64,000 nt of DNA from Gemmatimonadota bacterium (GTDB lineage: Bacteria; Latescibacterota; UBA2968; UBA8231), in NCBI GenBank assembly GCA_018660835.1, contig JABJJN010000072.1, forward strand, positions 1 to 64,000, written 5' to 3'. The translations under genes were made by a program, and so were the position numbers. Of the stretch, positions 1 through 64,000 are shown in pieces. The notes under the pieces are model-generated. The model saw only the letters and a program-made list of their open reading frames with translations. It did not search any database and was not told where the DNA came from. Positions within the stretch are counted from its first letter, which is position 1, and each line of letters opens with the position of its first letter.

Positions 1-67
1 CGAAGACTCAGGGGCCTGAGTTCGAAGACTCAGGGGCCTGAGTTCGAAGACTCAGGGGCCTGAGTTC
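1..67. repeat. 22-bp tandem repeat (cgaagactcaggggcctgagtt), 3 copies plus a degenerate partial copy, truncated by window edge
   Basis: Read directly: three identical units; each contains the dyad ACTCAGG-GG-CCTGAGT. Confidence 0.95.
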
Positions 68-94
68 GAGGACGCAGAGTTGTGAAACTAGGAC

Positions 95-1093
95 CTAGCT
101 GTGGTTTGCCGACTTTGTCGGCCGCAGAATCTCCGATGCAGGACATTCAATTTTCATAGACTGATGCGTCGTTGGATGATCGAACACCACCTGTGCTGCG
201 TGTAGATGGTATCCAAGATCGCCCGGTAGGGGTACGCGCTGGTTAGGCCCTGTCTTAGGCGGATGGCCACCAATTTGGTAGAATGGCTCCCCCACCAGGG
301 GATAGCCGGCGACGGCGAGATGAATTCGTATCTGATGCGGCCGACCCGTGGGGATCTCGACTTCCACCAACGTCGCTGAGTCTCGCTCCCGTGATTCGAT
401 GACGCGGATGTGAGAGATCGACTTCTTGCCACCAGCGACGGCGGCATGGACGGTACCCATCCCCGGATACGCAACGGCGCCGATCTCCTGATCGACACTG
501 AATTCGTTGGGAAGTCCGACGCCCTGAGCCAGGGCAGCATAGATCTTCTTCATCTTGCCCGTGCTCAAATCCTCGGACAGACCGCGGCGCGCGGCATCGG
601 TCCGGGCGAACAGAACGATGCCCGATGTCCCGCGACCCAGTCGGTGAACAGGGGCAAGGTCCGCTCCAAGACGCTCCTTCACCACATGCAGCAGGGTGTT
701 TTCAAGAAATTGCGCTGCAGGCAGCACCTGCAACCCACTCGGCTTCTCTACTGCAACCAGGTCGTCATCCTGATAGAGAACGCTGAAGTCTCTGGGCGCA
801 GAAGGCTCATCCCAAGGCGGACGATGGTATTTCAGACTCGAGCCTGCCAGCAAGACAGTATCGATCCCACAGGGACCGTCACCTAGATGGATCTGTCCCG
901 CCTCGAGTCGCCGTGACCACGTCTGCCGATCCGAATGTCTGTATTTTTCCACATAGAAATCCAGCACCGTGCAGCCAGCTCGAATCGAGGTGATGTGGTC
1001 GACGTAGACCCAACCTCTATTGCGCCGGGTCGTCCAGACAGACGTCGGCGCATCTGACGGATTGGCGGAATCGATTGACGAGGTCGGTGCCAC
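95..1093 (-). CDS. RluA-family pseudouridine synthase-like protein (motif HRLGRGTSG)
   Basis: RluA-like fold motifs HRLGRGTSGIVLF, GRPHQIRIHLA; GTG start. Confidence 0.85.
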   Translation of the reverse strand: MAPTSSIDSANPSDAPTSVWTTRRNRGWVYVDHITSIRAGCTVLDFYVEKYRHSDRQTWSRRLEAGQIHLGDGPCGIDTVLLAGSSLKYHRPPWDEPSAPRDFSVLYQDDDLVAVEKPSGLQVLPAAQFLENTLLHVVKERLGADLAPVHRLGRGTSGIVLFARTDAARRGLSEDLSTGKMKKIYAALAQGVGLPNEFSVDQEIGAVAYPGMGTVHAAVAGGKKSISHIRVIESRERDSATLVEVEIPTGRPHQIRIHLAVAGYPLVGEPFYQIGGHPPKTGPNQRVPLPGDLGYHLHAAQVVFDHPTTHQSMKIECPASEILRPTKSANHS

Positions 1094-1096
1094 GAA

Positions 1097-1131
1097 TTAG
1101 TTTTTATTCACAAATTGTGAATATTTATTCA
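1097..1131. promoter_or_regulatory. Putative tandem ARG boxes (ArgR operator) upstream of argC
   Basis: TTAGT-TTTT-ATTCA (1097-1110) and TGAAT-ATTT-ATTCA (1118-1131), 21 bp apart, in an AT-rich intergenic region. Confidence 0.65.
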
Positions 1132-1154
1132 TTTTGTCAGCCGTGAGATTCAGC

Positions 1155-2141
1155 ATGAACAAGCCACGTGTGTATATCGATGGTCAGGAAGGTACAACGG
1201 GACTTCGTATCCGCGAACTACTGGCAGCACGCAACGATCTCGACGTCATGCTCATCCCAGTGGAGCATCGGAAAGACGACGAGGTGCGCCGGCAATATCT
1301 CAACGACGCGGACCTGGCGATTCTCTGTCTTCCCGACGAGGCTGCTGCCGCAGCAATTGGTATGGTGACACCGAGCGCCGGGACGCGGATCATCGATACG
1401 AGCACCGTCCGCCGTGTGAGCGAGGATTGGGTGTATGGTGTGCCAGAGTTGTCTGCTCAACAGCGTCAGGCGATTCGGGTAGCCGATCGCGTCGCCAACT
1501 GTGGCTGCTATCCCGTGGGGTTTTTGCTGGCAGTGCGTCCGTTGATCGAGGCAGGATTGCTGGCCGACGATGTGGCGCTGACGATCAATGCAGTGTCAGG
1601 GTACTCTGGCGGCGGTCGCAGGATGATCGAGGACTATCAATCTCTCCCGCCGGGAACGGAGGGCGATGGCGCAAGACCACTGTGTCTGTATGGCCTGGAC
1701 GGCGCTCACAAGCACATGGCTGAGATGTGTGCCTTCAGTGGAACATCGACGCCTCCTCTCTTTGTGCCCTCTGTAGACCACACGTTCTGTGGCATGCTCA
1801 CGAGCACACCGATCCCCGCAACCTTGTGGAAGGGCAACGTGGATGCTGATGCGATCTGGGATGTGTTGAGAGACCGCTATACAGAAGAACCTTTCGTGCG
1901 TGTCGTAGCGCCTGGCGACAATGCCGAACACCTGCGTGACGGAAGGTATCTCGACCTGAGTGAGTGCAATTTCACCAATCGACTGGATCTGTTCGTTTTC
2001 GGTGATCCACAGGTGGGATTCGTCTTGGTTGGTCGGCAGGACAATCTGGGCAAGGGAGCCTCAGGCAATGCGGTGCAGTGTCTGAATCTGATGATCGGCG
2101 CCGAAGAGACGACGGGGCTGACAGACGGCCTGGACGGCTGA
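1155..2141 (+). CDS. argC: N-acetyl-gamma-glutamyl-phosphate reductase, type 2
   Basis: MNKPRVYIDGQEGTTGLRI..., NCGCYPVGFL, type 2 length. Confidence 0.9.
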   Translation: MNKPRVYIDGQEGTTGLRIRELLAARNDLDVMLIPVEHRKDDEVRRQYLNDADLAILCLPDEAAAAAIGMVTPSAGTRIIDTSTVRRVSEDWVYGVPELSAQQRQAIRVADRVANCGCYPVGFLLAVRPLIEAGLLADDVALTINAVSGYSGGGRRMIEDYQSLPPGTEGDGARPLCLYGLDGAHKHMAEMCAFSGTSTPPLFVPSVDHTFCGMLTSTPIPATLWKGNVDADAIWDVLRDRYTEEPFVRVVAPGDNAEHLRDGRYLDLSECNFTNRLDLFVFGDPQVGFVLVGRQDNLGKGASGNAVQCLNLMIGAEETTGLTDGLDG

Positions 2142-2157
2142 CATCGATACGAGCACC

Positions 2158-2925
2158 GTGCAGATCACAGATAGTCATTGCCATCTGGAACAGTTCCCAA
2201 ACCCAGAGGTGGTGCTGGCGCAGGCAAGTGCCGAGGGTGTGAGTCGCGTGGTCACCATGGGCCAGGACGAATCGTCTATGCGGCAAGCACTGCAACTTGC
2301 CCATCTTTTTCCACAGGTCCTGGCAGGGATCGGCATCCACCCCGTTCATGTGGTCACCCTGTCAGCAGAACAGCTGGCCGCCTCTCTAAGATTTCTTGAG
2401 GACCATGCGGCGCAGGCGGACCAAATCGGTGAAACAGGACTAGATCACAAGTGGGCCGTCGATGATCAGCAGCAGGAAGCCCAACTACGGATGCTCGAAC
2501 GCCACTTCGAGATTGCCACACAGCACCGGTTGCCCGTCAACCTGCACTCGCGCCGCTGCCTTCGGCAGGTGATGGATGCAGCCATTGCCTTCCATCGTGA
2601 CACAGGTCTGCATGCCCAGTTGCACTGGTTCACCCAGTCCGTCAAACTGATACGCCAGACGAACGCCGCAGATATTTTTGTTTCTGCGGGCCCCTCCGTC
2701 CTGTATGACGAACAAGCGGCGACAGTGGCGTGCGCAATCGAGGATCACCTTCTGCTACTGGAGACAGACGCACCCGTGGAGATAGGTGGCGTTCCGGGGC
2801 ATCCGCAACGAGTGCGTGAGGTACTCGGGAAACTCGCAACACTCAAGGGCGTCACACAGAAGCAGCTGGCGCAGCAAACGGAGGCGAATTTTTTGCGTTT
2901 CCTTGGGCATGCGGAGACGGACTAA
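2158..2925 (+). CDS. TatD-family metal-dependent hydrolase
   Basis: DSHCHLEQF, GIHPVH, GETGLDH, ETDAPVEIGG. Confidence 0.85.
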   Translation: MQITDSHCHLEQFPNPEVVLAQASAEGVSRVVTMGQDESSMRQALQLAHLFPQVLAGIGIHPVHVVTLSAEQLAASLRFLEDHAAQADQIGETGLDHKWAVDDQQQEAQLRMLERHFEIATQHRLPVNLHSRRCLRQVMDAAIAFHRDTGLHAQLHWFTQSVKLIRQTNAADIFVSAGPSVLYDEQAATVACAIEDHLLLLETDAPVEIGGVPGHPQRVREVLGKLATLKGVTQKQLAQQTEANFLRFLGHAETD

Positions 2926-2941
2926 AGGCCTTACGTCTTCG

Positions 2942-2970
2942 TTGACACTCCTGCCAGATCGCCTTATCCT
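2942..2970 (+). promoter_or_regulatory. Sigma70-like promoter for the ugd operon
   Basis: TTGACA - 17 nt - TATCCT, about 70 nt upstream of the ugd start. Confidence 0.55.
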
Positions 2971-3038
2971 AAAGTGTTCTAAGTCCTTGTTTCTCCCTCA
3001 CTTCCTTGCTGTTACTTCCCTTTCTGTGGAGACCATCC

Positions 3039-4415
3039 GTGAGGCGGATCTGCGTGATGGGTACCGGCTATGTCGGACTCGTCTCGGGTGCCTGTCTGGC
3101 TGACTTCGGCAATGTCGTTGTCGGTGTCGACATCAACGAGCAGCGAGTAGATCTGCTACGCTCGGGTAAAGTGCCCATCTATGAACCAGGTCTAGAAGAA
3201 CTGGTCACCCGCAATCGAGATCGCGGCCGGCTTAATTTTTCCGCCGACGTCGCCTTCGCCATCAAGTCCTCCGAGATCGTCTTCATTTGCGTCGGCACAC
3301 CATCTCAGCCTTCAGGTGAAGTCGATATGTCCTTCGTACACAGCGCCGCGCGCACCATTGGCCAGTACATGGAGGACTACAAGATTGTCGTCAATAAGAG
3401 CACCGTACCCGTGGGAACGGGTGACGAGGTCGAGCAGATCATCCGCCAGGTTCGACCGGATGCCGATTTCGACGTCGTGTCCAACCCCGAGTTTCTGCGA
3501 GAAGGTTCAGCGATCGATGACTTCATGCATCCTGACCGTGTCGTGATTGGGGCTGGCAGTCAGCGTGCGATGGAGGCAGTCATCGATATCTACCGGCCAC
3601 TGTATCAGGCCGATGTGCCAATGGTACTGACAGGCATTGAATCAGCGGAGATGATCAAATACGCCTCCAATGCTCTGTTGGCAGCAAAAATTTCGTTCAT
3701 CAATGAAATTGCCAGTGTCTGCGAGGCCTACGGTGCAGATGTGACCGCCGTCGCCCGTGGCATGGGGCTCGACGAACGCATCGGTCCACGCAACCTGTCA
3801 GCAGGGGCTGGGTATGGGGGCAGTTGTTTTCCGAAGGACGTGCAGGGACTGGCTGCAACGGCCCGTCGTGGTGATGTAGAGGCACCATTGATTCAGGCAA
3901 TCGATACGAGCAATGTGCGGCAACGCCGTCGGATGGTCGACAAACTGCAGGCGATGGTCGGTGACTTTGATGGCAAGACGATCTGTCTTCTGGGTCTGGC
4001 CTTCAAGCCCGACACTGACGATATCCGTGAGGCACCGGCTTTGGAGATGATTGCCGCCCTCGTATCGGCGGGCGCCACCGTTCAGGCATACGATCCGGCG
4101 GCGATGGCGCACAGCCAGGCAGAGCATCCCGAACTGGTCTGTTGCGACGACCCCTATACAGCAGCACAAGACGCTGATGCCGTCGTCTTGATGACCGAAT
4201 GGAATGAGTTCCGCAACATGGACCTGCCGCGCATTCTCGACCGTGCAGCGGCACCGAAATTTCTCGATTGTCGCAACATCTACGATCCGCAGGAGATGGC
4301 CGCCCTTGGTTTTGAGTATGTGAGCATCGGTCGCGTGTCTCGACGCCCTGGCGACGGACTCGAGGAGAATTCCTCGTGGATGGTTCCAGGGCGATTCTCC
4401 CCGATTCGAACTTGA
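3039..4415 (+). CDS. ugd: UDP-glucose 6-dehydrogenase
   Basis: ICVMGTGYVGLVSGACLADFG, GYGGSCFPKDVQGL, LGLAFKPDTDDIREAPA. Confidence 0.93.
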   Translation: MRRICVMGTGYVGLVSGACLADFGNVVVGVDINEQRVDLLRSGKVPIYEPGLEELVTRNRDRGRLNFSADVAFAIKSSEIVFICVGTPSQPSGEVDMSFVHSAARTIGQYMEDYKIVVNKSTVPVGTGDEVEQIIRQVRPDADFDVVSNPEFLREGSAIDDFMHPDRVVIGAGSQRAMEAVIDIYRPLYQADVPMVLTGIESAEMIKYASNALLAAKISFINEIASVCEAYGADVTAVARGMGLDERIGPRNLSAGAGYGGSCFPKDVQGLAATARRGDVEAPLIQAIDTSNVRQRRRMVDKLQAMVGDFDGKTICLLGLAFKPDTDDIREAPALEMIAALVSAGATVQAYDPAAMAHSQAEHPELVCCDDPYTAAQDADAVVLMTEWNEFRNMDLPRILDRAAAPKFLDCRNIYDPQEMAALGFEYVSIGRVSRRPGDGLEENSSWMVPGRFSPIRT

Positions 4416-4434
4416 TCAAGCAGGAGTCAGATCT

Positions 4435-5448
4435 TTGAGCAAGACGTTGTTGGTCACCGGTGGCAGTGGATTTATTGGCAGCAACTTTGTTCGCTACTAT
4501 CTCAACCGGTATCCCGATGACCGTATCATCAACCTCGACAAGCTGACGTACGCCGGAAATCCCGCGAACCTCAGCGACTTCGACGATGACGATCGGTATC
4601 GTTTCGTCCATGGTGACATCTGTGATGTCGAATTGGTTGAGTCCCTCGTTGCAGATTGCGACGGCGTGTTCAACTTCGCTGCCGAGAGTCATGTCGATCG
4701 GAGTATTCTCGGCGGTGCAGAATTTGTGCAGACCGATGTCTATGGCACATACGTGCTGTTGGAAGCGGCGCGAAAGCACGAAGTCGAGAGATTCCATCAG
4801 ATCAGCACCGACGAGGTCTATGGCTCACTGACAGAAGGTGCATGGGACGAGGGGTTTCCTATGGAACCACGTAATCCTTATTCAGCGAGTAAGGCGAGTG
4901 CAGAAATGCTGGTTCGCGCCTACCATATTACCCACGGGCTGCAGACGGTGGTCACTCGCGCGTCTAACAACATTGGCCCTTATCAGTACCCGGAAAAGCG
5001 CGTGCCTCTCTACATCACCAATGCCATCGACGATCAGCCCCTGCCGGTGTATGGCAATGGGCTGCAAATACGCGACCATCTATTTGTCGACGATCACTGC
5101 AGCGCCATCGATCTCGTCTTCCATGAGGGCGTCGCCGGCGAGGCGTATAATGTGGGTGGAGAAAACGAGGCCAATGGCGTTGAAGTTGCACGCGCCATCC
5201 TTGATCAATTGGGCAAGCCTGAGTCTCTGCTGCAATTCGTGGAAGACCGAGCAGGACACGACCAGCGCTATGCATTGAACTCGGGCAAGGTGCGCCAATT
5301 GGGTTGGCAACCTGCAGTCGATACCGAGGAATCGATGCGGCGCACCATTCAGTGGTATGTAGACAACGAGAGCTGGTGGCGTGATATCAAAGCCAGCGAC
5401 GACTACCTGGCTTATTACAAGCGTCAGTACGGAGAACGACTGAAGTGA
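4435..5448 (+). CDS. rfbB: dTDP-glucose 4,6-dehydratase
   Basis: LLVTGGSGFIGSNFVRYYL, STDEVYGSL, NPYSASKASAE; TTG start with upstream AGGAG. Confidence 0.92.
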   Translation: MSKTLLVTGGSGFIGSNFVRYYLNRYPDDRIINLDKLTYAGNPANLSDFDDDDRYRFVHGDICDVELVESLVADCDGVFNFAAESHVDRSILGGAEFVQTDVYGTYVLLEAARKHEVERFHQISTDEVYGSLTEGAWDEGFPMEPRNPYSASKASAEMLVRAYHITHGLQTVVTRASNNIGPYQYPEKRVPLYITNAIDDQPLPVYGNGLQIRDHLFVDDHCSAIDLVFHEGVAGEAYNVGGENEANGVEVARAILDQLGKPESLLQFVEDRAGHDQRYALNSGKVRQLGWQPAVDTEESMRRTIQWYVDNESWWRDIKASDDYLAYYKRQYGERLK

Positions 5449-7220
5449 AACAACGATGGATACGAGCAATGTCTCGGACGAGTTTCCTGAGTGGCTGGCT
5501 GGCGATCGCTATGGTCAGCACCAGTGTTGCACAGGATTTGGAAGAGCTCGTAGATGAGAGCGAGCGTCAGGAAGCCGAGATTCGGCGGATTCCCGGGACG
5601 GAAACGCCCGGATTGATGCCGGAGGGGATGGACAGTCGCTTGCGTCTGCCCGAGGGCGATGATGTGCAGAGATTGCGCATCGCCCAAGATCGGCAAATCG
5701 ACCCGGATGCCTATATCGTGGGTCCTGGGGATGTATTGCAGTTGTATATCTGGGGCGAATTCGACCAGGATATTCCGTTCGAAGTCAATCCTGAAGGCCA
5801 GGCCCTGGTGCCTACGATTGGCACCTTTGAGATCGCCGGTGGGAATCTGACACAAGCGAAGCAGATCATCATCGACGCGGCCCGTGAGAAATATCCGAGT
5901 GTGGATATCTCGCTGACTTTGCAGAGTATGAGATTCTTCACCGCCTATGTGACAGGCGCCGTACTCAAGGGCGAAGGGGCACACGTCATCTCACCGGTCA
6001 CGCGGGTGTCTGATATCATCGATCTCGCTGGCGGTTTCCTCGATGATTTTCAGGGAACCGAGCGCGACGAAACAGGCACTGGACAGCAAGTCACCCGACT
6101 ACTGGCGCTGACCAAACAGCCGACGGCGCGCAGATCAGTAAGGATCCTGCATCAGGATGGGTCCTACGACGAGGTCGACCTCGCCATGTTCAGGTCGACG
6201 GGAGATATCGAACAGAATCCTTATGTGCGTATGGGCGATGTCGTCCATGTCGGCTTCCGCAACGACCAGATCTTCGCCTATGGATCGGTGAACGAAGAGG
6301 GGGCACAGGAATACCGCCCCGGAGATACGGTCGGTGATTTGCTGCGACTCGCCCAAGGTGTCGCGGGCAGTGCGCCCCTCGCCCATGCAGAAATTTGGCG
6401 CTTTGCGGCAGGGTCGGATTCGATCGTCGTCATCCCTCTCATCCAGGAAGAGGTGGATCGCCTGCATACGAGCGACGAGATCGCGCATGTACCGCTCATA
6501 CCGAAAGACATGCTCTTCATCCGCACACGCTCAGACTGGCAGCAAACTCCGACGGTCCACGCCCACGGAGAAATTCGCTACGTCGGTAGATACCGAATCG
6601 TTGAAGGCCAGACACGAATTCTCGATTTTCTGGAAGGCGCCGGTGGCCTGACAGACAGAGCGAATCTGTTGGAAGCGCGAGTGATCCGCACAAAGTATCG
6701 CGCCATCGAAGACCCCGAACTCGTACGCCTGCAAGCCGTCGTGCAAGCGACAGGCCTGGCAGACTTGAGTCCTGAGGAACGCGCCTATTTGAAGACCAAA
6801 GAACGCGAAGAGAAGGGTCGACTTGCCGTCGATTTTCAGCGCTTGCTGGCGGGCGATCCGATACAGAACATCCTGCTGGAAGGTGGTGACGTGATCCATG
6901 TTCCACAGCGCCGTTCCACCGTCAGCATGAGCGGTCAGTTCCTCAAACCGGGGTTGCTCGATTTCGAGGAAGGTCGTCGGGCCGCATACTACCTCGAGAG
7001 AGCTGGCGGCTTTGCCTTTGACGCTGACAAGAGTGGTGCTCGCCTTATTCGTGCCCGCACGGGTCAGAGAGAGGCGTATCACCGCAATCTGGTCGTTGAA
7101 CGAGGCGACGAGATCTGGGCACCGGAAAAGGAATACCGTGATTGGTGGGGCCTCGTGCAGGGCACGATGCGCACCACTGCTGAAGCATTGACTCTTATCC
7201 TCCTTGTGCGCGCCATCTGA
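5445..7220 (+). CDS. SLBB-domain polysaccharide export outer-membrane protein
   Basis: Signal-like N-terminus, YIVGPGDVLQLYIWGEFD, several SLBB-like segments; ATG at 5469 is an alternative start. Confidence 0.82.
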   Translation: MKQRWIRAMSRTSFLSGWLAIAMVSTSVAQDLEELVDESERQEAEIRRIPGTETPGLMPEGMDSRLRLPEGDDVQRLRIAQDRQIDPDAYIVGPGDVLQLYIWGEFDQDIPFEVNPEGQALVPTIGTFEIAGGNLTQAKQIIIDAAREKYPSVDISLTLQSMRFFTAYVTGAVLKGEGAHVISPVTRVSDIIDLAGGFLDDFQGTERDETGTGQQVTRLLALTKQPTARRSVRILHQDGSYDEVDLAMFRSTGDIEQNPYVRMGDVVHVGFRNDQIFAYGSVNEEGAQEYRPGDTVGDLLRLAQGVAGSAPLAHAEIWRFAAGSDSIVVIPLIQEEVDRLHTSDEIAHVPLIPKDMLFIRTRSDWQQTPTVHAHGEIRYVGRYRIVEGQTRILDFLEGAGGLTDRANLLEARVIRTKYRAIEDPELVRLQAVVQATGLADLSPEERAYLKTKEREEKGRLAVDFQRLLAGDPIQNILLEGGDVIHVPQRRSTVSMSGQFLKPGLLDFEEGRRAAYYLERAGGFAFDADKSGARLIRARTGQREAYHRNLVVERGDEIWAPEKEYRDWWGLVQGTMRTTAEALTLILLVRAI

Positions 7221-7222
7221 CT

Positions 7223-8431
7223 ATGACACAGACCAACGAACGCCAAGACGTCAGTATTCTCGATTTGATCGCTGCCCTCATCGCAGGTCGCCGATTGATT
7301 CTCGTGGGCACTCTCATTGTCAGCATCGCCACAGGCTGCCTGAGTCTTCTATTGGAAGATGAATATGAGAGCGTCGTACAGTTGTTGCCGCCAAAGGAGG
7401 CGAAGAAAGGGTTCGGTTTTGCCGACCTCCTGTCCGCCTTGCCGATTCCGTCCTTGCGACTGGGAGAGAAGGGCACACCAGCGGATATCTTCATCGCCAT
7501 TCTCAAGAGCCCGACCATGCGTCGGCAGATGGTCGAACGCTTTGATCTGAAGACCGCCTACCAGACCGATAGTGTGGAAGAGGCCATCGAGGCCTTGGAA
7601 CAGCACACGGAGATCGGCAAGAGTGAGGAAGGCACGATCATGATCGGCGTGACGGATCGTGATCCGCAACGTGCCACGGACATGGCCAATCAGTATGTGA
7701 ACTATCTCGACACGACGAACCAGCAGTTGTCGAAGGAATCGGCCAGTGAACGATTCGAGTTCATCTCGCTCCTCGAAGCTCAGGAAGAAGTCAAACTTCA
7801 GCGGCATATGACGACCCTGCAGGTCTTCCAGGAAGAGCACAACGCGATCTCACTGGAAGATCAGGCTCGAGCGACGATCCGTACGGCAGCTGAGATGCAA
7901 ATGGCCGCTATGGAGCTGGTGATCAAGCGCCTCAGCCTGATGCAGTCTGGCTTCGGCGAGAGTCATCCCGATGTGCGCCGACTGGAGAAGGAAGCGCAGA
8001 ATAGACAGTTGGCTCTTCGCTATTTGCGTGACGGCGACGCATCCGTGATGAATCCCGCCGGCGAGGATCACCTGTCGCAAGTATTTGGCTCGGAGAATCT
8101 CTTCCTGCCATTGCGTGATATTCCCGGCGTGTCGCAGGAATACGCCAACATAGAGAAGGATGTTCTGGTTCAGGGCGCTCTGATGAAGATGTTGTTAGAG
8201 CAGAAGGCTGAGTCACTCATCGAGGCAAGCAACACGACGTCGACAGTGCAGGTTCTCGATAACGCGGCGGTGCCAGAAAAACCGTCGGGCCCAAGGCGCT
8301 TGCTGATGGTTTTGATTGCTGCGACCCTGAGTATGTTTGCATCGATCTTCTATGTGCTGACGGCGACGTATGTCGCCGCTCTGCGCGCTCGTTGGCGGGC
8401 GGAATACAGTTCACACCTGGCTTCCCGATGA
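7223..8431 (+). CDS. Wzz/GNVR-family polysaccharide chain length determinant
   Basis: N- and C-terminal TM segments, coiled-coil, VPEKPSGPRRLLMVLIAA before the last TM. Confidence 0.8.
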   Translation: MTQTNERQDVSILDLIAALIAGRRLILVGTLIVSIATGCLSLLLEDEYESVVQLLPPKEAKKGFGFADLLSALPIPSLRLGEKGTPADIFIAILKSPTMRRQMVERFDLKTAYQTDSVEEAIEALEQHTEIGKSEEGTIMIGVTDRDPQRATDMANQYVNYLDTTNQQLSKESASERFEFISLLEAQEEVKLQRHMTTLQVFQEEHNAISLEDQARATIRTAAEMQMAAMELVIKRLSLMQSGFGESHPDVRRLEKEAQNRQLALRYLRDGDASVMNPAGEDHLSQVFGSENLFLPLRDIPGVSQEYANIEKDVLVQGALMKMLLEQKAESLIEASNTTSTVQVLDNAAVPEKPSGPRRLLMVLIAATLSMFASIFYVLTATYVAALRARWRAEYSSHLASR

Positions 8432-8874
8432 GCACCACGATCCAAGTGCGCGTTGTGTACTCGGGTACCGTTGGGCTGCCCGCGTATGAGACGTTGGACA
8501 GTGCCGGTATGGACCTACGGGCACTCCTGCAAGAGCCTCTCGAGCTTTCTGCTGGGGAACGAGCATTGATTCCGACAGGGATGAAAATCGAGATCCCTCG
8601 TGGCTTCGAAGGCCAGGTACGACCACGCAGTGGTCTGGCACTCAAACGCGGACTGACCGTCCTGAATGCTCCGGGCACGATTGACGCCGACTATCGTGGC
8701 GATGTTGGTGTGATTCTGGTCAATTTGTCGACGGAGACACAGACCATCGATCCCGGTGAACGTGTGGCGCAGTTGGTCTTCGCCCCCGTCACCAGATGTG
8801 AGTGGCAAGCAGTCGATGAACTGGGTGATACCCAACGTGGCGAGGGCGGTTTCGGCTCGACGGGTCGTTCCTGA
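8428..8874 (+). CDS. dut: dUTP diphosphatase
   Basis: DSAGMDLRA, RPRSGLALKRGLTVLNAPGTIDADYRGDVGVIL, GEGGFGSTG; ATGA overlap with Wzz. Confidence 0.93.
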   Translation: MSTTIQVRVVYSGTVGLPAYETLDSAGMDLRALLQEPLELSAGERALIPTGMKIEIPRGFEGQVRPRSGLALKRGLTVLNAPGTIDADYRGDVGVILVNLSTETQTIDPGERVAQLVFAPVTRCEWQAVDELGDTQRGEGGFGSTGRS

Positions 8875-8878
8875 ATTC

Positions 8879-9151
8879 TTAGCCCCCCGCCATGGCGGGC
8901 AGAAAATGAACCTCGCTGTCAGGTGCCACTTTTCGACGTAGGCCCTCAACTGAGATCTCACCATCGACTGACACAGCGATGTCGTGGCGAATTCGGTCCC
9001 GTTCCGTATCGATAATACGTTGCTGTAGCCCGGGAAACCGGGCCTCCAACGCCTCAATCACCTGTCGCACCGTCTCGCCGCCAACATCAACCTGCTGCTG
9101 CCCAGCCGTCAGTTTCTCTCGCCACGGTGCCGGGATCCAGACCATTGGCAT
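8879..9151 (-). CDS. MoaD/ThiS-like ubiquitin-fold protein with C-terminal Gly-Gly
   Basis: About 90 aa ending FLPAMAGG; VRQVIEALEARFPGLQQRI. Confidence 0.75.
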   Translation of the reverse strand: MPMVWIPAPWREKLTAGQQQVDVGGETVRQVIEALEARFPGLQQRIIDTERDRIRHDIAVSVDGEISVEGLRRKVAPDSEVHFLPAMAGG

Positions 9152-9161
9152 ATGACCCTCG

Positions 9162-11474
9162 CTATCCGGCGGCCGTTGAGAGCGAGTCACCCATGGCTGC
9201 CAGAATGCGATCTGGGCGCAGGGGCAATACATCCATCTGTATGCCAACCGCGTTCTGCACTGCCGCGGCCACAGCGGCAGGCGGGGGCGCAATGGACGCC
9301 TCGCCGACACCACGCACACCATAGGGATGACCAGGATTCGGTACTTCGACAATGATCGTCTCGATCATTGGGAGATCGAGACTCGTGGGCATGCGATAGT
9401 CGAGGAAGGTCGAATTTGCCATCCGACCCTGACTCGTGTAGGCGTATTCTTCGTTGAGAGCCCAACCGATGCCCTGCACGCTACCACCTTGCATCTGGCC
9501 CTCGACATAACTGGGATGAATCGCCTTGCCCGCATCCTGGATGACGGTAAATCTGAGGATCGTAACCTTGCCTGTCTCTGGATCGACCTCCACATCAACG
9601 ATATTGGCCGCGAAAGAGCCGCCCACACCGGTGTCGGGGTGGACGGTCGCTCGTCCAACAACAGGCCCGCCAGTATCCTCGAGTTCCGCTGCGAGATTCT
9701 TAAAAGTGGATTCTCTTGAGCCGTCGGTGGCGCGGAAGATTCCGTCCGCATATTCAACTTGCCCTGGCATCAACTCCCAAAGGATCGTGGCTCGTTCGAT
9801 CATCTGGCGCTTGACGTCCTCAGCGGCCTCGTAAGCGGCCCAACCGGTCGCATAGGTAACGCGACTTCCACCCGTCACATCTGTGTAGCCAATGGCACTG
9901 GTATCACCGACACTCGGATAGATATCCTCCGCACTCAGACCAAGTGTCTCCGCAAATTGCATAGCGATGGTCGTACGCGTGCCGCCGATGTCTGTGGAAC
10001 CCTCCACGAGATGAACCGTGCCATCCGCATTGACACTAGCTATCACGGCTGACTTCAGGCCGATATTGAACCAATAGCCGATGGCCATTCCGCGTCCACG
10101 GTGAGGGCCGGAGATTTCGGATCGGTAGTGGTCAGAATCACGCGCCACTTCCAGGCACTCACGACCACCGATCCGTGGATAGACAATGCCATCGACCCGA
10201 CGAGTTCCCTCCTCTGCGGCGTTATCGAGACGAAAGGAAATGGGATCTGTCCCGAGCTGCCGGGCAAGGTCATCCATCACCTTCTCGACAGGCCATGTGA
10301 CTTGCGTTGCACCAGGTGCACGGTAGGGCGCCGACTTTGGTTTGTTGACGACCACATCGTAGCCATCGACGATGGCATTGGGCATCGCATAGCAGGAAAA
10401 CACACACATCGCCGCCGCACCAATTTCTGCGCCGGGATAGGCACCGGCCTCGAGCGCGATATGTGCTTCGCCAGCAACGAGTTTGCCTGCAGCGTCCGTC
10501 GCCATTTTCACACGCACATAAGAGCCTGGGGTGGGACCCGTACTTTCGAAGACATCCGCCCGCGTCATGATGATCTTCACGGGAAGGCCACTCTTGCGTG
10601 ACAAGAGGGCCGCTACAGGCTCGACATAGACAGGGATTTTCCCACCAAAACCACCTCCGATTTCCTGCGGGATCACACGCACCTTTGATACAGGCAGATC
10701 CAGGATCGTAGCCAATTGCTTCTGTGCCGTGAACGATCCCTGCGTGCTAGTCCAGATCGTCAGTTGTCCATCGGGACTCCAGACGGCCGTACCATTATGT
10801 GGTTCGATGTACCCTTGGTGTACGGTCGCCGTGCGAATCTCTGCTTCCGCCACAAACGCCGCGCCTTCGAAAGCCGCTTGAACATTGCCCATCTCGTGTC
10901 GGATGTGGCTAGCGATGTTGCTCTTGCGACCGCTATCCTCGTTGAATTCTTGCGTCGTGAGACTCTCATGCAGCAAGGTCGCTGACTCTTTCATCGCCGC
11001 CTCAACGTCCGCCACGACATCGAGGACTTCGTATTCCACTTCGATCAGAGCCAGGGCTTCTTCCGCAATGTGAAGCGATGTCGCAGCGACACCCGCCACG
11101 GCATGACCCCGATATAGGGCCTTCTCTCCTGCGAGAATGTTGTCGCGCATGTATTGGGTGTCCGCGTGCCCTTCACCCAAATCGATCGACCCGCTTTGAA
11201 CCTCAGGCAAATCGGCTGCGGTAACGACAGCCCGAACACCTGCCAGAGCCTCTGCTTGGGTGGTGTCAATTCGAAGAATTCTGGCGTGGGCATGAGGACT
11301 CCTCAGAATCTGCCCATACAGCATTCCTGGCAGACGCACGTCCCCACCATATACGGCACGACCCGTGACTTTGTCGGTTCCATCGTGACGAATGGGGCGT
11401 GTGCCCAAGACCTTATAGGTCTTGGTGCCGAAATCGCGAATCTCGCCTTCTGAAGCCCCTGTGGTCTCGACCAT
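9162..11474 (-). CDS. Xanthine dehydrogenase-family molybdopterin-binding subunit
   Basis: GRAVYGGDVRLPGMLYGQILRSPHAHARI, QEIGGGFGGK, YRAPGATQ, GVRGVGEASI. Confidence 0.92.
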   Translation of the reverse strand: MVETTGASEGEIRDFGTKTYKVLGTRPIRHDGTDKVTGRAVYGGDVRLPGMLYGQILRSPHAHARILRIDTTQAEALAGVRAVVTAADLPEVQSGSIDLGEGHADTQYMRDNILAGEKALYRGHAVAGVAATSLHIAEEALALIEVEYEVLDVVADVEAAMKESATLLHESLTTQEFNEDSGRKSNIASHIRHEMGNVQAAFEGAAFVAEAEIRTATVHQGYIEPHNGTAVWSPDGQLTIWTSTQGSFTAQKQLATILDLPVSKVRVIPQEIGGGFGGKIPVYVEPVAALLSRKSGLPVKIIMTRADVFESTGPTPGSYVRVKMATDAAGKLVAGEAHIALEAGAYPGAEIGAAAMCVFSCYAMPNAIVDGYDVVVNKPKSAPYRAPGATQVTWPVEKVMDDLARQLGTDPISFRLDNAAEEGTRRVDGIVYPRIGGRECLEVARDSDHYRSEISGPHRGRGMAIGYWFNIGLKSAVIASVNADGTVHLVEGSTDIGGTRTTIAMQFAETLGLSAEDIYPSVGDTSAIGYTDVTGGSRVTYATGWAAYEAAEDVKRQMIERATILWELMPGQVEYADGIFRATDGSRESTFKNLAAELEDTGGPVVGRATVHPDTGVGGSFAANIVDVEVDPETGKVTILRFTVIQDAGKAIHPSYVEGQMQGGSVQGIGWALNEEYAYTSQGRMANSTFLDYRMPTSLDLPMIETIIVEVPNPGHPYGVRGVGEASIAPPPAAVAAAVQNAVGIQMDVLPLRPDRILAAMGDSLSTAAG

Positions 11475-11501
11475 GCGAACCCTCCTTCATCGGGTGATGC
11501 G

Positions 11502-11543
11502 AAAAAAGCGACGCCAATCTCTGTGGAGAGACCGGCGTCGCTT
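11502..11543 (-). terminator. Intrinsic terminator/attenuator-like hairpin inside the Mo-hydroxylase operon
   Basis: Minus strand AAGCGACGCCGGTCTCT-CCAC-AGAGATTGGCGTCGCTT followed by a T-run. Confidence 0.75.
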
Positions 11544-11596
11544 GATCGATTGCTACGAAGGTAACTGCAACCGACAAGTCTCCTTGCCGGCAATAT

Positions 11597-12067
11597 CTAC
11601 TCAGCAGTACCAGACGCATCGAGCACAGCGCGAACAATCTTATCGTAGCCCGTGCAGCGACACAGATTACCAGCCAACCAGTGGCGGACCTCGTGTTCGC
11701 TGGGATTTGGATTTTCATCGAGCAAAGCCTTGCTCGCCACCAGGAATCCCGGTGTACAGATCCCGCACTGCAAGCTGGCATGCTCGAGGAATTTCTGCTG
11801 CAGAGGATGCAGTCCCTCGGCACTGGCGAGGCCTTCAACCGTGCCCACCGTCTTGCCCTCAACTTCAGCGGCTAAAACGAGGCAGGAATCGACGAGAACG
11901 CCGTCCAGGGTCACACTGCAGGCACCACAATTGCCGTCGTTGCATCCTTCTTTCGTACCAGTGAACCCGAGTTCTTCGCGTAGCACTTCAAGCAGACTCT
12001 GACGCGCCTCGCAGAGAAACTCTGTTGGCTCACCGTTGATCGTGCATTGGACGTGGATCTTGCTCAT
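11597..12067 (-). CDS. [2Fe-2S] subunit of molybdenum hydroxylase (xanthine/CO dehydrogenase family)
   Basis: GCNDGNCGACSV, CGICTPGFLVA, GNLCRCTGYDKI. Confidence 0.93.
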   Translation of the reverse strand: MSKIHVQCTINGEPTEFLCEARQSLLEVLREELGFTGTKEGCNDGNCGACSVTLDGVLVDSCLVLAAEVEGKTVGTVEGLASAEGLHPLQQKFLEHASLQCGICTPGFLVASKALLDENPNPSEHEVRHWLAGNLCRCTGYDKIVRAVLDASGTAE

Positions 12068-12103
12068 GCTCTATTGCCTTTTGTCGGTGAGAGCGTCTCA
12101 GCG

Positions 12104-13036
12104 TCAGGACAACTGGTAAACTGCATGACCGCTCGACTGCACAGCGTTGGGCACGAATTCTCCATTGGCACGATTCACTGCACCAATGAGGGCACGCTTG
12201 GTCAAGACGCCCACCAGGTGTCGCCTGTATTCAGCCGGACCGCGCATGTCACTGATCGGCTTGGCTACTTGCTGCGCTGCCGCAGCGGCGGCGGCAATGG
12301 TTTCGTCATTGACCGGCTGTCCCTCGAGAGCAGCAGCTGCTTCGGGAACGGGCAGCGGCGTCGGTGCAACGGCAGCCAGTGCGACGCGAACCGTTTTGAA
12401 CACACGGGACTTGCTGCGCCCGCCCAGTTCGACAAAGGCCCCCGCGCCCACAACGGCAATGTCCATTTCGTTGCGGGGAATGAACCGCAAGTAGTGGGCG
12501 CCGCTATTTGGCTTTGGCATTGACATACGGATCGCGACCAGCATCTCGCCAGGCTGCAGCGCATTGGCTCCCGGCGCCGTACAGAAGTCTTCGACGGGTA
12601 ACTTGCGTTTGCCATTGGGTCCGATGATCTCCGCCTCGGCACCGTAGGCGATCAAGGCGGGAATACTATCGGCACTCGGCGAGGCATTGCAGAGATTGCC
12701 ACCGAGCGTCGCACGCCCCTGGATCTGGATACCACCGATGATCATGGACGCATCGGTGAGGCCGGCAAAGTGTTCTTTCACACCTTCGTCGTTATATATC
12801 CGCTGGCACGGGACGGCAGCCCCAATTCTCAGCCCCTTTCGAGGGCTGAGGCTCAGTTCGTTGGCCTCGGGGACATTCTTGATATCGACGACGCGTTCCG
12901 GTTGGAAGCGACGTGCACGCATCTGCACGATTAAGTCGGTACCACCCGCAAGCACGCGAGCAGAATCGCCCTTTTCGGACAGAAGTTTGACCGCTTCCCT
13001 TAGTGTAGTGGGCGCGGTGTACTCAAAATCTCTCAA
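12104..13036 (-). CDS. FAD-binding subunit of molybdenum hydroxylase
   Basis: VLAGGTDLIVQMR, IGGIQIQGRATLGGNLCNASPSAD; likely TTG start at 13036 with upstream AGGAG. Confidence 0.88.
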   Translation of the reverse strand: MRDFEYTAPTTLREAVKLLSEKGDSARVLAGGTDLIVQMRARRFQPERVVDIKNVPEANELSLSPRKGLRIGAAVPCQRIYNDEGVKEHFAGLTDASMIIGGIQIQGRATLGGNLCNASPSADSIPALIAYGAEAEIIGPNGKRKLPVEDFCTAPGANALQPGEMLVAIRMSMPKPNSGAHYLRFIPRNEMDIAVVGAGAFVELGGRSKSRVFKTVRVALAAVAPTPLPVPEAAAALEGQPVNDETIAAAAAAAQQVAKPISDMRGPAEYRRHLVGVLTKRALIGAVNRANGEFVPNAVQSSGHAVYQLS

Positions 13037-13144
13037 CGGGTAGCTCCTGAAGTGTTGGACCAGGGACGTTGGAGAAAACGCCTGTAGTTCGGACGTGGAT
13101 TGCGAAATCCGCTCGTCAGGCTGCCACAAGGGCAAACAACTGAC

Positions 13145-13166
13145 GGGCGGGAAAATCTACCCGCCC
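13145..13166. other. GC-rich inverted repeat between RND and Mo-hydroxylase operons
   Basis: GGGCGGG-AAAATCTA-CCCGCCC; no clear T-tract. Confidence 0.6.
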
Positions 13167-13210
13167 TCAAGCTGCTGTCAAGCAGGACGCTTTCTGCGAG
13201 GAACTCTCCT

Positions 13211-16200
13211 TCAAATTCGGGATTCCATCACCAATTCTGCTGCTTGTGCAGTTGCGGCTCGGCGGCGGTCGACCCAGAGCAGGAAACTATCGAGACTCTT
13301 CATTCCTGCTGGAACACCGAGTAGGATGATAAAGGTGGCGAAGAGGATGCCAAATCCCAGACTAACGGCCATAGGAATGAGAAACTGGGCCTGTACACTC
13401 TTTTCGAGAATCATCGGCAGGAGGGCGAAGAACGTCGTTGCCGACGTGAGGAAAATCGGCCGGAATCGCTGTCGGCCCGCCTCAATGATCGCTTCATCAC
13501 GACCATAACCTTGAGCACGTAGATCGTTGTGAAAACTGAGAAGAATGAGGGAATCATTGACGACAACCCCCGACAGAGCCACGACGCCAAACATGCTCAG
13601 CATGGCCAGATCCAGACCCATCAGCACATGACCCCAGATGGCGCCGATCATGCCGAAAGGAATGGCACTCATCACGACCAGCGGTTGCGTATAGGATTTG
13701 AAGGGAATCGCCAACAGGGCGTAGATCGCCAACATGGCGACTAGAAATCCTTGCGCCAGACTCGCGAAAGAGTCTGCCTGCTCACGCTGCTCACCCTCGT
13801 AGCTGAACCGCAACCCAGGATAATCCTGGATGAGTCCTGGCAGGAAGCGAGACTGAAGATCCTCGTTGATCTCGTCTGCATTGCCGCGCTTTGTGTCTAT
13901 ATCGGCGGTGACAGTGACGATCCTCTGGCCCTCGCTGCGCTGAATCGACGCGTAGCCATATCCGAGGGTTACATCAGCCACATAGCCAAAGGGAACTTCG
14001 ACGCCCTCTGGCGTGCGGATGCGCATGCCCTCGATATCCCCCAGGGCACGGCGTTCGTCGGCCGGGTAGCGGACCATGACCCGTGCATCATCGCTGCCAC
14101 GCTGAATTCGCAACGCCTCAGCTCCATAGAAGCCAGCCCGTACTTGTCCTGCCAGATCCGCCATGGTGAGACCCAGGGTTCGAGCCTGTGTCGTGAGGTC
14201 GAGACGCATCTCGAGCTTGCCTTCTTTGAAGCTGTCCTGGATCTCGGTGGTACCAGGATAGCTGGCGATCTCCCGCTTGAGGCGCTCGACGGCCACCAGC
14301 AGTTGATCGAAGTCTGCAGAGGCAAGCTGGATTTCGATCGCATTCCCAATAGAAAACAGACTGGCCGTGTACGTCACAGATTCGGGGCCTGACAGATCAC
14401 CTACAGCGGCGCGAATGTCTGCGGCAATCTGGGAACTCGCCGTGTTGCGCTCTTCCGATGGCTGCAATTCGATGACGATCTCGGCCAGGTGCGCTTGACC
14501 ACCAACACCTCCTGTGGCGGCAAAATTTGATCTGGCCCCCATCGGTTGATCGCCGATCAGACTGAAGATGTTGCGGTAGATCGATGGATCGCTCTCGTGA
14601 ACGGCGGCGCGCCGGTCATAGTCATCACGCACGCTCATGGCGGCCTGTTCGATATGACTCACAACACGGCCCGTCTGATCAACTGTCGTGCCCTGTGGCA
14701 TTTCGATCGCGATCGTTACCCAGTCGGAATCGATTTTCGGCATGAAAACAAACTTGATGTGACCACCCGCGACCCAGCCGCATGTAGCCAGCATGACGGC
14801 CACACCGATCGCCATCGTTGTCAACGAATTGCCAACGGCAGCACGCACGACAGGTGTATACCAGTGATCGATCACGTGCCGCAGGGCGCGATTAGATGCT
14901 GCCGACGTGCGCTCATGCCAATGCAGTGGTTTGCTGAAGATCATCGCCAGAAGATGACTGATCGAGCCAGGCTGGCTGGCCAGATGTGCAGGCAGGATGT
15001 ACAAAGCCTCCACCAAGGACAGAACAAGAACCGATACGACAATGATGGGAATGACAAACATGAACTTCCCCATGACACCATCCACAAAGGCCAGGGGCAT
15101 GAAGGCGGCGATCGAGGTGAGGATCGTGAAAATCACAGGCTTGCCGACCTCGAGTGTGCCATCGACGGCAGCCTGCAACAATGGCTTGCCGCGCTCCCGA
15201 TGCGCGAAGATGTTCTCGCCCACAACGATGGCATCATCGACAACAATTCCGAGAGCCACGATGAAGGCGAAGAGGGAGAGCATGTTGATTGAGACGTCGA
15301 AGGACTCGATCAGCAGAAAACTTCCGAGGAAGGAGATGGGGATTCCCATCATGACCCAGAAGGCCAGTCGCAGATCGAGAAACAGACTCAGAACGATGAA
15401 AACGAGGATCAACCCGAGCTTGGCATTGCGGATCAGCAGATCCAGCCGACTGCGCAGCAGACGAGCATCGTCGCGTACATAGTCGATTGCGATACCCGCA
15501 GGCAGGGACAAGCGCTGATCATCGACGTATTGCTTCACAAAATCTGAGATCTCCAGGGCACTTTCGTTTCCTGTCCGATACGCACCAACGACCGCCGCCG
15601 GGCGACCCTCGAAGCGCGAGATGAGATCGCTGTCCTGGAAGCCGTCGACGATGGTGGCGATTTGCCCCAGTTGGAGTTGTGTGCCATCGGCCGCGGTACT
15701 GATGACGATCGACTCATAATCGCGTCCGTCGTAGAGCAAACCCTTCGTGCGCAACAGGACCTCACCGGCACTGCCCTTCAGACTACCGGCGGGAAGATCA
15801 AGACTTGTGCGACGCACTGCCTCGGCGATCTGGGTCAGTGTGAGACCATGCCGACGGAGAGAAGTCTCAGAGACCTCGATCGACAACTCGTCGATCCGGA
15901 CACCGACCATCTCCACTTGTGACACGAGTGGTGATGCACGCAGGTCATCGCGTACACGCTCTGCGGCGACCTTCAGTGCTCGCTCCGACACATCGCCAAA
16001 GACCACGACATCAATGACTCGATTGCGGCGCGCGATCTGTTTGATGATCGGCGTCTCAGTTTCGGCTGGAAATGTGTCAATCCGGTCAATCTCGTTCTTG
16101 ATGTCCTCGAGCACTTGCTCACCATCAGCGCCCAACTGCAATTCGACGCTGACCATGGCCACCCCTTCCGCGGCAGTGGCTGAGATCTTGCGGACACCCT

Positions 16201-16426
16201 CCAGGCCGTTGAGACGCTCCTCGATGCGACGCACGACGCCATCCTCAACGTCCTCGGGACTGGCCCCCAGATAGGGCACCTGGATCTGGATGATGTCGAG
16301 GTCGAACTCGGGGAAGGTCTCCTTCTTCATGCGCGTGATACCGAGCACACCGGCAACCATGACGAAGACCATCAACAGATTGGCCGCCACATGATTTCGC
16401 GCCATCCAGGTGACAGATGAATTCAT
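13211..16426 (-). CDS. RND-family efflux permease (AcrB/HAE1-like)
   Basis: About 1071 aa, two TM bundles and periplasmic loops; ARNHVAANLLMVF, GIVVDDAIVVGENI. Confidence 0.92.
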   Translation of the reverse strand: MNSSVTWMARNHVAANLLMVFVMVAGVLGITRMKKETFPEFDLDIIQIQVPYLGASPEDVEDGVVRRIEERLNGLEGVRKISATAAEGVAMVSVELQLGADGEQVLEDIKNEIDRIDTFPAETETPIIKQIARRNRVIDVVVFGDVSERALKVAAERVRDDLRASPLVSQVEMVGVRIDELSIEVSETSLRRHGLTLTQIAEAVRRTSLDLPAGSLKGSAGEVLLRTKGLLYDGRDYESIVISTAADGTQLQLGQIATIVDGFQDSDLISRFEGRPAAVVGAYRTGNESALEISDFVKQYVDDQRLSLPAGIAIDYVRDDARLLRSRLDLLIRNAKLGLILVFIVLSLFLDLRLAFWVMMGIPISFLGSFLLIESFDVSINMLSLFAFIVALGIVVDDAIVVGENIFAHRERGKPLLQAAVDGTLEVGKPVIFTILTSIAAFMPLAFVDGVMGKFMFVIPIIVVSVLVLSLVEALYILPAHLASQPGSISHLLAMIFSKPLHWHERTSAASNRALRHVIDHWYTPVVRAAVGNSLTTMAIGVAVMLATCGWVAGGHIKFVFMPKIDSDWVTIAIEMPQGTTVDQTGRVVSHIEQAAMSVRDDYDRRAAVHESDPSIYRNIFSLIGDQPMGARSNFAATGGVGGQAHLAEIVIELQPSEERNTASSQIAADIRAAVGDLSGPESVTYTASLFSIGNAIEIQLASADFDQLLVAVERLKREIASYPGTTEIQDSFKEGKLEMRLDLTTQARTLGLTMADLAGQVRAGFYGAEALRIQRGSDDARVMVRYPADERRALGDIEGMRIRTPEGVEVPFGYVADVTLGYGYASIQRSEGQRIVTVTADIDTKRGNADEINEDLQSRFLPGLIQDYPGLRFSYEGEQREQADSFASLAQGFLVAMLAIYALLAIPFKSYTQPLVVMSAIPFGMIGAIWGHVLMGLDLAMLSMFGVVALSGVVVNDSLILLSFHNDLRAQGYGRDEAIIEAGRQRFRPIFLTSATTFFALLPMILEKSVQAQFLIPMAVSLGFGILFATFIILLGVPAGMKSLDSFLLWVDRRRAATAQAAELVMESRI

Positions 16427-17700
16427 CGCCGAGCCTCTTGTGCCGATTCTCCAGCGATACGCACCTGCATCCCGTGCGTCACCCCCTTCAGTTGCGAGAC
16501 GATCACACGCTCACCGTCAGCGAGAGACAGTCGGACAAGACCCTTGTCTCGACTTGTACGCACCACATCGGCATTGTGAATACGCAGCTGCCCTGCCGGT
16601 GTCACCGTCCACACTTGATCACTGGCATGAATTGCACCGCGTGGCAACTCGATCACGTTCTGTAGAACACGACCTCTGATCTCAATGTCGCAGAAGAGAC
16701 CAACCATCAGCGGCGCAGCGTCGTGTTTGTCACTTTCTTGAGCCCGTGCAGCACTCCCGGAAGCCTGTGTAGCACTCTGGGGAGACTGCAGAGCCGCTAC
16801 GCGACGATACGGATCGCTTACTTCGATGACGAGGTGTGCCATGCGACTACGCGGGTCCAACTCTCCCTCCGTGCGCACAACACGCCCTTGCCAGCGATGC
16901 TCGCGACCCGCATAGCGGGCGGTGATGGTAACTGGCGGGTGGGTTTCACTCTCCTCAGGATCCTGTGTGCCCACACTTGCAGGCGACTCGAGCGGGGAGG
17001 GCACATCTATCCAGGCCAGCTCCTCATCGGAGATCGGCACGAGAATCTCCGCCTTCTCGATGCTGTAGATCCGTGCAATGGCTCGTCCTATTCCTACATA
17101 CTGTCCTGCGTCAACGCTGGCTGTACGTACCCGACCATGAAATGGCGCACGGATCTGTGTGCGTTCGAGGCGAAGTTCACCTTCGCGCTGGCGCGCCTCA
17201 GACGCTCGCAGTGTCGCCTCCGCTGCACGTACCTGTGGTATACGCAAGACGAGAGGGTCAGCTTCCACACCCGGATGAACACGATCCCATTCGAGGCGAG
17301 CGATCTCTGCCTCGCCGTGTTCAAGCTGCAGCAGATAACGATTTCGCTCGACCTCGGCGCGCACCTGTTGGAGAGACAGTTCGTAGTCTTCCGGATCAAT
17401 GCGGGCCAGGAGCTCTCCGGCGGCGAAGAAACCACCGGATTCCAACTCAGGCGATATCCACTGCACAACACCAGTCACTTGCGACACCAGGTCGATTTCT
17501 CGATCCGGACGAACCGCTCCCTGTGCCCAAACGATGACCTGGTGCGTGCCAGCCTTGTCGTCCAGTGTCTGCACAAGGGGCCCCAGATCAACGCGGTCTA
17601 CACGTTGCGGCGCAGCTCGCATCGAACTGAGCAAGAAAAACAGGGCACCGCCACCGATTAGAATGGCGATGGGAAGTGTCGCTCGCAGCAGCCTACCCAT
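16423..17700 (-). CDS. RND periplasmic adaptor (membrane fusion protein)
   Basis: N-terminal TM, lipoyl-like/hairpin region, RTQIRAPFHGRVRTASVDAGQYV. Confidence 0.88.
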   Translation of the reverse strand: MGRLLRATLPIAILIGGGALFFLLSSMRAAPQRVDRVDLGPLVQTLDDKAGTHQVIVWAQGAVRPDREIDLVSQVTGVVQWISPELESGGFFAAGELLARIDPEDYELSLQQVRAEVERNRYLLQLEHGEAEIARLEWDRVHPGVEADPLVLRIPQVRAAEATLRASEARQREGELRLERTQIRAPFHGRVRTASVDAGQYVGIGRAIARIYSIEKAEILVPISDEELAWIDVPSPLESPASVGTQDPEESETHPPVTITARYAGREHRWQGRVVRTEGELDPRSRMAHLVIEVSDPYRRVAALQSPQSATQASGSAARAQESDKHDAAPLMVGLFCDIEIRGRVLQNVIELPRGAIHASDQVWTVTPAGQLRIHNADVVRTSRDKGLVRLSLADGERVIVSQLKGVTHGMQVRIAGESAQEARR

Positions 17701-17717
17701 GGTTAGGTCTCACAAGA

Positions 17718-19175
17718 TCAAATCGATGAGGAGGATTTCGGCACGGCAAAACCGCCGCCCAGTGCGACATACAGATCGATGCGTGCATCGAGACGTTGGC
17801 GTCGGATATTGAGTAGCTGACTGCGCGCCTCAAAAGCGCGCCGCTGAGACTCCAATAGCGCGATGTAGTCGCTCAGACCACGGGCATACCGCTCGCCTGC
17901 GAGACGCTCTGCGGCTGCAGCCTCTTTGACAGCGACCTGCATCGCGATCTGTTGTTCGCCTAAGGCCACCTCTTGTGACAAGGCGTCCTCTACCTCAGCG
18001 AAAGCACGCAAAGCGACGGCTGCATATTCGGCTCGTGCCACATCAGCGCTGGAGCTTGCCAACTCAACCTGAGCACGTAGACGGCCACCCTGAAGCAGAG
18101 GTTGGGAGATATTCGTCACCAGATTCCACACACTGTAGTCACCGTCCAGCAGATCGCTGAGGGCTGCGCTTGAACGACCTCCAGATGCGGTTAAACTGAT
18201 TCTTGGCAACAAGGAACGTCGGGCCTCGTCGATGCGCAGTTCGGCCGCCGTTAGTCGTCGCTCTCCCGCAGCCAGATCAGGACGTCGCTGGATCAGCTCT
18301 GCAGGAAGCCCTACCGGCACAGACCCAGCGATCTGTGGTAGCGCCCGGTCGGCGCTGAAGGTAGCGGCGGGATATCGTCCGAGCAGGATCTCCAATTGTC
18401 GCGTGCTGCCATCGAGCTGAGCCCGACGGAACGCCGCCGCCGCCCGCGCGCTGGCAGCACTGGAACGCGCCAGCCGAAGATCGAGGGACGTCCGGAGTCC
18501 ACGGTTGTAGCGATCCTCGATCTGCTGGGCGGAGCGCTCCTGACTGGTCACCGTTGACGTCGCCAGATCGAGCTGGTGTTGTGCTTCAATGACAGCGAAA
18601 TAGAGATGTGCGATCTGAGCGGCCACAGACAGATACGCCCCGGCCAGGTCCGCCTGCGCCGCCCCCACATCGGCCAGGGCCGCTGCGTGGCCGGCTCGCA
18701 AACGCCCCCACAGATCGACTTCCCAGGAGACGAGCAAGTTTGCAGCGACCCCTGTCGTTGTTGATGCGACGACCCCACCGCCGGCGGGACCAATGGGAAA
18801 CCCGATAAAATTTCGACGTGAACGGCTGCCGTCTGCACTCACCGCCACTTGCGGTTGCGAGGCGGCGCCCACGATCCGTGCCTGGGCGACGACCATGTCT
18901 ATTCGATGCGTCGCCGCCGCCAGATCATGATTCCCCGTCAGACCCTCTTCGATGAGTCTGGCCAGGGTAGAATCCCCCAGATCCTGCCACCACGAGGAGA
19001 CGGCCAAGGAATCGTCCGACGTCGTGTCGGCCAGGGCCGTTGTGGTCGAGGTGGTCTCCTGCGCCGTCCAGGCGACAGGCGTCGCAATGTCGATCTGAGG
19101 GTGTTGCGTCACGGGCACTGCCGCACAGCCAGCCAGTATCGCGGCGATCAGACAGAGGCAAGCTCGCATGGTCAT
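17718..19175 (-). CDS. TolC/NodT-family outer membrane efflux lipoprotein
   Basis: LAGCAA lipobox, ELIQRRPDLAAGERRLTAAELRIDEARRSLLPRISLTA. Confidence 0.9.
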   Translation of the reverse strand: MTMRACLCLIAAILAGCAAVPVTQHPQIDIATPVAWTAQETTSTTTALADTTSDDSLAVSSWWQDLGDSTLARLIEEGLTGNHDLAAATHRIDMVVAQARIVGAASQPQVAVSADGSRSRRNFIGFPIGPAGGGVVASTTTGVAANLLVSWEVDLWGRLRAGHAAALADVGAAQADLAGAYLSVAAQIAHLYFAVIEAQHQLDLATSTVTSQERSAQQIEDRYNRGLRTSLDLRLARSSAASARAAAAFRRAQLDGSTRQLEILLGRYPAATFSADRALPQIAGSVPVGLPAELIQRRPDLAAGERRLTAAELRIDEARRSLLPRISLTASGGRSSAALSDLLDGDYSVWNLVTNISQPLLQGGRLRAQVELASSSADVARAEYAAVALRAFAEVEDALSQEVALGEQQIAMQVAVKEAAAAERLAGERYARGLSDYIALLESQRRAFEARSQLLNIRRQRLDARIDLYVALGGGFAVPKSSSSI

Positions 19176-19183
19176 TCGTTTAT

Positions 19184-20068
19184 TCAGGGTGCGGCGAAAC
19201 GATCGTACTCAGCCTGAAGGGCAGACTGATCCAATGGGTCATCTGTGATGACCAGACCATAGCGCAATTCCAGGGTCTCTCCCACACCTGTTGTCAGATC
19301 TCCGGGGGCCAGCAATGCAGGTCCGAGTAGATTGGCCCGACAGAACCAGGGTGACGGATGACGCGGATTGCTGGGATGGTCGAACATCGCCACCATACCA
19401 CCGTCGGCGCCATCAGCGGCGACCCATTGCGCCGTCTCTCCCATGATCTGCTCGTGTCCGGCTCGCCCTTCACTGTCGCGTGCCCTGGACTCACGATCGG
19501 GGTGTTCTGTCCCGCCGAAACCAGGCCCCATGCGCAGGACCAGACCGCTGTAGTGGGCGGGCGCTCGTGTGGCGCCAAGGGTGAGTTCGCCATCTATGGG
19601 ATTGATTCTGGTCAAGACATTCCAGCGGTGCCCGCCATCAAAGGGCTCGATCTCCCATACACGCTGCTCTTTGGCGAAGATGCGATCATCCGCGTCGAGC
19701 CAACTCAGTTCATGGTCGATACGAATTCCACCTTCGTCGGTAGTGGCCAGGTGATTGAAGTGATCATGGCGTTGTACACCGTGCGTTTCGACCCGTTCAT
19801 ACTTGCCCGTCTCAGGGGTAAACCAAGCACCACCCCAGAGATTCGATCCGTTCGCGTGAACCCATCCGAAGAACAGTCCCGTGTGCCACAGATGGTCCCA
19901 TGGACGATACTCAGCCAGTTGTAGACCCGCAGGAGTGTAAATGGGTGCGAAGGAGGGTTTCGGAGATTCCCAGCGTGCCACGTCATCTGCAACACGGTAC
20001 AAAGCAACGGGGCGATCACCGTCCATGACGTCGGCACCCAGTGGACTGGCGCGTACGATCAATGGCAT
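19184..20068 (-). CDS. PmoA-family (DUF6807-like) protein
   Basis: RPWDHLWHTGLFFGWVHANGSNLWGG, IVVxDHPxNPRHPSPWF-like segment. Confidence 0.7.
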   Translation of the reverse strand: MPLIVRASPLGADVMDGDRPVALYRVADDVARWESPKPSFAPIYTPAGLQLAEYRPWDHLWHTGLFFGWVHANGSNLWGGAWFTPETGKYERVETHGVQRHDHFNHLATTDEGGIRIDHELSWLDADDRIFAKEQRVWEIEPFDGGHRWNVLTRINPIDGELTLGATRAPAHYSGLVLRMGPGFGGTEHPDRESRARDSEGRAGHEQIMGETAQWVAADGADGGMVAMFDHPSNPRHPSPWFCRANLLGPALLAPGDLTTGVGETLELRYGLVITDDPLDQSALQAEYDRFAAP

Positions 20069-20114
20069 CGGTCGATCCTTGCAGATTTCTTCACAGGTTT
20101 CTTCACAGGGTTCC

Positions 20115-21047
<933 letters not shown>

Positions 21048-21126
21048 TGAATGTTATCCCTTGTCCAACCTGGTCTGGTAAGTTTCAGGCCCTTTCGTGT
21101 TCTCAATGCCGGGCCCCTCATCACGT

Positions 21127-22236
21127 TTAGCGGCGCACAATCCCATTGCGCAAGACGTCAACGAGTCTATCACTCGCTTTTCCATCCCACAATTCGGGAA
21201 TTCGCCCCGCTTTCCCTCCGTGCTCGAGAATATCGGTCGCCGTCGTCACAATGTCCGCAGGGGTCGTGCCCACAAGCGTGTTGGTGCCCTCATCGATGGT
21301 GACGCGGCGCTCCGTGTTGGGTCGCAGGGTCATGCAAGGCACTCCCAGGGCAGTCGTCTCCTCCTGGATCCCACCTGAATCGACCAGGACCACACGAGCT
21401 GCCGCTTGCAACGCAAGCATATCGATGTAGCCGAGAGGATTGCAGAGTGTGACGCCCGGTGCGGACGCCAGTTTCTGCGTAAACCCAAACGAATCCAGGC
21501 GTTGCCGAGTTCGCGGATGCACGGGAAAAACCAACTCGATTTGTGCCGCGATCTCGAGCAGGGCCGACAGAATACCGTCGAGGGTCTGCGCGTCGTCGAC
21601 ATTGGACGGTCTATGCAGAGTCACCAGGCCGAACTCGCCCGCCGTTACACCATGACGCGCCAGCGCATCACTGGCCTGCGCTTTTGGCAGGAACTGACGC
21701 AATGTATCGATCATGACGTTGCCAATCCGGAAGATGCAACGCGATGGCACTTGCTCAGCCTGCAGATGCTGGTCCGCTTCCGCACAGTGGGTGAAGAGCA
21801 TATCTGCTACGGCATCCACGGCAACCCGGTTGATTTCCTCCGGCATCGTCCGATCGCCACTGCGCAAACCTGCCTCCACATGGCCCACAGGAATCTGTCG
21901 GGTCGCGGCAGACAGACTGCATGCGACTGTGCTGGAGACGTCACCAACGACGAGCACCAGATCCGGCTCTTCATCGACCAACACAGGGTCGAATTTGTCC
22001 ATGATGTCCGCCAGCTGCCGTACTGGACCGGCATCGGCTCGGGCCTGCAGATGGTATTGGGGTGGTCCCAACTCGAGTTCTTCAAAAAAGATCTCTGACA
22101 GCTGATAGTCGTAGTGTTGGCCCGTGTGCACGACAACGGGTGGTGCGAATAGGTCGGGTGATCGGCGCAATGCGGCGGCGATCGGTGCAATCTTGGGGAA
22201 ATTGGGGCGTGCTCCGGCGACGAGCAGAACCTTCAC
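21127..22236 (-). CDS. wecB: UDP-N-acetylglucosamine 2-epimerase (non-hydrolysing)
   Basis: VAGARPNFPKIAPI, HTGQHYD, VGHVEAGLRSGDRTMPEEINR, DSGGIQEET. Confidence 0.92.
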   Translation of the reverse strand: MKVLLVAGARPNFPKIAPIAAALRRSPDLFAPPVVVHTGQHYDYQLSEIFFEELELGPPQYHLQARADAGPVRQLADIMDKFDPVLVDEEPDLVLVVGDVSSTVACSLSAATRQIPVGHVEAGLRSGDRTMPEEINRVAVDAVADMLFTHCAEADQHLQAEQVPSRCIFRIGNVMIDTLRQFLPKAQASDALARHGVTAGEFGLVTLHRPSNVDDAQTLDGILSALLEIAAQIELVFPVHPRTRQRLDSFGFTQKLASAPGVTLCNPLGYIDMLALQAAARVVLVDSGGIQEETTALGVPCMTLRPNTERRVTIDEGTNTLVGTTPADIVTTATDILEHGGKAGRIPELWDGKASDRLVDVLRNGIVRR

Positions 22237-22243
22237 GAGTAGC

Positions 22244-22277
22244 TGATTTCGATCACAGAGTGATTTCGATCACGGAG
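22244..22277. promoter_or_regulatory. Two 17-bp tandem units with CRP/FNR-like dyads (GTGA-N6-TCAC)
   Basis: TGATTTCGATCACAGAG / TGATTTCGATCACGGAG just upstream of wecB. Confidence 0.5.
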
Positions 22278-22573
22278 GGCGTGGGTTTCGACGCGAGGAT
22301 GGAGACAACCAATGGCAGATTTATGAAGATACAGGGGGCGCAGGCGCGGTGCCAACCATGGCCATCAAATGATTGAATTTGCCATTGATGACCGTACCGT
22401 TGACGCTCCCGACAGCCGATCATACGTTAGCCGCAGGTGACCGGATGATCCCTATGAGCACGTCACCTGGCCTGAGGCCGGCACCGTAGCGCCCTGGGTC
22501 GCCCCACTGGCGCGTAAATCTTCCACATCCTTCTACCCACCGCTGCTTGCACAGCCTGCTTGAGGCCGCTCTA

Positions 22574-25500
22574 ATGGCAACGTCCGAATTCGTTCATTTG
22601 CACGGTCATAGCGAATACTCGCTTCTTGACGGTGCCTGCCATATCAACGCCATGGCACCCGCTGCCGCCGAGCAGGGCATGTCTGCCCTGGCCGTTACCG
22701 ATCACGGCAATCTGTTTGGCGCCATCTCCCATTACCGGGCCTGCCACGATGCGGGTGTCAAGCCGATTCTTGGCTGCGAGACCTACGTATCGATCGGGAG
22801 TCGGCACGAGCGCAAGGGTGCCCGCGGACTGACGCACGGATCGAACCACCTGGTTCTGTTGGCCAAGAATCATCAGGGGTGGAAGAATCTGATCAAGCTC
22901 GTATCGAAGGGTTATACGGAGGGTTTCTACTATAACCCCCGCATCGACAAGGAGCTTTTACGAGAGTACTCGGAGGGACTCGTTTGCCTCTCAGCATGTG
23001 TCAGCGGCGAAGTTGCCCATCTGATCCGGGAAGAGGGTCTCGACAGCGCGGAAACAGCGGCGCGCGAGTTCATGGACATCTTCGGCGATGACTATTACCT
23101 CGAAATCCAGCGACATGGCATCGACATCGAGGCAAAGGTCAATGACGGGCTGCTCAAGCTGCATGACCGACTCGACGTGCCCTTGGTAGCGACGAATGAC
23201 TTCCATTTTCTGGGGGCTGATGATCACTCTGCACACGACGCACTGGTGTGCATCCAGACGGGCAAGATGATCGCTGACACACAGCGAATGTGTTACCCGG
23301 CAGGCCTCTATATGAAGAGTCCCGCCGAAATGCAGAAGTTGTTCGCCGACTTGCCCCAGGCGATCGAGAACACCGTTGCCATCGCCGAGAAGTGCAATGT
23401 TGAACTCCAGTTTGGCGATCTGATCTTGCCGGAATTCACGATTCCGGATGAGTTCGAGCATGCCTACGACTATCTGACACATCTGGCCCACGACGGTCTC
23501 AAACGACGCTACGACCGAACGGATGATGCCCTGCGTGATCGTGTCGACTACGAACTCGGCATCATCAAGCAGATGGGCTTCGTCGACTATTTCCTCATTG
23601 TCTGGGATTACGTCCACTACGCCCACAGTATTGGCATGACCGTCGGCCCTGGCCGTGGCTCGGGCGCCGGCTCTCTCGTCGCCTACAGCCTTGGGATCAC
23701 CAATACGGATCCGATCAAGCACTCACTGTTGTTCGAGCGCTTCCTGAATCCGGAACGTGTGAGTCCTCCCGATTTCGATATCGATTTCGCCGATCGCGAG
23801 AAGCTCGTGCAGTATGTGGTCGAGAAGTATGGCGAGAGCAATGTCTGCCAGATCATCACATTCGGAACCATGGGTGCCAAAGCCGTCCTGCGTGACGTCG
23901 GGCGAGTCCTGGGGATGGGATTTGGTGACGTGGATGCCATCGCCAAACTCGTCCCAAATGAGCTGAAGATTACCCTCGACAGTGCCATCGAAAAAACGCC
24001 TGAGCTCAAGATGATGGCTCAGGGCAAAGGTGATGCTCAGCAGCAACAGTTACTGACCCATGCGCTCAAATTGGAAGGTTTGGCGCGCCACGCATCCATC
24101 CACGCAGCGGGCGTGATCATCGCACCCAGTGATGTGTCAGACTACATGCCCCTCTACAGGGCACCGAAGGACGGCAAGATTACGACACAGTGGGACGGGC
24201 CCACATGTGAAGATTTTGGCTTCCTCAAGATGGACTTTCTCGGCCTCAACGAGCTCAACCTGATGGACGAAGCGGTTCGTCTGATTCGGCTGCAACAACC
24301 CGAATTCGACATCGATGCGCTTCCCTGGGATGACGGTCCGACATATGACTTGTTCGGTCGCGGTGAAACCGTCGGCGTCTTTCAGTTCGAGTCGGCGGGC
24401 ATGCGTGAGTACCTGTCGCAGCTGAAACCGGACAAGATTGCCGATATCATCGCCATGAATGCACTCTATCGGCCTGGGCCGATGGACAAGATCCCTGACT
24501 ACATCGCGCGCAAACAGGGCCGCCAGGAGGTCGTTTACCTCCATCCTGATCTGGAAGAAATCCTCGCCGAAACCTACGGTGTCATCGTCTACCAGGAGCA
24601 GGTTCTGCAGATTGCACAGAAGATGGCCGGCTTCACGCTCGGTGGCGCAGATATTCTGCGTCGGGCGATGGGAAAGAAGAAGGCCGAAGAAATGGCCAAG
24701 CAGAAGAAGGCCTTCATCGACGGCTGTCGCGCCCGCGACGTTGACAAGTCAGTTGCAGAGACGCTCTTCGCCGAAATCGATGTCTTCTCCGGGTACGGCT
24801 TCAACAAGTGTCACGCTGCACCCTACGCCGAACTGGCCTACAAGAACGCTTATCTGAAAGCGAACTGGCCTGGCGAATACATGGCGGCGAGTATGACCAC
24901 GTCGATCGGTGACTCAGACAAGGTCACCGTCTTGCTGGACGAGTGTCGGCGCATGGAGATTCCCGTGCTGCCACCCAATGTGAATGAGAGTGCCCCAAAC
25001 TTTACACCGACGCCCGATGGCGTTCGCTTTGGCCTGGCAGCGATCAAGAATGTCGGCCAAGGAGCGGCCCAATCGATTGTCGATGGTCGCGTCCAGGATG
25101 GTCCCTACGAAGACTTGTTCAAGTTCTGTGAACGCCTGGATCTGCGTGCGGTGAACCGGCGTGTCGTGGAATCACTGACCGCCGCGGGGGGACTCGACGA
25201 GTTTGGCGGTGGTCATCGAGCGCAGATGCTGGAGGTCCTCGACCTGGCATTGCGTCATGCACAAACAGTGCAGGAAGAGCGCGGACGAGGTCAATTCAGT
25301 CTCTTCGGCGGCGACTCTTCAGCCCCGGAAATCGAACAGCAACTGACATTTCCGCAGGTCGAACCCTGGACAGAAACCGAGCAATTGGCCTACGAACGCG
25401 ATCTGCTCGGCTTCTATGTCACGTCTCACCCTTTGAGCCGTTTCGAACGGGACCTGAGAATGTTTGCGACTCCCCTGTCCGAAGCCTCGTCAGGCAACGA

Positions 25501-26038
25501 TGGTGAGGCCATACGGGTTGGCGGCCTGATTACTCGCATCAGCACATCCAGCGATCGGCGCGGCAATACGATTGCCTTTGTGACCATCGAAGATCTCAAA
25601 GGCACGACGGACATTGTGTTTTTTGCTGATGCCTATGAGGCCAGTCGGGATCTGCTTGTGAATGACCGAGTGATACTGGTTGAAGGGCGCCTGAATGAGC
25701 GCAAGGGCATGATGAGTATCCTCGTCGACACGGCGATCGGACTGGAAGAGGCACGCGAGCGACTGACTCGGGCTGTCAATGTGGCGCTGCCAGCCAATCA
25801 CATGTGTGAGGAACTGCTGAGCGATCTGCGCTCGGTGTGTCAGCAATTTACTGGTCGTTGCGACCTTGTGATCCATCTACAAGGCGTCGACGAGATGGAG
25901 CGAGATACATTAATCCGGTCGCGCAGTATACGCGTCAATCCCTGTGACGAGTTGCTTTCCAGTGTGGATGCCCTCGACGGATCACCGGAGACATGGCTCA
26001 CAGCTGTACCGCCTCATGCAAGACTTGCACGGGCATGA
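22574..26038 (+). CDS. dnaE: DNA polymerase III subunit alpha
   Basis: FVHLHGHSEYSLLDGA PHP motif, VGPGRGSGAGSLVAY, PDFDIDFAD, FNKCHAAPYA. Confidence 0.97.
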   Translation: MATSEFVHLHGHSEYSLLDGACHINAMAPAAAEQGMSALAVTDHGNLFGAISHYRACHDAGVKPILGCETYVSIGSRHERKGARGLTHGSNHLVLLAKNHQGWKNLIKLVSKGYTEGFYYNPRIDKELLREYSEGLVCLSACVSGEVAHLIREEGLDSAETAAREFMDIFGDDYYLEIQRHGIDIEAKVNDGLLKLHDRLDVPLVATNDFHFLGADDHSAHDALVCIQTGKMIADTQRMCYPAGLYMKSPAEMQKLFADLPQAIENTVAIAEKCNVELQFGDLILPEFTIPDEFEHAYDYLTHLAHDGLKRRYDRTDDALRDRVDYELGIIKQMGFVDYFLIVWDYVHYAHSIGMTVGPGRGSGAGSLVAYSLGITNTDPIKHSLLFERFLNPERVSPPDFDIDFADREKLVQYVVEKYGESNVCQIITFGTMGAKAVLRDVGRVLGMGFGDVDAIAKLVPNELKITLDSAIEKTPELKMMAQGKGDAQQQQLLTHALKLEGLARHASIHAAGVIIAPSDVSDYMPLYRAPKDGKITTQWDGPTCEDFGFLKMDFLGLNELNLMDEAVRLIRLQQPEFDIDALPWDDGPTYDLFGRGETVGVFQFESAGMREYLSQLKPDKIADIIAMNALYRPGPMDKIPDYIARKQGRQEVVYLHPDLEEILAETYGVIVYQEQVLQIAQKMAGFTLGGADILRRAMGKKKAEEMAKQKKAFIDGCRARDVDKSVAETLFAEIDVFSGYGFNKCHAAPYAELAYKNAYLKANWPGEYMAASMTTSIGDSDKVTVLLDECRRMEIPVLPPNVNESAPNFTPTPDGVRFGLAAIKNVGQGAAQSIVDGRVQDGPYEDLFKFCERLDLRAVNRRVVESLTAAGGLDEFGGGHRAQMLEVLDLALRHAQTVQEERGRGQFSLFGGDSSAPEIEQQLTFPQVEPWTETEQLAYERDLLGFYVTSHPLSRFERDLRMFATPLSEASSGNDGEAIRVGGLITRISTSSDRRGNTIAFVTIEDLKGTTDIVFFADAYEASRDLLVNDRVILVEGRLNERKGMMSILVDTAIGLEEARERLTRAVNVALPANHMCEELLSDLRSVCQQFTGRCDLVIHLQGVDEMERDTLIRSRSIRVNPCDELLSSVDALDGSPETWLTAVPPHARLARA

Positions 26039-26084
26039 TCTCCAAGCCCACTGACAAGCCACGGCGCATTCCTATATTCCAGAC

Positions 26085-26678
26085 GTGATGACGACCTTGC
26101 CAACTTGTAGTCGCGTGCGGCTCATGCCTCTCGTGATTTGCCTGATTCTTACCCCCCTTCTGACCCACACCGGTTGCTCAGACAGCGGTGGGGCAAGTCA
26201 GGTCGATCTGGCGTCTCAGGCACCACAGATCCCTGTGCCAGATGCGACGCAATTTGACGTCGCATCACACACTGGTAAAATCGTCGTTGTGAATTTCTGG
26301 GCCACATGGTGCGGCCCCTGTCGGATCGAAATACCGGCCCTGGTCAAGTTGCGAGAATCCTTCGCCGCTGACGAGGTCATCATCGTCGGTATTTCCACTG
26401 GAGAGTACGGATCTCCCGAGCAGGTGCGTAACAAGCTGGCCGCCTTCATCGAGCAGAAAGACATCAACTATCCGATCTTCTACGACGAATCAATGCAGGT
26501 TACGCATCAGTACAACGAGATGGCGCCCTTCCTGCATGCTGGCATTCCGGCGACGATGGTCTTTGATCGGCAAGGACGCGTTCACAAGCGACATCTGGGC
26601 GTACCCATGTATGACGGACAACTCGATCCACTCGGTGTCCTTCAGCGGGACATTCAGGGCCTTCTGGACCAGTCCTGA
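26085..26678 (+). CDS. TlpA/ResA-like thioredoxin-fold protein
   Basis: Signal peptide/lipobox-like HTGC, VVNFWATWCGPCRIEIPAL. Confidence 0.88.
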   Translation: MMTTLPTCSRVRLMPLVICLILTPLLTHTGCSDSGGASQVDLASQAPQIPVPDATQFDVASHTGKIVVVNFWATWCGPCRIEIPALVKLRESFAADEVIIVGISTGEYGSPEQVRNKLAAFIEQKDINYPIFYDESMQVTHQYNEMAPFLHAGIPATMVFDRQGRVHKRHLGVPMYDGQLDPLGVLQRDIQGLLDQS

Positions 26679-26720
26679 TCATTCTCGCCAGCCCTGATCT
26701 CTATTCGTCACAGAGCGGCC

Positions 26721-26753
26721 AAAAAAAAAGGGCATCCCGGCTGGGATGCCCTT
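26721..26753 (-). terminator. Intrinsic terminator for the minus-strand gene
   Basis: AAGGGCATCCC-GGCT-GGGATGCCCTT with A9 on + (U9 on -). Confidence 0.9.
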
Positions 26754-26859
26754 CCTCTTCTAAACTCTGGTACTCAGTCCCCGTCGATCTCGCTCTGTCA
26801 GCCTCACTTTGGTAGCAGGTGAAGCGCCTTGAGGCCGGTCATGAGGACGGGTCGCGCTC

Positions 26860-27144
26860 TTAGCTGACGTATTCCTGGAGAATCGCCTTGCCGTGGCGCT
26901 TGACGAGGATTCCCTTGAAAGTCTCCAGAGAGATTCCCTTGCGCAGTTGTTCGAGAGCAACGGTCTTCGCCATCACCATCATCGTTCCGTTGCGATAGTC
27001 TGGAAAGCGGCAGAAGCTCGACGTGATCGCCTCACCGGTGACGCAACAGGTGTCTTCTAACTCCAACTCCTGCTGAGACTCAGGGTGAAATCCGAAATCT
27101 GTCGATTCCTCGCCGTCTTCGTCCTTGGACTTGGCCTTGGCCAT
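26860..27144 (-). CDS. Small uncharacterised acidic/cysteine-containing protein
   Basis: ORF MAKAKSKDEDGEESTDFGF...LEDTCCVTGEAITSSFCRF followed by a terminator. Confidence 0.65.
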   Translation of the reverse strand: MAKAKSKDEDGEESTDFGFHPESQQELELEDTCCVTGEAITSSFCRFPDYRNGTMMVMAKTVALEQLRKGISLETFKGILVKRHGKAILQEYVS

Positions 27145-27244
27145 GGTAGGGTCTTTCTTCCGATGCAAATTGGTAGATGACTCAAGCCTACGAATATAGG
27201 GCAGTTTGCTACAATCGCAACGGAGCCCGAGCTACCCCAGCAGG

Positions 27245-28003
27245 CTAGAATGGCAGGTCGTGAAAGCGGGACAGGACATCAGGACCAGACTCTGTGACAG
27301 CGATTGTGTGCTCGAATTGAGCAGACCGCATCCCGTCCGCGGTGACTGCCGTCCACTCGTCTTCCAGGACACGAACATCGGCGACGCCTGCATTCACCAT
27401 GGGTTCGATAGTGAACACAACACCTGGCTGCAGCCGACGACCGGTTCCAGACGTGCCGAAATGCAAGAGCTGCGGCTCCTCGTGGAAATTGCGCCCGATG
27501 CCATGACCACAGTAGTCGCGCACGACAGAGAAACCGGCCGCTTCAATGTGGGTCTGGATCTGGTGTCCCACATCTCCCAAACGCGCCGCCGGTTCACTAG
27601 TTCGCAGACCGATCTCAAGTCCTTCCTTGGTCGTTGCGAGCAATCGAGCAGTTTCTGGATCGATGTCACCCACGCCAAAGGAGACATTCATGTCTCCATG
27701 ATATCCGGCATTTTTTACGGCGATGTCGACTGAGATGATGTCACCATTCGCCAAACGGCGAGTGCCAGGAATTCCGTGGACGACCACCTCATTGATCGAC
27801 GTGCAGATACTACGTGGGTAGCCGCGGTAGTTGAGGGCACTGGCTACCGCGCCTTGCTGGCGGATGTAGGCGTCGGCAACCTCGTCCAATTCAGCCGTAG
27901 TAATACCGGGCGCAACCAGGTCGACCATGAGAGCCATGGCATCTGCCGCGATCCGGCAACTGTCGCGAATTCTCTCAATTTCATCTTGGGATTTCAGGTG
28001 CAT
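27245..28003 (-). CDS. map: Methionine aminopeptidase type I
   Basis: NEVVVHGIP, GYHGDMNVSF, YCGHGIGRNFHEEPQ, VFTIEPMV. Confidence 0.93.
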   Translation of the reverse strand: MHLKSQDEIERIRDSCRIAADAMALMVDLVAPGITTAELDEVADAYIRQQGAVASALNYRGYPRSICTSINEVVVHGIPGTRRLANGDIISVDIAVKNAGYHGDMNVSFGVGDIDPETARLLATTKEGLEIGLRTSEPAARLGDVGHQIQTHIEAAGFSVVRDYCGHGIGRNFHEEPQLLHFGTSGTGRRLQPGVVFTIEPMVNAGVADVRVLEDEWTAVTADGMRSAQFEHTIAVTESGPDVLSRFHDLPF

Positions 28004-28101
28004 CATCGGGTTCCAAATCTTCGGCAACGAATGACAGAGGATCGCAGTATCACAGCCACCGAAGTGGCTGTCAAGATCTGATTGGGTAAGATAGATTCAC
28101 T

Positions 28102-29118
28102 ATGGGCATACCTGTCGTATCGGTTCTGCTGCCTGTCTATAATGGCGCGGCGACCTTGGCGGAGGCACTAGAGAGCCTCCGTAGTCAATCCATGGACGAT
28201 CTGGAGATCGTTGTCGTAGACGATGGATCGACAGATGCAACTGGCTCGCTGCTTGCCAGCTGGGATGATCCGCGTTTGCGCGTCATCTCTCTGCCACATG
28301 CAGGTCTGCTGCCGGCTCTGAATACGGGACTGGCCGCGTGCCAGGGCGAATTCATTGCCCGCATGGACGCAGATGATCGGTCCCACGAGACCCGCCTGGA
28401 AGAGCAGGTCGACCTGCTACGCAGTGACGACCGAATCGGCGTCGTCGGTTGCCTCGTCCATTCCTTTCCGCCGCAGGATGTGGCCGAGGGATTCCGCATC
28501 TATGAACAATGGCAGAATCAGTTGGTTACGCACCAGGACATCACCCGCGAAATCTTCATCGAAAGCCCGATCGCTCACCCCTCTGCCATGATGCGTCGTG
28601 GGGAGTTGCAGCAGATGGGTGGCTACCACGAAAACGGCTGGCCAGAGGATTATGATCTTTGGCTGCGTTACCACGCGGTGGGCCGACACTTCGCCAAGGT
28701 GCCCCACGTGAGACTGGATTGGCGCGAGCATGGCGCCCGGGCGACGCGCACGGATAGTCGATACTCGGTGGAGAATTTCCTCCGCGCCAAGGCACACTAT
28801 CTGCTGGCTGGCCCCCTGGCAGAGCGCAATGGTTTGTTCGTGTGGGGTGCCGGTAAAACCGGACGACGACTGTCCAAACACCTGATCCGCGGCGGACAAC
28901 CACCTGACAGATTTGTCGATGTCGCCGATGACAAGATCGGAAAAACCTTGCGAGGCATTCAGATCATCGGTGTCGAGGATGTGCTGTCTCATTGGGCTGA
29001 GTTTGAGCGACCGATCCTGCTGGCCGCCGTCGCTTCGCGCGGCGCACGACAGCTGATTCGGCAGCAATTGAGTGATTGGGGTTGGCAGGAGGGTGTTGAA
29101 TACCTCTGCGTCGCCTGA
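28102..29118 (+). CDS. GT2 glycosyltransferase with C-terminal Rossmann-like domain
   Basis: VSVLLPVYNGAATLAEALESLRSQ, ARMDADDRS; C-terminal GLFVWGAGKTGRRLSKHLI. Confidence 0.82.
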   Translation: MGIPVVSVLLPVYNGAATLAEALESLRSQSMDDLEIVVVDDGSTDATGSLLASWDDPRLRVISLPHAGLLPALNTGLAACQGEFIARMDADDRSHETRLEEQVDLLRSDDRIGVVGCLVHSFPPQDVAEGFRIYEQWQNQLVTHQDITREIFIESPIAHPSAMMRRGELQQMGGYHENGWPEDYDLWLRYHAVGRHFAKVPHVRLDWREHGARATRTDSRYSVENFLRAKAHYLLAGPLAERNGLFVWGAGKTGRRLSKHLIRGGQPPDRFVDVADDKIGKTLRGIQIIGVEDVLSHWAEFERPILLAAVASRGARQLIRQQLSDWGWQEGVEYLCVA

Positions 29119-29229
29119 ACAATAGCTGCTTGCGGTTGGTCCCTATCGTTGGTATTAATGCAGGACCTGTAGCATACCATCGATTCTCCCCGTCCCCTCC
29201 CAAGTCTCACCACCTGGTAAGGAGATGGT

Positions 29230-29982
29230 TTGATGGACAGTTCAGCCTATATCGATCTCAACAGTGGAGAGCAGGAAACAGTCTTCTTCTTTCTCCTGAA
29301 TGCCTATCTGTTGTCACGGATAGAGACAGGTTGCGAGTCGGACGGAGATGAAGAGGTCAATGTATACATGGCCGGTCTGTTGCACGGGGTGGTGGATGGT
29401 CGTTTCTACACCCAAGCGACGGACCATCTGGCCGTGTCATGCACCGATGTCCAGCGCAAGGCCGAGGACGGTGGATCAGACCGATCGCGAACTGACGTCT
29501 ATCGCGCCAACGCCGATCATCGGATGATCGCCTTCGGTCTGTTTGACGGATGGGGCGAGAGATCTTCGCGTTTGCGAAGCGCAACGTCCACGTCGGAAGG
29601 TTATCTGGAAGAAGCGCAAAAGTTCTACGGCTGGGCATCAGCCTATTGCCGGCGAATGCCGCAGCGCTACGGTATGCTCGCCCAGACGCTGGATCGGCTT
29701 GCACAGGACTTCAAGACGTATCATGGCGTGCTCGATCACATGTCTCGACATCATCTTGATTTGCTCCCGAGACTCACACGTGGTCAGACTTTCCATCTGG
29801 AACATGAGGCACATGAATCAGCTCTGCCGGCGATCGAGGAACACGCCCTCGATCGCATGTTGGACGCCTACAACGCATGGCGTTCAGAGCCCAACTCTGA
29901 CACGCGCGATGAATTTCTGCGCCAAAGCAGCACGTATAGTCAGCTCCGGCCGGCCTTCACAGGTGACAACCTGCTGAACTAG
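29230..29982 (+). CDS. Hypothetical protein, no family recognised
   Basis: 250 aa ORF with upstream AAGGAG; soluble, helix-rich appearance. Confidence 0.7.
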   Translation: MMDSSAYIDLNSGEQETVFFFLLNAYLLSRIETGCESDGDEEVNVYMAGLLHGVVDGRFYTQATDHLAVSCTDVQRKAEDGGSDRSRTDVYRANADHRMIAFGLFDGWGERSSRLRSATSTSEGYLEEAQKFYGWASAYCRRMPQRYGMLAQTLDRLAQDFKTYHGVLDHMSRHHLDLLPRLTRGQTFHLEHEAHESALPAIEEHALDRMLDAYNAWRSEPNSDTRDEFLRQSSTYSQLRPAFTGDNLLN

Positions 29983-30005
29983 CAGGTGACAACCTAGTGA
30001 AATAG
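29960..30005. repeat. 23-bp imperfect tandem duplication spanning a stop codon
   Basis: CAGGTGACAACCTGCTGAACTAG / CAGGTGACAACCTAGTGAAATAG. Confidence 0.9.
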
Positions 30006-30077
30006 AAAGTGCTCGGAGAATCTGTGTAGGTGTAGAATTGCCAACCAGGGCAGGGCTGACAGACGGGCCGGCCTGTT

Positions 30078-30578
30078 CTACAGACCGAGAATCTCTCGCG
30101 TCAGCTTGGGCAGCTGCCGCAGGTCGCGTAGTTCGTAGCGGTTCCCGTCGGTGTCCTCGATCAAGGCTCGTTGCCGCGACAGCAAGCGGATATTGCTGCG
30201 AATACCACGGATCTCGATATGCCGGGGTCCACTCGAAGTCTGCACGTCGGCGTGGACGACGCCAAATTCCTCACCGATGTCGCCGAATTCGGTGATGACG
30301 GGGAGAAAGTACGTCCGCTGTAGCTCATCATCGAGGACTCGGCGACTATCGGCTTCTATGGTGGTGAGGTCCTCAATGATGCCGATCTCCTCGCCATCCG
30401 CCGCAAACAAACCGATGAAGGCGTCTGCCATTTCCAAAGGAAATGCTCGCCGGATCGTAACGTCTTCGTAGCGCTCCTCGCCGACGTGAACGGTGAGGGT
30501 ACGCGCCTCATTGCGCTCCATACGAATCGACTTCGCGTCGAGTAGCCCCACATCGGGCAAGGAATTTGAATCGCTCAC
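30078..30578 (-). CDS. DUF1854-family protein
   Basis: RRAFPLEMADAFIGLF, IIEDLTTIEADSRRVLDDEL, DTDGNRYELRDLRQL pattern. Confidence 0.75.
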   Translation of the reverse strand: MSDSNSLPDVGLLDAKSIRMERNEARTLTVHVGEERYEDVTIRRAFPLEMADAFIGLFAADGEEIGIIEDLTTIEADSRRVLDDELQRTYFLPVITEFGDIGEEFGVVHADVQTSSGPRHIEIRGIRSNIRLLSRQRALIEDTDGNRYELRDLRQLPKLTREILGL

Positions 30579-32884
30579 ACAGCCCTCACCTTCGCCAACT
30601 CCGTCTGCATGTCCACGAGACGTCGGTAGACGCCATCTTCCTTTTCCAGCAGTTCAGCGTGCGTGCCAACCTCGGCGATTCGCCCCCGCTCCATGACAAA
30701 GAGGCGATCCGCATTCTTTAGCGTTGAGAGCCGATGGGCGATGGCGAAGGTTGTGCGATCCTGAGTAAGGCGCTCGAGAGCCTCCTGGATCTCGAATTCT
30801 GTCTCAGTGTCGACGGAGCTTGTTGCCTCGTCAAGAATCAAGATCCGTGGATTTCCGATCAGGGCGCGCGCAATGGAGATCCGCTGGCGTTCGCCACCCG
30901 ATAAACGTCCCCCCCGCTCACCCACTTCCGAGTCGTACCCATCGGGGAATCTCATGATAAATTTGTGCGCATTCGCCGCGCGTGCGGCGGCAATGATCTT
31001 TGCCCGTGAAGCATCAGGCAGACCATAAGCGATATTCTGCGCGATCGATCCCTGGAACAGCAGTGGTTCCTGCAACACCACGCCAATCTGTGATCGTAGT
31101 TTGCGCTGCTGCAGCTGCGTAATCGGCACACCATCGATGATGACTTCGCCATCGGAAGCATCAAAGAATCTGGAAATCAGATTCACGAGGGTCGATTTTC
31201 CTGCACCGGATGGACCCACGAGACCAATCATCTCACCGGGCTCTACGTGAAAATTCACACGATCGAGAATACGCTCGAAGCCGTCGTATGTGAAAGAGAC
31301 ATTGTGGAAGGCGATCTGCCCCTTCACAAGACCGGGATCGACAGCATCGGCCTGGTCGGTCACATCTGGTTCCGTATCGAGGATCTCGAATACTCGTTCC
31401 GCCGTCGTCGCAGCCGACTCGAGCTGATCCGACAGAACACTCAACTCGCGCACGGGTCCGTAGAACATGACCATGTAGGCGATAAACGCCTGCAACTCTC
31501 CTAGAGTGAGGGTGTTGCTCAATACTCGATTGCCGCCAAACCACCACAGGATGACGGACCCCGTGGAGGTGATGAAAGCGATACCCGGCAGGAAATAGGC
31601 CTTCATTTTCACCGATTCCATGCGAGAATCACGCAGGTCGGAATTGCGCTGATCAAAGCGCTTCATCTCACGCTCTTCCTGGGCAAAAGCTTTGACGACC
31701 TTCACACCAGGGATCGTGTCGGCGAGTTGTGAGTTCAATGCCGAGATACGACGCCAGATCGTATGGAAGGTCCAATGAATGCGCTTACGATAGATCTGGG
31801 TGACAAACAGCATGATAGGCGTCGGGATCAGCGCCAGAATTGCCAGCTGCCAATTCATCCAAAAGAGCATGACACCGATCCCAATGAGCGTCAGGACGGC
31901 GATAACCATGTCCTGGAATCCGGAGGTGATAAAGCCACGCATCCGTTCCGTATCACTCGTCACCCGGGTCATGATGCGACCGGTACTGTGACGGGAGTAG
32001 AACGAGAGGGACAGGTGTTGCAGATAGTTGAAGATCTCTGTCTGCAGATCGTATGTAATTCGTTGCCCCAACCAACCCAGGGTATACGAGCGAATTGCGT
32101 TGAGGATCATGCGGCTGAAATGAATGCTGAATAGGCCAAGCACGACCCAACTCAGAAGAGTGACCTGCGCGGCGGGCGGAACCATCGGTGTATCCGATGT
32201 CTTCTGCATGTAGATCCCCGCCCCATCCTCAACCATGTAGTCGGCGATCACGGGTGTGATCACGTCATCGATGAGGATGAGATTCAATCGCGGCGGCAGC
32301 AGGCCTATGACTGTCATTGTGAGGGTCAGTGTGAAACCCAGTAGGGCGATCTTCTTGTAGGGACGCACATAAGTGAAGAGGCGCCAGAAGGTCTCCGTTT
32401 TCTTGATACAGTTCGGACAGACCTTTGTCCCTTTCCGTAGAGCTCGACCGCATGTTTCGCAGTGTTCGACGGGGCGGGCGGGGGCCTGTAAATCATCTGA
32501 CTCGTCCACCTCGACCGCAGGCCGTGTCAGAATCGCTTCGATCGCCTGGGGCACGGAGGAGAACTTGAAGTAGGCGCCTTGGGAGAAGCGGACAAGCTCC
32601 CGCGTTCCCTCTTCGACTTCGGCAATCAAGGATCCGCTGCCGACGTGATTTCGGGTCTGCACACGCAGAACACGATCGATGGGGATACTCTCGACCTGGG
32701 GGCCCGCAGCGCCATTGGCGTGCAGGATCAGCAGCCGCTCATCGGTGACGGTCAGGACCGAATCGGCGAAATTGCCATTCGTGTCGATGTCGGCGATCAG
32801 CAGAACGAGGGGTAGCTCACCCGGGTGTAATTCTTGCCGCAGAGAGGCGTCGAGATGGTCGGGGAGGGGCTCGACGAGATCCAA
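30575..32884 (-). CDS. ABC exporter (TM-ATPase half transporter) with N-terminal extension and CxxC...CxxC zinc ribbon
   Basis: GPSGAGKSTL Walker A, LSGGERQRISIARALI, CETCGRALRKGTKVCPNC. Confidence 0.92.
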   Translation of the reverse strand: MDLVEPLPDHLDASLRQELHPGELPLVLLIADIDTNGNFADSVLTVTDERLLILHANGAAGPQVESIPIDRVLRVQTRNHVGSGSLIAEVEEGTRELVRFSQGAYFKFSSVPQAIEAILTRPAVEVDESDDLQAPARPVEHCETCGRALRKGTKVCPNCIKKTETFWRLFTYVRPYKKIALLGFTLTLTMTVIGLLPPRLNLILIDDVITPVIADYMVEDGAGIYMQKTSDTPMVPPAAQVTLLSWVVLGLFSIHFSRMILNAIRSYTLGWLGQRITYDLQTEIFNYLQHLSLSFYSRHSTGRIMTRVTSDTERMRGFITSGFQDMVIAVLTLIGIGVMLFWMNWQLAILALIPTPIMLFVTQIYRKRIHWTFHTIWRRISALNSQLADTIPGVKVVKAFAQEEREMKRFDQRNSDLRDSRMESVKMKAYFLPGIAFITSTGSVILWWFGGNRVLSNTLTLGELQAFIAYMVMFYGPVRELSVLSDQLESAATTAERVFEILDTEPDVTDQADAVDPGLVKGQIAFHNVSFTYDGFERILDRVNFHVEPGEMIGLVGPSGAGKSTLVNLISRFFDASDGEVIIDGVPITQLQQRKLRSQIGVVLQEPLLFQGSIAQNIAYGLPDASRAKIIAAARAANAHKFIMRFPDGYDSEVGERGGRLSGGERQRISIARALIGNPRILILDEATSSVDTETEFEIQEALERLTQDRTTFAIAHRLSTLKNADRLFVMERGRIAEVGTHAELLEKEDGVYRRLVDMQTELAKVRAV

Positions 32885-33016
32885 AACTGGGGGCTGTTCT
32901 CCTGCGGTCGGGGGGTCTGATCTGGCGCCGTCCAGGACGCCGGAGGAACGGAACTCAAACCCCTACGGGCCAATGAGTTAGTCGTCTTCGACACGAAGAC
33001 AAACCGGTGTCGATTT

Positions 33017-33060
33017 GCGTAACTGAATGTAGGGCGTGAAGTTACGCGTGGCAATGCCAC
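33017..33060 (+). promoter_or_regulatory. Two adjacent hairpins in the leader upstream of the PLP-enzyme gene
   Basis: GCGTAACT-N15-AGTTACGC and GTGGC-AAT-GCCAC just before AAGGAG. Confidence 0.5.
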
Positions 33061-33080
33061 TAGTTCGAAGGAGATCTGCT

Positions 33081-34118
33081 GTGACCACCACCTATTCCGT
33101 ACCCGAGTTGCGCCAGCGGCTGGCCAGGCTGCCCCGCCTGTCACTTGCGTGCCTGCCCACACCATTGCAGGAAGCACCGCGCCTGAGCGAGGCCCTTGGG
33201 GGTCCCAGAATCCTTATCAAACGGGAGGACCTCACGGGCATGGCCATGGGTGGCAACAAGATTCGTGAATTCGAATACTCGATCGCTCCCGCTGTGGAGG
33301 CTGGCTGCGATGTGCTGCTACACGGTGCTGCGGCACAATCGAATCAGTCTCGGCAGACGGCTGCCGTCGCCGCTCGCCTTGGTCTGCGTTCCGTCGTCGT
33401 TGGGCGGCAGGATGCGCATGCGAAACTGCAAGGCAATCTGCTGCTGAGCCACTTGTTTGGTGCCGAGATTCAACTACACCAGATGGGCGATCAAGGTGAT
33501 GCGGTGAAGGCAACCATGCAGCGCCTGCGAGACGAAGGCCATCACCCATACAACACCAGTTCCGACGGAGCCGCATTGCGCGGCGTGGCGTATGTCGATG
33601 GATTTTGCGAATTGTTCGAACAACTGCAGTCAATGCAGGTCACACCTGACGCGATCTATGTTTGCTCCGGAGCTCATACACATACGGGGCTCGTCGTTGG
33701 CGCACGGGCACTGGGCCTGCCCTGGCGCTTGATTGGTGTCAGTCCCAGCCCACGCGATGATGCACGGGCGGCACAACAGCACGTCGACCTGGCGGCGGAG
33801 CATGCAAGGATTCTGGATTTGGATATTGATGTGACTGCGGCTGACCTGGAGAGCTACGCGGAGTTCGTTGGCCCTGATTACGGTGTGGTCACCGAAGGCA
33901 GCCAACGTGCACTGCAAGTGACGGCCCAATCAGAGGGCCTGGTGCTGGACCCCTGCTACTCGGGTAAGACGATGGCGGGGTTGATGGCTCACATTGAACG
34001 CGGCTGGTGGGGACCTGAGCACACGGTCGTCTATGTGCACACAGGTGGCACACCGGCGTTGTTCGCGTACGCCGATGAATTGGGTCTGGCAACGCCGGCC
34101 CTGGACGGTCGTGACTGA
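33081..34118 (+). CDS. D-cysteine desulfhydrase / ACC deaminase-family PLP enzyme
   Basis: LACLPTPLQEAPRLSEALGGPRILIKREDLTGMAMGGNKIREFEY; GTG start with SD. Confidence 0.85.
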   Translation: MTTTYSVPELRQRLARLPRLSLACLPTPLQEAPRLSEALGGPRILIKREDLTGMAMGGNKIREFEYSIAPAVEAGCDVLLHGAAAQSNQSRQTAAVAARLGLRSVVVGRQDAHAKLQGNLLLSHLFGAEIQLHQMGDQGDAVKATMQRLRDEGHHPYNTSSDGAALRGVAYVDGFCELFEQLQSMQVTPDAIYVCSGAHTHTGLVVGARALGLPWRLIGVSPSPRDDARAAQQHVDLAAEHARILDLDIDVTAADLESYAEFVGPDYGVVTEGSQRALQVTAQSEGLVLDPCYSGKTMAGLMAHIERGWWGPEHTVVYVHTGGTPALFAYADELGLATPALDGRD

Positions 34119-35586
34119 GTCTGTCGACAGAAAAGGGCAACGCAAAGCGTTGCGCCGCGCCTTGCCGCAACTTGCCAAGACCCGTGCGCTCCTCGATGCC
34201 GATGAGGATCTCGTCGTCTACGAGTGCGACGGCTTGTCGGCCTATCGCCAGACGCCCTTGGCCGTCGCGCTGCCCGTCGACGCTCAGCAGGTCCAACAGA
34301 CGATCCTTGCCTGTGCCGAGTTGAGCATTCCCATCGTACCCTGGGGTGCCGGCACGGGCCTGTCAGGTGGCGCCTTGGCTGTCGCTGATGGTTTGGTGTT
34401 GAGTCTGGCGCGGATGAATCGCATCCTCGACATCGACTACGATCACCGCTGTGTCACGGTCGAGCCAGGTGTCACGAATCTCGCTGTCTCCCATGCCGTG
34501 TCGGGCAATGGTTACTACTACGCCCCAGATCCTTCGAGTCAGATTGCCTGCACTGTGGGAGGCAATGTCGCGGAGAATTCCGGTGGTGTGCATTGCCTGA
34601 AATACGGGACAACGACAAACAATCTTCTCGGCCTGCAAATTGTGCTCGCCGATGGTGAAATGATCGAGATCGGTGGCGCCGCTCTCGAACGCGCAGGGTA
34701 TGACTTGCTGGCACTGTTTACCGGGTCTGAGGGCCTTTTGGGCGTGATCACACAGGCGACGCTACGAATTCTCAGGACGCCGGAAACAGCACAGGCGATC
34801 ATGGCCACTTTCGACAGCATCGAAGCGGCCGGTGGCGCCGTAGCCGACGTCATAGGTGCCGGGATCGTCCCTGCGGGAATGGAGATCATGGACCGGTTGT
34901 CCATCGAAGCAGTGGAGGATTTTCTGGGGTGCGGTTACCCACGCGGCGCGGCTGGACTACTGCTGGTTGAGATCGATGGTCCCAGCGCCGAAGTCGACCT
35001 GCAGATCGGCGCGGTAGAGGCCTGTCTGCGTCAGGCGGGGGCGACCGACCTGCAGCACGCGACGACCCAGGAGCAGCGGCAGCGTCTGTGGGCAGGTCGT
35101 AAGGCAGCCTTTCCCGCCATGGGACGAATCGCCCCAGATTATTATTGCATGGATGGCACGATCCCTCGGGGACAACTGGCAACCGTCTTGGGTCGGATCG
35201 AGGCGCTGTCGGAGGAATTCGGACTGCGTGTGGCCAATGTCTTCCATGCAGGAGATGGCAATCTTCATCCCCTCGTACTCTACGATGGCAACAAACCAGG
35301 TGATCTGGAAAAGGCGGAGGAACTCGGTGCCGAGATTCTGAAACTATGCGTCGCTGTAGGTGGTGTGCTTTCGGGCGAACATGGAATTGGGGTTGAAAAG
35401 CGCGATCTTATGCCCTGCATGTTCACGGACGATGACTTGGATCTGCAGGAGGAAATTCGTTTGGCCTTCGATCCCGGGATGCTGTTGAATCCGGGCAAGG
35501 TCTATCCGCAACTGAGACAGTGTGCGGAGGGACGCACCCACGTCCACGGAGGTCGTCGCCCTTTCCCCGATCTGGAACGTTTCTGA
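34111..35586 (+). CDS. glcD: FAD-linked oxidase, glycolate oxidase subunit GlcD-like
   Basis: VPWGAGTGLSGGAL, GGNVAENSGGVHCLKYG, HAGDGNLHP, GEHGIGVEK. Confidence 0.9.
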   Translation: MTESVDRKGQRKALRRALPQLAKTRALLDADEDLVVYECDGLSAYRQTPLAVALPVDAQQVQQTILACAELSIPIVPWGAGTGLSGGALAVADGLVLSLARMNRILDIDYDHRCVTVEPGVTNLAVSHAVSGNGYYYAPDPSSQIACTVGGNVAENSGGVHCLKYGTTTNNLLGLQIVLADGEMIEIGGAALERAGYDLLALFTGSEGLLGVITQATLRILRTPETAQAIMATFDSIEAAGGAVADVIGAGIVPAGMEIMDRLSIEAVEDFLGCGYPRGAAGLLLVEIDGPSAEVDLQIGAVEACLRQAGATDLQHATTQEQRQRLWAGRKAAFPAMGRIAPDYYCMDGTIPRGQLATVLGRIEALSEEFGLRVANVFHAGDGNLHPLVLYDGNKPGDLEKAEELGAEILKLCVAVGGVLSGEHGIGVEKRDLMPCMFTDDDLDLQEEIRLAFDPGMLLNPGKVYPQLRQCAEGRTHVHGGRRPFPDLERF

Positions 35587-35588
35587 CG

Positions 35589-36743
35589 GTGTCACAGATC
35601 GCACAGCCTGACGACGCGACTCAATTGGCGTCGATTGTCGAGGCAGCAGCACGCACACAGACACCCCTTCTCACAACAGCGGGCGACAGCAAGTGGGATT
35701 GGGGCAGAGGGCTGGCGGATACCGTGCACAACGATCGCAGCCTTGGGCACTCAACGCCGACGCAGTTGAACCTCTCGGCGCTCAGTGGCATCGTCGACTA
35801 TGAACCGTCGGAACTGGTTCTCGTCGTGGGTGCTGCAACGCCTCTAGCGCAGATCGAGCCACTCTTGACTGAGCAAGGCCAGCATCTGGCGTTCGAGCCT
35901 GTGCATTGGCGTTCAACGGCGACGGCGGGGGGAACCGTCGCCGTTGGCCTGGCTGGGCCGAGGCGATTTCGTGCCGGCAGCGTTCGCGATTTTGTGCTGG
36001 GTCTACAGTTTGTCGACGGCAAGGGACGACTCGTCCGTTCCGGTGGTCGCGTTGTAAAGAATGTCAGCGGCTTTGACCTGTGGCGTGGTCTGACAGGCAG
36101 CTTCGGCAGCCTGGGTTTGATCACTGAAGTCTGCTTCAAGTTGTGGCCGCGCCCCGAGGCGCAGTGCACTCTGCTTTTTGAGAGACCTCAACTCCAGGCT
36201 GCGAGCCGGACGATGCTGCAGTTGGCGCAACGTCAGGAGGAAATCTCGGGTCTCGCGTATGTGCCAACACAGGGAGTGGTGGCACGACTCGAGGGTAGCG
36301 CATCCGCGCTGCAGGCGCAGACTGAAACCATTGCACGCGATGTCGCCGTTGATGACAGATTGCCCCACGACGAGTCATGCACGCTGTGGCGAGCACTGCG
36401 GGAGGTTGAGTCGCTTCGCGAAAAATCTGGGACGTTGTGGCGATTCGTTGTCCCCGCAGCCAGATGGGTCGAATTGGTGGGTGATCTGCAAGCACAAGGG
36501 ATCGAGGACTACCACGTCGACTGGGGTGGCGGCCAGGTTTGGGCCCGAGCCGGCGAAGACCTGCCTCTCAAGGGACATGAGATCGCTGCGGGCGTCGGTG
36601 GTATCGCTTGGCGCCTCGCCACAAATCGACAGGACACCAACGCTGAAGGAATGCCGCCCCTGGATCCTGGCCTGAGACGACTCAACATGCGCTTGAAAGA
36701 CGCCTGTGACCCGCAAGGCATACTGAATCCTGACGCCGCGTAG
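35589..36743 (+). CDS. glcE: Glycolate oxidase subunit GlcE-like FAD-binding protein
   Basis: ATAGGTVAVGLAGPRRFRAGSVRDFVLGLQFVDGKGRLVRSGGRVVKNVSGFDLWRGLTGSFGSLGLITE. Confidence 0.88.
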   Translation: MSQIAQPDDATQLASIVEAAARTQTPLLTTAGDSKWDWGRGLADTVHNDRSLGHSTPTQLNLSALSGIVDYEPSELVLVVGAATPLAQIEPLLTEQGQHLAFEPVHWRSTATAGGTVAVGLAGPRRFRAGSVRDFVLGLQFVDGKGRLVRSGGRVVKNVSGFDLWRGLTGSFGSLGLITEVCFKLWPRPEAQCTLLFERPQLQAASRTMLQLAQRQEEISGLAYVPTQGVVARLEGSASALQAQTETIARDVAVDDRLPHDESCTLWRALREVESLREKSGTLWRFVVPAARWVELVGDLQAQGIEDYHVDWGGGQVWARAGEDLPLKGHEIAAGVGGIAWRLATNRQDTNAEGMPPLDPGLRRLNMRLKDACDPQGILNPDAA

Positions 36744-36795
36744 TGCAGGCACGGAGAGGCACAGTTACTGTTCAGGTGCGGCGTGAGCTGCGCTG

Positions 36796-37980
36796 CTAAA
36801 AGATGTGTCCCGCCCGATAGGAAGGAGGCGGCTTGGCCTCACTACTGAGCCAGTGGGCGCGGCCCTGACGCGCATGTACGTACGCATAGTCGTACGTGTC
36901 CTCAGGTAGACTGGTGTTGGTTTCTGATGGATAGGCAGCAATGGCCTCTGGCACGATGTCGATGCCAAGCCCCGGTGTATCTGGAACCACAATGTGACCA
37001 TTCTCTATGACCGGTTGCCCGGTCATCACCTCATAACGCTGGGGCACATCATCGGCGAGGTGCTCCAGAATGAGGAAGTTGGGCAGCGTCGACATCAGAT
37101 GAACTGCCGCCATCTCTGCCACGGGCCCGAGCGACCCATCATGCGGCGCCATCGTGATGTAGTGCGCTTCCGCCATGGCGGCGATTTTCTTCATCTGTGA
37201 CAGCCCCCCGGCCCGACCTGTGTCTGGCTGGACGACATCGATAATTTCCCGCTCGATAAGTTCGCGAACCCCCCAGATCAATGCATGTCGCTCCCCGGCA
37301 GCGATCGGTAGATCCACCGCGTCTGCAACACGAGCAATGGCGTCGATATTTTCGGGCGCCACAGGATCCTCATAGAACAGCAGATCGTAAGGCTCAAGGC
37401 GCTTGCCGAGGGCAATCGCGTCGCGCGTCGTCAACCAGGGGGGCCCGTGGACATCGACCATCAGATCCACCTTGGGGCCCACCTCGTCGCGGATCATTGC
37501 CACCGTATCCACGCAATTCTGAATACCGCCGGTCTTGATCGCGTCGTAGCCCTGGTCAACCAGTCCTCGGGCCACCTCACGTGAATGGGCGTGAGCGTAG
37601 ATGCGAACTCGATCGCGAATCTTGCCACCTAAGAGATTCCATACAGGCACGCCGAGTGCTTTGCCCTTCAGGTCCCACAAGGCCATTTCGATACCAGTCA
37701 TGGCGCCGCTGCCGACGACACCCGTCATACCGTGACCCATGATGGCTGCGAGCATCTTGCTCCACACCCGTTCGATATTCTGCGGATCCTCACCAATCAG
37801 CAAGGGCGTCAGGTCTTTGATCGCCGTTTCTACGACCCGCGGCCAACCACTAGCCTCGCCGATCCCATACAGGCCATCATCTGTATGAACACGCACAAAG
37901 AGCCAGTTGCGCGCTGCCCACCCGCCTGCACCGGGTGGTGCTGCATGCATCAAGAAGGTTTCAATGCGTTCGATCTTCAT
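36796..37980 (-). CDS. Mandelate racemase/muconate lactonizing (enolase-superfamily) enzyme
   Basis: MKIERIETFLMH, MGHGMTGVVGSGAMTGIEMALWDLKGKALGVPVWNLLGG, DVHG, EDP, HDGSLG. Confidence 0.88.
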   Translation of the reverse strand: MKIERIETFLMHAAPPGAGGWAARNWLFVRVHTDDGLYGIGEASGWPRVVETAIKDLTPLLIGEDPQNIERVWSKMLAAIMGHGMTGVVGSGAMTGIEMALWDLKGKALGVPVWNLLGGKIRDRVRIYAHAHSREVARGLVDQGYDAIKTGGIQNCVDTVAMIRDEVGPKVDLMVDVHGPPWLTTRDAIALGKRLEPYDLLFYEDPVAPENIDAIARVADAVDLPIAAGERHALIWGVRELIEREIIDVVQPDTGRAGGLSQMKKIAAMAEAHYITMAPHDGSLGPVAEMAAVHLMSTLPNFLILEHLADDVPQRYEVMTGQPVIENGHIVVPDTPGLGIDIVPEAIAAYPSETNTSLPEDTYDYAYVHARQGRAHWLSSEAKPPPSYRAGHIF

Positions 37981-38194
37981 GTCATACCCTCGGTAATCGT
38001 GCGAAATGAGCCCCAGGCGCAGTTTAGCAGTGTAGGCAAAGGAAGCACTTTCCTCCATACACTGGCTCAGAGTGGTCAAAACGCACTCTAGCAACGCGTT
38101 GACACTTTCTCCTCTGAACGCTAATTTCTGCGTTTTCGTATACTTACGAGCCTTTTGCTCGTTTTCCCGTCGCCTGCGGCCCTTTGCCCCACCG

Positions 38195-39184
38195 ATGACC
38201 GCCTCTCCGGGCTCGATGGATCCCCTTCTGGGGCCGATCCAGAGCGAAATCGATCAATTTGAGCATCGGCTGGACTTACAACTCCAATCCGATGTGGCCA
38301 TGGTTCATGAAGTGGCCCGCTATATGGCTGGCCTGAAGGGCAAACGCCTGCGGCCGGCCCTGACGATTCTGTGTGCCCGTGCGACCGGACTCTGGGACGA
38401 TCGGGTAATCGATGCCAGTGTGGGCGTCGAGATGATACATGCAGCGACCGTCGTTCACGACGATGTGGTCGACGCAGCCACAACACGACGGGGCAAAGCC
38501 TCCGTCAACGCACAGTGGGATGATCACATCGCGGTGCTGATGGGGGATTTCCTTTTGGCCCGCGCCCTCTGCCTGCTGGTCGAGCTCGGAAATCTCGAGG
38601 CCCTGGGAGCTGTATCGCATGCGACGGAGCGGTTGAGTCAGGGCGAGATTCATGAGGTGCAGATTGGGCAACGAACGGACACGGCAGAGGAATCATACTT
38701 TGCCATGGTCGGCGACAAGACGGCTTCGCTGATTTCGGCGGCATGTCGAATTGGCCCACTGATGACGGGTGCCGATGATGAGGTAATTGAAGGACTGACC
38801 CGATATGGAGAATATCTCGGGCTGGCATTTCAGATCGCTGACGATATCCTTGATTTCACGGGAGATGCTGCCACGTTGGGCAAGCCCGTTGGCCACGATC
38901 TGCGCGAAGGCAAGATTACCCTGCCCCTGATTCGTTCACTGGCAGCTGCCCCCGCCCAGGAGCGCGAGGCCATTATTGTCTTGCTGGGGAAAGAAGACGC
39001 CGGTGAGAGCGATTGGCAGATGATGTTTGATTTTGTCGAACGTCACGATGGCGTCGCTGCAGCAAGTGCTACGGCTCACGAGTACGCTGCAAGGGCACTG
39101 AAGTGCCTTGAGGTCGTAGAACCATCTGTTGCACGCAGTATTTTGGAGACGGCCGTACGACTCGTCGTCGAGCGCGATAGTTGA
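38195..39184 (+). CDS. Polyprenyl diphosphate synthase
   Basis: KRLRPALTIL, IHAATVVHDDVVD, FQIADDILDFTGD. Confidence 0.92.
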   Translation: MTASPGSMDPLLGPIQSEIDQFEHRLDLQLQSDVAMVHEVARYMAGLKGKRLRPALTILCARATGLWDDRVIDASVGVEMIHAATVVHDDVVDAATTRRGKASVNAQWDDHIAVLMGDFLLARALCLLVELGNLEALGAVSHATERLSQGEIHEVQIGQRTDTAEESYFAMVGDKTASLISAACRIGPLMTGADDEVIEGLTRYGEYLGLAFQIADDILDFTGDAATLGKPVGHDLREGKITLPLIRSLAAAPAQEREAIIVLLGKEDAGESDWQMMFDFVERHDGVAAASATAHEYAARALKCLEVVEPSVARSILETAVRLVVERDS

Positions 39185-39185
39185 A

Positions 39186-40193
39186 GTGAGTGTAGTACGC
39201 CGTTGGCTGCTGCCCACCAGTGGGTTGTTGCTGCTGTTGTGGTATTTGCGTGCGCCGAGTATCGATCCGATCGATGACTATCACATTGCCATGGGCACGA
39301 TGGTGCGCATGACACTGTATGCCGATCCAGCCGATGCGACGGCGATCGTTGAAGCGGGTCGAGAGGCCATCGCCACGGTGGAAGCGATGGCCAGCCACTA
39401 CGACAGCAGCAGTGAGTTGTCGCACGTGAACCGCCTCGCAGGGCAAGGCCCCGTGGCGGTCTCGTCGGCGATGGGTGAGTTGTTGCGGGAGACATGGCGG
39501 CGAACACAACAGTCCGGAGGTCATTTCGACCCCGCCTTGGGATTGCTGACATCCGCCTGGGGATTTCCGGAAGCTGTGCAACCGCCGGAAGCACAGTACG
39601 TGGCACAAGGCCGGGAACACAGTGGTTATCATCTTGTCGAGTGGAATGGTGAAACCATTCGCTTCCTCGACCCGCTGGTGCGTCTTGATTTGGGTGCCGC
39701 AGCAAAAGGTTTTGCCGTCGACCAGGCTGTGCGGCAGTTGCAGCAGGCAGGTGTTGCGGCAGGCATGATTGAGGCGGGTGGAGACATTCGCTTCTGGGGT
39801 CTGAAACCAGACGGAAAGCCGTGGCGCTTCGGCGTCCAGCATCCGCGTGAGTCGGAACGCATACTTGTCATCGACGATATCGGCCTGCCCGCATTGGCTA
39901 CGTCCGGTGACTATGAGCAATTTTTTGAGTTCGAGGATCGGAGATTTCATCACCTCCTGGATCCTCAGACAGGTTATCCGGCGCGTCGCGCCGTTTCGGC
40001 CACTGTGTGGTCGACGAGTGCGGCGGCGGCGGATATTATGGCAACAGCGGCTTTTGTCGGTGGGCCACAGATCGCGCTGCAGATGGCAGCGGCAGATGAC
40101 AGTTTGGAAGTTCTCGTATTCTACGAGAAAGATGGACGATTACAGCGCGTCGTCTCCGATGGTGTGCGCGCCCACATACAAGGCGACGATTGA
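39186..40193 (+). CDS. apbE: ApbE-family FMN transferase
   Basis: AMGTMVRMTLY, LDLGAAAKGFAVDQAV, GGDIRFWG, HHLLDPQTGYPAR. Confidence 0.9.
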   Translation: MSVVRRWLLPTSGLLLLLWYLRAPSIDPIDDYHIAMGTMVRMTLYADPADATAIVEAGREAIATVEAMASHYDSSSELSHVNRLAGQGPVAVSSAMGELLRETWRRTQQSGGHFDPALGLLTSAWGFPEAVQPPEAQYVAQGREHSGYHLVEWNGETIRFLDPLVRLDLGAAAKGFAVDQAVRQLQQAGVAAGMIEAGGDIRFWGLKPDGKPWRFGVQHPRESERILVIDDIGLPALATSGDYEQFFEFEDRRFHHLLDPQTGYPARRAVSATVWSTSAAAADIMATAAFVGGPQIALQMAAADDSLEVLVFYEKDGRLQRVVSDGVRAHIQGDD

Positions 40194-40264
40194 ACCCGAG
40201 AATCGTTACCTCACAGGAATAGATTCGACCCAGTTGGGTCGCTCAAAAGCAGAAGCGATACGAG

Positions 40265-42919
40265 ATGAAACAGAATTGGAAGCCCCTGCTCATCCTTGCC
40301 CTATTGGTTGCGGCCGTGCTGCACCTGTATCCGACGGTCGAATTCTACGGCATGGAACCCGCCCAGCGCGAAGCTCTTGAGCATGACGCGCCAGCCTCCT
40401 ACTACGATATGCAGCGCAAGGCGATCAACCTCGGCCTGGATCTGCAAGGTGGCATCCATCTGGTCATGGAAGTCGTCACAGAAGGATTGTCGCCTGAGGA
40501 GGCCCGTGACGCCGTCGATCGTGCCCAGGAAGTCATCCGCAACCGTGTGGATCAGTTTGGCGTTGCTGAGCCAACGATTCAGCGCCAGGGAGAAACGCGG
40601 ATCATCGTCGAATTGCCTGGTCTCCAGGACGTTGAGCGGGCGAAGAATCTGATCGGCCAGACAGCGCTTCTGGAGTTCCAGCTCGTTGAGCCTGACGAAG
40701 ATCGTGATCGACTCGTGCAGCGCATCGACGCGGTTCTGGCTGCTGGTCGCAGCTCAGATGACAGTGCAAGTGATGGGGACGACGCACAGGTCGCCGACGC
40801 GGCTGAGGCGAGCGAGCAGGCAGCTGACACTACGTCCGTCGCACCGAGTCTCTTCGGGCAGGACAGCGAACCAGCGGAATCCGGTTTGTTTGATGCAGAT
40901 GCCGAGACTGCGGCCGACGCCGCCGATGATTCGCGGCGGCTACTTTCCAGACTCGCCCGAGTGGGAAGCGAAGTGGCCGTCATGCAACGTGATCTGGCAG
41001 CAGTGAAGGCGATGCTGACTGATGAACGGGCGCAGGCCGTCATTCCCGATGATGTTGAGTTTCTCTTTACGAGCAAACCCGAGGGCCCTGAGGGTAACAA
41101 GTATTACATGCTGTATCTTGCCCGCACGCGCCCTGAAATGACAGGTAACATGATCGCCGATGCACAGGTATCCATCGGCCAGAGTGTTGACTACATGGGC
41201 CAACCGATCGTCGACCTGCGCACAACGGACGAAGGCGTGCGATTGTTCCGTCGAATCACGGGTGCACACATTCAGGATCGACTAGCCATTGTCCTCGATG
41301 GTGCCGTGTACTCGGCGCCCACGATCCAGACGAAAATCATGGATGGCCGCTCGATCATTACCGGTTCCGGCACGCAGGAAGAAGCCAAGGACCTCGCGAT
41401 CGTGCTGCGAGCGGGGGCATTGCCGGCCAAGGTCGAGATCATTGAAGATCGCACCGTGGGGCCGTCTCTTGGCCACGACTCGATTGAGCAAGGTCGGATT
41501 GCAGGCCTGATCAGTTTGCTCGCCGTCGCCGTCTTCATGATTCTCTACTACCGTGTCGCTGGCGCGGTCGCAGATATCGCCCTGACCTTGAACATGGTCT
41601 TCGTCATGGCCGTTTTGGCTGGCTTCCATGCGACACTGACACTACCAGGTATTGCCGGAATCATTCTGACGATTGGAATGGCCGTCGACGCGAATGTGCT
41701 GATCTTCGAGCGCATCCGTGAAGAATTGCGCACAGGGAAGACGGTGCGCGCCGCCATCGATTCAGGCTATAGCAACGCCCTGTCGGCGATCGTGGATGCA
41801 AACATCACGACCTTCATGGTAGGTATCGTCCTCTACGAATTCGGCACGGGACCTATTCGCGGTTTCGCCTTGACGCTCTGTATCGGCATCGTCTCCAGTT
41901 TGTTTACAGCCTTCGTGGTCACACGAGCGATTCTTGGATTGATCACCTCGCGCAGCACCACGACAAGCCTGAGCATCGGCCCCATCGATCTGCTGTCGAA
42001 GAGTGCGATTCCTTTTATCGGCATGCGAAAGATCGCGCTGCTGTGTTCGGCTGCCGTCCTCACCCTTGGACTGGTATCGATCGGCACCATCAATGGCCTC
42101 AAGCCAGGTATCGATTTCGCGGGAGGTACGTTGCTGGAGCTGCATTTCGATCCGCCCGTGGAGATCGAAGACATTCGCCAGCAGTTGCGATCTGTTGATG
42201 TCGGTGGCCAGACAGCAGATCTGAGTGCCAGTGAAATCAAACTATTCGGTTCTACTTCGGACGTGTTGATTCGAGTGACAGAAGATGCGACAGGCACAGA
42301 TGTGGCCGATGGTATCAAATCTTCCCTGCGGGCAGGATTGGCCGGCAGCATAGGCGAATTCGACTGGGTCCGCCGACAGGAGAAAGTCGGCCCCCGTATC
42401 GGCGAGGAACTGACGGGATCGGCGATCCAGGCCGTGCTCGTATCCCTGGCGCTGATTCTCGTCTACATGGCGTGGCGCTTCCGGCAGTTCCTCTACGGCA
42501 TCGCTGCCGTGGTTGCCTTGTTCCACGATGTCTTGTTGACACTTGGCGTGCTGTCGCTACTCGACGTCGAGATTACGCTGGCCGTCGTGGCGGGGATTCT
42601 GGCGATTGTCGGTTACTCTCTCAACGACACAATCGTCGTCTTCGATCGGATCCGCGAGAATCTGGTTTCCTCACGTAAGTACTCCTTTGACGACCTGCTC
42701 AATGTGAGTATCAATGAGTGTCTGAGCCGGACGGTCGTGACATCCTTGACGACCCTGCTCGCCGTTGTCGTGTTGATGATCTGGGGTGGTGAGGTAATCC
42801 GTGACTTCACCATTACTCTCGTCATTGGCATTTTCGTGGGGACTTATTCGTCGGTGTTCATTGCCAGCCCGACACTCTACTACGGGCATCTGCGCGCCGA
42901 GGCGAACCAGAAGAAGTAG
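40265..42919 (+). CDS. secDF: Fused protein translocase SecD-SecF
   Basis: LGLDLQGGIHLVMEV, AVDANVLIFERIREELRTG, GIDFAGGTLLELHF, YSLNDTIVVFDRIREN. Confidence 0.95.
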   Translation: MKQNWKPLLILALLVAAVLHLYPTVEFYGMEPAQREALEHDAPASYYDMQRKAINLGLDLQGGIHLVMEVVTEGLSPEEARDAVDRAQEVIRNRVDQFGVAEPTIQRQGETRIIVELPGLQDVERAKNLIGQTALLEFQLVEPDEDRDRLVQRIDAVLAAGRSSDDSASDGDDAQVADAAEASEQAADTTSVAPSLFGQDSEPAESGLFDADAETAADAADDSRRLLSRLARVGSEVAVMQRDLAAVKAMLTDERAQAVIPDDVEFLFTSKPEGPEGNKYYMLYLARTRPEMTGNMIADAQVSIGQSVDYMGQPIVDLRTTDEGVRLFRRITGAHIQDRLAIVLDGAVYSAPTIQTKIMDGRSIITGSGTQEEAKDLAIVLRAGALPAKVEIIEDRTVGPSLGHDSIEQGRIAGLISLLAVAVFMILYYRVAGAVADIALTLNMVFVMAVLAGFHATLTLPGIAGIILTIGMAVDANVLIFERIREELRTGKTVRAAIDSGYSNALSAIVDANITTFMVGIVLYEFGTGPIRGFALTLCIGIVSSLFTAFVVTRAILGLITSRSTTTSLSIGPIDLLSKSAIPFIGMRKIALLCSAAVLTLGLVSIGTINGLKPGIDFAGGTLLELHFDPPVEIEDIRQQLRSVDVGGQTADLSASEIKLFGSTSDVLIRVTEDATGTDVADGIKSSLRAGLAGSIGEFDWVRRQEKVGPRIGEELTGSAIQAVLVSLALILVYMAWRFRQFLYGIAAVVALFHDVLLTLGVLSLLDVEITLAVVAGILAIVGYSLNDTIVVFDRIRENLVSSRKYSFDDLLNVSINECLSRTVVTSLTTLLAVVVLMIWGGEVIRDFTITLVIGIFVGTYSSVFIASPTLYYGHLRAEANQKK

Positions 42920-42941
42920 TCTGACGTTCCGGGGGTCACTT

Positions 42942-42968
42942 CCGGCCTCCGATCACCATCGGAGCCGG
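42942..42968 (+). promoter_or_regulatory. Hairpin immediately upstream of the antiporter-like start codon
   Basis: CCGG(C)CTCCGAT-CACC-ATCGGAGCCGG. Confidence 0.5.
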
Positions 42969-42975
42969 TGTCGCC

Positions 42976-44214
42976 ATGCGAACCCTGGCCGTCTGTGTCA
43001 TCCTGCTGGCTCTAGCCAGCTTTTCGGCATCCGATCCGCGAGTCGACGACAGCTCGCGGATCGATGTCGTTTGGGTGACGGGTACTGTCATGCTGCTTGC
43101 CCTGACAGTGCAACGTGTCTGTCTACGACTCGGCCTGCCCGTGCTGTGGGGTTGGGTTAGTGCGGGCCTCATTGTAGGTATCACCGGCTTGGGCGTGGGG
43201 AATCCTTCTCCTCAGATGCAGGAGTTGGTCTTGCGGTTCTGTGGCCTGTGGGCGGGCCTGCTCGTGGGCATTGGCTTCGGTTGGCCAAGCTCCGTCACAG
43301 ATGGTCGATTTCTCGGAATCGTCACCTTGTCAACCGTTGTCGGTGCGACGATCGTGACCTTTGGTTGTGTGCTGATTGCCGGGCAAGATTGGACGACGTC
43401 GCTATTGTTAGGCGCCATCTCTGCCCTATGGGGGCCATTGGTGGTCTCCAGTCTGTGGCGAGACGATGTGTCGACGAGTGCCGCCCTGACCGGGACCCTT
43501 GTCGCCACGGTCCTGCTTACTTGGGTGGTTGGCTGGTTGCACGAATCGGGGCGTCTGCTCGGCGATGGCCTGGCCTTTGCCGCACGCTTGTGGATATCAC
43601 CGGCCTTCGGCATCGCCATCGCCTGGTTGCTCCAGGCAGCACGAGCACTGAAACGCCGCTCTGTCGCTCTGGTGGCTCTCGTCTCCATCACGAGCGTCGC
43701 AGCAGTCACCGTTCAGCACTACAATCTTCTTGGCGTTGCCGTTGGCCTGGGCGCGGGTCTCACACTCTCCTTTCGACCTGAGGTTCAGCGAACACTTGAT
43801 CGACTCTTTGGAGGGTCTCGTCCGCTTGCGACCTTTCTCTTTGTCGCTCTGGCCCTGAGCCGTCTTGATCTGGCAGAGGTATTGATGCCACCGACGCCGG
43901 GCCTGCTTGAGATCGTGCTGTTGCAGCTCATCGTCTTGTTCTGCCTTCGCGGCCTCGGCCCGGTTTTGTGGCAGCCTCATATTACCGGCGTGTCAGGTGT
44001 AAACAGTTGGCTTTTGTTGCCAAAGGGCATCCTTGGCATCGAACTGGTCCTTGTGGGTGGTGGACTCCTCAGCCTGCTGAATCGAACCGATGCCAGGCTA
44101 CTGCAGCAGATCGTCGTCGTCGACCTGCTTGTCTATGGTCTGCTGACAGCAACCCTCACTGGCTTCATGCTGCAGCACCCGGATGAAGACCAACCAGCCG
44201 AGTCGTCCGGCTAG
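42976..44214 (+). CDS. Multi-pass membrane protein, cation:proton antiporter-like
   Basis: About 10-12 hydrophobic helices, CPA-like layout. Confidence 0.55.
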   Translation: MRTLAVCVILLALASFSASDPRVDDSSRIDVVWVTGTVMLLALTVQRVCLRLGLPVLWGWVSAGLIVGITGLGVGNPSPQMQELVLRFCGLWAGLLVGIGFGWPSSVTDGRFLGIVTLSTVVGATIVTFGCVLIAGQDWTTSLLLGAISALWGPLVVSSLWRDDVSTSAALTGTLVATVLLTWVVGWLHESGRLLGDGLAFAARLWISPAFGIAIAWLLQAARALKRRSVALVALVSITSVAAVTVQHYNLLGVAVGLGAGLTLSFRPEVQRTLDRLFGGSRPLATFLFVALALSRLDLAEVLMPPTPGLLEIVLLQLIVLFCLRGLGPVLWQPHITGVSGVNSWLLLPKGILGIELVLVGGGLLSLLNRTDARLLQQIVVVDLLVYGLLTATLTGFMLQHPDEDQPAESSG

Positions 44215-44292
44215 CAGCGGGAATCTGACGGGGCAATTCGTTGTGCCTGCTATCCTGCAGGGTTATATTTGCCTGTTTCCGACTGAACCGCC

Positions 44293-44973
44293 ATGAATCA
44301 CATTGAAGACAACTGGAATCGCGTCTGTGATCAGGTGGCCCAAGCGTGTGAGCGGAATTCACGTCAGGCGTCTGAGGTCACGATCGTCGCTGTCAGCAAA
44401 ACCCGACCCGTCGCCGACATAGAAGCTGCGTTGGCCGCCGGGGTAAGTGATCTGGGTGAAAATCGCATTCAGGAGGCAACGGAGAAGTTGCCGGGGATCG
44501 AGGGCGGACGGTGGCATTTGATCGGCCAGCTGCAGCGCAACAAGGCGGGCAAGGCAGTCGATTTGTTCGACTGCGTACAGTCAGTGGATAACCAACGATT
44601 GGCCCAGGCCTTGGCGCGGCGCGCAGAAGAAGCAGAGCGCTCGATAGAGGTCCTGATCCAGGTGAACACTTCTGGCATAGCCCATCAGGCGGGGATACCT
44701 CCAGACGCAGTGGAAGGTCTGGCTGACGAGATTTCCACGATGCCATGTTTGCGCCTCGGTGGCTTGATGACGATTGCCAACCAGGCCGAGGAATCGGAAG
44801 TCAGACACTGCTTCCAATCCTTGCGCTCGTGCCGTGATCAGCTGTCTGCAACTCGTCCTACCCTCGACTTGTCGACCTTGTCGATGGGGATGAGTGGCGA
44901 TTTCAAACTCGCCATAGAAGAAGGCTCGACGATGGTCCGCGTCGGCACCGCAATTTTCGGCAACCGTTCCTAG
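44293..44973 (+). CDS. yggS: YggS/PLPBP-family pyridoxal phosphate homeostasis protein
   Basis: VTIVAVSKTRPV, DLGENRIQEA, WHLIGQLQRNKAGKAV, LSMGMSGDFKLAIEEGSTMVRVGTAIFG. Confidence 0.94.
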   Translation: MNHIEDNWNRVCDQVAQACERNSRQASEVTIVAVSKTRPVADIEAALAAGVSDLGENRIQEATEKLPGIEGGRWHLIGQLQRNKAGKAVDLFDCVQSVDNQRLAQALARRAEEAERSIEVLIQVNTSGIAHQAGIPPDAVEGLADEISTMPCLRLGGLMTIANQAEESEVRHCFQSLRSCRDQLSATRPTLDLSTLSMGMSGDFKLAIEEGSTMVRVGTAIFGNRS

Positions 44974-44985
44974 ATCGGATTTACC

Positions 44986-45270
44986 ATGTTCAATCACACT
45001 GGCTTCCTGAGTGACATCATCCGCATCATCGACGGGCTCCTGTGGCTATACTTCTGGATCCTGACGGCCCGCGTGATCTTCTCATGGGTCAATCCGGATC
45101 CCTACAACCGCATCGTCCAGGTCCTGTGTGGACTCACCGATCCCGCCCTCAATGGGATACGACGCTTCATGCCACAGGCCTTGTGGTCGTCGGGCTTGGA
45201 TTTCAGTCCCCTCATTCTCATGCTGTTGATCCAGATCCTTTCCAGCTTCCTCAATAATTTGCAGGTCTGA
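44986..45270 (+). CDS. YggT-family membrane protein
   Basis: Short two-TM protein ...ARVIFSWVNPDPYNRIVQ...LTDPALNGIRRFMP, follows yggS. Confidence 0.85.
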   Translation: MFNHTGFLSDIIRIIDGLLWLYFWILTARVIFSWVNPDPYNRIVQVLCGLTDPALNGIRRFMPQALWSSGLDFSPLILMLLIQILSSFLNNLQV

Positions 45271-45273
45271 GCC

Positions 45274-48200
45274 GTGGCTACGAACAAAGAGCCGGTCTTT
45301 TCGGATGTTACCGGCGACGTCGATTTCGCCGCCCAAGAGCGCGAGATCCTTGCAGGGTGGAAGACGGCAGACCTGTATCGCAAGTCGGTCGAGCAGCGTA
45401 CCGAGCCATTTCGTTTCTATGATGGACCACCCTTCGCCACGGGTCTGCCACACTACGGCCATCTGTTGGCGTCGATCACCAAGGACGTCGTCCCACGTTA
45501 TTGGACGATGCGAGGCTACCGGGTGGAGCGGCGGTGGGGCTGGGACTGCCACGGGTTGCCAGTCGAGAACGAGGCAGAGCAGCAACTGGGGCTGAAGACG
45601 CGGAAGGACATTCTCGAATACGGCGTCCCCCGATTCAATGAATTCTGTCGGTCCGTTGTCCTGCGCTATACCAGCGAATGGGAGGAACTGATCCAGCGCC
45701 TTGGGCGCTGGGTCGACTGGGATCGCCAGTATCGGACCATGGATGTCGATTTCATGGAATCCGTTTGGTGGGTCTTCCAGTCATTGTGGGACAAGGGCCT
45801 CATTTACGAGGGCTACAAATCTCTCGCCTATTGTCCGCGGTGCGCAACACCTCTGTCGAACTTCGAGGTCAATCAAGGTTACCAGGACACGCAGGATCCG
45901 TCTATTACCGTCCGTTTTCGCGTCGCCGGTTCTGAGAACCGCTCTTTGCTGGCGTGGACGACGACACCATGGACTCTACCCTCGAACATGGGCCTCGCCG
46001 TCGGACCAGACGTGGAGTATGTCTGTGTGACGACGGTTGACGGTGAAGAGCTGATCCTCGCCAAAGCACGCATGGAAACCGTCTTCCGCAAGCGTGAGGA
46101 AGAGATCGATCACGTCGACGAAATCAGCGTCGATGAGCTGGTGGGCCTGCGCTATGAGCCCCTCTTTGACGCCTTCGGTCATCTGGCCGACGAAGGTGCG
46201 TTCAAAGTCGTTCAGGCGGATTTCGTATCGACGGAGGATGGCACGGGTATCGTCCATATCGCCCCTGGTTTCGGCGAGGAAGATTACCAGTTGGGTCTGC
46301 GCGAGAATTTGCCGGTCGTGTGTCCCATCGACGCCGATTGTCGTTTCACCAGTGAAGTCAGCGACTTTGAAGGCGAATTCGTTAAGGATGCAGATACGCC
46401 GATCATCCGACGATTGCGCGCGACGGGACAATTGTTCGCCGAAACTACACTCATGCACTCCTATCCATTTTGCTGGCGCTGCGATTCACCTCTGATCTAT
46501 CGCACGATCTCCACTTGGTTCGTGAAGGTGGAAGGAGAGGTGAAAGAGAAGATGCTCGCCGCCAACAAAGAGATCTGGTGGATCCCGGAGCACATCCGCG
46601 ATGGCCGCTTCGGTAAGTGGCTGGAGGGTGCCCGCGATTGGGCAATCAGTCGCAACCGCTACTGGGGAACGCCGTTGCCGATCTGGCGCAATGAGGACAC
46701 GGGTGAAGCGATCTGTGTTGGTAGCCGGGAGCAATTGAGTGAATTGACGGGGAAACAAGTCGACGATCTGCACAAGCACTGTATCGATGAATTGGAGATC
46801 CCTGCTCCGTCAGGTGACGGTGTGCTGCGTCGCGTACCAGAAGTCCTGGATTGTTGGTTCGAGTCGGGTGCGATGCCCTACGCGCAGAGCCATTACCCCT
46901 TTGGACCCCGAGAAGATTTCGAGGCGAGTTTCCCGGCCGACTTTATCTCGGAGAATCTTGATCAGACTCGTGGCTGGTTCTATACGCTGACGATTCTGGC
47001 GGCGGCATTGTTCGATGGTCCCGCATTCAAGAACTGCATCGTCGGTGGAATGTTGCTGGCTGAAGACGGCCGCAAACTGAGCAAGCGACTCAAGAATTAC
47101 CCGGATCCATCGGAAATGTTGGAAACCTACGGAGCAGACGCGCTACGTCTGTATCTGCTGAATTCTCCGGCAATGAAAGCGGAAGAGCTACGCCTCAGCG
47201 AGAATGGCATCAAACAGAGCCTGCGTGATGTCATTCTACCACTGTGGAATGCCTACAGCTTCTTCGTGACCTACGCGCAGATCGACGGCTGGGACCCGGC
47301 TCAGGGAGCCAACGCGCAGATCACACATCGACTGGACCGCTGGATCCTCTCCGAGTTGCAGACGCTCCTGCACAATATCAACCAGGAGATGGAGTCCTAT
47401 CGGCTCTATCGCACCGTGCCAGCCATGGTAGCCTTCGTTGAAAAACTGACCAACTGGTATATCCGCCGCAGCCGCCGTCGCTTCTGGAAATCGGATGACG
47501 ATGGCGACAAAGCCTCCGCCTACGCCGCGCTCTATCAGGTGTTGACCGTGTTTATCCGGGCCCTGGCACCTGTTCTGCCCTTCGTAACGGATGCGATCTA
47601 TCAGAATCTCGTTCGCAATCCGGCTGCAGCCGATGATTCGACACCGGAAAGTGTGCATCTGTGCGACATGCCCATGGCCGACGAGAGCCTGCGTGACCCT
47701 GAGTTGGAAGAACAGATGGAGTTGGCGACTCGCGCCGTGACCTTGGGGCGCGCCTTGCGCAGCAAGCACAATCTCAAGACACGCCAGCCCTTGCAGCGAG
47801 TCTTCCTGTTGCCACCCGACGAGCACAGTCGAGAAGAGCTGAGCCAGGTATCTGGCCTGATTGCAGATGAACTGAATATCAAGGAAGTGGTTCTGGTTGA
47901 GGATGAGGCCGAGATCAGTGAAGTCTCCTATAAGCCAAATTTCCGTACCCTCGGGCCACGCTTCGGCAAGAGAATGAAAGAAGTGGGTATCTTTATCTCA
48001 ACGCTCACATCCGAGCAGGTTAAAGATCTGGTCGGCGGCAGCCGACTGGATGTGGCCGATGGCGACATTGGCATTGACGATGTGGAGGTCCAGCGCCGTG
48101 AGCGTGAGGATGTTGTCGTCGCCGTCGACGACAATCTATGCGTCGGTCTGGACGTGCAGGTAACGGACGATCTTCGCCTGGAGGGATTCGCTCGGGAATT

Positions 48201-48441
48201 GGTGAATCGGGTTCAGAACATGCGTAAGGACGCTGGTCTGGATGTAGCGGATCGTATTCATCTGTGGCTTGACGGCCCGGATCAAGTCTCACAAGCAATG
48301 GCCGTCCATGAAACTTATGTGGCGGGAGAGACGTTGGCTTCAGACACGACCATTGGCACGGCACCTGCCGATGTGTCGGCGACACGCATGTGGGATGTAA
48401 ATGGAGTTGAGTGCCAGATCTCGATCACAAGAGTGAGTTGA
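45274..48441 (+). CDS. ileS: Isoleucyl-tRNA synthetase (eukaryote-like/type 2)
   Basis: GPPFATGLPHYGHLLASITKDVVPRYWTMRGYRVERRWGWDCHGLPVE, KLSKRLKNYPDP. Confidence 0.95.
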   Translation: MATNKEPVFSDVTGDVDFAAQEREILAGWKTADLYRKSVEQRTEPFRFYDGPPFATGLPHYGHLLASITKDVVPRYWTMRGYRVERRWGWDCHGLPVENEAEQQLGLKTRKDILEYGVPRFNEFCRSVVLRYTSEWEELIQRLGRWVDWDRQYRTMDVDFMESVWWVFQSLWDKGLIYEGYKSLAYCPRCATPLSNFEVNQGYQDTQDPSITVRFRVAGSENRSLLAWTTTPWTLPSNMGLAVGPDVEYVCVTTVDGEELILAKARMETVFRKREEEIDHVDEISVDELVGLRYEPLFDAFGHLADEGAFKVVQADFVSTEDGTGIVHIAPGFGEEDYQLGLRENLPVVCPIDADCRFTSEVSDFEGEFVKDADTPIIRRLRATGQLFAETTLMHSYPFCWRCDSPLIYRTISTWFVKVEGEVKEKMLAANKEIWWIPEHIRDGRFGKWLEGARDWAISRNRYWGTPLPIWRNEDTGEAICVGSREQLSELTGKQVDDLHKHCIDELEIPAPSGDGVLRRVPEVLDCWFESGAMPYAQSHYPFGPREDFEASFPADFISENLDQTRGWFYTLTILAAALFDGPAFKNCIVGGMLLAEDGRKLSKRLKNYPDPSEMLETYGADALRLYLLNSPAMKAEELRLSENGIKQSLRDVILPLWNAYSFFVTYAQIDGWDPAQGANAQITHRLDRWILSELQTLLHNINQEMESYRLYRTVPAMVAFVEKLTNWYIRRSRRRFWKSDDDGDKASAYAALYQVLTVFIRALAPVLPFVTDAIYQNLVRNPAAADDSTPESVHLCDMPMADESLRDPELEEQMELATRAVTLGRALRSKHNLKTRQPLQRVFLLPPDEHSREELSQVSGLIADELNIKEVVLVEDEAEISEVSYKPNFRTLGPRFGKRMKEVGIFISTLTSEQVKDLVGGSRLDVADGDIGIDDVEVQRREREDVVVAVDDNLCVGLDVQVTDDLRLEGFARELVNRVQNMRKDAGLDVADRIHLWLDGPDQVSQAMAVHETYVAGETLASDTTIGTAPADVSATRMWDVNGVECQISITRVS

Positions 48442-48480
48442 TCGACCTGTTGCCCAATGCGCACGAGAAAGTAAAAATCG

Positions 48481-48858
48481 ATGACCAAAGAAGACCTTGA
48501 TTTCTTCAGAGAGCTGATTCTCAAGCGACGTGAACAAGCAGCAGCCGACCTGTCTGAATTTGAGCGGGTCTCGCGCAGCAACGATGCACAGGAATCGGGC
48601 GAAGACAGATCAGCCTATTCGCTGCACATGGCGGATCGCGGTACTGATGCGATGGAGCGTGAGAAGAATCTGCTGTTTGCTCAACGTGAAGGCAGCTTCA
48701 TCGACTATCTCGATGAAGCCATGCAGAGAGTAGAAACAGGCACATTCGGGATTTGCCGCGTTTGTGAGGGAGACATTGGCCGCCCCCGCTTGGAAGCCGT
48801 CCCCCATGCGACGCAGTGCATCGAGTGCAAGAGCAAGCAAGACGAAGACAAGACCTGA
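48481..48858 (+). CDS. TraR/DksA-type zinc finger protein
   Basis: ALQRVETGTFGICRVCEGDIGRPRLEAVPHATQCIEC-type C4 motif. Confidence 0.9.
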   Translation: MTKEDLDFFRELILKRREQAAADLSEFERVSRSNDAQESGEDRSAYSLHMADRGTDAMEREKNLLFAQREGSFIDYLDEAMQRVETGTFGICRVCEGDIGRPRLEAVPHATQCIECKSKQDEDKT

Positions 48859-48863
48859 ATATC

Positions 48864-49394
48864 ATGCGTTTTTGGATCGACCTGATTTGGGTCCCTCTTG
48901 CCCTGGTCCTCGATCAGGTCACCAAATACATCGTCGTCCAGTCATTGCCACCCTATGAACCGCAGTCGGTGATGGGTGACGTCATTCGTCTGACCTATAT
49001 CCACAATCGCGGTGCCGCTTTCGGCCTCGATCTTGGTGGCCCCGTCGTCCACACGGTCATTGCGACGGCGGCGTTGGGATTGCTGGGCTGGATGCTCGCG
49101 ACACTCCCTGTCGGGGCTCGGCTACAGCGCGCGGCGCTGGCCATGGTACTTGGCGGTGCCATTGGGAACATCATCGACAGAATTCGCATCCATCAGGTGA
49201 TCGATTTCGTCGATGTTGGTTTCGGCGATTGGCGGTGGCCGGTCTTCAACGTAGCCGATTCATTTGTCACCGTGGGCGTCCTGCTCCTGGCCATCACCTA
49301 CTCTCGAGTCAGCGAGTCCGATGCAGATGAAGAGTCCAGCGCACAGGGATCCTTGACCCCGGAGTCCAGCCCCGCCAGCGGCACTGACGACTGA
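48864..49394 (+). CDS. lspA: Lipoprotein signal peptidase
   Basis: DQVTKYIVV, YIHNRGAAFGL, GGAIGNIIDRI, WPVFNVADSFV. Confidence 0.93.
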   Translation: MRFWIDLIWVPLALVLDQVTKYIVVQSLPPYEPQSVMGDVIRLTYIHNRGAAFGLDLGGPVVHTVIATAALGLLGWMLATLPVGARLQRAALAMVLGGAIGNIIDRIRIHQVIDFVDVGFGDWRWPVFNVADSFVTVGVLLLAITYSRVSESDADEESSAQGSLTPESSPASGTDD

Positions 49395-49419
49395 CACCCG
49401 CTACGGCCCTGTCCGATCT

Positions 49420-50385
49420 GTGGCAGCCTCCATCACCCAATTGCATACCGTAGAAGAGACCGAGGCCTCCCTCCGTCTTGATGTTTTTCTGCAGTCACGG
49501 CACGAGGATCTGTCACGCAGTCGGTTACAGAATCTCATCGCCGACGGAGACGTCTCCGTCAACGGTGCTGGCGTGCGCTCAAGTTATCGGGTGCGAACCG
49601 GCGACCGGGTCGAGTTACGCATCCCCGAACCGGTAGAATTGGGCGCCGAGCCTCAGGACCTGCCCCTTGATATCATCTTTGAGGATGAAGCACTACTCGT
49701 CGTCGACAAGCCATCGGGAATGGCCGTACATCCAGCGCCGGGGACGCCCTCGGGAACCCTCGTCAACGCGCTGTTATACCACTGCCATGATCTGTCTGGC
49801 ATCAATGGTGTGCTGCGTCCGGGCATCGTCCATCGCCTCGATCGCGACACGACAGGGCTGCTTGTGGTGGCCAAGAACGATGAAGCGCATCGTCTGTTGG
49901 CGGCCCAACTGGAACAAAGACGGATGGATCGTCGTTATGTCGCCTTCTGTTGGGGTGTCATAGATGAGCCAGTGCGCATTGAGGCACCTCTGGGGCGTAA
50001 CCCAAGAGACAGAATGCGTATGGCTGTGGTAGAGGGCGGGCGCCATGCCGTTACCCATGCGAAACCCGTCAGGGCCTATCGCTTTGCTACTCAGGTGGAT
50101 GTGCGACTCGAGACGGGACGCACACACCAGATTCGCGTGCACATGCAGCACGTCGGCCATCCGGTCTTTGGTGACCCCACCTATGGCGGACGCAATCGCG
50201 TCGAGGGCATTGAACCGGCACGGCGGCCGCTGGCGCGGCGTCTATTGGCCTGCATTGACCGACAGGCGCTACATGCGCGGCTGCTTGGATTCGACCATCC
50301 TGACGGCAGGCATCTCGAATTCGTCAGTCCTTTGCCGCCCGATCTGGCACAAGTCCTGCGAATCGCTGGCGAGCAGACCCCGTAA
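49420..50385 (+). CDS. rluD: RluD-like 23S rRNA pseudouridine synthase
   Basis: S4-like N-terminus, VHRLDRDTTGLLVVAK, TGRTHQIRVHMQHVGHPVFGD. Confidence 0.92.
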   Translation: MAASITQLHTVEETEASLRLDVFLQSRHEDLSRSRLQNLIADGDVSVNGAGVRSSYRVRTGDRVELRIPEPVELGAEPQDLPLDIIFEDEALLVVDKPSGMAVHPAPGTPSGTLVNALLYHCHDLSGINGVLRPGIVHRLDRDTTGLLVVAKNDEAHRLLAAQLEQRRMDRRYVAFCWGVIDEPVRIEAPLGRNPRDRMRMAVVEGGRHAVTHAKPVRAYRFATQVDVRLETGRTHQIRVHMQHVGHPVFGDPTYGGRNRVEGIEPARRPLARRLLACIDRQALHARLLGFDHPDGRHLEFVSPLPPDLAQVLRIAGEQTP

Positions 50386-50391
50386 ACCGAA

Positions 50392-51417
50392 TCAGGTAAG
50401 AGCGACGGCTGTTGCACCTTCGTCAGCAGCAGCCTGAATCCTGATGGCCGTACGTGATGAGGCGAGCACCTGGTCTGTTGTCAGCTCCCCCTCCAGCGGT
50501 TCGTCCTGGTTGATCGATCTCAAGAAAGCATCGAGGTAGCCTGGACCCGAGTCGTCGAGGGGAATCTGCTCACCCTCCGTATCCTCAGCTCGTAGCAGAT
50601 GGACCGTGGGCATGTTCGTTCCTGCCTCCAGCATTCCATCTCGCCCCCACCAGGTCATTCGCCAATAGTATGGCATGGAATAGCCCGGCCCGTCGGGGGC
50701 GAAATAGGAGAGATCTCCAAGGACACCTGCGCCATTGTCCAGGGTCAGCATCACCTGCGCGCCGTCTTCGAAATGCGGATACTGCGGAGCAAAGGCATTC
50801 CAGCATCGTGCCGCTTCGACGCGTGCGATCTGATGACCACAGGCCCAGGGGATGCTGTCGATCGCATGGATGCCGATATCGTTGATCGTACCCCCATGCT
50901 CACCAGGTTCAAAATACCATTCGGGTCTCGATCCGAGCAGTAGGGGATGCTGGCCACCAAATTGAATGGCGTGCACTTCGCCGATGGCACCCTCCTGCAG
51001 CAGGCGGCGCGTCGTACGCATGAATGGGCCGTCGCGCATCCCGAGCATACAACTGACTTGAAGCCCGCCGTCGGCAGCCAGGGTACTGATCTGGTCGATT
51101 TCCGCCAGGCGGGTACATGCAGGTTTGTCTGCAATCACGTGGTGGCCCGCTTCCAGACCGGCAACGAGCAACCTTCCTCGTCGGGCGAAGGTGTCACCGA
51201 CGGCAACGATGTCACACTCGGTGGCGCTCAGCAGATCGTCGGCTTTCTCGTGCGTGAACTCGACTCGCCCCTTGTCGGTCAGATCTGCCCGTGTAGCAGC
51301 ATCTTCCTCACACACTGCGACGATCTCTAAATCCTCCCGCTCTCTTGCCGCATCATATAAGGAGAGGATGTGGCCATGACGAAAACCGATGAAGGCAATC
51401 CGGTGCGTCATCTTCAT
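50392..51417 (-). CDS. Gfo/Idh/MocA-family oxidoreductase
   Basis: IAFIGFRHGHILSLYDAA, VIADKPACT, NDIGIHAID. Confidence 0.87.
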   Translation of the reverse strand: MKMTHRIAFIGFRHGHILSLYDAAREREDLEIVAVCEEDAATRADLTDKGRVEFTHEKADDLLSATECDIVAVGDTFARRGRLLVAGLEAGHHVIADKPACTRLAEIDQISTLAADGGLQVSCMLGMRDGPFMRTTRRLLQEGAIGEVHAIQFGGQHPLLLGSRPEWYFEPGEHGGTINDIGIHAIDSIPWACGHQIARVEAARCWNAFAPQYPHFEDGAQVMLTLDNGAGVLGDLSYFAPDGPGYSMPYYWRMTWWGRDGMLEAGTNMPTVHLLRAEDTEGEQIPLDDSGPGYLDAFLRSINQDEPLEGELTTDQVLASSRTAIRIQAAADEGATAVALT

Positions 51418-51665
51418 TCCTTTCAGCCCTGGAGAAACTAGGAACCTCGTGCGTCCCTGCAGAGGCGCCAACCTGATTCGGACTCAGCACGTCGTCAAGT
51501 CGATCCCGGGCCTGAGATGTATGCGTTGCCGACTTGGACGAATGCCGGTTACCTTAGAAGGTAGCCTCGATGGTGTTGTGCGCCTTCGGTTTTCGCTACC
51601 CCATCATTGCCAGCCACTGTGCCGGCATAAACACCTACGGGCCCCTTACTTTATTGAATCTCACG

Positions 51666-52211
51666 ATGTGTAGAAGTCTTCGACAGTTGATCTACGCGAG
51701 CATCGTGATGCTCTGTGCTTGTGCAGGCATCACGCCTGCACCTCGCTATACGGGCGGTCAGTCGACGACATCGACCGCAACAACTGCGATCGGATCGGAA
51801 CTCAAGACTCGCCAGCGGGCACGTCTTCAGGGTGGTGACCGTCGCTTGATGGGCGTGATCGAGGGCTATCTCGGCATTCCATATCTGTGGGGTGGCACCA
51901 CGCGTCGCGGCATGGACTGCTCGGCGCTGACACGTGCCGTCGTCCGTGAAGCCTACGGGGTCGAATTGCCACGCACCTCCCGGCAGATGTACGAACTTGG
52001 CAAACCGACGGATCGCCAGAAACTACGTGCCGGTGACCTGGTATTTTTCCGCATCGACGACTCAGGGCCTGGCGTGTCTCATGTCGGGATCTATGTCGGC
52101 GATGGCCAGTTCGCTCACGCCAGTTCCAGCCGTGGGGCAGTAATCGACCCACTCGGCTCCTCCTATTTCGACAAGCGCTATGCAGGCGCCCGCCGCATCC
52201 TTCTGGACTGA
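51666..52211 (+). CDS. NlpC/P60-family cell wall hydrolase lipoprotein
   Basis: LCAC lipobox, GIPYLWGGTTRRGMDCSALTRAV, SHVGIYVGDGQFAHASS. Confidence 0.92.
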   Translation: MCRSLRQLIYASIVMLCACAGITPAPRYTGGQSTTSTATTAIGSELKTRQRARLQGGDRRLMGVIEGYLGIPYLWGGTTRRGMDCSALTRAVVREAYGVELPRTSRQMYELGKPTDRQKLRAGDLVFFRIDDSGPGVSHVGIYVGDGQFAHASSSRGAVIDPLGSSYFDKRYAGARRILLD

Positions 52212-53589
52212 GTTTTCGTCCACGTCACGAATTGTGTGGTTTGGCGCCGCACTGTGCCTGGCCGCCACCGTGGGGTTGCAGAGCATCGACGATCTGGCTC
52301 TCAGAGTAGAGCAGGTGTGGGCGTGGTCTCTGCTTTGCCTGGTTGGCTGCGGTCTCATCGTCTGGCGAGTGCGCCAGGCGCATGTCTCCCTCGGGGTCAT
52401 TCTCGTCACTGCGGCGTTGATGCGACTGATTTTGCTGCCGACGGAGCCAAGCCTTTCTGAAGATATCTATCGCTACCTCTGGGATGGTCGCGTGCAAAAC
52501 GCCGGGATGAATCCCTATACCCACGCACCGGATAGTGAAGCGGTCGCCCACCTGCGCGACTCACGATGGAGCCGCATCAATCACCGCCAGGTGCCCACGG
52601 TCTATCCTCCCTTCGCCCAATGGATCTTTGCGGCAGCTACCGGGCTCGGTGGCGGCGCGACAAGTCTGAAGTTTGTGCTCCTGTTGTTTGATGCCATCAC
52701 CATCTGTGCCATCATGGGTCTCCTGCGACAGCGACATCGGGACCCGGCCTGGGTCTCGCTATACGCCCTGCATCCCTTGCCCCTGCTGGAGATTGCCGGG
52801 TCGGGGCATGTGGATGCAATCGGCATCGGTGCACTGATGGCGAGTCTCTTCTGGTTGGGTCAGTCGCGCCGGTGGCTGGCAGCGGCAGGCCTCGCCGTCG
52901 CGACAATGGCCAAATTAATCCCCGTCATCTGCGCTGTTGCCTTCTGGCGCCACTGGCGGCCTGTCCATCGTGGCTGGTCAACGTGGATTGATCCACGACC
53001 TCGAGTGCCCTTCGCCCTGACGGCTGGGCTGATTGTCGGTGGATACGCAGTCTTCCTTGCAGATGGCACCGATATTTTTCGTGGGCTCCAGACATATGCT
53101 CTTAAGTGGAGATTTAACGATAGCGTCTTCTCGATCGTCTATGATCTACTACGAGATCCGTCTCTCACCTGGGACGATCCGGCCCTGTTACTTGCCCGCA
53201 AGATTTGTGGTGCCCTGTGGATCGGATGGATGCTTTGGGTTATGCGCTGGCGAGATCCACTGCGGATCAGTTTCGGGCTCCTCGGAGCCTACATCGTGTT
53301 GTCACCCACGGTCCATCCTTGGTATTTGCTCTGGGTCCTGCCATTTCTGTCCGTCTTCCCGAGACCGGCATGGATCTTCTGGAGTTGGTCAATCCTGCTG
53401 TCCTATGAAGTGCTAACTGGCTATCGGCAGAGTGGGATATGGGAACCATCGTCGTGGGTGTGGTGGGCGCAGTATGCACCCTTTTTCCTCCTGCTTGTTG
53501 TCGATGGTTGGCGGCTGGGGAGCAATCGTTGGCAGACCAGATGGGCGCAGAATGCACCCAAGGAACAGTCTTTGGCATCCGACGTCTGA
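52180..53589 (+). CDS. GT-C type membrane glycosyltransferase
   Basis: Many TM helices, EPSLSEDIYRYLWDGRVQNAGMNPY, YPPFAQWIFA. Confidence 0.78.
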   Translation: MQAPAASFWTEFSSTSRIVWFGAALCLAATVGLQSIDDLALRVEQVWAWSLLCLVGCGLIVWRVRQAHVSLGVILVTAALMRLILLPTEPSLSEDIYRYLWDGRVQNAGMNPYTHAPDSEAVAHLRDSRWSRINHRQVPTVYPPFAQWIFAAATGLGGGATSLKFVLLLFDAITICAIMGLLRQRHRDPAWVSLYALHPLPLLEIAGSGHVDAIGIGALMASLFWLGQSRRWLAAAGLAVATMAKLIPVICAVAFWRHWRPVHRGWSTWIDPRPRVPFALTAGLIVGGYAVFLADGTDIFRGLQTYALKWRFNDSVFSIVYDLLRDPSLTWDDPALLLARKICGALWIGWMLWVMRWRDPLRISFGLLGAYIVLSPTVHPWYLLWVLPFLSVFPRPAWIFWSWSILLSYEVLTGYRQSGIWEPSSWVWWAQYAPFFLLLVVDGWRLGSNRWQTRWAQNAPKEQSLASDV

Positions 53590-53597
53590 GGTTTGGA

Positions 53598-53631
53598 GGG
53601 AATATGGCTTGTTAGTGGTGCGTATATTCCC
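53598..53631. promoter_or_regulatory. Inverted repeat GGGAATAT-N18-ATATTCCC upstream of the TPR gene
   Basis: Perfect 8-bp arms. Confidence 0.4.
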
Positions 53632-53694
53632 TATTTCCAGATGGTGAGTCCCCAGATCCCCTGTCGTCATCCACGCAGAAATTCTCGGACATCT

Positions 53695-54459
53695 ATGGTA
53701 TCAAGACGAAACTCGATCACCTGTGCACTGTTGGTCGCTGGCCTCACACTCAGTGGCTGCATGCAAACAGTGCGCCGTCCAACTCAAAGTGCGCCATGGT
53801 GGGCAACGCAGGTCGATCTCGAATCGCCGTCATCAGCAGGTGGAGGTGTAGCGGACTCGCTGGCTGCAAGCCGGCTGGATTCCAGCACTCACGATGCAGT
53901 GGATGACATCAGCCGTGCGGACTCGCTGGCAGTCGCTCCTGATTCCGAGACATCGACGAGCCTGCCCATGGCAGGACCACGGATCTACGGCATCGGCCCT
54001 ATCGAGCAGTCCGAGGAACACGACCATCCAGACGTTGTAGAGTTGAGTGACGCCCAGCGCAGGCAGATGCGAGACTCGGCAGCCAGGCGCAGTGGCGAGG
54101 AACGTGATCGGGTAGAACAGGTGAATGCGTATGCCCTATGGTGCGTCGAACGCGAGATGTGGGCAGAAGCACGTACCCATCTGGAGCAGGCCGTGGCAAG
54201 AGACAGTCTGGCCTCGAGTCTGCACAACAATCTGGGCATCCTGTACGAGCGCCTCGGTGAACCCGTGAAGGCACGTGCAGCGTATGAACGCGCCCTCGTG
54301 CTCCAACCGGGCAAGGGTGCGTATCAGAGCAATCTTCGCCGTCTGGACGGTGCCGATGTCAGCCACTCAGAGGACGACAAGGAGCATCTGCGACGACGAA
54401 GCGACTACGATCAGAGTGGTGATCAAACAGACGATCTGTTCAGAATGGTGCATGATTGA
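53695..54459 (+). CDS. TPR-containing lipoprotein
   Basis: LTLSGCMQ lipobox; TPR-like ARTHLEQAVARDSLASSLHNNLGILYERLGEPVKARAAYERALVLQPG. Confidence 0.8.
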   Translation: MVSRRNSITCALLVAGLTLSGCMQTVRRPTQSAPWWATQVDLESPSSAGGGVADSLAASRLDSSTHDAVDDISRADSLAVAPDSETSTSLPMAGPRIYGIGPIEQSEEHDHPDVVELSDAQRRQMRDSAARRSGEERDRVEQVNAYALWCVEREMWAEARTHLEQAVARDSLASSLHNNLGILYERLGEPVKARAAYERALVLQPGKGAYQSNLRRLDGADVSHSEDDKEHLRRRSDYDQSGDQTDDLFRMVHD

Positions 54460-57400
54460 GAACCGAAAAGGTCCGCGCGTGATTATCCCCTCCCTGTTTC
54501 GCACGCTCGTGTTGTTGGCGGCATGCCTCATGCTGCCCATTCCATCTGCTGCTCAGGATATCGTCTCTTCTCAGTTGCGTCAGGGGTTTGGTCGCAACAA
54601 GGTCCGCTACAAGGCCTTTGACTGGCACTTCGTGGAGAGTGAGCATCTGCTGCTCCACTACGAACCAGAATTTGAAGATCTCGCCGATCGAGCCGTCGAA
54701 TACCTCGAGGACGCGTACGCCCACATCAGCGGGATCATGCGACATGAGCTGTCGACGAAACCACCGATCGTCATCTTCAAGTCACACTATGAGTTCCAGC
54801 AGACCAATATCATCCAGTCCTTCCTGCCTCCCGGTGTCGCCGGTTTCGCCGAGCCTCTGAGATATCGGATGGTCATCCCCTTCAATGGGGATCTGGATGA
54901 CTTCAACAATGTCCTCACCCATGAGTTGATGCACATCTTTCAGTATGACGTGGTCAACCGGGGACCCGTCAAGCGGATTTCTAATCCCATTGCCAGTCCA
55001 CCGACGTGGATCATGGAGGGGATGGCAGAATACTCGACGCAGGAAATGAATACCATCGATGAGATGGTCCTGCGCGATGCTGTGCTCACGGATGGCCTGA
55101 TCCCGCTGGAAGTGATGGATGCGAGCTGGCACTATCTGCCGAATCCCTTCCTCGCGTACAAGCAGAGCCACAGCATCGTCGAATATATCGCGGACAATTT
55201 CGGTCCTGAAAAAGTGAGCCGCATGCTGCGCGCCTGGGATCGCCAGAGTGGCTCAGATCGTCTGCTCGAACGCCTGATAGATATGGACATGGAGGCCCTC
55301 GACGAGCGCTGGCAGGCGCATATGCGCAAAACCTACTGGCCGCTGCTGCAGACACGGGACTACGTATCGGAATTCGCTGAACGCATTATAGAATCAGACG
55401 ATTTCTTCGGACTCTATACGTCTCCCGACTGGTCTCTGGGGGGCGACATGCTGGCCGTGCTGAGCACCGACGGTGTTGAGCAGCATGTAGACATCATTCG
55501 AATAAGCAGTGGCAAGCTGGTCGAACGCGTCAGCAGTGGTATGCGTACGCGGCAGTATGATGATTTGACGTTCAACGATGGTACCGTCGCCTGGGGTGCC
55601 GATGGACGTACCATCGCGTTCGTCGCAAAGGACGGATCTGCAGACCGGATTTTGCTCTGGGACCTGTACGACAAACGCCTGGGGACTTCCTTCACATTTG
55701 AAGGGATTGAGATCATCGAAGGTCTTGATTTTGATCCCACCAGTGGACGTCTTGCTTTTGTCGGCACAGGCTACGGCCAGAGCGATGTCTACGTCGTCGA
55801 CACAGCGACGGGTGAGCTGCAGCAGATCACTGGCACACCACAACGCGACAGTTACCCTTCCTTCAGTCCTGATGGTCGCTATCTGGCCTACAGTGCCAAG
55901 CAGGGCCACCAATTCGACATTCGCGCCTACGACTTTGACAATGATACGGTGTCGACGATTGTCGCTTCACCGACTGATGATCTGTGGCCCGAGTGGCTCC
56001 CCGCAGGCAACAAGATCCTCTTTGTCTCCACGCGCGACGGGATCAACGATCTGTTCGTCTACCATATGGAGCAGGAGCAAGAGTATCGGCTCACACGTAC
56101 CGTCAGTGGCATCATGGCGCCGCGATTGTCTCCGGATGGTCAACAGGTCGTTATGAGCACGTACTATCATGGGCGTCGTGAACTGTATCTAATGGACATG
56201 CCTTCCTGGCCGGAGATCAGACGCAAGGATGGAGAACTGGCCGCGCGTGCGAGCGGCGCATCTGGCCAAGAGGCCGCCGCAGCGAAGGTCGACAGGGCAG
56301 AACAAGCGCAGTCTGTGTCGCAGCCAATAGAGAGGGTCGAGACTTCCACGCGCCTGGGTCTGGAGGAGGCAGTGGCCCTGCTCGCCCAGAAGGAACGCGG
56401 GAACCAGGCCGTGAAACTCGCGGACACACGTACAGATATGAGTGATGAGACGATATCGAGCGTCTCCTCGTCACCGACTGTGGCCACTGCCGACATCGAG
56501 TTGTCGAGTTTCTTTGACGACGACCTCGACCTGGAGCACCTGCCACGTCGTCGATATCGGCCAAAGCTTGAATTCGACGGTATTTCCTTGCAGGCCGGTT
56601 ACTACTCCGGCTTCCTGTCGGGTATCGCCCAGCTGAGCATGAGTGATCTGCTAGGCAATCACTCTGCGAGTATGTTCACCGACTATGTCGGGTCACAGGA
56701 GATCAGCAATGATTTCACCTTCGCCCTCAGCTACGCCTATTTCGGTCGTCGCGCCACGTACAGCGCGACGATATTCAACTGGAATCAGTATTACAACGAC
56801 ACGCAGGGGCGCGGTCCAGTCGGCGGCTACTACCCCGTTGGCACAACAAGCCTGACACAGGGGCTGATTCGATCACGACAAAGTGGCCTGCTCGCGGACG
56901 TCACCTATCCTCTCGATGTGTTCCGTCGAGTCGAACTTTCATATTCCTTCGTCGACGAGGTTCGTGAGGTCGCCTGGCCTGTGACAGAACCGGTAGAGGC
57001 TTTTGGCACACACCTGGTCAAGACAGCCTATGTCCATGATTCACTGAACAATGGACTCCTTGGCCCGACGGCGGGACGCCGCTACTACATATCGATCGGA
57101 CGTGCCTTCGAGCTTGTGGATGGCGATCGATCCTTCACGCATCTGGAAGCCGACTATCGTCACTATTTCAGACTTGGCAGGTGGTCCGTTTTGGGAATCC
57201 GGGGAGTCGGAGTCGGTTCACTCGGCCGCGACGGGCTTGCCTACAATCTGGGCGGCCCTGCCTGGTTTCTGCCATTCTCTCCTGGTTACAACCTCAACCT
57301 GGGTCCGCTGCGGGGTTATTCATTCTCCGAATTCAGCGGCTCTCGTGTGGTACTGCTGAATTCGGAAGTTCGCGTTCCCTTCATTCGCAATATCACCTTT

Positions 57401-57679
57401 GGCTGGCCGGGGAATTTCGCCATCCCCGCCGTGGACGGTGCGTTTTTCGTCGATGTGGGGGGAGCCTGGAACAAGGGCCAGGATCTGAACCTGTGGCCGT
57501 TGCAGGATCCTCTGATTCCATACAGTCCCGCCACGGATGAAGCACGACTGCAGGGCGGCATGGGCTTCAGTTTCCTCGTCTACTTTTTGGCACCACTCAA
57601 CTTCGAATTTGCGCGCCGCACAGATTTCCGCGAATACTCCGACTGGCGCATGCATTTCAGCTTCGGTAAGGCCTTCTAA
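54452..57679 (+). CDS. HExxH peptidase - TolB-like beta-propeller - Omp85/BamA-type barrel fusion
   Basis: Signal peptide; NVLTHELMHIFQYD and WIMEGMAEY; repeated FSPDGRYLAYSA / LSPDGQQVVMS; C-terminal barrel ending MHFSFGKAF. Confidence 0.88.
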   Translation: MIENRKGPRVIIPSLFRTLVLLAACLMLPIPSAAQDIVSSQLRQGFGRNKVRYKAFDWHFVESEHLLLHYEPEFEDLADRAVEYLEDAYAHISGIMRHELSTKPPIVIFKSHYEFQQTNIIQSFLPPGVAGFAEPLRYRMVIPFNGDLDDFNNVLTHELMHIFQYDVVNRGPVKRISNPIASPPTWIMEGMAEYSTQEMNTIDEMVLRDAVLTDGLIPLEVMDASWHYLPNPFLAYKQSHSIVEYIADNFGPEKVSRMLRAWDRQSGSDRLLERLIDMDMEALDERWQAHMRKTYWPLLQTRDYVSEFAERIIESDDFFGLYTSPDWSLGGDMLAVLSTDGVEQHVDIIRISSGKLVERVSSGMRTRQYDDLTFNDGTVAWGADGRTIAFVAKDGSADRILLWDLYDKRLGTSFTFEGIEIIEGLDFDPTSGRLAFVGTGYGQSDVYVVDTATGELQQITGTPQRDSYPSFSPDGRYLAYSAKQGHQFDIRAYDFDNDTVSTIVASPTDDLWPEWLPAGNKILFVSTRDGINDLFVYHMEQEQEYRLTRTVSGIMAPRLSPDGQQVVMSTYYHGRRELYLMDMPSWPEIRRKDGELAARASGASGQEAAAAKVDRAEQAQSVSQPIERVETSTRLGLEEAVALLAQKERGNQAVKLADTRTDMSDETISSVSSSPTVATADIELSSFFDDDLDLEHLPRRRYRPKLEFDGISLQAGYYSGFLSGIAQLSMSDLLGNHSASMFTDYVGSQEISNDFTFALSYAYFGRRATYSATIFNWNQYYNDTQGRGPVGGYYPVGTTSLTQGLIRSRQSGLLADVTYPLDVFRRVELSYSFVDEVREVAWPVTEPVEAFGTHLVKTAYVHDSLNNGLLGPTAGRRYYISIGRAFELVDGDRSFTHLEADYRHYFRLGRWSVLGIRGVGVGSLGRDGLAYNLGGPAWFLPFSPGYNLNLGPLRGYSFSEFSGSRVVLLNSEVRVPFIRNITFGWPGNFAIPAVDGAFFVDVGGAWNKGQDLNLWPLQDPLIPYSPATDEARLQGGMGFSFLVYFLAPLNFEFARRTDFREYSDWRMHFSFGKAF

Positions 57680-58380
57680 TGCAGCGCTGGTTAATTTCCC
57701 TGCTGGTCCTTTCCCTGATGGCCTGTTCGGGACGTGTTCCTGGACGTAGTACAGTGCCCGTTGAATTTCGCGCCCCATCGGTCCCCGATTCGGAAGTTCA
57801 ACCCATCCTGCAGGATGTCATGGTCGTCGGCGTCGTATCCGAGACAAACATTGAGCCTCAGCGCAATGTTGATATCGAGCGGATCATGGGCCGATTGACA
57901 GACGCCACCGCTCGTGGGCTACGAAATCTGACGGATCGGCGCGTCGTGAGTCAGGACGAGATTCGCTGGCATTTCAAGGATATTGTCCTCGACTCTTCCC
58001 ACGTTTTCAGTGACAGTGTGATGCTGCAGATGCGGGAGGATCTTGAGTTGGACGCGCTCGTGCATGTGTCCCTGCGCGGCATGGAAGCGCACATGACGGC
58101 CGTGTCTCCTGGTCCCCAGGGCCGCGCCGTACACGCTCCTGGTGTAAATCTCACAGTCGAACTCGAGTTGACGTTGGTGAATCTCGTCAGCGGCGACCGC
58201 TGGACGCAGAAGGGTAAGCGGAGCAGTTGGGAACCTGTACAGCGAGACGTGGTGGGTGGGGGAGATCGCACAGAGCAGCAATTGCTGACCGCTCTGGCTG
58301 GCCCCATGCGTGAGTTCCTCTCACGGGTGTCTCCTCCTCCGCGTCGACAGCTTCGTCAGTTCGATGTGAGTGGTGACTGA
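57679..58380 (+). CDS. Uncharacterised lipoprotein coupled to the Omp85 fusion
   Basis: LLVLSLMACSG lipobox; TAATG overlap with upstream gene. Confidence 0.7.
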   Translation: MQRWLISLLVLSLMACSGRVPGRSTVPVEFRAPSVPDSEVQPILQDVMVVGVVSETNIEPQRNVDIERIMGRLTDATARGLRNLTDRRVVSQDEIRWHFKDIVLDSSHVFSDSVMLQMREDLELDALVHVSLRGMEAHMTAVSPGPQGRAVHAPGVNLTVELELTLVNLVSGDRWTQKGKRSSWEPVQRDVVGGGDRTEQQLLTALAGPMREFLSRVSPPPRRQLRQFDVSGD

Positions 58381-58427
58381 TTCCCACTCACTCATTCTGC
58401 CATTCACTAGTCTGACAATCGTATGAC

Positions 58428-58466
58428 AAAAAGGGCGCCCCTCCTGCAGGAGGGGCGCCCTTTTTT
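58428..58466. terminator. Bidirectional intrinsic terminator
   Basis: AAAAAGGGCGCCCCTCC-TGCA-GGAGGGGCGCCCTTTTTT between convergent genes. Confidence 0.95.
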
Positions 58467-58488
58467 CTTTGGGGATGGATCCGTGCGT

Positions 58489-59208
58489 CTAGCGCTTCTT
58501 CTTCCGCCTCTTGGCTGCTGAGCTTCCACTGCTCTCAGAGGAGGAGGAGGTCGTTGAGGACGACGTACTGGATGTCGTCACACGCCCACTTGATGCGGCT
58601 GGCCGCGTCGTTCGTACCGCTGACGTCGTCTTGCGTTCTGGCTGGGTGCGCTGAGTCCAGGCACGTTCAGCTTGGCGCTGTTTGCTACGCACTTGGGTGG
58701 CGCGCTCCGCGTCGGAGAGCGGATCACTGATGGAGCCGACGCCCTGTCCCTGGTTCCGTACGAGGGTATCGAGAGACTCAGTCGTGATCAGTTGGTAACC
58801 TGGTGGAATGTATGCACCGCGTGAGTCCTGGTAATACGGATCGTAGCCGTAGCCATAGGGCCCGGCGTTGGAACCGTAACCATAACCACCCGAATAGAGG
58901 CCTCCGTAGGGCCCGTAGGCGTAGGGTGAACCAAATCCATACAAGCCGTACAAGGAGTCATAGCCAAGGACTGGAACGCCGGCAGACTGCCGTGGGCCAT
59001 AGCCATATGGGTAGTGATCACTGTCATCGAAGTCGCCTACCCTGGGTGATACTGAGGCGTCATCAGCATCCCAGGTGTAAGCCTCGGTCGTTGACCGAAC
59101 AGCACCCTGAGAAGCGAAACCAGGTGCCTGCAGCAGCGTATAGCAACCACTGAGCGCCAGTGCGCTGATGGCGGTGGCGATCCAGACGACGGTGGGTCGG
59201 CGGATCAT
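58489..59208 (-). CDS. Gly/Tyr-rich low-complexity lipoprotein with Ser/Thr tract and basic tail
   Basis: MIRRPTVVWIATAISALALSGCYTLL lipobox; YPYGYGP...GPYGGLYSGGYGYGSNAGPYGYGYDPYY; ...SSAAKRRKKKR. Confidence 0.75.
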   Translation of the reverse strand: MIRRPTVVWIATAISALALSGCYTLLQAPGFASQGAVRSTTEAYTWDADDASVSPRVGDFDDSDHYPYGYGPRQSAGVPVLGYDSLYGLYGFGSPYAYGPYGGLYSGGYGYGSNAGPYGYGYDPYYQDSRGAYIPPGYQLITTESLDTLVRNQGQGVGSISDPLSDAERATQVRSKQRQAERAWTQRTQPERKTTSAVRTTRPAASSGRVTTSSTSSSTTSSSSESSGSSAAKRRKKKR

Positions 59209-59323
59209 GGCTTCCTCCTCTGAGTCAGAAACGACTGCACCTGGCAGGCTGATCGGGCTCAAGATCACCCGAGGCCTCATGACTTCAATGTACTGATGCG
59301 CGATGAAGCGTCAAAAAAAGATA

Positions 59324-60640
59324 TCAGAACCGATAGGAGACGCCCAGCAGCACGCGCTGAAGCGTCGCCTCCTCGCGCAGCCGCGAAGCCCCCGCACCCT
59401 CGACCTGCTCATACGAACCTCGTATGAAGGTCAGATCGCAGCGAACGGTCTCCTCCAAAAAGAGGCCCACTCCTGCAGTCAGGTAGGTGCGATCCTGGAC
59501 GGCACTGACCAACGGATTCGTCTGTTCATCTACCGCCCGCTCCGGATCTCTGGGGCCGATGAATGGCAGCGGGTCAGAATACATTCCCGCTCGCAGATCT
59601 ACGCCTACCTGCGGCAGTTGATATTCGGCGCCAAGGTGCCACCGAATCACATCATCATATTGACGCTCGAAGTCGGCATTGGTTCGAAGTTGAGCAGCGT
59701 CGGTGTCGGTGTATTCGGTCTGTGACCATTCGGTGGCACGCAAGCCGACAGCCAGCAATAGCTGTGGCAGAGGCCGATACGATCCGCCGATGCCGAGTGA
59801 AAGTGGCAGAGAAAGCTTGTACTGACCGCGAGTCTTTTCACTCGCTGCGGTAAAGACGCTTCCATCATCCAGCTCTACAATGCTGAAAGCCGTATCTGGT
59901 GGTGCTAGATAGGTGTAGGAAATCTCATGAGTCGCACCGGTGGTCACAGCAAGTCCCAACCGTAGACGAGGATTGTCGCGTGGAGCTCGAACCATCGCAC
60001 CGAGGGTGGCTGTGAAAGCTCTCTCGTAGTCGTCGTTGAACTGTTCGCGGTCGACGAAGCGGCGCTCAAAGAAATAATCGTCTGAATCGACGGAGATGAA
60101 TTCGTTGCTGACCTCGTCCTCTCCTGAGACGATGTTGATCGCCAGTCCCATGGACACGGAGGGACTCACATCCACTGCCGCCGCCAATGACGTAGTCGTC
60201 AGATTTCCTTCGTGACGAAAGCGATCCTCGATATCCAAACTGTCGAGTCGTCCGCGGACCTCGAGACCCCAGTCAAAGTCGCTGACACGATTGATACCGG
60301 CCGCGAGAACGAAACTACCTCGCGCAACAGGCCAGGGGAGCACGAACCCCAGCGAGCCAAACTGGGTATTCTTCACCTGAGCAGTCGCTGAGACTCCGCC
60401 AACACTCGCGTCGTTCTCGAAACTATGGCGATTCAACGAGACGTAGAGTTCCCGCTGACGAATCTGGGCCAACCCGGCGGGGTTCCAGAAAACGGCCGTG
60501 AAATCATCGGCGACACCGACATAGGCGCCTCCCATGGCCATGGAGCGATTGCCCACGCCGGCAAAGTTGCCGATGGCGCGCTCCTCCTGCGCTGCCGCAG
60601 CCGTGACCAAGACCATCATGAGAACCAGCCCGCGGCGCAT
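59324..60640 (-). CDS. FadL/PorV-like outer membrane beta-barrel protein
   Basis: Signal peptide; NRSMAMGGAYVGVADDFTAVFWNPAGLAQ. Confidence 0.82.
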   Translation of the reverse strand: MRRGLVLMMVLVTAAAAQEERAIGNFAGVGNRSMAMGGAYVGVADDFTAVFWNPAGLAQIRQRELYVSLNRHSFENDASVGGVSATAQVKNTQFGSLGFVLPWPVARGSFVLAAGINRVSDFDWGLEVRGRLDSLDIEDRFRHEGNLTTTSLAAAVDVSPSVSMGLAINIVSGEDEVSNEFISVDSDDYFFERRFVDREQFNDDYERAFTATLGAMVRAPRDNPRLRLGLAVTTGATHEISYTYLAPPDTAFSIVELDDGSVFTAASEKTRGQYKLSLPLSLGIGGSYRPLPQLLLAVGLRATEWSQTEYTDTDAAQLRTNADFERQYDDVIRWHLGAEYQLPQVGVDLRAGMYSDPLPFIGPRDPERAVDEQTNPLVSAVQDRTYLTAGVGLFLEETVRCDLTFIRGSYEQVEGAGASRLREEATLQRVLLGVSYRF

Positions 60641-60684
60641 CAGAGCTTCACCGTCGTCAAAACTTTACCCATGGGATGCTCCTC

Positions 60685-61476
60685 TCAGAAGCTTTCCGTA
60701 TAACGCACAACCAATTCACGACTCATGTCCGGATCCGGGCCGATTCCGTCTCCCTCCGCATTCTCCAGCACATTCTTGAGCAGAAATCCAAGGTGCAGTC
60801 CATCAGTGGGCGACCAGAACGCGCCCAGATTGAGATACCCCCGCCCAGAGCCCAGGGAATCGTCGCCATTGTCGTTGAGAGCGAAGTCATATTCTCCAGC
60901 CACGATGAGCTCTTCATTCACAGTTTTGTCGAGGCCAACCCAACCGGTCAACCCATCATCGTCCTCATCCTCGCGGCTACGATTGGCGCCGGCGTGCACG
61001 CCGAACTGGCCAAAGCCGGAGACGTAATTCTTGCTGAGTGCGAGAAAAAATCCTTTCGATTTCACCTGATAGCGCTCGCCGACATATCGACCATACCCCT
61101 GGGTTTCATAGCCGAGAGTGAATGCTGGCAAGGAGGCATTCTCTTCGATGAGTCGGTATCGAGCTGCCGCCTCAACCCGCGGGTACCAGTTGACGGCTCC
61201 GTCGCCGATGATGCCCTCGCCACCAAAAGACAGTCCAATGGACAGACGACGCATGATGCCTGCTGTCAGTTGGCCCTGCAAGCCGCCTTCAGGAAACAGA
61301 CGCAGGTCTGCAGCAAAGCGCCCTTTGTCCACGAGGCCCGCTGTCGGATTGTCGACGAGGCGGATCAACTCTACGGGGTCCTGTGACTGAGCCGGTGTGC
61401 CGATGATGGTGGCCGTCGCCACGGCGACCATCGTCCAGTGTAGCGTCTTGGTTGCTGTTTTTCTGCTGTTGCTCAA
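60685..61476 (-). CDS. Predicted outer membrane barrel protein (YjbH-like)
   Basis: Signal peptide, alternating beta-strand pattern, C-terminal ELVVRYTESF. Confidence 0.6.
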   Translation of the reverse strand: MSNSRKTATKTLHWTMVAVATATIIGTPAQSQDPVELIRLVDNPTAGLVDKGRFAADLRLFPEGGLQGQLTAGIMRRLSIGLSFGGEGIIGDGAVNWYPRVEAAARYRLIEENASLPAFTLGYETQGYGRYVGERYQVKSKGFFLALSKNYVSGFGQFGVHAGANRSREDEDDDGLTGWVGLDKTVNEELIVAGEYDFALNDNGDDSLGSGRGYLNLGAFWSPTDGLHLGFLLKNVLENAEGDGIGPDPDMSRELVVRYTESF

Positions 61477-61979
61477 AGGTTGGATCCTCTCGTGCCCGCC
61501 AACGAGGCGGTTGTCTCAATCCGGCGACAGAGAACTTGTCGGATCGCCGGATCATCCATGTGGGACATTTCTACATACCAATGTGCGGGCGGTAGCAATC
61601 CGGGAACGCGATCTGCCCACTCTACGAGACAGATTCCCGTTGGATCGTGGAAGAATTCACGCGCACCGATATCGTCCAGTTCTTCCGGTCCATTCAATCG
61701 GTAGAGATCGAAATGACGAATCAACAGCTCATCGTCCCTCGAATCCTTGCCGCTGTACTCATTGATCAGAACGAAACTCGGACTGTTCACTCGTGATGTC
61801 ACGCCCAAGGCAGCACACAAGCCCTGGATCAGACACGTCTTTCCACTACCCAGCTCACCCTCCAGAGCAACCAGATCACCAGGGAGCAGATGCGATGCCA
61901 ATTCGCGTCCAAGGGCCTGTGTCTGCTCCGGGCTCGATGACAACTCGCGATCAAAGGGAATCTGCCGCACGGAGCTCAT
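61473..61979 (-). CDS. tsaE: tRNA threonylcarbamoyladenosine biosynthesis ATPase TsaE
   Basis: LEGELGSGKTCLIQGLCAALG, SPSFVLINEY, FDLYRL, CLVEWADR. Confidence 0.93.
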   Translation of the reverse strand: MSSVRQIPFDRELSSSPEQTQALGRELASHLLPGDLVALEGELGSGKTCLIQGLCAALGVTSRVNSPSFVLINEYSGKDSRDDELLIRHFDLYRLNGPEELDDIGAREFFHDPTGICLVEWADRVPGLLPPAHWYVEMSHMDDPAIRQVLCRRIETTASLAGTRGSNL

Positions 61980-63544
61980 TTGGGGATGAGTGTCGCCACG
62001 GGGAGAATCATTTCCTCCAGTGAGATGCCGCCATGCTGGAAACTGTCTCGATATTGGCGAGAATATTCATTGAACTTTGTTGGATAGACAAAGAAGTAGT
62101 CTTCCTTGGCAATGATGTAGTTGGCACCCAATCCTGACGGGGGCAGACCATACGTCTCAGGCTTATCGATTCGAATCGCATCCTTCGCTTCGCAGCGAAG
62201 ATTCTTCCCGTGCTTGTAGCGCAGGCTCGTCGATGTCTGACGATCACCATGTACGAGAGTCGCCTGCCGTGCTCGCACCGCGCCGTGATCAGTTGTGATC
62301 ACGACATGGGCACCTGAACGAGCCAGTTTCTTCAGCAGTTCGAAAAGAGATGAGTTCTCGAACCACGAAAGCACGAGGGAACGAAAGCCCCGTTCATCGG
62401 GAGCGATCTCCTTGAGCAGAGCCGAATGTGAACGACCGTGAACAAGCATGTCGAGAAAATTATAGACCACCGCAACCAGGGGCACCTCGGCCATACTGTC
62501 AGCCTTGCGTGCCAGAGATCGACCTTCCTCAGGGTCAATCACTTTGACGTACCGTGAATCCCCTTTCAACTCGATCCCCATGTCCTTGATCTGGTCATCG
62601 AGAAACCGGTGTTCATGTCGATTCAAACTGGTTTCATCGTCTTTACCCACCGTCGGCGACCACAGCTCGCGATACTTGGCGGCGATCTCCAACGGAAACA
62701 AACCCGAGAACAATGCGTTGCGCGAGTATGGCGTCGCCGTGGGAAGCACGGAGTAGTGATACTCTCGTTGGACATTGAAAAATTCCGAGATCATCGGTTC
62801 CAGAATCATCCAATGGTCCAGTCGCAGGCAGTCGATGACGATGAAATACGTCTGCACACCTGATTCCAGATGCGGTGCAAGTGTCTCGGACACAACGTCA
62901 ACGGACAGGGGTGGTGAGTCGTTTTCATCCTTGACCCAGCGTGGGTAGTTGCCCTCGACGAAGCGAACGAATTCGTGATTGCACTCGCGTCGCTGTTCCT
63001 CAATCATGGGCTGCAAACTGGCATCACCGAGACGACTGATCTCAATATCCCACTCACACAGCATGCGGTGTATGTCGATCCACGTACGCCACGTGATGTC
63101 ACCCGAGAGCCAGTCACGGATCTGCTGCGAGCGAGTGACGTATGCTTGCCCAGCCTGACTCTGCCGGATCTGTCGCGCATCGAGAATCTTCTTGCAGGCC
63201 ATGAAGATCTGGCTCGGATTGACAGGCTTGGTCAAGTAATCATCGATACGACGACCGATGGCCTCGTCCATCAGATGTTCTTCTTCATTCTTCGTGATCA
63301 TAATGACGGGCACGTTGGGATCACGATGCTTCAGCTGCTCCAATGTCGACAGACCATCCAGGCCCGGCATCATCTCGTCGAGCAGGACGAGATCGAAACG
63401 CTCTTTGGCGAAGATTTCAAGGGCATCCTCGCCATTGCTGACGGGCGTCACTTCGTATCCACGCTCGTTTAGATACATGTGGTGTGAGCGGAGCAGATCA
63501 ATTTCGTCGTCTGCCCATAGAATCTTGTGGCGTGGTGTTTCCAA
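61976..63544 (-). CDS. PorX-type response regulator (REC + PglZ/alkaline-phosphatase-superfamily domain)
   Basis: ILWADDEIDLL, LVLLDEMMPGLDG, TYFIVIDCLRLDHW, HVVITTDHGAVR. Confidence 0.9.
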   Translation of the reverse strand: METPRHKILWADDEIDLLRSHHMYLNERGYEVTPVSNGEDALEIFAKERFDLVLLDEMMPGLDGLSTLEQLKHRDPNVPVIMITKNEEEHLMDEAIGRRIDDYLTKPVNPSQIFMACKKILDARQIRQSQAGQAYVTRSQQIRDWLSGDITWRTWIDIHRMLCEWDIEISRLGDASLQPMIEEQRRECNHEFVRFVEGNYPRWVKDENDSPPLSVDVVSETLAPHLESGVQTYFIVIDCLRLDHWMILEPMISEFFNVQREYHYSVLPTATPYSRNALFSGLFPLEIAAKYRELWSPTVGKDDETSLNRHEHRFLDDQIKDMGIELKGDSRYVKVIDPEEGRSLARKADSMAEVPLVAVVYNFLDMLVHGRSHSALLKEIAPDERGFRSLVLSWFENSSLFELLKKLARSGAHVVITTDHGAVRARQATLVHGDRQTSTSLRYKHGKNLRCEAKDAIRIDKPETYGLPPSGLGANYIIAKEDYFFVYPTKFNEYSRQYRDSFQHGGISLEEMILPVATLIPK

Positions 63545-63584
63545 CAGCGATCTCCTACGTATTGAATCTGGAAGATGTCAGTGC

Positions 63585-64000
63585 TTAGTGGGTTGGCAGG
63601 AAAATCTCAAAGGTTGTACCCTGCCCGCGTTCGCTTTGCATAACCTGGATACGGCCACAGTGGTACTCTTCGATAATACGTCTGACGAAGGCGAGGCCCA
63701 GACCCCAGCCGCGTTTCTTTGTGCTAAATCCCGGTTCGAAAACCCGTGGGAGGTGTTCGGCTTTTATTCCGCACCCATTGTCTTCGACAACAACAACGAC
63801 CTCGTCTTGTTCACTGTCGAAGCGAGCCAAGACACTGATATGGCCATCCTGCCCGATCATCGCATCCATGGCATTCTTGAACAGATTTTCGAAGACCCAA
63901 CCCATCAGCTCAGGATTCAGAGGAATCGTGGGCAGCGCGGGCACGTCGGCCTCGAATGTATGACGCCCGAACTGCGATCCCCTTCCCCGGAAATAGTTGA
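63585..64000 (-). CDS. Sensor histidine kinase (C-terminal HATPase part; truncated by window edge)
   Basis: ENLFKNAMDAM, VEDNGCGIKAEHLPRVFEPGFSTKKRGWGLGLAFVRRI. Confidence 0.9.
   Translation of the reverse strand, partial: NYFRGRGSQFGRHTFEADVPALPTIPLNPELMGWVFENLFKNAMDAMIGQDGHISVLARFDSEQDEVVVVVEDNGCGIKAEHLPRVFEPGFSTKKRGWGLGLAFVRRIIEEYHCGRIQVMQSERGQGTTFEIFLPTH

Follow-up and report, generated by a model that had tools for sequence, protein, structure and literature searches.

What might a single bacterial protein do with a peptidase, a propeller and an outer-membrane barrel in one chain? The window (the whole stretch of 64,000 nucleotides analyzed here) comes from an uncultured bacterium and carries a three-gene plus-strand operon that encodes, in order, a TPR lipoprotein, a 1075-residue fusion protein and a second lipoprotein. 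A first-pass annotation proposed that these genes encode an undescribed, self-contained envelope system. We asked whether the fusion has the claimed modules, how far the trio is conserved and which function the evidence favors.

The TPR lipoprotein P0001 (254 aa; 53695-54459, +) has a signal peptide with an LSGC lipobox and matches Pfam TPR_2 at 5.2e-10. Its gene overlaps that of the fusion, P0002 (1075 aa; 54452-57679, +), by 8 nt, and the fusion gene in turn overlaps that of the second lipoprotein, P0003 (233 aa; 57679-58380, +), at a TAATG junction. When the sequence was re-read, the annotated coordinates of the three genes and both junctions proved correct, as did the position of the HExxH motif. 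A strong terminator had been claimed downstream. At 58428-58465, between convergent genes, we find a perfect inverted repeat of 19 nt with runs of A and T. We grade it as a likely terminator, and its palindromic form means that it could act on either strand. Upstream of the trio, positions 51570-53589 encode an NlpC/P60 protein and a GT87-like protein, which are also found near the trio in most loci of the window's family.

Architecture of the fusion protein and its lipoprotein partners

The fusion protein is ordered as a signal peptide, a gluzincin peptidase, a TolB-like propeller, a linker and an Omp85 barrel. Pfam profiles for all three modules score above their cut-offs: Peptidase_MA_2 with 54.8 bits (cut-off 32.4), PD40 with 65.7 bits (cut-off 20.9; 2.9e-18) and Omp85 (PF01103) with 31.6 bits (cut-off 24; 1.6e-07). 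No Pfam match to a POTRA domain was found in the chain. The AlphaFold2 model (pLDDT 82.4, pTM 0.81) contains a helical peptidase domain, the propeller, the linker and the barrel. Foldseek searches with this model ranked TolB at the top, with BamA (F. johnsoniae BamAP among the matches) lower in the list; whole-chain TM-scores were low because each match spans one domain. Thus, the initial reading of three modules in one chain is borne out by profiles, model and fold matches, and the structure prediction proposed as a check on that reading yielded both barrel and propeller. A type I signal peptide seems likely, because the cysteine within it is unconserved; we rejected the alternative that the fusion is itself a lipoprotein, since the LAAC of the signal peptide is not kept among orthologues.

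The peptidase domain spans residues 45-305 (54584-55366, +) and matches Peptidase_MA_2 at 1e-15 when searched alone. It contains the zinc-binding/catalytic motif HELMH (H157, E158 and H161; 54920-54934, +) and the sequence EGMAEY (55016-55033, +), which carries an EGxxE signature and the presumed third zinc ligand, E189. We aligned 65 relatives drawn from about ten phylum-level groups and found that H157, E158, H161, E189, G190 and E193 are identical in every one. Peptidase_MA_2 was also matched by the peptidase domains of 30/30 relatives. The profile score, together with the HExxH motif and the downstream glutamate, places the domain in the Peptidase MA (gluzincin, PF13485) group. Judged from the alignment, the invariant site argues against a chance HExxH motif or a dead enzyme, and we rejected both; the fusion is probably a proteolytically active zinc metallopeptidase. 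Searches against solved structures gave weak matches only, the best at E 0.023 and a collagenase at 0.077. Membership in M48, the family of BepA, was rejected, as the window's domain has no M48 match and only one of 30 relatives matches, at 0.0034.

The TolB-like propeller occupies residues about 320-583 (55409-56200, +), as delimited by PD40, DSSP strands and the TolB matches, and has about six blades by a strand count read from the DSSP list of the model. It is followed by a long helix and linker (residues about 586-698; 56207-56545, +), with pLDDT <50 at residues 614-690. The chain is not TolB itself, scoring 110.3 bits on TIGR02800 against an equivalog cut-off of 343.15, with the propeller alone matching. 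The fusion could still stand in for TolB, with the propeller connecting a Tol-Pal-like system to the outer membrane and the barrel taking the place of the usual anchor. TolB is the top fold match, the TIGR02800 match is significant at 1e-31, and the window's own genome has no TolB above the equivalog cut-off, which is a weak test given that only 2/14 control genomes reach that value. Yet we found no match to the TolB N-terminal domain among Pfam and NCBIfam profiles and recognized no Tol or Pal gene in the neighborhoods inspected, and a stand-in role would leave the invariant protease site unexplained. We therefore regard this explanation as very improbable.

The barrel (residues about 699-1075; 56546-57676, +) was delimited by the Omp85 profile, the strand list and matches to BamA by Foldseek and profile search. 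By our own count from the DSSP assignment of the AlphaFold2 model, it has 16 long strands. The sequence PLRGY (57305-57319, +), the counterpart of the Omp85 loop-6 RGF/Y motif, falls between strands 11 and 12 of the model. Its R954 is found in 64/65 relatives and G955 in 65/65, and together with F999 and D1001 of the FxDxG strand motif each of these residues is present in at least 64/65. The profile score, strand number and both motifs place the barrel in the Omp85 superfamily. The fusion is not BamA, however, as it scores 29.4 bits on TIGR03303 against an equivalog cut-off of 297 and lacks POTRA domains. POTRA domains are the usual client- and partner-binding parts of Omp85 insertases.

Both flanking lipoproteins have conserved features. 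In P0001, Cys22 and the TPR core (residues about 140-213) are invariant among orthologues and the spacer is variable. In P0003, the lipobox Cys16 is invariant. P0003 matched no Pfam or NCBIfam family, and a sequence search of the PDB returned nothing convincing. Foldseek searches with its predicted model (pLDDT 82.3) matched outer-membrane lipoproteins of the CsgG/FlgT/GNA1162/PelC/LptE/LpoB type at E 5e-07 to 1e-03, with modest TM-scores of 0.25-0.67. P0003 may therefore resemble these proteins in fold, but it differs from them in sequence (~6-17% identity) and matched no sequence family.

Conservation of the trio and spread of the fusion

We searched 60 genomes, comprising the window's own and those of 59 relatives, and every one has a fusion homologue. 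Within the window's Latescibacterota-like family, 25/26 genomes have a close fusion orthologue and 25/26 have P0003, always in single copy; P0003 occurs in 0/39 other genomes of the phylum. The one family genome that lacks the two genes has a completeness of 73%. The TPR gene lies upstream of the fusion in all 23 family loci that have upstream sequence. The trio is on one strand in 25/25 family loci, and with start codons picked by rule, most junctions overlap or fall within 2 nt. The wider neighborhood is also kept in many of these loci. The suggestion that the trio is conserved across genomes is thus upheld, and this conservation among relatives led us to reject a gene-calling artefact or a trio peculiar to this genome.

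We then looked beyond the family with a pattern search of a genome collection, which matched at least 597 stretches, at least 507 of them encoding fusion relatives. The best 80 of these at least 507 relatives are labeled Latescibacterota, Zixibacteria, Eisenbacteria, Krumholzibacteria, KSB1, Calditrichota, Neomarinimicrobiota, Cloacimonadota, Gemmatimonadota and others, according to the submitters' own taxon labels, some of which are doubtful. Two loci labeled Gammaproteobacteria (L054) and Caldisericaceae (L099) cluster alongside loci of the Latescibacterota-like and Calditrichota sets, and for this reason we consider their labels or bins doubtful. The fusion is distributed across the FCB group and is not confined to this genome.

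Outside the family, two loci (L058 and L114) have a TPR gene and a gene for a lipoprotein-like protein of 224-230 aa directly upstream of the fusion. This protein shows a distant likeness to P0003 (hhalign probability 88.8, E 2.5e-06, thin alignments), and in a quick-method tree the two fusions are sister, with support 99, to the clade of Latescibacterota sequences in which the window's fusion falls. We read these loci as the three trio parts in altered order.

Other neighborhoods contain different genes, whose family labels (TamB, BamA-like, MlaE and MurA-like) rest on single tested representatives. At 12 other loci, the fusion is immediately preceded by a gene of one family, the tested representative of which is TamB (1.3e-33). 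In nine of these, the TamB-type gene itself follows a gene of another family, whose representative carries POTRA domains and scores above the BamA equivalog cut-off. An MlaE-family gene lies directly downstream of the fusion in five loci, and ten loci have an upstream family whose tested member is EPSP-synthase/MurA-like. Three KSB1-type loci (L080, L088 and L097) have a distinct small gene family of about 180-215 aa directly upstream; its L088 member matches no Pfam family.

Genomic context and proposed role

The window's own genome encodes additional relatives of the fusion. The gene of one paralogue (L139:2847-6838, contig C92) overlaps the following gene, which encodes a PQQ-propeller lipoprotein with BamB as its best NCBIfam match (1.7e-34, below the equivalog cut-off). 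This paralogue and the BamB-like gene, with a third small gene nearby, are kept in 9/9 other family genomes examined. A third, distant paralogue (L141, contig C41) has as neighbors a Peptidase_MA_2-like protein and proteins whose Por_Secre_tail matches fall short of the Pfam cut-off, the latter being a possible hint of type IX-like sorting. A fourth, divergent relative (L140, contig C50) is a 1160-aa HExxH protein with PD40 repeats and no Pfam Omp85 or peptidase match at 0.001. A BamA with five POTRA domains is also encoded in this genome, as are two TamB proteins whose genes adjoin Omp85 genes, indicating that the fusion system is an addition to the canonical machinery and not a replacement.

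The first-pass annotation suggested a role in protein maturation, export or quality control. Any such role is one that we infer, and the genomic context favors outer-membrane assembly or quality control. We tentatively propose, at a likelihood somewhat short of even, that the fusion system serves as an additional platform for outer-membrane assembly and quality control, working alongside canonical BamA and TamAB. The peptidase and propeller would sit in the periplasm beneath the fusion's own barrel, as suggested by the domain order and by the patatin-Omp85 protein PlpD, which has its N-terminal domain in the periplasm (PMC11116518). In the manner of BamB or TolB, the propeller would provide a docking site for client proteins and for the TPR and CsgG-fold lipoproteins. 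The barrel would assist in inserting or holding the client, and clients that stall would be cleaved by the HExxH peptidase, much as BepA does on BAM. The domains, the zinc site, the Omp85 motifs, the conserved operon and the gene neighborhoods are established computationally, whereas we infer complex formation, assembly activity, protease activity and clients; the assembly and checking role in particular is suggested by the Omp85 barrel, the BamA-TamB and BamB-like neighbors and the BepA precedent (PMC8423444). The three modules, the invariant zinc site, the linkage of the trio and the BamA-TamB, MlaE and BamB-like neighbors all count for an assembly platform. The lack of POTRA domains and the presence of canonical BamA and TamB count against it, as do the confinement of the trio lipoproteins to one clade and the fact that gene neighborhood is no proof of function. 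A broader version, in which an FCB-wide machine beside BAM and TAM combines insertion, client docking and proteolytic quality control in one chain, is conceivable but on balance doubtful; if true, lineage-specific lipoproteins would be its tuning parts.

PlpD shows that having an Omp85 barrel does not make a protein an insertase, and a PlpD-like anchored enzyme is the main rival to an assembly platform. The barrel would then be mainly an anchor or dimerization platform for a periplasmic metallopeptidase and would insert no barrels; candidate substrates include lipoproteins, cell-wall-linked proteins and lipid-transport components. PlpD is a dimeric Omp85 protein with a periplasmic enzyme domain for which, unlike other studied members, protein assembly has not been shown (PMC11116518). 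The missing POTRA domains and the MlaE-family and MurA-like neighbors in other phyla fit such an anchored enzyme, but the BamA-TamB and BamB-like neighbors suggest assembly, and a propeller with two lipoprotein partners exceeds what an anchored enzyme needs. We judge it rather unlikely. The barrel might instead serve to export a dedicated client to the surface, the peptidase being responsible for maturing it, as in two-partner secretion. Translocases do exist in the Omp85 family (PMC4104836), the CsgG-type fold predicted for P0003 is known from export systems, and the distant C41 paralogue lies beside the sub-threshold Por_Secre_tail matches. However, no constant client gene was found near the trio in the family loci inspected, the peptidase precedes the barrel and is thus on the expected periplasmic side, and TpsB-type POTRA domains are absent. 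Dedicated export is accordingly a distinctly poor candidate.

Relation to known Omp85 systems

The claim of an undescribed system holds in part. Heinz and Lithgow (2014) defined ten Omp85/TpsB subfamilies, among them WD40-Omp85, to which no function was assigned; its propeller was compared with TolB, and a likeness to a BamA-BamB fusion was suggested (PMC4104836). With an N-terminal propeller, no POTRA domain and a C-terminal Omp85 barrel, our fusion belongs by architecture to this subfamily, so the propeller-Omp85 combination has been known since 2014. The fusion itself is FCB-wide. By contrast, the text of PMC4104836 contains neither the word 'peptidase' nor any mention of the TPR and CsgG-fold lipoproteins. 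Among open-licence PMC papers we found no description of the peptidase domain, the lipoprotein partners or the BamA-TamB and BamB-like links, though one may exist elsewhere, and no paper on Latescibacter with Omp85. A 2024 paper described WD40-like Omp85 proteins as still not well characterized, and the large fusion appears never to have been characterized. The invariant metallopeptidase site, the two conserved lipoproteins and the BamA-TamB and BamB-like links turn this orphan architecture into testable hypotheses on how a large and mainly uncultured portion of bacteria assembles its outer membranes and controls their quality. We take PF00149 to be a metallophosphatase family. It is on PF00149 that the 'Omp85-metalloprotease' ('Metallo') subfamily of PMC4104836 rests, and the protease label was repeated in the 2024 paper.

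The fusion resembles PlpD in having an enzyme domain N-terminal to an Omp85 barrel, but PlpD combines a patatin lipase with one POTRA domain instead of a peptidase with a propeller. BepA is an E. coli M48 metallopeptidase that acts on BAM-bound LptD (PMC8423444). The fusion would likewise tie a periplasmic HExxH peptidase to an Omp85 assembly site, but its peptidase is of the Peptidase_MA_2 type and is covalently joined to the barrel. With BamA and BamB it shares an Omp85 barrel with loop-6 RGY and FxDxG motifs, a propeller partner and accessory lipoproteins; it differs in that the propeller is in the same chain and of the TolB (PD40) rather than the PQQ type, POTRA domains are missing and a peptidase is added. 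The whole might thus be likened to BamA, BamB and BepA in one chain.
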